From NCBI GenBank assembly GCA_025055295.1, contig JANWWW010000011.1, forward strand, positions 1 through 33,682: a stretch of DNA of 33,682 bases, read 5' to 3'. The position numbers and the translations under genes were made by a program. Below are positions 1 through 33,682 of the stretch, piece by piece (the stretch's first letter is position 1; every line of letters starts with the position of its first letter). Source of the DNA: Deltaproteobacteria bacterium. GTDB taxonomy: Bacteria; Bdellovibrionota_C; UBA2361; JANWWW01. The notes below the pieces were generated by a model. The model searched no databases. It was given only the letters and a program-made list of their open reading frames with translations, and was not told where the DNA came from.

Positions 1-738
1 ATCGAAAAGAACAGTTGAGAAAAGACTCATAAATTTTCTTATGTTCTGACAGGGTTCTGGCAAAAGAGGCTCTATATCAAAAAGCAATTTCTTCGGGTCG
101 TTAATGTACCTTAACATCCGATCGATCATTGGGTTATCCAACTGCTTTTTGAGTTCGTCTAGAAAAGCCGTTTGCTCAAGTTTTTTTGATTTATCAAGAA
201 TTCTAAAAAATGCAAGTTTGTCCCTGCACTGTAATAGTTCTACTAATTTGTCTGCAAGGCGGCGGTCGTTAACAAGGATAATAAAATCAAAATTCAGTTC
301 AGTTAGTATTTTGCTAAATATTTCCAGTATCTCGATCTCTGCGTTGGAGCTGGTCACTCCAACAATATCAAAATCCGCTTGCGTGAACTCTCGAAATCTG
401 CCTTTTTGAGGTTTTTCTCCGCGGAAAACATCACCATACGCAAATCTTTTAAACGGCATTTGAGGGCTGTGTTCGGCAACATATCTCAATAAAGGCACGG
501 TAAGATCAAATCGCAATCCAATCTTCCTTTCCCCTTTGTCTTGAAAAAGATAAATCTCCTTTTGGATATCTTCACCCCCTCTTGTAAGCAGCTGAGCGCT
601 TTCAACATGCGGGGTCTCTATATGCTGATAGCAGTACAGGCTGGCAATTCTGCGACAAATGTCAAGAATCTTTGTCTTCAGAGAAGTTTCTGCGGTGTGC
701 TTATCATGAAAACCAGGTACAGAAAAGTATTCCACCAA
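1..738 (-). CDS. hisS: Histidyl-tRNA synthetase, N-terminal part (runs off the left edge)
   Basis: Manual reverse-strand translation: LVEYFSVPGFHDKHTAETSLKTKILDICRRIASLYCYQHIETPHVESAQLLTRGGEDIQKEIYLFQDKGERKIGLRFDLTVPLLRYVAEHSPQMPFKRFAYGDVFRGEKPQKGRFREFTQADFDIVG. Contains the class II motif 2 (FRGEKPQKGRFREFTQ.D.D) and LRFDLTVPL. Start is TTG (738) or GTG (735). Confidence 0.93.
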   Translation of the reverse strand, partial: MVEYFSVPGFHDKHTAETSLKTKILDICRRIASLYCYQHIETPHVESAQLLTRGGEDIQKEIYLFQDKGERKIGLRFDLTVPLLRYVAEHSPQMPFKRFAYGDVFRGEKPQKGRFREFTQADFDIVGVTSSNAEIEILEIFSKILTELNFDFIILVNDRRLADKLVELLQCRDKLAFFRILDKSKKLEQTAFLDELKKQLDNPMIDRMLRYINDPKKLLFDIEPLLPEPCQNIRKFMSLFSTVLFD

Positions 739-812
739 CGTTATTAAATGAAATTAAAAGTTTTGCTTCAAGATTTACTTGAAACGATTTCTTTTGGCAT
801 AATTATTGGGAA

Positions 813-1184
813 ATGACGAGAATCTCGCAGTTAATCAGACGTGGTCGAAAACCGCTAAAAAAGAAAAGCAAAAGTCCTGCTTTGAGAAAATGCCCTCAAA
901 AACGAGGCGTTTGTGTACGTGTTTTCACGACAACCCCCAAGAAACCAAATTCAGCTCTTAGAAAAGTTGCGCGTGTTCGACTATCAACCGGACAAGAAAT
1001 CACAGCTTATATTCCAGGAATTGGGCATAATTTACAGGAGCACTCCGTTGTTCTTGTACGGGGAGGCCGTGTAAAAGATTTGCCGGGAGTTAGGTACCAT
1101 ATTGTCCGAGGCACCCTTGATTGCCAAGGGGTTCAAAACCGAAAACAAGGAAGGTCTTTATACGGAACCAAAAGAGGAAAGTAA
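813..1184 (+). CDS. rpsL: 30S ribosomal protein S12
   Basis: [62 protein letters not shown] is the S12 core. Confidence 0.98.
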
Positions 1185-1834
1185 AAAGGTGTGTCGGAAA
1201 CGATTAGGAAAAAAAGTTTAGTAGAGAAATTTCATAAAAAAGAGTCGCAAATGGGCCTTTGAAATAATTTCAATAGCTATGGCAATCAGAAAATATAACC
1301 TGTAATAAAGATTTGAATGCTTTGATTTGTTAAGACAACCAAAAAACATGAATAGTAGAGCTGCATACTTGCTGCAACAAGTAGCAAGAATGTTAAAATT
1401 TAGACATTTGAAAGCACGATCCTCTAAAAGCTCCTAAATGGACTCTCGGAAAAATGCCAATTTTTTAGCCCCTTTTTTTGAAATGAATTTTCCGATAGGT
1501 TAATTAACAATCTCTCCAAATTCGAGCATTCAAAGGGACTGTAACTTATGGATTGATAGTATGAAAAAAGGATGAGAAACGATTAGATTTTCTCAAATAA
1601 AATACTTTATTTTTGCATTTTTTTAAGCTTTTTAGGTACGGTAGAGACGCAGAGCCTGTGTAAAAACCAAAATGGCTCTATGAAATATTCTTCGACTAAT
1701 TCGTGTCCATAAGGTTACTCAAATATTGGAAAAGCGATTAAAACTGGATATTTAAAAAATAAGGGTGTTACAAAAGAAAAGCTCAGCACCATGTAAGCGG
1801 TTGGTTACCGTTTTACATTTTCGCTGGCAAGTCA

Positions 1835-2188
1835 GTGGGCAGCTTGTCGAACGCTTATGTGGAATACGCTTTTCCTAATCGTATTGTTGAAGTTGGCAGT
1901 GCTGCTGCATCTGATTATGCTTTAAAAAACTTCGGGAATTGCAAAAACTTTTTTGCGACATTTTATTTAGAGAATCCTCCTGGCAGCGGCAAAAGTAGAA
2001 CTCTCTACCTAGCGTCAGCTAATGGAAACTATTTATCACCCAGCAGCAACTGTCAAATTGCTGATAATAATCAGTCATGTTCATTTTATGTGTCGTTACC
2101 AACTCCCCCTAGAAGTTTTGTCATTGGATTTCAACCAGTCAACAATCTAAATATCAGTAGGGTTGATTGCCATATTCACTGTAACTAA
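1835..2188 (+). CDS. Orphan beta-rich, Cys-containing protein; start unclear, possibly a pseudogene
   Basis: 117-aa ORF with GTG start. The frame is open upstream to 1763 but has no ATG. Contains 5 Cys. No family recognised. Confidence 0.4.
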   Translation: MGSLSNAYVEYAFPNRIVEVGSAAASDYALKNFGNCKNFFATFYLENPPGSGKSRTLYLASANGNYLSPSSNCQIADNNQSCSFYVSLPTPPRSFVIGFQPVNNLNISRVDCHIHCN

Positions 2189-2586
2189 GGTCTTTTTTTA
2201 TCGATGTTTTTGTGCGTAAACTTTAATCTAGTTTGAGGGTAAAATTGCTTTCACAAATCGTTTGTTTGCATAGCAGTTAATTTTAGAAACGACAAAGGAT
2301 TTAAAATTATTGAATTTTTCAAGCTATGGTAGTGGGTGTGGCCAAAAATTGTAGTCCATACCGTGAGTACCAAAATTCGGGGATATCGTAGCGGTGCTTA
2401 AAGGTTATCCTTTTTTAAAAAATATTTTAGTCTTTTCGGATTGTTAAAAAATTGAAATTTGTTAACAGAACGTGGCCAAACCATGTTAAACAATAAGCTC
2501 ATTCCTACCCAGATTTTTCTTTCTCTTTCCTCTAAATTTGAGTTTTTTTTGCACCAACGCTAAAAATTGGCTAAGGGAGGACATAA

Positions 2587-2661
2587 ATGATCCCTTTTGA
2601 GAACTCGACTTTCTCTAACAATTTACAAAAAAATCCAAAAAATACCGCGAAAAAAACTTAA
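2587..2661 (+). CDS. Small ORF of 24 aa (possible leader peptide)
   Basis: AAGGGAGGACATAAATG gives a strong Shine-Dalgarno; peptide MIPFENSTFSNNLQKNPKNTAKKT. Its stop lies inside a 16-bp palindrome. Confidence 0.25.
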   Translation: MIPFENSTFSNNLQKNPKNTAKKT

Positions 2662-2930
2662 GTTTTTAGTGTTTTTTTTAATTAGATTTTCTTACGATTC
2701 CTGTTAATTTCCGAGACAGGTCAACACTTTTGTAATCAATTTAGTTTGTCTCAACTAAATTCAGCTTACATTTTTTGCCTGTCATTCGTCAAAGTTTCTA
2801 TTAAAGCCTAATAACACACCATGTTTGTTGAAAATCACAAAATACCTTCCGTCAGTGCCATTTGTCACTCCTGCTGACTCAAAATAAGCCTTTAAAAATT
2901 TGCTATACATCCGATTATCTCTTGTGAAAC

Positions 2931-5447
2931 ATGGAATTGAGGAAAGGGCTAGATCTTATTTCCGAACAGCTACTTCTTCTTGATTTAACTAATCCTTATG
3001 ACAGAGAGGAATTTATTGCTTGGCTTCAAAATTTTAAAAGCCAGCAAGGAGAAAAAGAACCCGAGTTACTGAGTCAAATCGACAAATTGCTTGATGAATT
3101 AAAGTGGAACGAAGACCTGTGGAAAAATCCCCACTACATAATTGAGTATTTTTCCAAACAAAAAAGCGAAACAGAAAAAGTTACGAGTTTTGCCGGTGAG
3201 TTTATTGAAAAATATCTTCCGGAACTCGACGAAATGTCTGACTGGATTTCCTCAAAACTGATGGAAGAAGGTTCTTCCCATGAAGAAATCTTGACTAAAC
3301 TTAAGAGGTTCGTCCACACACTTAAGGGCGACGCTGGTTGCGTCGGATTTCACCAATTAGAGAAAAGTTGCCATCTTTTCGAAGAGTTTGTGCTGGGCAA
3401 AAATAACGTTGCAGACATAAGCGACGAGATTTTTAGTTTTCTCTCATATTGCTCAGAGTGTCTCGATGAGTTCAGTAAATCGGGCAAGGTGTTGGATACT
3501 TTGTGGAGTCCCTCAATGTCCTCTCAAACTGGTTCTAAATCGACTTTGAATCCTGATAATTTGGATTTTTCCGTTTTTGGCCCGTCAGCTAATTTAGAAC
3601 TACTTAAAGAACTATTGCATGATCCAGAATATTCAGACCTAATCAAACAGCACTATACAAATTCAAAGACCGGCGACAACAAAAATATTCCAGATCAACG
3701 TCCCGAGAGTCATCCTGCAACTAGTGCTTCCCGCGATACTCAAAAAACAGCTGGTAACGAACATAAGCACTATACACTTGAAGGAGAAATGGAACTATAC
3801 AGCGAATTTATGGCCGAAGCGGAAGACCATCTCGCTGTCATTGAAAGAACAGTCGTTGAAAACCCTGAGAACGAGATTGATTTAATATTCAGGTCTGTTC
3901 ATTCGATCAAAGGAGCATCTGGTTTTTTTAAATTTGAAGAGCTTCAAAATTTGAGCCACTTGCTCGAAAACCTGCTTGACGAGGTTAGAGGATCAAAACG
4001 ACAGTTTTGCGAAAACTTAAAGAGTTGCCTCGCAAATTATGTTGACCTAGCTCGGTTCCTACTGCAGAAAGGCAAAGAGTTTTGGAAGGAACGTACTCCA
4101 ATTGTCTGGAGCGAGCAATCTCTTGACCTATTATCAAGTCTAGAAGCTATCAAGTCTGGTCAATTTGTTGCCTCTGATGTGTTAAAAACCAACATAAACC
4201 CAAAAGAGACTAATACAAATGAAGTTGCCCCGAAGAAAACCGAGAATGAGAAACCTTTCGTGAAAGTCGACACAGTAAGGCTCGATCATTTAATTGACAG
4301 TATTGGTGAAATGTGTATTTACACAAATATGCTTGTAAGGCATGCGCGTTTGCTTCTCAAGGACAACATAGAGGTTTTGGATTTGACCCACCAAGTTGAA
4401 AAGTTTGCTAGGGAGCTTCAAAGCGTTGGTATAGCTCTGAGGCTTGTTCCCATAAAAGGTCTCTTTCAAAAGATGGCCAGATTGGTTTGGGACCTAAGTA
4501 AAAAAACCGGTAAGCAAATCAAATTTGAAATGAAAGGAGAAGAGACGGAATTAGATCGCAATATAATCGAAAAACTCACAGACCCATTACTGCATATGGT
4601 AAGAAACTGCGTAGACCATGGTGTCGAGACTCCCGAAGAGAGACTTGCCAAAGGTAAACCTAGGGAAGGCAAGATAACACTGGAAGCGACACACAAAGGT
4701 GGCACGATTCAGGTAATTCTCAAAGACGATGGCAAGGGATTGGATGAAGAAAAAATTTTGGCCAAGGCCATAGAGAGAGGTCTTGTGTCTAAAGATCAAA
4801 AACTTACCAAAGAAGAGATTTTCTCGTTAATATTTATGCCGGGCTTTTCAACGGCTGAAAAGGTCACGGATCTCTCCGGAAGAGGTGTAGGTATGGATGT
4901 TGTCAAACGAAACGTTTCAGACCTCAGAGGCAGGATTTTGATTGACTCGGAGAAAGATCTTGGTACTAAATTTGTCATTGAACTGCCTTTAACTTTAGCA
5001 ATACTCGACGGCATCTTGTTTAGAATTGAGCAAGAGGTTTACCTTGCGCCAACTTTGGCAGTTGTTGAGATAGTCGATCCTAAAGATGACGTGTTTTTGA
5101 CTGCCGAAAAAGGTTTGACATTCAATTTTCGAGGTCAGTATTTACCATTGTATGATGGGAGTTGTGTTTTCGGTGTAAACAGCTATAGCTCGATCAATTT
5201 GAATCAACTATCTGGCAAAAAAGTCCTGGTTCTTGAAACTGGGGAGGAAAAATTCGCTCTTTTGGTGGATGAAGTTTTGGAAAGCTTCACCACTGTGATC
5301 AAATCAATAGATGCTTTCGTAGGGGTTAGAAAAGGAATATCTGGATGCAGTGTAATGTCCGATGGGAGCATATCTTTAATTGTAGACATCAGGGAAACTT
5401 TGGATTTAGCAAGGGAAAAGGCTAGAGGTATTTTCCAAAATTGCTAA
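2931..5447 (+). CDS. cheA: Chemotaxis histidine kinase CheA with two HPt domains
   Basis: Two HPt motifs (VHTLKGDAG, VHSIKGASG), P3 dimerisation segment, HATPase boxes (LLHMVRNCVDHGVETPEER, LKDDGKGLD, LSGRGVGMDVVK) and a CheW-like C-terminus. Confidence 0.96.
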   Translation: MELRKGLDLISEQLLLLDLTNPYDREEFIAWLQNFKSQQGEKEPELLSQIDKLLDELKWNEDLWKNPHYIIEYFSKQKSETEKVTSFAGEFIEKYLPELDEMSDWISSKLMEEGSSHEEILTKLKRFVHTLKGDAGCVGFHQLEKSCHLFEEFVLGKNNVADISDEIFSFLSYCSECLDEFSKSGKVLDTLWSPSMSSQTGSKSTLNPDNLDFSVFGPSANLELLKELLHDPEYSDLIKQHYTNSKTGDNKNIPDQRPESHPATSASRDTQKTAGNEHKHYTLEGEMELYSEFMAEAEDHLAVIERTVVENPENEIDLIFRSVHSIKGASGFFKFEELQNLSHLLENLLDEVRGSKRQFCENLKSCLANYVDLARFLLQKGKEFWKERTPIVWSEQSLDLLSSLEAIKSGQFVASDVLKTNINPKETNTNEVAPKKTENEKPFVKVDTVRLDHLIDSIGEMCIYTNMLVRHARLLLKDNIEVLDLTHQVEKFARELQSVGIALRLVPIKGLFQKMARLVWDLSKKTGKQIKFEMKGEETELDRNIIEKLTDPLLHMVRNCVDHGVETPEERLAKGKPREGKITLEATHKGGTIQVILKDDGKGLDEEKILAKAIERGLVSKDQKLTKEEIFSLIFMPGFSTAEKVTDLSGRGVGMDVVKRNVSDLRGRILIDSEKDLGTKFVIELPLTLAILDGILFRIEQEVYLAPTLAVVEIVDPKDDVFLTAEKGLTFNFRGQYLPLYDGSCVFGVNSYSSINLNQLSGKKVLVLETGEEKFALLVDEVLESFTTVIKSIDAFVGVRKGISGCSVMSDGSISLIVDIRETLDLAREKARGIFQNC

Positions 5448-6224
5448 ATGACCCATACGCAGGATATTTCCACCTCTGACTTAGAGCGCCTTAAAACTAA
5501 AATACTTGAGGTAACCGGTATTGTATTCGATGAGACTAAAGACCTGCTTTTAACCAACAAAATTCAAAAATTTGGTTTAGCCAAGCAGCTTGCTCCCGGT
5601 CAAGCACTGCAACTTATTCTCGCTGATCCAGATGGATTCGATGAATTCATAAATTTTGTTACGGTGAATCACACTTATTTTTACCGCGAACCAGAGCATT
5701 TCGAGCATCTTTTGGCGTCACTGAAAGAGAATCAATCAAACCCGGTCAAGATCTGGAGTGCGGCGTGTTCGTTTGGGCATGAAGCTTATACAATTGGGAT
5801 AGTGTGCGAAATTGCCGGAAAAAATTACAAAATTTTGGCCACCGACATTGACACAAAAGCGTTAACCGTTGCGAGAAAAGGAGTATATCCTGTAAAGCAA
5901 CTCGCTAAACTGCCAGAACCATTTCGACAATTTTTTACTCATGAAGGAGCACATGCATATGTAAGAGAAAAAATCAAGCAAAATATTCGTTTCGAGTTCC
6001 TTAATCTTGTGAATACCCCGTACCCATTAAAACCCACCTTCGACTATATCTTTTGTCGGAATGTTTTCATATATTTCGAGCATGAACAAAAAATCAAGTG
6101 CCTGAAACATCTGGCCCCTCTTTTAAAGGTAGGCGGATATTTGTACGTTGGAAGAAGTGAATTCATAAACGTAAAAATTGAGGGACTCGAATTCAAAGGA
6201 CATTCGATTTTTCAAAAAGTATGA
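5448..6224 (+). CDS. cheR: Chemotaxis protein methyltransferase CheR
   Basis: NHTYFYREPEHFEHL, IWSAACSFGHEAYTIGI, ATDIDTKALTVARKGVYP, YIFCRNVFIYF. Confidence 0.95.
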   Translation: MTHTQDISTSDLERLKTKILEVTGIVFDETKDLLLTNKIQKFGLAKQLAPGQALQLILADPDGFDEFINFVTVNHTYFYREPEHFEHLLASLKENQSNPVKIWSAACSFGHEAYTIGIVCEIAGKNYKILATDIDTKALTVARKGVYPVKQLAKLPEPFRQFFTHEGAHAYVREKIKQNIRFEFLNLVNTPYPLKPTFDYIFCRNVFIYFEHEQKIKCLKHLAPLLKVGGYLYVGRSEFINVKIEGLEFKGHSIFQKV

Positions 6225-6715
6225 TAACCTACCAAAAAAATACCACTGCGTTAATAAACATAGGGCAATATCGTGTTTGCCATAAAGGTGTGATAATGGT
6301 GGCTCAAAACCTTGGAAGCTGCTTAGGTATGGCGGTTATCGACAGAAACCTAAAACTATTTGGAATGATACACTGCCTTTTGCCTCTATCTTCGTCAGAT
6401 GAGGAAAAAGCCAAAAAAAATCCTGCGCTTTATGTTGACACAGGCGTTCCTCTTCTTCTGGAAGAAATGTTAAGAGAGGGCAGTACAAAATCTGACCTTG
6501 AAATATACATCGCTGGATGTGGTAATTCTGGCAAAGACCTAGATCCATTCGAAATCGGACATCGAAATTACACAGTCTTTCGAAAATTGGCCTGGAAAAA
6601 CGCTCTCTTTACCAAAGGCGAACATGTTGGAGGAGATATGCCGAGAAGTCTCATTCTTGACACGGTCGAGGAAAGGGTCTTTATAAAATTGCCAGATAAA
6701 ACGATTTACTTATAA
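6221..6715 (+). CDS. cheD: Receptor glutamine deamidase CheD
   Basis: LGSCLGMAVIDRNLKLFGMIHCLLP (catalytic Cys/His context) and YVDTGVPLLLEEM; ATGA overlap with cheR. Confidence 0.92.
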   Translation: MITYQKNTTALINIGQYRVCHKGVIMVAQNLGSCLGMAVIDRNLKLFGMIHCLLPLSSSDEEKAKKNPALYVDTGVPLLLEEMLREGSTKSDLEIYIAGCGNSGKDLDPFEIGHRNYTVFRKLAWKNALFTKGEHVGGDMPRSLILDTVEERVFIKLPDKTIYL

Positions 6716-6716
6716 A

Positions 6717-7088
6717 ATGGCGTACAACGTATTGCTTGTCGATGACAGCAGTTTAGCCAGAAAAGTGCTTAGAAGGGCTCTGATCCAGAGTTCTGTTAGC
6801 ATCGGTCAGGTTTACGAGGCTGAAAACGGAAAACAGGCTTTGGAAATACTTGATAATCAGTGGGTTGATTGTGTCTTTTTGGATATCAACATGCCTGTAA
6901 TGACCGGAATTGAATTTGTTGAAGAAGCCAGAAAAAAAGACGAACTACGTGACCTTAAAATAATCGTAGTGTCTACGGAAGGGTCGGAGGAAAGATTGGC
7001 TTACTTGAAAAAGCTTGGAGTTTTGGAAATCGTGAGAAAGCCAATTGCGCCGGAAAAATTAAAAACTGTTTTTGAAAAGATTTTTTAA
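6717..7088 (+). CDS. cheY: Response regulator CheY
   Basis: Single REC domain: VDDSS, DCVFLDINMPVMTGIEF, VVSTEGS, VRKPI; position in che operon. Confidence 0.93.
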   Translation: MAYNVLLVDDSSLARKVLRRALIQSSVSIGQVYEAENGKQALEILDNQWVDCVFLDINMPVMTGIEFVEEARKKDELRDLKIIVVSTEGSEERLAYLKKLGVLEIVRKPIAPEKLKTVFEKIF

Positions 7089-7093
7089 ATGTT

Positions 7094-7531
7094 ATGTACA
7101 TGACAGATTCAAAAAATTTACAGCGCGAAATAGCAAATTTACTTTCTCAATTCGCCTTTATCATTTCAGAACCAATTGAGGGATCTCCGAGTTTGCCAGA
7201 GGGAATAAATGTTATCCAGATTGATTTCTCAGGGCCTCGTTCGGGTGCCGTTCTTGTTCTAACCGATAATGAACTTGGTCAGAAATTATTATCCAATTTG
7301 ATTGATCTTGACAAGGCAAATGATACGGACATAGTTGACGCTTTATGCGAACTGGGGAACATTTTCGCCGGAAATCTCTTGACCCACGTGTACGGTTCCA
7401 GGCAAACCTATGCTTTGAAACCGCCTTCTTGGTACGCGATTAAATCAAAAGATCTTAAAAACTTGGAGGAGTTTAACTTTCTTGAATGTGAAGGCAGTAT
7501 CTTAGGAGTTAGAATTTATGAGTACGATTAA
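7094..7531 (+). CDS. cheX: CheC/CheX-family CheY-P phosphatase
   Basis: DALCELGNIFAGNLLTHVYG matches the E-x-x-N phosphatase helix; located between cheY and cheB. Confidence 0.75.
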   Translation: MYMTDSKNLQREIANLLSQFAFIISEPIEGSPSLPEGINVIQIDFSGPRSGAVLVLTDNELGQKLLSNLIDLDKANDTDIVDALCELGNIFAGNLLTHVYGSRQTYALKPPSWYAIKSKDLKNLEEFNFLECEGSILGVRIYEYD

Positions 7532-8585
7532 AATTCTAATAGTTGACGATAGCGCTTTTGTCCGGCAAACTCTTTCATCTGAACTCTCTAAGCATAAAGA
7601 CTTTGAAATCGTGGGGATGGCAAGCGACCCGTATCAAGCAAGAGACATAATATTAAACTCGGATGGAGTGGATGTTATTCTTCTTGACATCGAAATGCCA
7701 AGGATGGATGGACTTACCTTTTTGTCTAAGCTAATGAAGTTTAAGCCAACCCCTGTTATTGTTGTAAGTTCCCTTGCAAAACACGGCTCGGATGTTGCAT
7801 TTGAGGCTTTAAGGTTAGGAGCGGTGGAAGCTCTTTGCAAGCCTGGCAGCATGTATGCTCTCGGAGACCTTACAGCACAGCTTCCGGAAAAGATACGGGC
7901 TGCAAAATCCGCCGACCTTTCAAAACTCATGGCGAAAATTCAATCCGCCAAACCACTAGGACTTCAAAAAGTGGACACTTCGAGCAAAGTTGTAGCTATA
8001 GGAGCCTCAACTGGAGGCGTGCAAGCACTTGAGTTTATATTAACCTCGCTACCCGAGGGATTTCCGGGAACCCTTATCGTACAACACATGCCACCGGGTT
8101 TTACAAAGTCATTTGCCGACAGATTAGCCAAAATTTGCAGGGTAGACGTTAAAGAGGCCTCAAACGGAGATATTATAACAGCTGGAAAAGTTTTTATAGC
8201 TCCGGGGAATTTCCACATGATTGTGCGAAATTCTGGAGCCCAGCTTTTTTTAGAAATCAAAGAAGGCCCTTTGGTGGCAGGTCATAGACCTAGTGTTGAT
8301 GTTACATTTAAAAGCTTAGCTAAAGCTTGGGGCAGAAACTCAATAGGTGTTTTGCTTACTGGGATGGGCTCTGACGGAGCAGAGGGTTTGTTTCAGCTAA
8401 AGCTCGCTGGATGCCACACAATTTGCCAAGATGAAACAACATGTGTGGTTTTCGGAATGCCTAAACAGGCCATAAATATGGGTGCTGCAACTGAAGTCCT
8501 TCCGCTTGATGTAATACCTAAAAGGCTCATCGAACTTTTGAGCTCTCCCACAATCGAAAAACCACACATTTCAACCAATCCTTGA
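7518..8585 (+). CDS. cheB: Protein-glutamate methylesterase/deamidase CheB
   Basis: REC (VDDSAFVR, VILLDIEMPRMDG) plus esterase motifs GASTGG, QHMPPGFTKSFADRL, GMGSDGAEGL; SD AGGAG upstream. Confidence 0.97.
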   Translation: MSTIKILIVDDSAFVRQTLSSELSKHKDFEIVGMASDPYQARDIILNSDGVDVILLDIEMPRMDGLTFLSKLMKFKPTPVIVVSSLAKHGSDVAFEALRLGAVEALCKPGSMYALGDLTAQLPEKIRAAKSADLSKLMAKIQSAKPLGLQKVDTSSKVVAIGASTGGVQALEFILTSLPEGFPGTLIVQHMPPGFTKSFADRLAKICRVDVKEASNGDIITAGKVFIAPGNFHMIVRNSGAQLFLEIKEGPLVAGHRPSVDVTFKSLAKAWGRNSIGVLLTGMGSDGAEGLFQLKLAGCHTICQDETTCVVFGMPKQAINMGAATEVLPLDVIPKRLIELLSSPTIEKPHISTNP

Positions 8586-8705
8586 TACTCTTGACTTGAT
8601 GAGAAAACACTAAAGCTCTGTTGCGAGGGATTCTAGTTAATTGCTTGTGTTACCAAAGTTTATTTGGAATGTACACCATTTAATGCCGTTACCAACAGCC
8701 AAAGC

Positions 8706-8739
8706 TTAAATTTCGCAAAAATTTAAACCGTGATATAAT
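8706..8739 (+). promoter_or_regulatory. Inverted repeat plus extended -10 promoter for the downstream orphan gene
   Basis: TTAAATTT-cgcaa-AAATTTAA (8706-8726), then TGATATAAT (8731-8739), 14 nt before the ATG at 8754. Confidence 0.5.
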
Positions 8740-8753
8740 TTCTTCTAATTTTT

Positions 8754-9335
8754 ATGTTCAGAAAAAATTCTGACATTCTTCTTAAAGCTGGCAACTTGTT
8801 GAGAAAACATATCGGAAAATCTTATTCAATATTAATCAGTTTGGCCCTATCAACTGTTCCAGTAAATAATCCGTCACTTAATAATTACAGAAATCGTGAT
8901 TTACGAAGGCATGCTGAGGCTTTTGCTAGGCTTTGTCCCGAGTGTCGATCGCAAATTTTACACAAGTTGTGGTCGTCACACTACATCTCAGGAAATCCGG
9001 AATTAGAGAAAAAGTGGAGAAATTGGATCTCAAGGTCAAGCGAGTTACCAATTTCAGAGCAAAGAATAGGATATTTATTCTTAGCCTCTCAATCAATAAA
9101 CGATACTTGGGGCTCAATTTTTGGAAAGAATCTTTCGAAAAAAAAATCACAACCGGAAGACATAACAAAAAATACTTTAAAAATTCTGCGAAATCTCGTT
9201 GGATACCGTGACCCAGAGCCCCAAGCAGAATTAAAAGATCATTTGCTCGAACAGGGCTTGCAAGTTTTATATGGAATACAAAATGCGTGTGAACAAAATC
9301 ACGGTAAGGAAAAAAATCTTGTTAAAGATAATTAA
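8754..9335 (+). CDS. Orphan hypothetical protein, 193 aa
   Basis: Intact ATG ORF with an extended -10 promoter; no recognisable family. Charged, helical, with one CPEC. Confidence 0.6.
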   Translation: MFRKNSDILLKAGNLLRKHIGKSYSILISLALSTVPVNNPSLNNYRNRDLRRHAEAFARLCPECRSQILHKLWSSHYISGNPELEKKWRNWISRSSELPISEQRIGYLFLASQSINDTWGSIFGKNLSKKKSQPEDITKNTLKILRNLVGYRDPEPQAELKDHLLEQGLQVLYGIQNACEQNHGKEKNLVKDN

Positions 9336-9728
9336 CCTGTTTGTATATTAGATAACCGCCTCTTCCGAAGTTGCCCTGCGAAATCCTAAAAAATAATCTG
9401 AAAATTTTTATCATAATTGCGACAAAAAGATAAGCCAAGTGGCACTTAACGAATAAGCAAACATTCTTTCACTAGTCACTTCCAGATATGACTAATTAGG
9501 TTCAGAGTCTCAAGTAACAGATAATCTTATGAAGTAATGTTTTTTAAGAATCTAAAAAACTAAAACTTCTCGGTGAGTTTCCACAAGTTATTACCTTTTT
9601 GCAACATTAACTTTAGAGTGACTGTTCTAGAAAGCATAACGTAATGGTGTACTTGGAAGCTTGGTGGAATCGATTAGAACCTTTTACATATTTAAACAAG
9701 CATAGTAAAGGAACCTTCCACTAGGCAT

Positions 9729-10169
9729 TTACCAACCACGTTTTTCACTATGATCGTAAACTTGATGGCAAAACCGCTGAGCAGGCATGAAACAACTCCC
9801 GAAGCAAAAGTCTCTTGGCAGACCCCATTCGTCACAATAATACTCGCATACATCCCAGGCGTATCCCCGACAGCTGTCAAAATCTGAAAAACCGGGCCAG
9901 AAAGGCGAAGAGCAAATAAAATTGTAGAACATCAACTGGCGCGCGAACCTACTTATTGCGTTCCTACAAGCCTCTGACTGCCCGTCTTTACATTTTTCAG
10001 TTACTTGTTTTTCAAGTTGACCCAATAAAAATTGATTGATTGTGCAATTCGTCAAAATCATTAAACCAACTCCCATTTGAGGGTTAGCCGGCTCAGAATA
10101 TAAAGAAATTATCATGGTCAGCCACAGGAAAAGTATTCTTCCCATCAACAAACCTTTTAATCGGCTCAT
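9729..10169 (-). CDS. Cys-rich exported protein, 146 aa
   Basis: Signal-peptide-like N-terminus (GRILFLWLTMIISLYSEPA) followed by a mature part with 10 Cys. Confidence 0.6.
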   Translation of the reverse strand: MSRLKGLLMGRILFLWLTMIISLYSEPANPQMGVGLMILTNCTINQFLLGQLEKQVTEKCKDGQSEACRNAISRFARQLMFYNFICSSPFWPGFSDFDSCRGYAWDVCEYYCDEWGLPRDFCFGSCFMPAQRFCHQVYDHSEKRGW

Positions 10170-10695
10170 ATCTTAATTATGTAACGGTAAAATATTTTAG
10201 TCAAACCTCTCGTGATAAAATTTTCAGACGTATTTCTTCAACCCATCCAGTACCTCAGCAACTTGTTTTATATATAAGAAATAATCATGCTGAGAATTTC
10301 ATTCTTAGTTTGCTTTAATAAACCTAACGGCTTTTTAACGATACAAAATGCCTAAATACTCTTTTTCCCGAGGCAAACGTTTTCTCTGATGGGTAATCGA
10401 TTATGGTAGCTTGAACACAAAAATACGTTTAAACCCCTCCGGGTACCTAAACACTTTACCTCACAACCGTCACTTTACGGGTCATGAGGCTTTTATGTTC
10501 GATCAAACTCATTGTGATGAAGTTTTGAAGTCTTTGACGAAGATCGGTCGTTAAAATTTTTCACCTCTGATTGCATCATTACACGCCTTAATCCTAAGTC
10601 CTTAGTTAAAACAATTACATTAAAAACTTGCTTCAAAATTGAGTGACTGTTCAAATCCGGTGCTTTATTAATCAGATTTTCAGCAAATGGCATAT

Positions 10696-10827
10696 TCACT
10701 CGTTTTCCCTGCCACCGCTTTTTAACATTTTTTCGACTTCAGCTGTTCTCCGTTTTATATCCAAAAAAAGCATTAAAATAATCAACCAAAAAATTACACT
10801 CGCGACTACAAAAATAACATCAGCCAT
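10696..10827 (-). CDS. ccmD: CcmD-like small membrane protein (43 aa, not in supplied ORF track)
   Basis: Manual reverse translation MADVIFVVASVIFWLIILMLFLDIKRRTAEVEKMLKSGGRENE: one TM helix plus a basic/charged tail. Overlaps the ccmC 3' end by 8 nt. Confidence 0.72.
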   Translation of the reverse strand: MADVIFVVASVIFWLIILMLFLDIKRRTAEVEKMLKSGGRENE

Positions 10828-11458
10828 ACATGTAGCAAAATCTTGATTTCTCAATTTTATAAGAAAGTCTCAGACAACTCAAAAACACTGCGAACTGAAA
10901 TAAAATTCCCGAATATAGAGTAAACTCGAACCGCGGGTCCGTTAACCCTCCTCGAGAAATTATTTTTGGGTGAAGTTGAAAGTTTTCAGGCAAAATTTCT
11001 AAAGAGAATTTTACAAAAGGCACGGAAAACAAGCATAAAATCAGTAATGCGTTGTAATAATTGACCGTTGAACGATTTAAGCGAGGTCCCAATAAAGAAG
11101 CCAAGAGAAGCAGCCATAAAATCGTAAATGAAACTAAACGAGGTTCAAAATGAAAGAATGCGTTCCAGGCGTACTTAGCCCATAAGCTGCCAGTTACCAA
11201 GACAATTGTTGCGGAAAAAAACGAAACGCGTAAACACTCTCTTACCAGAACACAGTAACGATAATTTTTTTTTAAGATATATATGAAAAAAGCCACACAG
11301 CCTATTGCTATAAGACCATACGTTACTACAGCAGCTGGAACATGAAGGTAAAAAATTTTCTGAGAATAAGAAAGCGTTGCCTCTGGCGGCGCAAGCGTCA
11401 CTGATACCACAAAAACTATGAAAAGGATGAAACTACTTAAAAGATCTAAGCGAGACAT
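10820..11458 (-). CDS. ccmC: Haem exporter/handling protein CcmC (divergent WWD motif)
   Basis: YLHVPAAVVTYG and GSLWAKYAWNAFFHFEPRLVSFTILWLLLLA align by eye to the CcmC HVPAA and WAKPxWGxWWxWDARLTS regions; operon context. Confidence 0.87.
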   Translation of the reverse strand: MSRLDLLSSFILFIVFVVSVTLAPPEATLSYSQKIFYLHVPAAVVTYGLIAIGCVAFFIYILKKNYRYCVLVRECLRVSFFSATIVLVTGSLWAKYAWNAFFHFEPRLVSFTILWLLLLASLLGPRLNRSTVNYYNALLILCLFSVPFVKFSLEILPENFQLHPKIISRGGLTDPRFEFTLYSGILFQFAVFLSCLRLSYKIEKSRFCYMYG

Positions 11459-12092
11459 AGTTTAAAAAGCCTAGTGAAAATACTATCAAAGCGGACAAAA
11501 TAATGAAATTTTTAATTCCAAATTCTTCAAAATTGGCAAAGGCAACTAAAGTGGAAGTGCCTACAAGCACTACCCCGCCGAGAAATTTTATTAAACTGTC
11601 AGACAGTCGCTCCATATCCCCTAGAGCCAAAGAACAGGATAATAGAACAAGTAACTGAGAGAAAATCAAACTATCAAAAAACACAAAAGTTAATGACCCA
11701 GCAACTACACCACTATTTTTTTCAATTAACGACGACACCAAAAAAATAAACCCTACAAAACAAAAATTTGCGATACAAAAGAACGCACTTAACCCAATTA
11801 GTAAAACATTAACGCTATACCCATTCAATAAAAATATTCTCAACCTTTTTTTCCAATCGGAATACAAAGACCTCCAAAAAATAAGAGTTTTCAGTACAAT
11901 GACGCTAACTAATTTGTACCAGATTGCCACTCTTTGGGCGCAAACAAACGAAACCGGGGTATAGGTATTAAGAAGAGCAAAAATAATGGTCAGATTGATC
12001 GAATACAATGCACACAATTTGATTAAACCAAAGGTTCTTAATTCCTCCCAAAATAACAGTCTACAAACTTTGAACAAGTGACCCATTTTCAA
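11433..12092 (-). CDS. ccmB: CcmB-like ABC transporter membrane subunit
   Basis: Polytopic membrane protein between ccmA and ccmC; weak sequence signature, call rests mainly on context. Confidence 0.7.
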   Translation of the reverse strand: MKMGHLFKVCRLLFWEELRTFGLIKLCALYSINLTIIFALLNTYTPVSFVCAQRVAIWYKLVSVIVLKTLIFWRSLYSDWKKRLRIFLLNGYSVNVLLIGLSAFFCIANFCFVGFIFLVSSLIEKNSGVVAGSLTFVFFDSLIFSQLLVLLSCSLALGDMERLSDSLIKFLGGVVLVGTSTLVAFANFEEFGIKNFIILSALIVFSLGFLNYVSLRSFK

Positions 12093-12621
12093 GCGTAATT
12101 ATACGTTTTGCAAATTGAGAACATCTTACATCTTGACTGACGAACAAAACTTCGCGACCCAGAACGGTTATTTTCTGAAAAATTAACGATAACTTTTCGT
12201 CATCAAGAAAACTAAAACAGTCGTCAATTAAGAGCAATATGTTGTCTTTTGACAAAAAACTAAATATCTCTGAAAAAATCCTTTCACCAAAACTCAATTC
12301 ATCAACACGCTTTTTAAGTAATCCTTTTAATTCTTCTGGCTTTTCGGGCATGTTAAAAATAAAAAGATTTTCATCTAGTGACAAAAAAGAAAAGAAAATC
12401 GGCGCAGCGGATATGTAAACTGGTTTTAGTTTTGTTCTTACAAATCCTTTAAACTCAAGGATACCCGCAATACACATTAAAATGGTTGTTTTTCCCACTC
12501 CATTTCTTCCACGCAACCACAAATGGTCGCCTCTTTTTAGGCACAATCGAACATTTTGCAGAATGGGTTTATCTCCATAAAAAAAAGAGTCAAGAAAAAA
12601 TTCAAGCACATGGGAATTCAC
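12061..12621 (-). CDS. ccmA: CcmA-like ABC ATPase (degenerate motifs)
   Basis: Walker A GRNGVGKTT; LSFGE at the signature; ILLLIDD at Walker B; position before ccmB. Confidence 0.8.
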   Translation of the reverse strand: MNSHVLEFFLDSFFYGDKPILQNVRLCLKRGDHLWLRGRNGVGKTTILMCIAGILEFKGFVRTKLKPVYISAAPIFFSFLSLDENLFIFNMPEKPEELKGLLKKRVDELSFGERIFSEIFSFLSKDNILLLIDDCFSFLDDEKLSLIFQKITVLGREVLFVSQDVRCSQFAKRIITLENGSLVQSL

Positions 12622-12636
12622 TTGTGTTCTTAGACG

Positions 12637-14430
12637 CTACACAGTCAAAACCTTTTTAAGAATGGCTGAAAAAAGAAGACCAATTGTCCCCGACCAGACG
12701 AGCCAAATAAAAGGGCTATAAAATATCTTGACCGCTATCCAATTTTCATTCTCATCTATTTCAACTAGAGCAATGTAAAAATCTCCGAACACACTTTTTT
12801 TTATGTCAACTTCGGCTGTCAGTTGATCTTTTTTAAAATAATACCGGGATGAGGGCCTCAGAACTGAGTCGTTAACATTTACTACCGCCGTCACTTCCTC
12901 AAAAACGCTATTTCGCGCAACTTCTATACCTTTGAAGGTAACATCGTGATAAAACACACGCACTTTTTCATTTTTACGCAGGGTAAGGTTCTTCTCCATT
13001 TTGCGCGAATAGGAAAACATAATGCCGATTGCGATCACTATGAAAAATAGGTGTATTGCAAAAACAAGCATTCTTGAAATGTTTCTAGTCAAACCAATGC
13101 CGGTCAGCAAAAATACGGTGTTAAAAATCATCAGTGAAAGAAATGTTGTCTCCCACACTGTATAGTCCTTTGTCAGAGCTTCACAAAAAATAACAACAAA
13201 TAAAGCCGATACAAAGGAAGCTCCTAAAGCCCGCTTGTTTTTAATAGTACCAGACCAAATACCAATGCCTGCCGGCAAAATCATTAAAAGTGCCCCTACA
13301 TAAGGTAGCGATATACTTTCATAAAAAGGTATGCCTAAGAAAATTTTTTCTTTGAATAAAATTTCTGACAACGGCCCGAAAAGTACACCCCAAATTATCG
13401 ATAGCGCATAAAAAATAAAAACCATCCATTTCAAGAACATTACTTTTTCAAATAGAGATCCCGAGAGAATGCTGAGAATACCCGTATTCGATAAAGCCCA
13501 AACTACATATATAAGGGTAAAATAAACATACCACTGAAGATAATAAGCAACATCGGAGTTCGAAAACGCATGCACAGAAACAACCAAACCGGTTCTGGTC
13601 AAAAATGTCCCCAACACCGTAAAAAAATGCGCAGCTAAAGCGGTCAAAAGAAACAACCCCTTTCTAGTGGTATATTTGTACAAATGGATGTAGGCGGTGT
13701 AAATTAACCAAGGGACAAAAGATGAGTTTTCAACTGGATCCCATGCCCAAAAACCTCCCCACCCTAATTCAATGTAAGCCCAATACCCACCTAACACTAT
13801 TCCTGAAGTTAAACTAATCCATCCGAGAAGCTCCATCCAATCAAGCTTCTTTTTTTCATCTAACGAGAGACTTTTTAGAACTAAATAGATCGATGAGTTC
13901 AGACCAATGTAAGTTAAAACCGGGTGAATAAGCATGTAAAAATTATGAAGAAGCGGATTAAGCCCCAAACCATCAAGTGGTATGGTGCCAAATTCTACGT
14001 ATCTGAATGGATTTGCCGGCCAAACTAGCATAAATGTTAGAAAAACGAGACTTATAAAAAAAAACTCATGGCCCTCTCTAGACTTAAATTTTCTAAGTGC
14101 AACTATTGAAAAAAAAACGTAATTTACAGTCCAAAACAGCAACGAACCCTGCATACCGCTCCACGTTGCAGATATTTTGAAAAGTAAACTCAAACTTTTC
14201 TCGGAATATTGGTAAACGGTTGAAACGTCAAAGCGGTCCGCTATAAACAACCAGACTAGCGACAAATAACTCGCAATTAATAAAACAAAAGTTAAAGCGC
14301 TCGAGATTTCCAGCGTTTTAGTGGCAATAGAATGCTCAACTATAGTCAACCTTCTTAACAAACAGGTTACACTCCCAAAAACAACGATAACGAAACTTGA
14401 AAACAGCAAAATCCAGCCTGTTTCAGCCAC
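12637..14430 (-). CDS. ccmF: Haem lyase subunit CcmF
   Basis: WWD-type motif GGYWAYIELGWGGFWAWDPVENSSFVPWL, NPLLHNFYMLIHPVLTYIG, multiple TMs. Confidence 0.95.
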   Translation of the reverse strand: MAETGWILLFSSFVIVVFGSVTCLLRRLTIVEHSIATKTLEISSALTFVLLIASYLSLVWLFIADRFDVSTVYQYSEKSLSLLFKISATWSGMQGSLLFWTVNYVFFSIVALRKFKSREGHEFFFISLVFLTFMLVWPANPFRYVEFGTIPLDGLGLNPLLHNFYMLIHPVLTYIGLNSSIYLVLKSLSLDEKKKLDWMELLGWISLTSGIVLGGYWAYIELGWGGFWAWDPVENSSFVPWLIYTAYIHLYKYTTRKGLFLLTALAAHFFTVLGTFLTRTGLVVSVHAFSNSDVAYYLQWYVYFTLIYVVWALSNTGILSILSGSLFEKVMFLKWMVFIFYALSIIWGVLFGPLSEILFKEKIFLGIPFYESISLPYVGALLMILPAGIGIWSGTIKNKRALGASFVSALFVVIFCEALTKDYTVWETTFLSLMIFNTVFLLTGIGLTRNISRMLVFAIHLFFIVIAIGIMFSYSRKMEKNLTLRKNEKVRVFYHDVTFKGIEVARNSVFEEVTAVVNVNDSVLRPSSRYYFKKDQLTAEVDIKKSVFGDFYIALVEIDENENWIAVKIFYSPFIWLVWSGTIGLLFSAILKKVLTV

Positions 14431-14854
14431 TTTGACTCGGAAGTTTTAAATCTGGATAGTAGTTCAAGCCGTTCTCCACCGTTACTCTTTTATCATTCGG
14501 CTCATATTTTGAAGGACATTGAGTCAAAACATTGGAAGCTATTAATACACCGTCTACCCAATCGCCATCTACGATGGCTGATACGCCATCCTTAAGGAGT
14601 TCAGGCTTAAAACCCTCATAAACAGTTTTGACAAAATGGCTATTTTCCCCTACCAAATCAAAAGCAAGCGTAAAACCGTCTCGATCATCCACTTTCTTTA
14701 TGTTACGAACCCTGCCTAAAACGCGAATTTTATAAAGACTGAATTGACTAGTCAGATCCTCAGGGCGATAAATTTTTCTTCCCTGTTCGATGCTTTGTAG
14801 GAAAACGTAACTCAAGCCGGCCAACAAAAATCCAAGAAAAAGAAAGCGTAACAT
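14423..14854 (-). CDS. ccmE: Haem chaperone CcmE, CxxxY type
   Basis: N-terminal TM, OB-fold-like core, ASNVLTQCPSKYEPND at the position of the classical HxxxY motif; first gene of the ccm operon. Confidence 0.87.
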   Translation of the reverse strand: MLRFLFLGFLLAGLSYVFLQSIEQGRKIYRPEDLTSQFSLYKIRVLGRVRNIKKVDDRDGFTLAFDLVGENSHFVKTVYEGFKPELLKDGVSAIVDGDWVDGVLIASNVLTQCPSKYEPNDKRVTVENGLNYYPDLKLPSQSG

Positions 14855-14912
14855 TTGAAATATAATATCAAGTGTCTTCAGATTTAAACAGCTGCTGAAG
14901 TATCATAGAAAG

Positions 14913-16094
14913 ATGCGCTTGTTGATATTTTCGATAGGACTTCTATTGTTTCTTGTCCTTTCTGGTTTTTTTATTTTCCATAACCTTAACATCGTCGAGG
15001 TGAAATTCTGGAAAGATTTTCAGATTTCCGCTCCAATTGGAGTTGTAGTCCTCGGAGCATGCGCCATCGGCGTTGGTTTCACGGTTTTATGGTATTTGTG
15101 GGGATCGTTTGTTTCTTACCTAAAACTCAAATCAAAGGATACCGTTATATCTCAGCTTATAGAGCTATATCAAAATACCGTCATACTCAATCAAGCTTTC
15201 ACACTGGGTGAAAAAAGGCTCGCCCAAGATCAAGCCCAAAAGTTGAAATCGCCGGTAAAAGAACTGGAATTTTTTGTAGAGCTTGAAAAAACCAAGATTG
15301 TCACGGATCCCGCAGAGAGAGTCAAGGTTCTTGAGAGCTTGCGATCAAAGTTCCCGACAAATCCTTACCTTGCTTATGAGCTTGTCGTTTCTTTTCTTCG
15401 TTTGGGGCAAGAACAATTGGCGTTTGATCACATTAAAAGTTTTAACCAGATGGTCTCAACCGCAATGTCTTTGAGGTTAGGCGTTGAGTTGGCATTGAAA
15501 CTTGTAAAGCTGGAAGAAGCATCGCAATGGTTGACGGAACTAAAAAAGATTGGTTATGCAGATCATGCTTTACAGCAAAAATATCTGGAACTTAAGGTTG
15601 AGCAATCGTATTTAGAAGGCAAAGATTGGTATTCCGAAACTAAAAGGCTCTTGAAAGATTATCCATACAGTCTTGTAGGTCTTGAGTACATGGCCAAGTA
15701 TTACCAACCGACAAATCCAGTTCTATGCGCGAAATACTATCGTCAACGCGCGGAAGTTGGCAAAAGTCTCCAGTTTTGGCGTGACCTAATTGAATTCCTT
15801 AAAACTGTCGGAAAAATTGAAGACGCCGTAAAAACAGCCAAGGAAGCCATGGAAAAATCAATATCAGTTCAAGATAGATCTTTAGCAAAATTAGATTTAG
15901 TAAGGCTACTGATATCAATAAATAACTGGGCCGAAGCTGAGGAAGTTTTAAATTCTTTTTCAGAGGAAGAATTGTCGGCAACAGCGAATGTGCCGGTTGA
16001 TAGACTTTGTAAATTTTACTCGGCTTTTATCAAAATGAAACGCGGAAGCGCAGTTGAGAGTTTGCGCGTCCTCGACTCAATTTTAGCAGTATGA
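14913..16094 (+). CDS. LapA-like (DUF1049) membrane domain fused to TPR-like repeats
   Basis: Two TM segments with HNLNIVEVKFWKDFQISAPIGVVVLGACAIGVGF (LapA-like), then helical repeats with TPR character. Confidence 0.7.
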   Translation: MRLLIFSIGLLLFLVLSGFFIFHNLNIVEVKFWKDFQISAPIGVVVLGACAIGVGFTVLWYLWGSFVSYLKLKSKDTVISQLIELYQNTVILNQAFTLGEKRLAQDQAQKLKSPVKELEFFVELEKTKIVTDPAERVKVLESLRSKFPTNPYLAYELVVSFLRLGQEQLAFDHIKSFNQMVSTAMSLRLGVELALKLVKLEEASQWLTELKKIGYADHALQQKYLELKVEQSYLEGKDWYSETKRLLKDYPYSLVGLEYMAKYYQPTNPVLCAKYYRQRAEVGKSLQFWRDLIEFLKTVGKIEDAVKTAKEAMEKSISVQDRSLAKLDLVRLLISINNWAEAEEVLNSFSEEELSATANVPVDRLCKFYSAFIKMKRGSAVESLRVLDSILAV

Positions 16095-17590
16095 GTCCTA
16101 CGACCAGCAAGTTCCTGCCCTCCTGTATTCCATCGGAGATCACTAAAAATATTGCTTCTGAAAGTTTTCATTACATTAAAACCAGTCCGATTGACGGCTC
16201 ACTTGTAGCGGAATTCTTTGGAGCAAGCCAAGACCTTGTAGAAAAAGTATGCGAGCAGTCTGCAGTGGCACAAAAAAGATGGCAACAAGTGCCAATTCCG
16301 AAAAGACAGGCTTTGTTGATTGATTTATATGACGAGCTGCTAGCGAATAGATCCTCGCTAGTTGAATCAATTCAATTAGAAGTCGGCAAAATCCGTGAAG
16401 AAGCGGAAGGAGAAATTCAAGAGGCTTTGGATATGATTTTATTCTGCATCGGATTGACTAGAACCCTAGAGGGAAAAATTTTTCCGTCAGAACGCATGAA
16501 TCATTTTATGTTTGAGAGGTGGCTACCAGTGGGAGTTTGCGGCGTGATAACTGCGTTTAACTTCCCCGTTGCGGTGTGGGCATGGAATGCAATGCTTGCC
16601 ATTACATGCGGAAATTCAGTTGTTTGGAAGCCGTCTGAACTCACTCCTTTAACTTCATACCTTGTTTCGGTAGCTTGTGATAAGGTTTGTAAAAAACACG
16701 GTTTCGAAGGTCTCTTGACTACCATATTTGGCGGAAAAGAAACGGGCTCTTATCTGGTCCGTTCCGACATTCCCAGGTTAATATCCGCTACTGGCTCAGT
16801 TAATATGGGGAGAGAAGTTAATAAAGCTTGCGCAGACAAATTTAAAAAAGTGATTCTGGAACTTGGCGGTAATAATGCTGTAATAATTCACGAAGACGCA
16901 AATTTGGATCAAGCCTTAAAAGCTGTTTACTTTGGAATAGTTGGAACCGCTGGACAACGCTGTACATCTATTAGACGTTTAATAATTCATGCTTCTGTTT
17001 TTGATGAGTTCTTAGGCAAGCTCGCCGATTTGTTAGCTAAAACCACAATCGGCGACCCCAGGCTGGGCGAGACAAAAATGGGGCCTTTAATTTCAGAAGA
17101 AGCCGCAAAAAAATTTGAAGATGCAGTAAGCGTCTGTAAATCGCACGCAGAAATCGTTTCTGGAGGCAAAAGACTTGAGCTTTATGGTGTGAGAACCTAT
17201 GTTCAGCCAACACTTGTAAAGGTTTTGGAATATTTCGACCTAATTAATCACGAAACCTTTGCCCCATTAGTTTATCTTTTCCGTTACTCTTCGCTTGACG
17301 AAGCAATATCTCTTAACAATAGAGTGCCGCAAGGATTGAGTTCCGCAATTTTTACGAATGATTTAAAAACAGGATTCAAATTTCTGGAAAACTCCGACTG
17401 CGGACTTGCTAATGTTAATACAAGCACCAGTGGAGCTGAAATAGGTTTAGCATTTGGCGGCGAAAAAGACACTGGTGGTGGCAGAGAGGCTGGCAGTGAT
17501 TGTTGGAAGTTTTATATGAGACGCCAAAGTTGCGTAATCAACTGGAGTGGAACTTTACCTCTTGCTCAGGACATTAAATTCTTTGATTGA
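16091..17590 (+). CDS. Aldehyde dehydrogenase, ALDH7/alpha-aminoadipic semialdehyde dehydrogenase-like
   Basis: GVCGVITAFNFPVAVWAWNAMLAITCGNSVVWKPSELTPL, VILELGGNNAVIIHEDANL, GTAGQRCTSIRRLIIH (catalytic Cys), HETFAPLVYLF. Confidence 0.93.
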   Translation: MSPTTSKFLPSCIPSEITKNIASESFHYIKTSPIDGSLVAEFFGASQDLVEKVCEQSAVAQKRWQQVPIPKRQALLIDLYDELLANRSSLVESIQLEVGKIREEAEGEIQEALDMILFCIGLTRTLEGKIFPSERMNHFMFERWLPVGVCGVITAFNFPVAVWAWNAMLAITCGNSVVWKPSELTPLTSYLVSVACDKVCKKHGFEGLLTTIFGGKETGSYLVRSDIPRLISATGSVNMGREVNKACADKFKKVILELGGNNAVIIHEDANLDQALKAVYFGIVGTAGQRCTSIRRLIIHASVFDEFLGKLADLLAKTTIGDPRLGETKMGPLISEEAAKKFEDAVSVCKSHAEIVSGGKRLELYGVRTYVQPTLVKVLEYFDLINHETFAPLVYLFRYSSLDEAISLNNRVPQGLSSAIFTNDLKTGFKFLENSDCGLANVNTSTSGAEIGLAFGGEKDTGGGREAGSDCWKFYMRRQSCVINWSGTLPLAQDIKFFD

Positions 17591-18359
17591 CTCAGCATAA
17601 AAAAAGTTTGCCTTTTTTAAAGTTCATCGTAGAGCGAGAAATTTGTCTTAAGATACCTTGTCTTATTACAAACTGTTGTTTTTGCAGACACATATGAATT
17701 AGGCTTTGAACAGTCTATTTACAAAACTTCCATGAACTTTTATGAGATAACAACAGTATGCCTTTTCAAATCATGAGCTTATAACTTTTTTACAATGTTA
17801 GCCATGTTTAATGGCACAATTTAGTATTAAAAACAGTTTCATCAAACCTAGATTAAGGCTTGATGTATCTTTCTCGGCTGTTCTCTATGTGTTGGCTCAT
17901 ATAAATAGCGCCTTTCAATTCGTGGATGCCAACTCAGCCTGCTTGATGTAGACGTTAATCTAAAACTTAATTTCTCAACAGGTTAATGTTAATTTAAACT
18001 TTTTACGGTTCAGAGTATTAGACGTTTTTGACTTGACTCGTGTCTCGAAAAGGGCAAATTTCCACTAAGAAAGTTATCTTCTAACTGCCATCTGAAATTT
18101 TAACTTGTTGCGTAAAAGCACAAGCCCTTTTATTTTCGAATTTGACTATTCTAATCAATTTTCGTTTTCCTTCCAATAGACAGACTCTTAGCAACCCGTC
18201 AAAGAAGGTATCCATTGTTAATTTCGTTTAACAAATTTTGAGATTGGTGAACTACAGTTTTTCCATTTACTGATAACCTAAACTGATTTAAAACGTGAGT
18301 TGTAAAGAATTTGCACCAAGCGTGGCTGATTGGTAAAAATGGGTACTCAATTTATGGTC

Positions 18360-18962
18360 TCAATTGCCCTGAACCGATCTCAAAAATCGCTCTTCAACAT
18401 TTTGCCAATTTATTACATTCGTCCAAGCATTGACATACTGAGCTCTATCGTTTCGATATTTCAAGTAATAAGCATGTTCCCAAACATCAATGACTAGAAG
18501 AGGCTCAACAACCCACTGTCCTAAATCTTGGTGTTTCTCAGCGGTCAAAATTTCTAGAGATTGGTTCATTTTGTTATAAACTAACAGGCCCCATCCGCTA
18601 CCTTCAACCGAAACACTAGCTGCTTTGAAATGATTCATCATGTTTTCATAACTGCCGAACTTCGAATTAATCGCAGTGAGGAAATCCTGGTTTGAAGGCT
18701 GCCCGCCGCCATTTGGCTTCATGTTTTTCCAAAAAATACAATGCAAAAAATGACCGCTTCCATGAAACGCAATCTCCCTCTCCCAGTGTTTTACAAGCGA
18801 AAAGTCTCCACTTTCCCGAGCTTCCTTTAATTTTTGTTCGGCATTGTTGAGGCCATTTACGTAAGCCTGATGATGCTTTGAGTGATGGAGCATCATGGTA
18901 GTTTCATCAATGTAAGGTTCAAGCGCGCCATATTCATAATCTAATTGCGGTAAAACATGCAT
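18360..18962 (-). CDS. Fe/Mn superoxide dismutase
   Basis: LPQLDYEYGALEPYIDETTMMLHHSKHHQAYVNGLN, GSGHFLHCIFWKNM, DVWEHAYYLKY. Confidence 0.97.
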   Translation of the reverse strand: MHVLPQLDYEYGALEPYIDETTMMLHHSKHHQAYVNGLNNAEQKLKEARESGDFSLVKHWEREIAFHGSGHFLHCIFWKNMKPNGGGQPSNQDFLTAINSKFGSYENMMNHFKAASVSVEGSGWGLLVYNKMNQSLEILTAEKHQDLGQWVVEPLLVIDVWEHAYYLKYRNDRAQYVNAWTNVINWQNVEERFLRSVQGN

Positions 18963-19014
18963 ACAGTGAAAATGGTAATTTATTTATTAAAAAAACTCAA
19001 TAAAATTGTAGTAA

Positions 19015-19659
19015 GTGAAGTTTGAGAAAATTTTTGGAGAACAAGCGTCTTCGTTGGTTATTGGAATAGGAACTGGAAAGACGGTAACATCTATAATTGA
19101 AAATTATTTTTCAGAAGATTTTGTTAAAAAACATAAATTTGTTCCATCAAGTCTGGACAGTGAAACGTTACTTAAAAAGTTTGATGCAACTGTTCTCTCT
19201 TTATTCTCAGCTGAAGCGCTTGACATTTACGTTGATAGCGCTGACTTTGTCCTTCCATCAAAAAAATGGGCAATAAAAGGTTATGGCGGAGCTCTATTTA
19301 AAGAAAAGATTTGTTACCTAAAAGCTAAAAAAGCAATTTTAGTCGTAGATTCAAAAAAAGTGGTAGACAAATTTGATAATCTTCAGATTCCGGTTGAAGT
19401 TCACCCTTTAGCCCTTGGTTTAGTTACTAGGTATTTAAATTCAAGAAATTTGCCTTTTTCGGTAAGACAAACGTCAGCTGGAAAACACGGTTATGCGATT
19501 ACAGAAAACTGTAATCTCATTGTCGATGTAAAAATGGAAACTTTTGATACAAGCTCTGTCATGGAGATTCAACAACTCGTAGGGGTGATTTGCACGGGTT
19601 TCTTTTACGAGCAAGAAACCCGAATATACGTTTTTGACAAGGATGAAGTGTATGAGTAA
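19015..19659 (+). CDS. rpiA: Ribose-5-phosphate isomerase A
   Basis: IGIGTGKTV, YVDSADFVLPSKKWAIKGYGGALFKEKICY (conserved Asp/Asp/Lys/Glu positions kept), HGYAITENCNLIVDV; GTG start. Confidence 0.9.
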   Translation: MKFEKIFGEQASSLVIGIGTGKTVTSIIENYFSEDFVKKHKFVPSSLDSETLLKKFDATVLSLFSAEALDIYVDSADFVLPSKKWAIKGYGGALFKEKICYLKAKKAILVVDSKKVVDKFDNLQIPVEVHPLALGLVTRYLNSRNLPFSVRQTSAGKHGYAITENCNLIVDVKMETFDTSSVMEIQQLVGVICTGFFYEQETRIYVFDKDEVYE

Positions 19660-20179
19660 ATCGTTTAACCACTAATACACTCCAGCTGAAAATTGCAACA
19701 TAACCCACGACTTAGATCAAGCTTATTCCGTATCTAGAATGGGTCTGCGGTAGAGGGAGATAAATGAGGGTGTCATACGCCAAGATCTTCATGCCTTGTG
19801 AGCTCTTTTTGATGTCCATTGGAGGTACACTGGTCTTTTCGATATCAGGCAAATCCACAATGTTACCTAATTGAGGAGCATGATCAAAGTCTTATTAAAA
19901 TACAAATTCAGATTTGCTCTAAAAGACGTGAATAAAGCATCCAGAAGTGACACAATCGGAGCAACAATCCCTCTCTCCACATGCGAGAATTTATACGTCA
20001 CGAAAATCAGTCTTCTTTTACACAGGCTGTTTCCATCAAAAGGCAATCATCGTAAATTATCTTTTTTTAGCACTAAAAAGACATTTAATTAATTACAAAC
20101 TGTTTCATTCCTAAATTTAACTAGCATCAAAAGGAAGTATTTTTCAGATATATTCTGTAAATAAGTTCCAAAAGAGGTT

Positions 20180-21625
20180 GTGATTGGAAGGATTTTTACT
20201 GATTTAACGCAAAATCGGTCGCAGGGAGAGCAGCCTCTGCTTCAAAATGCACAAGACTATTTGACAGGGAATTCGCTTGGACAATCAACTCGTCCGTTGC
20301 CATTTCGATTACCTAATCAAGGGGTAACCTCACTCTGTGCTGTTCATGTTGGTGAACTGTCCTCGTCGAGCCCGCACGTGTCTGAAACTGCAAACAGATT
20401 GGGCTTATTCTCAAGAGCTACCGAGTTGGCTCATGCTTTACGCCATCTTAATTTAAATAAAAATGATGAAAAGGCAGTAATACGAGCTGTCGCAGCTTTA
20501 CATAATTTGGCAACCGTAGAAGGCACAATGGGACAGATTGAAGTCCTAAAATTAAGTGACCTCAGAAAACGTTTAGAGGCAGGTGAAAGAATTGCTTTGG
20601 TTGTTGAAGTCACCGGTGAAGTTTATTCCGGTTTGGTCACCACAAATTCACTTGAAAATTCTAGACACGTAATAATGATTGAGGGAATAAAACCAGACGG
20701 ATCTTTAATTGTAAGCAATTCAGGTTTTAATAGAACGCCTGAAGGCAGGGACAAAGAAATAAAGCACTGGCAAGATTTGGTTCGAATTTCTCAGTTGAAA
20801 CCTAATACCGTTAAAATTGATGGAGAACCAGTTGCAGTAATAATGAAGTATCCAACTCCGCGTTTTAATAGCCCCATGCAGACAGGGCTAAATTTAGGCG
20901 GAGATAGGGGCGAATTAAGATTTGCTGCAGATTTAGCTTTCTACAATCAATTTGACTTAAATAACCGAAATTTTTCAGCTCAAAACAATACTCAGCAGCC
21001 TCAAGTTGCAGTTAAAAATTTTTCGATAGGGCCTCTATTTGCCCTTGAAGGGTCTTACGAAATTGGTCCCGGTCTATCAGTACAAGGCTCAGGCTTAATC
21101 GTCAATACAGCCACTTTTAATCAAAACTCACTCTACTTAACAATAGACTCAGGCAAAGCCAGACTTGGATTAAATCACTTCGATAGAAATGTTTCAGGTG
21201 TTCGTGAAAGCCGCTTAAAACGTGTAGATGGAGAGTTGGTATTAAACGAGCACCTACTAGGGTCGGAATCGAGTGGCTTTCAGGCTTTTTTTGACTTCGA
21301 ATTAAATCAATCCTGCATCGGTATTTATTACGGCCGTTTTTCAAGCAATTCATTTAACCTGAACCTGACCACGGGTAGATATTCTGAAGGAAAAAATTCT
21401 TCCGATATATTCGGAATTTACTTTGCAGGGGACAATACCTCAGTGCACTTTGAAAGAATTACCACCAACACCTCAGATTGGCGTCAAATTCACAAGCATA
21501 GTCACTGTGTAACGATCGAACACAGACTTAATAACGGAGACAAAGTGTTATTCCAAGGTGTCAAGGAAGAGCAAAATGGGAAAGATTATTGGAAAGTTGG
21601 AATAGGTTACCAGAAAAACTTTTAG
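20180..21625 (+). CDS. Papain/C39-like cysteine protease domain fused to a beta-rich, possibly barrel-like domain
   Basis: N-domain: NQGVTSLCAVHVG (Gln then Cys six residues later), SRHVIMIEGIKPDGSLIVSNSG (His...Asn). C-domain: repeated short amphipathic strands ending in YWKVGIGYQKNF. GTG start. Confidence 0.55.
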   Translation: MIGRIFTDLTQNRSQGEQPLLQNAQDYLTGNSLGQSTRPLPFRLPNQGVTSLCAVHVGELSSSSPHVSETANRLGLFSRATELAHALRHLNLNKNDEKAVIRAVAALHNLATVEGTMGQIEVLKLSDLRKRLEAGERIALVVEVTGEVYSGLVTTNSLENSRHVIMIEGIKPDGSLIVSNSGFNRTPEGRDKEIKHWQDLVRISQLKPNTVKIDGEPVAVIMKYPTPRFNSPMQTGLNLGGDRGELRFAADLAFYNQFDLNNRNFSAQNNTQQPQVAVKNFSIGPLFALEGSYEIGPGLSVQGSGLIVNTATFNQNSLYLTIDSGKARLGLNHFDRNVSGVRESRLKRVDGELVLNEHLLGSESSGFQAFFDFELNQSCIGIYYGRFSSNSFNLNLTTGRYSEGKNSSDIFGIYFAGDNTSVHFERITTNTSDWRQIHKHSHCVTIEHRLNNGDKVLFQGVKEEQNGKDYWKVGIGYQKNF

Positions 21626-22084
21626 AGCATCGGAAAATTATCGTACCCAGTCTGTTGACAATAAAGTAGGCTCATAAAACTGAAGTTCCTTACGGTAGCT
21701 AGTCCAACAGATAGCCATAAAACGCGCAACTATGGAAAACTCTTGATAAAAGAACTATCCCTCGTGGTACAACCTCAAATGCTCAGGGTTATTGGTTTTG
21801 CAGATGTTTGTAAAATTAGGTATTTTTCGACTTAAAGGTGGCTCGAAAACTATTCCCTTCAAGTTCAAAATTAAAAAGCCGCTGTGGGCTTGAAGTTTGT
21901 GTGATGCTTTTATTGATTGCCAAGTTTAAAAATGATTGACTGACGCTAAGGATTAAACAATGCTCCCGCAAACCTGTATGACTATCCAGCAAATCTAAAC
22001 ATTGGCTTTTATCCTATCTGTCTACCATCAGCTATATACTTTCACTGACTTTTTTTGAGGTAATTAGCTATTTTTGGAATATTA

Positions 22085-22107
22085 ACCTGTTAGATTTTGA
22101 TACAGGT
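22085..22107. repeat. Inverted repeat ACCTGT-N11-ACAGGT
   Basis: aACCTGTtagattttgatACAGGTa, within a 0.7 kb intergenic region. Confidence 0.5.
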
Positions 22108-22338
22108 ATATCCTATGTTGATATTTATTTTGAATACCCGCCTTTGACACTTTCATATTCTGGAAACCTGTAAAACTTAATTCAGATAAATTAGACTCAA
22201 CTTGCTCCAAACAGCTTTTGTTACTTGTTACCAATTAAGACTACTGAAACCGCGAGTAAAACTCCTGTTGACACAAAAAATGGATAAGGTAAATGCCAAA
22301 AATCTGAAGGGTTTGATTATTCAAAAATTTTTTCGCCT

Positions 22339-23403
22339 TTAGATTTTAAGAAAAGTAATCTCATTAACCGCCCCTTTAGAGTTGTAAATTTTAAATTGGC
22401 CCCCATTCAGCTCAGTTAGAGTTTTGGCGATATAAAGTCCTAAACCTGATCCCTGCTGTTCTAAGCTTTTCCTCTCTGGTTGGTAAAAAGGCCTGATATC
22501 GTCGCCACTATAACCGGCAGGAAAACCGGCTCCAAAATCAGAGATAGTTAATCTGACTGTGGTCAAAGTTTCCATACACTCAACTATTACTGGTGATTTT
22601 TGCTTCACAAACTTCAAAGAGTTTTCAATAATTTTTGCGATAGCGGTTACAACTTGTTGCTCATTACACAGAAAATGTGCGGAAAATCCTTTGCCTTTGA
22701 AGATAAAAACTGGCTTGATATCGAGTATATCTTCGTACAAATGCCTAAAAGCCTTATTTACACAGGTCTCGAAATTTGTTCTCACGCGCTTCTGAATTGC
22801 GAGCTTTTCCGCTATCCCTAGCTGAATTTGTTGAAACGTGGTCAAATTGGAAACAAATTTCTCCAACCTTTGCCCGCTTTTTTTGATGGATGTTACTATG
22901 TTGGTCAAAGTTGAGTCTTCAAGCTCTTTCAAAAGCACCTCCGATCCTGCTGAAATGGCCACAAGTGGTGTTCGCAATTCATGGGTGACTACTGTGGCAA
23001 AAGTTTGTTTTGTTTCCTCGACTATATCGCTTGTCTTTTTTGTTAATTCTAATATGTTTCTCGCAACATGCTTAACCTCATCATGGGTAAATGGCTTTGA
23101 TAAAAAAGCTACAGCTCCATACTGAAACAGTTCAGCCCTCAAAGAAGGATCGTTAACACCCGATATCACAAGAACAGCAGGCTTTCGACTTTTACCGGCA
23201 AGTATTTTTAGAAGTTCTTCGCCGTTGATCTCGGGCATAAGAAAATCTGTGATAAGCAGATCAACTCTGTTCTTCTCAAGCTTCTCTTTGGCTTCTAAAC
23301 CGTTCCGGGCTACTATCACTTCAAAGCACTCAGAAAGCGCGCTAAACAGTTGGTCTCTTACATCCGGATTATCATCCGCTATCAGAACCCGATATTTCTC
23401 CAC
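22339..23403 (-). CDS. Hybrid REC-HisKA-HATPase sensor kinase
   Basis: REC VLIADDNPDVRDQL...LLITDFLMPEINGEE; HisKA FATVVTHELRTPLVAISAG; HATPase IIENSLKFV, ISDFGAGFP, GSGLGLYIAKTL. Confidence 0.95.
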   Translation of the reverse strand: MEKYRVLIADDNPDVRDQLFSALSECFEVIVARNGLEAKEKLEKNRVDLLITDFLMPEINGEELLKILAGKSRKPAVLVISGVNDPSLRAELFQYGAVAFLSKPFTHDEVKHVARNILELTKKTSDIVEETKQTFATVVTHELRTPLVAISAGSEVLLKELEDSTLTNIVTSIKKSGQRLEKFVSNLTTFQQIQLGIAEKLAIQKRVRTNFETCVNKAFRHLYEDILDIKPVFIFKGKGFSAHFLCNEQQVVTAIAKIIENSLKFVKQKSPVIVECMETLTTVRLTISDFGAGFPAGYSGDDIRPFYQPERKSLEQQGSGLGLYIAKTLTELNGGQFKIYNSKGAVNEITFLKI

Positions 23404-23461
23404 AGCTGAAAATTCTCGTTACTATTTTTATCGGCTTCAGTTTAAAATGTTTTAGTCGAAA

Positions 23462-24349
23462 ATGCATAAAATTTTAGGACTTTTCCCCGGGCAAGGGAGT
23501 CAAGCAGTCGGCATGGCTGATGATTTGGTTGAAAAATATTTGAATTTTTTTGAAACCGCTAACCGCGTACTGAATTTCGATTTGTTAAATTTGATGACTT
23601 CAGGCCCTCAGGAAATATTAACTCTAACAAAGTGGGCTCAACCAGCGATTTTGACGGTTAGTTTCGTTAAATTTCAAGATCTGCAACAAACAGAGGGACT
23701 TCAGCTTCAAAATTATGCGTGTTTTGTAGGTCATAGTTTGGGCGAGCTATCGGCTCTTCTATGTTCAGGCGTGCTTGACTTTGAGACAGCGGTCTTTCTG
23801 GCTCATAAACGTGGGGAATTTATGCAGGATGCGGTTCCTGAAGGTAAAGGAGGAATGATTGCGCTGGTTGGTTTATTAGACAAAAAGGTTTTTGAACTAG
23901 CAGAAGAAAACAAAGTTTATGTCGCCAACTTTAACTCCCCTGAGCAGGTTGTTTTTGGCGGAATGTGGGATAATTTGAATAAATTTTGCGAGTCTTTGAA
24001 AATTCATGGTTCAACAGTCAAAATTGTACCGTTGAGAGTCAGTGCCCCCTTTCACACTCCTTTATTGCTTCCCGCAAAGGAAAAATTCTCTACCCTGCTC
24101 GAAACAATCGCACTGAAGCTACCACAAATACCGGTTATTTCTAATGTAACCGCGCTTCCTTACCCAAACGATCCTATCAAAATTCGTGAATTGCTTAGTG
24201 ATCAAATAGTTCATTCAGTCCTATTTAAAGACTGTGTACACTACGCTGTCGAGAACTATTACTTCGAGCATTTTATAGAAATAGGTTTTGGGCAAATTCT
24301 AACGGGTTTAATAAAGAAAAATAAATTCGCTATCACGGCTTTTAAGTGA
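23462..24349 (+). CDS. fabD: Malonyl-CoA:ACP transacylase
   Basis: LFPGQGSQAVGM, FVGHSLGELSALLCSG, VSAPFHTPLL. Confidence 0.97.
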   Translation: MHKILGLFPGQGSQAVGMADDLVEKYLNFFETANRVLNFDLLNLMTSGPQEILTLTKWAQPAILTVSFVKFQDLQQTEGLQLQNYACFVGHSLGELSALLCSGVLDFETAVFLAHKRGEFMQDAVPEGKGGMIALVGLLDKKVFELAEENKVYVANFNSPEQVVFGGMWDNLNKFCESLKIHGSTVKIVPLRVSAPFHTPLLLPAKEKFSTLLETIALKLPQIPVISNVTALPYPNDPIKIRELLSDQIVHSVLFKDCVHYAVENYYFEHFIEIGFGQILTGLIKKNKFAITAFK

Positions 24350-25608
24350 AAAGGCTTTGGCTTTTTTTTGGATCAGTTTTGATAACTTTGTTGATGGCAC
24401 AAGTCTTATTTGGTGGTCCGCAAGCCCTTTTTGATACATATCCGCCCGAAATCGTGCCAAAGCGACTAGCAAAATTTGTTGGCTCATCTCCTCAAAATTT
24501 TGAATTTTTGTTGCAAGACTTATCATCGCTTGCCAAGATAAGATACCAGTTGTTTTTCAACAAACAAAAAGTGCTAGATAAAACAATTAAATCGGAAAGA
24601 GAAAAGTCAAAAACATTAAGTATAACAATAGATCCGTCCAAAGCTCAGTTTAAGCAGGGCAAATACAAGCTTGTCATAACGGCAACAGATGGATCTGTGC
24701 GGGCAAACCGAACAGCAAAAGAGTATGAGTTCATAATAGATTTCACAAAACCGCACATTCTGCCGATATCTTACATGCATAATGTCAGACGAGGTGGTTT
24801 GGAACTTTTTTTTTATGAGCTGTTAAATGATGCTTCCTCAGTTGAGTGTGTAATTGTGAATCAGAGGATTTTTTTCCCGGGTATCCCCGCAGAACTTTTT
24901 GGCATCAAAACCCGTCGAAAAGTTAAAGGAACCTTTTTCTCAATTCCCTTTAGCGATATCAAATCACTGGCCCTTATGTCATACGCCAATAATTTTGACA
25001 CACACTTTTTCAAGTTTCCTCACTTAATCCTTGACTTTAAAGGAAGGGAAACCGTTTTAACGCCTGCGATTGCTAGCAAAATTCGTCAAATCTCCCGGAA
25101 ATTAACCCAATCATCTAGTAAGTTTAAATTAGAAGATTGTGAACTACCTAGAATGCCTCAATCTTGTGAAGCGGTTGGAGAATTTGAAAAGCCTATATCT
25201 CGAGGCAGCTATTACGCAGCATATGGACAAAACATATTGTCTGAAGACAAGGAAAAATTGAAACTATCATTCGATGTTTTCTGGTTAACAGACGTGAATT
25301 CTGAAATCATCTCTCCTCAATCAGGCTACCTAGAGGATTTTTCCGACGGTGTATTGGTAATAAACTACGGTTGTGGCTTAAGAAGCCATCTTTATCCCGT
25401 TGAATTGCAGCAGAAGCAGATTGGTGAGACGGTAAAGAAAGGTGAAAGAGTTGGCATGATTTCGAGAACACTTTCCGACTTTGTTGGACACCAGATCTCA
25501 ATATGGGGCCATCCCATTAACAATCGTGAACTCGAAGATAAGTCTTGGGTCAATGACCATATCCTTAAAAAAATTGCTTTAGTCAAAGACATATCAGGGA
25601 CAAGATGA
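24346..25608 (+). CDS. M23/LytM-like protein with N-terminal Ig-like region; probably catalytically inactive
   Basis: N-terminal TM/signal; C-terminal SGYLEDFSDGVLVINYGCGLRSHLYPV...GETVKKGERVGMISRTLSDFVGHQISIWGHPIN has the LytM layout but lacks HxxxD and the second His of HxH. Confidence 0.75.
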   Translation: MKRLWLFFGSVLITLLMAQVLFGGPQALFDTYPPEIVPKRLAKFVGSSPQNFEFLLQDLSSLAKIRYQLFFNKQKVLDKTIKSEREKSKTLSITIDPSKAQFKQGKYKLVITATDGSVRANRTAKEYEFIIDFTKPHILPISYMHNVRRGGLELFFYELLNDASSVECVIVNQRIFFPGIPAELFGIKTRRKVKGTFFSIPFSDIKSLALMSYANNFDTHFFKFPHLILDFKGRETVLTPAIASKIRQISRKLTQSSSKFKLEDCELPRMPQSCEAVGEFEKPISRGSYYAAYGQNILSEDKEKLKLSFDVFWLTDVNSEIISPQSGYLEDFSDGVLVINYGCGLRSHLYPVELQQKQIGETVKKGERVGMISRTLSDFVGHQISIWGHPINNRELEDKSWVNDHILKKIALVKDISGTR

Positions 25609-27071
25609 GAATATTTAAGCTTCTCTTATTTGCGTTTCTGTTTGGCCAAAGCTACCATGAGGAGACAAAGTTCATCGAAGAATTTTTCAAGAAAATCGAG
25701 ATACATACTCTTAGAAATGGCCTAAGATTGGTTTTGGTAAATCAGACACATTCGCCAACTTTTGCGGGAGTTATTTCGGTAAAGGTTGGTTCCGTGGATG
25801 AAAGCGACGGTAAAAAAGGCATTTCGCACTTTTTGGAGCATATGGCTTTTAAGGGAACTTCCGAGATCGGCACTACCGACTTTGAAACAGAAAAGAAATT
25901 GCTCGATCGATTATGGAAACTTGAATCAAAACTTATGCGGCTCGACATATCGGACAATGAGCGCCAAGAACTTAAGGAAATCCGGCGAAAACTTCGCGAA
26001 CTTTGGCGCACGGAGGAATTTCAAGCAAAGTTGGCGGATCTTGGCGGAATAGACATAAACGCAACGACGAGCGCAGACTTTACGAAATATTTTGGAAGAT
26101 TTCCCTCAGAGGCTTTGGTTGAGTGGGCAGAACTTGAAGTAAAGAGACTAACAGATTTGGTGCCACGACAGTTCTTTGAGGAAAGAAGAGTTATTCTCGA
26201 GGAAAGAGCAATGCGCATAGAAAACAATCCATTGGGCAAAATGCTCGAATTTTTCACCTTCATCTCCTACGAGAAACATCCATATAGATACCCGGTTATA
26301 GGTTACAGGAAAGATCTTGAAAGTTTGACCCCTAGAGATCTTTTAGACTTTCACTCCCAATTTTACTTTGGCAAAAACATGGCAGTTGTATTAATAGGAG
26401 ATATTTCTAAAAAAGACCTTTTACGCGTGATTAGTCACTTCGAGAAAATACCCTCAAATCCAAGAGTGCCCCAAGTGATACAGACATCAAATATCCCACA
26501 AATCGAAACCCGTTTTAAAAATCACCGGGAAATTGTGAAAAACTTTGGCACAAAAGCCATACTTGTGGGCTTTAAAAAAAATGTTTACCCAGAAATCGAA
26601 GATCTTTGCGCAAGTTTAATTGCGAGGTTACTTTTTGACGACAAATATGGACTTGTTTATAAAAATCTTGTGCAAACACGACAGCTCATAGCTTCAGTAA
26701 CTTATTCCGAATTGCCCGGAGTGAGATACCCTAATGTAATATTGGTTTATATGCCTGTTTTAAAAGATCAAAGCGTACAGGGTGTTACTAAGGAATTTTG
26801 GCATTTAATCGAAAATGAGCTGTATAGCGCTGTAACGCCAGAAAACATAGAACTTTTTAAAGGTCTTATACTTGCCGACGTCGCCAGAATTTTTGAAAAC
26901 AGGCTTGAATTGGCAGAATGGTTGTCGGAATCGGTTCTTTTGTACAACTCTCCATTTGAGATACAAAAAATCATCGAAAAATTTCTCAAGTTAGATGCAG
27001 GTGAACTCAATGCTTGCGCAAGAAGCATCTTTAGAAAAGAAAATAGCCTCGTTTTAATATCTGAAAAATAA
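25605..27071 (+). CDS. M16 zinc protease, catalytic subunit
   Basis: KGISHFLEHMAFKGT (HxxEH) and EERRVILEERAMRIENNP; signal-like N-terminus. Confidence 0.93.
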   Translation: MRIFKLLLFAFLFGQSYHEETKFIEEFFKKIEIHTLRNGLRLVLVNQTHSPTFAGVISVKVGSVDESDGKKGISHFLEHMAFKGTSEIGTTDFETEKKLLDRLWKLESKLMRLDISDNERQELKEIRRKLRELWRTEEFQAKLADLGGIDINATTSADFTKYFGRFPSEALVEWAELEVKRLTDLVPRQFFEERRVILEERAMRIENNPLGKMLEFFTFISYEKHPYRYPVIGYRKDLESLTPRDLLDFHSQFYFGKNMAVVLIGDISKKDLLRVISHFEKIPSNPRVPQVIQTSNIPQIETRFKNHREIVKNFGTKAILVGFKKNVYPEIEDLCASLIARLLFDDKYGLVYKNLVQTRQLIASVTYSELPGVRYPNVILVYMPVLKDQSVQGVTKEFWHLIENELYSAVTPENIELFKGLILADVARIFENRLELAEWLSESVLLYNSPFEIQKIIEKFLKLDAGELNACARSIFRKENSLVLISEK

Positions 27072-28405
27072 TGAAAAGAATTCTGACTATTGTACTAATC
27101 GCCTTCTTTGGCTGTTTCAGTTTTCGCGCACTTAAGCATAAAGATGTATACATTGTCCACGATCCTGCACTTTTGATGAAAAGATTGGTCCTTGTTGGAA
27201 AAGTCAATGTTCCATCGGAACTTGCGCCAATCATCCCGTTATATAACGCTGTTATAACAGAAAGCGGGACAGCATCTTACACTGCGGATCAAGTAAAAAA
27301 TACTTTAAAGAAATATGCCGCCAAATTCGATTTTAGCCTCAGTGAAGACGGCAGATTAGCAGCCGGATTCAGTTGTTTTTCTCACGGCTTTTCGGAAGTT
27401 ACACGCATTTTCCTCGAAATAATTAAATCAAGCAACTTCGACAGCGACACTGTCGAAATGAAGAAAAAAATTTTATGCGAAAACTTGCGAAGGAATTTGG
27501 AAAAACCCTTCAATATGGCTTTAATCGCTGTAAAACATTTCCTTTTTTCTGATGATCGGATTTTAAACTGTGACACGTTGCTCAAATTCGACAGGCAAGA
27601 CCTAATAAAATTTCACAACTCACTCCATTTTTTAGATTTCCGAATAATCACAAACTTCGAAAATTTTGATGAAAATACCCTTTTAACCCACATTAAAAAA
27701 AAATACGGCAATCAAATCGGAGACAGCGCCAAGCCAACTCTAAATCAAAGCGTGGTAATTTGGATATGGGGTCCGTTTGATCAGTATTCCACGGTTTTGG
27801 CTGCGCAGTCAGAAAATCTCCTCAGTCCCAAGCGTTACGCATTAAGATTGTTTTCATCCATAATATCTGAGGATTTCGACAGTTTGGTGTTTAAAAAAAT
27901 AAGGTCGGAGTTGGGGTTAGCTTATGTAGCAGACGCGGGCTGGCTTGCAGATTTTAAAACAGGGACTATTTATTTAGCCGTGCAACATTCCGCGGACAAG
28001 TTAGAGGAAGTTTTACGCATCGGTTTTGAAATTTTTCACGATGTAAAAAGCGGTGCCTTTGATTATTCACTTTTAGGCAACGTGATAAAGCGCGAGAAAA
28101 GAAAATTATCTTTCGAAAAAGAGAGACTTTTTGCTTTTTATGTGGAAAGAAGTTTAAAGGAAGTTTTTGGTTTGCCATGGAACGACCAAGATTTATTTTT
28201 GCAATTTTTGGCGAATCAGGATCACAAAACCTTAGTGAAAAAAATTGGAGATGTGATCAGTTTGTCCAGAACCTCGCCCTTTGTTTTAGTCGTAATCGGC
28301 AAAGAAGATCCATACCCTACTCTTTTAAAAACCTTTGGTCCTCTGTTTTCACAGTACAGGTTTGTGAAGGCAAGATTTGACGAAAATTTTAGGCTGCTTT
28401 ATTAA
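27071..28405 (+). CDS. M16-like protein without HxxEH (partner subunit)
   Basis: M16-like C-terminal LFSSIISEDFDSLVFKKIRSELGLAYVADAGW; no HxxEH; start codon overlaps the upstream M16 stop (TAATGA). Confidence 0.83.
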   Translation: MKRILTIVLIAFFGCFSFRALKHKDVYIVHDPALLMKRLVLVGKVNVPSELAPIIPLYNAVITESGTASYTADQVKNTLKKYAAKFDFSLSEDGRLAAGFSCFSHGFSEVTRIFLEIIKSSNFDSDTVEMKKKILCENLRRNLEKPFNMALIAVKHFLFSDDRILNCDTLLKFDRQDLIKFHNSLHFLDFRIITNFENFDENTLLTHIKKKYGNQIGDSAKPTLNQSVVIWIWGPFDQYSTVLAAQSENLLSPKRYALRLFSSIISEDFDSLVFKKIRSELGLAYVADAGWLADFKTGTIYLAVQHSADKLEEVLRIGFEIFHDVKSGAFDYSLLGNVIKREKRKLSFEKERLFAFYVERSLKEVFGLPWNDQDLFLQFLANQDHKTLVKKIGDVISLSRTSPFVLVVIGKEDPYPTLLKTFGPLFSQYRFVKARFDENFRLLY

Positions 28406-29504
28406 ACCTAAACCTTATCACATCGCCATCCTGAACGATGTAATCCTTGCCTTCTAGACGCATTCTACCGGCATTTTTTGCGTTTAGTTCTCCTCTTAAC
28501 TGGACGAAATCTTGATAACTGATAACTTCCGCTCTGACAAAATTTTTCGCTATGTCGGAGTGGATCTTCCCAGCCGCAGTTAGCGCAGTAGAATTAGCCT
28601 TGATTGTCCAAGCGGATAATTCATCGGAAACTGTTGTAAAAAAAGTAATTAGATCAAGCGCCTTAAGACCAGCAAAGCATGTTAAATCAACTCCGGACAT
28701 TGGCATGTTGTACTCCTCCAGAGTCTGTTTCTTTTCTTCAGGTGACATCTCAGCAATCATCTCTTCTATGGAAACACAAAATGGAACAGAGGGTATATTC
28801 TCTTCAGCCAGCATGGTAATGATAGACTCGAGTTTTTCAACATACCTCTCCTCACTAAGCTCACTTTCTGAGATGTTGAGTATTATGAAAAAAGGCTTTC
28901 CAGTAAGAAGGCTTTTCGCGTAAGCTTTAAGCTGCCTAGGTCCATTTAATGCTTCTATAGCCATTTTTCCAGCTTCGAGTGTTGCTTTTATTGTTTCAAG
29001 TCCTTCAATAAAACCGGGTTCAAAAGTTTTGCCCGCCTTGACTTCCTTTTTGAATTTCTCCAACGACTTTGTAACCGTGTCGAGATCCGCTAGAATCAAC
29101 TCCAGTCTGACAATTTCATAGTCTCTCATCGGATTTACATCCCCATAAATGTGAGTTACACGCTCATCTTCAAAAACACGAAGCACATGAGCCAAAGCAT
29201 CTACCTCCCTTATATAATGGAGGAATTGATTTCCCAACCCCTCTCCTTTGTGAGCATCCTTAACCAATCCTGCGATATCAACAAATTTAACAGTGGCTCT
29301 CCTGATGGATTTGGGCCTTAAAATTCTCTGAAGCTCATGCACTCTTGGATCATCTATGACAGCAACTCCAACGTTGGAGTCCTTAGTGCAAAAAGGATAA
29401 TTCTCCGCTAATGCCGAAGATTTGGTGAGGATATTGAAAATAGTTGTCTTGCCGACATTTGGAAGTCCAACCAAACCACATGAATAGCTCATATTTACAA
29501 TCAT
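28389..29504 (-). CDS. ychF: Obg-family GTPase YchF
   Basis: SCGLVGLPNVGKTTIFNILTKSSALAENYPFCT, VDIAGLVKDAHKGEGLGNQFLHYIREVDA, C-terminal TGS domain. Confidence 0.98.
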   Translation of the reverse strand: MIVNMSYSCGLVGLPNVGKTTIFNILTKSSALAENYPFCTKDSNVGVAVIDDPRVHELQRILRPKSIRRATVKFVDIAGLVKDAHKGEGLGNQFLHYIREVDALAHVLRVFEDERVTHIYGDVNPMRDYEIVRLELILADLDTVTKSLEKFKKEVKAGKTFEPGFIEGLETIKATLEAGKMAIEALNGPRQLKAYAKSLLTGKPFFIILNISESELSEERYVEKLESIITMLAEENIPSVPFCVSIEEMIAEMSPEEKKQTLEEYNMPMSGVDLTCFAGLKALDLITFFTTVSDELSAWTIKANSTALTAAGKIHSDIAKNFVRAEVISYQDFVQLRGELNAKNAGRMRLEGKDYIVQDGDVIRFRFNKAA

Positions 29505-29592
29505 AAGTTAATTCAAACAAAATGGATATACCATCAAGTATAGTGGTTGAAGAGCTTGAACTTAGTAAAAGCTTTCAAAACGTCGGAGCTTT

Positions 29593-29659
29593 TATTCAAC
29601 GAAAATGTTGAATACTTCTATCAAGGATTTTGAATGAAAATTTAGTATTTCAAAATCTT
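29593..29659. repeat. Two adjacent inverted repeats upstream of ychF
   Basis: TATTCAAC-gaaaat-GTTGAATA (29593-29614) and GATTTTGAA-N14-TTCAAAATC (29626-29657, extendable by 2 bp with a G.U). Confidence 0.55.
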
Positions 29660-30019
29660 GGAAATAAAGTTTAGGTCGATTTCAGATCGAAGTTTCCTTC
29701 TTTTCTTAATTTAATTGGTTAATCGTATTTTCACATCGAGAGGGTGTCCATTTTAAGCCAAAAATTTATAAAACATTTAAAAGGCAACAATTTTGCATAT
29801 TCTGAAAGAAAGTTTTTTAGTGAGTCCCATAAAGAAAATAACAAAGGTTTAAAGACTGCTTTTTTCTCTCAATAAAATTCTAAGTCTTTCGAAAAACAAC
29901 AAACAGCCCAACGAGAGGTCTTCAGAACTTTTCTTACGTCCAAACTATTTTGCAATACTGCCATCGACCGAACCGTATGATCACGCCTCTCAGTCAATTA
30001 CTGGCGGATTTTTATTTTA

Positions 30020-30919
30020 TTGTTGATAATGCTAACCTTATTACGCAATATGCGTGATCTCAGGCAGACAATTTTAACCAAGATAAGTAAAAACATTAAT
30101 AAATTAACCGAAACTGGCAAAAGAGTAGAGGTAGTTTTAAGATGGTTGGAAAATTTGCCGGATTTCGTTGATCATGAACTGAAAAGTTTAAGAATTTTCA
30201 ACAAGGGAAAGTCTGATATTGTTACATCGTTAGACCTTAGCCTAGACCAAAGTTTTTTATCACTGATAACCAATGAGTTCCCTCAAGATGCCGTGCTTTC
30301 TGAGGAGAGCGGATGGTTTAACGAGGGCGCAGAATTTCTTCATGTTTTGGATCCGATTGACCTTACAAGAAATGTTTCCCGCAACCTGCCTTTTTTTATT
30401 TTATATTCACTCCATGACGCGGAGAAAAATTTCGACCCCTTGATTGGAATGTTAGTAGGCTTCCGGCCATTCTGGGTTTGTTTCGGAGTAAGAGAAGCGG
30501 GAATTTTTACCTTTGAAGAAAACCATGTTTCAGAAATAGTCTATTCTGAACCCAAAGAGCGATTTAGCTATGCTGTCTTGCATAACTTTCACACTGTAGA
30601 GACATCGTTTCCCTCTGATTATCAGTTAATTTCCGGAAGATATGCCTTTTTCCTTCTTTTAAAAGGTGAGATTGATTGTGTGCTTTTTTCCTTAGACGAA
30701 ATAGGCTTTCAATGGGGGTACTACGCATGGGATTTTCTGGCTTATATCAGTCTTCTCAAAATAGCCGGCTCTTACAAGGTGAATTTTTTCCCCAGCGGAC
30801 ATTTTGACATAGACAGCTCAGGTCGATTAGTTGTTAACAACCTTTACCTGAGAAAAATACTAGCCTATGATAAAACGAAAGAGAATGAAGCCCTTGCGCT
30901 TGCTAAGCGCTTTGATTAA
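30020..30919 (+). CDS. Inositol monophosphatase/CysQ-like protein, degenerate motif
   Basis: NKGKSDIVTSLDLSLDQ, AVLSEES, HVLDPIDLTRN (DPIDGT with G to L), YYAWDFLA. TTG start; ATG at 30029 or 30050 also possible. Confidence 0.7.
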   Translation: MLIMLTLLRNMRDLRQTILTKISKNINKLTETGKRVEVVLRWLENLPDFVDHELKSLRIFNKGKSDIVTSLDLSLDQSFLSLITNEFPQDAVLSEESGWFNEGAEFLHVLDPIDLTRNVSRNLPFFILYSLHDAEKNFDPLIGMLVGFRPFWVCFGVREAGIFTFEENHVSEIVYSEPKERFSYAVLHNFHTVETSFPSDYQLISGRYAFFLLLKGEIDCVLFSLDEIGFQWGYYAWDFLAYISLLKIAGSYKVNFFPSGHFDIDSSGRLVVNNLYLRKILAYDKTKENEALALAKRFD

Positions 30920-31724
30920 AGACAATGAAATCATTTCTAGGATACAAAACACCTTACAACATGTAGAGCCGCTTCGTGAAACAATTAAAAAAGAAAAGTT
31001 AAATTTAAAAAAATACCGGAAAGGAGAAAACGATTACACCACCAATGTCGATCTTGCGGTTGAGAACTATCTATGCAACCTTCCATTTATCAAGAAAGAC
31101 TCGGTTATTTCGGAAGAAAAAATTAAAGTTTTTAATCGGTCGAAGTTTACATGGTTAATTGATCCTATTGACGGCACGATAAACGGCTTAATCAAATCGC
31201 TCATTCCTTACTATGTGCTTATCACACTGACAGTGAGAAACAAGCCAGTTTTCGCGGTTATTGATGATCCGGAAAATCAGCTAACGAGTATCGCTTTACC
31301 TAATAAAGGCGTTTTTCGCATAGCAAAGACTACAATCAAATTTTTTTCAAAATGCGCCACAACTTCAACAGATGCAGGCCTCATAAACAAAAATGGCGCT
31401 TTTTTCCACATTAACAGTGGCACGATTAGAAAAATCAAGTCTCTAAGCTTCATGCAGATAATAGATGAATTTAGGAATGGACAAATCAGGTGGTTTTATT
31501 ACGTGTTTACGGGCAACAAATTTTTTTATGCGCACGATCTGTACCCCTGCTGGGCATTATCGACTGCTCTAAAGCTTAAGTTTTTTATTAATGAGACAAG
31601 AAACAATATAACTTTTGACAGGGATGGAGTATGTTATGCTAAGGGTAAATTGGTCAAAACGATCTTAATAACCAAAAATCCGAAATACATCGGGGTCGCA
31701 AAGAAAGCTCTTAGTAACTGTTAA
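30867..31724 (+). CDS. Inositol monophosphatase/CysQ-like protein
   Basis: KGENDYTTNVDLAVENYL, SVISEEKI, WLIDPIDGTINGLIKSLIPYYVLITL, AHDLYPCWALSTALKL; overlaps the preceding gene. Confidence 0.75.
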   Translation: MIKRKRMKPLRLLSALIKDNEIISRIQNTLQHVEPLRETIKKEKLNLKKYRKGENDYTTNVDLAVENYLCNLPFIKKDSVISEEKIKVFNRSKFTWLIDPIDGTINGLIKSLIPYYVLITLTVRNKPVFAVIDDPENQLTSIALPNKGVFRIAKTTIKFFSKCATTSTDAGLINKNGAFFHINSGTIRKIKSLSFMQIIDEFRNGQIRWFYYVFTGNKFFYAHDLYPCWALSTALKLKFFINETRNNITFDRDGVCYAKGKLVKTILITKNPKYIGVAKKALSNC

Positions 31725-32707
31725 AAATCTGCTTCGTTCGTTTCATTTAGGGCTGTGTTAATGACCTTTTCGAGATCGCATAAATCGATTGGCAAGTCAG
31801 CGCTTTTCCAAGCTTTCAATATTGATCGGATAGAAATTGAGTCGTAATTGATCCCGGTCATACATAGTTCACACATTAAAGTTACAGCCTGAAAAAGCAG
31901 GTGCATGAGAAAACTTTGACCGGACCATCCAAGAAGATCAATTGGACTATCTTTGTGTAAAATGTGCCAACATAAATTATCCGGAAAATTCCATTTCTTC
32001 GACAAAAGTGCTGTAACAAGGCTTGGCTTGAAGCCCAGATAATCTTCAAGAATGAAACTAACCACTTCTTTCTCCAATTTCGCTTTTTCAAAAGACTTTG
32101 AACAGATTTTCTTGTATTCCTTGTGACTTCCCAAAACAAGCTCGCCAAGATTGTGAAGAATGCCAAGCGTAGCAGCATCTTCAGGATCAATACCTTTGAT
32201 TTGTCCGCTCAAGCTTCTCAGTACAACACAACAAATTGCAGACTTTCTCCAAGAAAATTTTAAAAACTCGGTTTCAGGCAAAAATATGTCCTTCAATGAG
32301 GTAGATATTAGTATTCCTTTTAAAGTCTTAAGACCTATAACTGTCGTGGCGGTCAAGAGGTTACTTACTTCCTTTGTCCTATTGAATAAAGCAGAATTGG
32401 CAACTTTAAGAATTTTTGACGCAATGCCCGAGTCTTTCTCAAGAATTGCCGTAAGCTGTCTTAAGCTTACATGTTCACCATCTTGAATAAGCCTCAATGC
32501 TTTTTCAATAGTTGTTGGCAAGGGGGGAACATCTTGCACAATTTCAACGACTTGATTCCAGCTGGGCAAGTTTTTTTGGTATTGTAAATCTCGTTCGAAA
32601 GACTGCATAACCAAACGAAAAAGTTTATCGGAAAAATTCAGATTTTTTTTAGAAAAATTAAAGTTTTGCTCAAGAATCTGCCTCAACTGTCCGAAAAAAC
32701 TAATCAT
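31721..32707 (-). CDS. HDOD-domain protein
   Basis: VPPLPTTIEKALRLIQDGEHVSLRQLTAILEKDSGIASKILKVANSALFN, TVIGLKTLKGILIS, ATLGILHNLGELVLG. Start placed at MISFFG; the track's longer start is at 32743. Confidence 0.88.
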   Translation of the reverse strand: MISFFGQLRQILEQNFNFSKKNLNFSDKLFRLVMQSFERDLQYQKNLPSWNQVVEIVQDVPPLPTTIEKALRLIQDGEHVSLRQLTAILEKDSGIASKILKVANSALFNRTKEVSNLLTATTVIGLKTLKGILISTSLKDIFLPETEFLKFSWRKSAICCVVLRSLSGQIKGIDPEDAATLGILHNLGELVLGSHKEYKKICSKSFEKAKLEKEVVSFILEDYLGFKPSLVTALLSKKWNFPDNLCWHILHKDSPIDLLGWSGQSFLMHLLFQAVTLMCELCMTGINYDSISIRSILKAWKSADLPIDLCDLEKVINTALNETNEADF

Positions 32708-33023
32708 GACTGATGTGTTTGACGTGGCTATAGTCGACGGCAAAGGGATTATAAAAGTGAGTCAAAACCTCATGTCTGAACTTCCCGCAGAGCTTTTAAG
32801 GAACGCTTTCGAAGATCTTTTAGAAAGAGGACAAAAAAGTGTTGTGATTGATCTCACACAAACAATTTCAATAAATAGTTACGGTCTGGGCAGGATACTC
32901 ATGCTTCTTAACAAGGCAAAAGAACAGAGTGGAAGTCTAGCAGTACGGGTAGCCCCGGGATATGTCAAGGAGATTATTAAACTTCTGTTTTTAGACAAAG
33001 TTATTCCAATTGAAGAAATTTGA
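32706..33023 (+). CDS. STAS-domain (anti-sigma factor antagonist-like) protein
   Basis: KSVVIDLTQTISINSYGLGRILMLLNKAKEQSGSLAVRVAPGYVKEIIKLLFLDKVIPI. Confidence 0.87.
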   Translation: MTDVFDVAIVDGKGIIKVSQNLMSELPAELLRNAFEDLLERGQKSVVIDLTQTISINSYGLGRILMLLNKAKEQSGSLAVRVAPGYVKEIIKLLFLDKVIPIEEI

Positions 33024-33039
33024 GTGAAAAGGAGGCCGT

Positions 33040-33375
33040 ATGGCGCTGAGGTTTAAACTGAAAAGAATCGCCGAAACTTACATAGATTACATAGAATGCC
33101 CTTCATGCGGTCATTATAGTGAGGAAATTGACAAATTTACGACTGAGCTCACAAGAGTTACTTTTGAAGGAATAGTCGTTGTATGTAGGTGCGGCATTTG
33201 CGGAGAAATCTTTTTGCCACGCAATCAAAGAATTGGCGTTATTTCTTTCAAGAATTTAAGGGATTTAATTTTACGTGACGCAAGAAAGCGAGCCGTGGCA
33301 ATTTATCGAAATATTGAAGATGTGAAAATTTACGCAAATTACCTCAACGCGGTGAGACGGGGCGAAATACATTAA
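33040..33375 (+). CDS. Small zinc-ribbon protein
   Basis: CPSCGHY and CRCGICGEIF; strong SD AAGGAGG upstream, 16 nt after the STAS stop. Confidence 0.65.
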   Translation: MALRFKLKRIAETYIDYIECPSCGHYSEEIDKFTTELTRVTFEGIVVVCRCGICGEIFLPRNQRIGVISFKNLRDLILRDARKRAVAIYRNIEDVKIYANYLNAVRRGEIH

Positions 33376-33682
33376 AAGGAATGAAAATCGAACCTTCTGT
33401 CAAAATCATATCCTTGAGTTTGCGTAAATAAATCTCGATCAGTAAGAAATTGTTATAAAAAGAGAGCAAGCAAACAGTGGTAACAAAATTTAAATGACCC
33501 CTGAGAGACTTTTAGTATTCTTCATAGGAAAGACCTAAAATCTTGCATTGTAAGATCATGAGTCGCTATTTTGGGTCTCACCTAATGGTGTTTTAAGAAT
33601 ATGCACAAATGCCAAGCGATTTGATGATCTTTATTTGAAATATTAGACTGATATAGTAAAGGGAAACTCGTATTTTAGTCAC

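Follow-up and report, generated by a model that had tools for sequence, protein, structure and literature searches.

The CcmE protein encoded in the stretch of DNA analysed here (the window, 33,682 nucleotides) is the known cysteine-type variant in a further lineage, and the organism very probably relies on a System I with cysteine-type CcmE, the kind called System I*, in which CcmH is kept at a separate locus. In E. coli, the haem-binding motif of CcmE is HxxxY, and haem is bound via His. In the window this position is held by Cys113, and the gene and its motif were located as follows.

14423..14854, minus strand: ccmE, cysteine type (CxxxY), 143 aa; identified by Pfam PF03100 and by alignment with solved CcmE structures.
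14504..14518, minus strand: CPSKY motif, Cys113 (haem-attachment position) to Tyr117; read from the sequence and invariant in 24/24 homologues.

The ccmE ORF scored 49.1 bits against PF03100 (curated cut-off 24.6) and was found by a genome-wide search to be the single CcmE of the source genome. Its haem-attachment stretch reads LTQCPSKYEP, with the Cys113 codon at 14516-14518 and the Tyr117 codon at 14504-14506. When a profile of the 24 homologues was aligned with solved CcmE chains, Cys113 fell onto the His of HDENY of E. coli and Shewanella, and the Desulfovibrio-type structure 2kct showed the same cysteine motif, LMTKCP. No His is adjacent to Cys113. The class count covered the source genome and its class relatives, 35 of which have CcmE, and CPSKY was present in every one (35/35); together with its invariance among the 24 aligned homologues, this rules out chance or sequencing error for Cys113. 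The proposals of the initial annotation that Cys replaces the haem-binding His in LTQCPSKYEP and that this CcmE is of the CxxxY, System I* type are thus borne out by the alignment.

CcmE of the cysteine type was described between 2006 and 2011, and CPSKY was given in a 2011 review as its majority motif, found in 25 of 36 variant genomes (PMC3601427). The peptide [LM]T[QK]CPSKY occurs in at least 588 stretches of a public genome collection; among those listed, 483 encode a CcmE relative, and the best 80 of these 483 include Ignavibacteria, Desulfovibrio, Desulfosporosinus, Bacillus, Coriobacteria and others. The finding is therefore an ordinary one, since the variant had been described, is universal in the relatives, and the "missing" ccmH lies elsewhere in the genome.

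The ccmE gene heads a compact ccmE-F-A-B-C operon on the minus strand that extends from 14854 down to 10820; neighbouring genes overlap or lie no more than 16 bp apart, and a ccmD-like ORF accompanies the operon. The remaining genes of the cluster are given below.

12637..14430, minus strand: ccmF, 597 aa; Pfam Cytochrom_C_asm 77.3 bits, CcmF_C 73.1 bits.
12061..12621, minus strand: ccmA, ABC ATPase; Pfam ABC_tran 41 bits, and alignment with sister and class genomes.
11433..12092, minus strand: putative ccmB; named solely from its position and its membrane character, with position and size matched in the sister genome G001.
10820..11458, minus strand: ccmC; Pfam 64.9 bits, NCBIfam ccmC 65.6 bits, the latter below the curated cut-off of 186.
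10696..10827, minus strand: ccmD-like ORF, 43 aa; read from the sequence, with an ORF at the same position in sister and class genomes.

Of the System I core, CcmA, CcmC, CcmE and CcmF were thus recognised by profile, and CcmB and CcmD by position only; the putative CcmB gave no Pfam or NCBIfam match. The 43-aa ORF gave no Pfam CcmD match, but its position argues that it is probably ccmD: its start overlaps the ccmC stop (TATGGCTGA), it encodes one transmembrane stretch followed by a charged tail, and both class relatives and the sister genome (MADIVFLLSSLTFWIIILIYLSR...) have a counterpart at the same position. The ccmF and ccmE genes overlap by 8 bp, and the WWD motif of CcmF, GGFWAWDP, is intact. 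Next to the operon and divergent from ccmE, an ORF at 14913-16094 on the plus strand encodes a LapA-like domain fused to TPR repeats and is conserved in G001; its assignment as CcmI was considered and is not supported, as a LapA-type domain with TPR repeats was found and no CcmI match was obtained with Pfam or NCBIfam. On the other side, 650 bp downstream of ccmC, the minus strand encodes at 9729-10169 a small cysteine-rich protein, probably secreted, for which Pfam gave no family match.

Two proteins of the cluster depart from their usual motifs. CcmC keeps both His-containing stretches in the source genome, and its WWD motif is degenerate, reading WNAFFHFEPR against WGxxWxWDPR in most others compared; in the sister the motif is WNTFFSFEPR and the first His stretch is lost (YLKLG, as against YFHV in the others). 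In CcmA, Walker A is intact, Walker B reads LLLIDDC (IDD for DE, so that the catalytic Glu is missing) and the H-loop His is replaced by Gln; in the alignment the Walker B and H-loop changes are common to both family members and absent in genome G003. These observations on family motifs rest on two draft genomes, the source and G001. From the degenerate WWD of CcmC and the altered catalytic residues of CcmA it follows that the efficiency of the system could be low. The same changes, the loss of the first His in the sister and the small genome (a draft of 1.76 Mb, split over 139 contigs and 85% complete) would also be expected of a ccm cluster that is decaying under relaxed selection in a shrinking genome and works poorly. 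That reading is nevertheless highly improbable, as every reading frame is uninterrupted and the genes overlap tightly, the gene order is the same in a sister whose CcmE is only 42% identical, the changes are common to the sister and partly to the class, and CXXCH clients are retained, among them a monohaem protein with CSQCH and a subunit II of cytochrome oxidase that carries two CNACH domains. The idea that the loss of the CcmC WWD motif is specific to the family was likewise rejected: a class-wide drift was observed (WNTWFRWEPR, WNTYFRFEPR, WNTPFSFEPR), of which the family is the extreme, and WEPR is seen elsewhere.

Neither ccmG nor ccmH was found within the ccm cluster by Pfam, by NCBIfam or in the gene list of the locus, as the initial annotation had stated. 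Its extension of this absence to a System I* free of CcmG and CcmH held for the locus and failed, as regards CcmH, for the genome, where a search, whose detection of either gene had been set beforehand as counting against the claim, located ccmH on a separate contig.

L084:4751-5116 (genome contig C51), plus strand: CcmH with SPFCPGRSLADC in place of LRCxxC; motif compared by alignment with 2kw0.

This gene (G000:C51:15810-16097) scored 44.5 bits, and 45.3 bits in a further comparison, against PF03918, for which the curated cut-off is 25, so that "CcmH missing" is wrong at the genome level. Its neighbours on the contig are a Ser/Thr kinase and an HD-type hydrolase, which also surround ccmH in the sister, the only relative in the family and one with the same ccm gene order; across the class, an ORF with protein-kinase motifs adjoins ccmH in about a third of the loci. 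For CcmG, there is a candidate only, a TlpA/ResA-like periplasmic thioredoxin on contig C78 with a lipoprotein-like N-terminus and WCASC, which has a relative in the sister (37% identity) and matches the DsbE family weakly (26.3 bits, cut-off 123); that it serves as CcmG is a guess. A full-length DsbD with CEETC and WCLTC is encoded on contig C82.

These findings bear on whether the organism has a strict System I* as in Desulfovibrio and works without CcmH and CcmG. The CxxxY CcmE and a cluster lacking both genes would suit such a system, which is yet very improbable here: CcmH exceeds the curated cut-off in the source genome and in the sister, it occurs in 32 of the 35 CcmE-bearing class genomes, a TlpA-like thioredoxin and DsbD are encoded, and the expectation of a genome without CcmH fails on the gene at C51:15810-16097. 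From the 32/35 co-occurrence it was concluded instead that a detached ccmH is the normal state of the lineage, the records of such relatives being labelled Bdellovibrionales, Oligoflexia, Deltaproteobacteria or Dadabacteria. It has been reported that CcmH is found in about one third of genomes with cysteine-type CcmE and that its absence is not a defining feature of these systems (PMC3601427). The former figure agrees with our sample of genomes carrying [LM]T[QK]CPSKY, in which CcmH was over the cut-off in 14 of 37, several class relatives being included in the sample.

The redox motif of E. coli CcmH is LRCxxC. This pair is not found in the CcmH of the source genome: aligned to its E. coli counterpart (2kw0), the protein has Ser at the first Cys position, retains the second Cys and carries a new one 8 residues on. 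SPFCPGxxLxDC replaces LRCxxC in 34/34 class CcmH sequences read, and further Cys patterns were seen in CcmH of other phyla. A strict pairing of cysteine-type CcmE with rearranged CcmH was rejected, because a Gemmatimonadales genome (G090) whose CcmE has CPSKY encodes a CcmH with the normal CPVC, so that the rearrangement is not tied to the cysteine type. It is possible, if rather unlikely, that the partners of the cysteine-type CcmE have been remodelled in the source family, namely a CcmC with WNxFFxFEPR (which in the sister also lacks the first His stretch) and a CcmH in which a widely spaced Cys pair has taken the place of CxxC; if true, haem loading and the handling of apocytochromes could follow a route that is biochemically distinct.

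For the favoured System I with cysteine-type CcmE and detached CcmH, a mechanism can be proposed by analogy with the work on M. acetivorans and Desulfovibrio, the only cases in which covalent haem on the CcmE Cys is known (PMC9084895, PMC3601427); in M. acetivorans the Cys is required for haem attachment, and C120H is no substitute (PMC9084895). CcmAB and CcmCD would load haem on CcmE, where a covalent bond to Cys113 would be formed and Tyr117 might serve as an iron ligand. CcmF, probably together with the CcmH encoded elsewhere, would then pass the haem to the CXXCH motifs of apocytochromes, which would be held reduced by DsbD and the TlpA/ResA-like thioredoxin.

The system resembles the Desulfovibrio System I* (Goddard et al. 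2010; Allen et al. 2006, via PMC3601427) in its CPSKY-type CcmE and, with CcmB and CcmD assigned by position, in its ccmABCDEF core, but differs in that the source genome has CcmH, DsbD and a TlpA-like thioredoxin. It also resembles the bacteria, about one third of those with cysteine-type CcmE, that keep CcmH and a CPSKY CcmE in one genome (PMC3601427), although here ccmH is detached from the ccm cluster and its active site is SPFCPGxxLxDC. The archaeal Ccm of M. acetivorans shares the CXXXY CcmE, whereas CcmD, CcmH and CcmI are lacking in archaea and CcmF is split in M. acetivorans (PMC9084895). Classical System I of E. coli has homologous CcmA, C, E, F and H, from which the present proteins differ in the Cys of CcmE (E. 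coli HxxxY) and in the Ser at the first Cys of CcmH (E. coli LRCxxC). No mechanism is changed by the CcmE finding; what is added is a lineage, with relatives labelled Bdellovibrionales, Oligoflexia and Deltaproteobacteria, in which cysteine-type CcmE with detached ccmH is the rule, and which lends support to the published view that cysteine-type systems are not defined by a lack of CcmH. It also cautions that genes absent from one locus should not be called missing. Elsewhere in the window, a run of chemotaxis genes was observed at 2931-8585 on the plus strand, which encodes CheD and a CheA-like kinase that carries two Hpt domains, together with CheR- and CheB-like ORFs recognised by eye.
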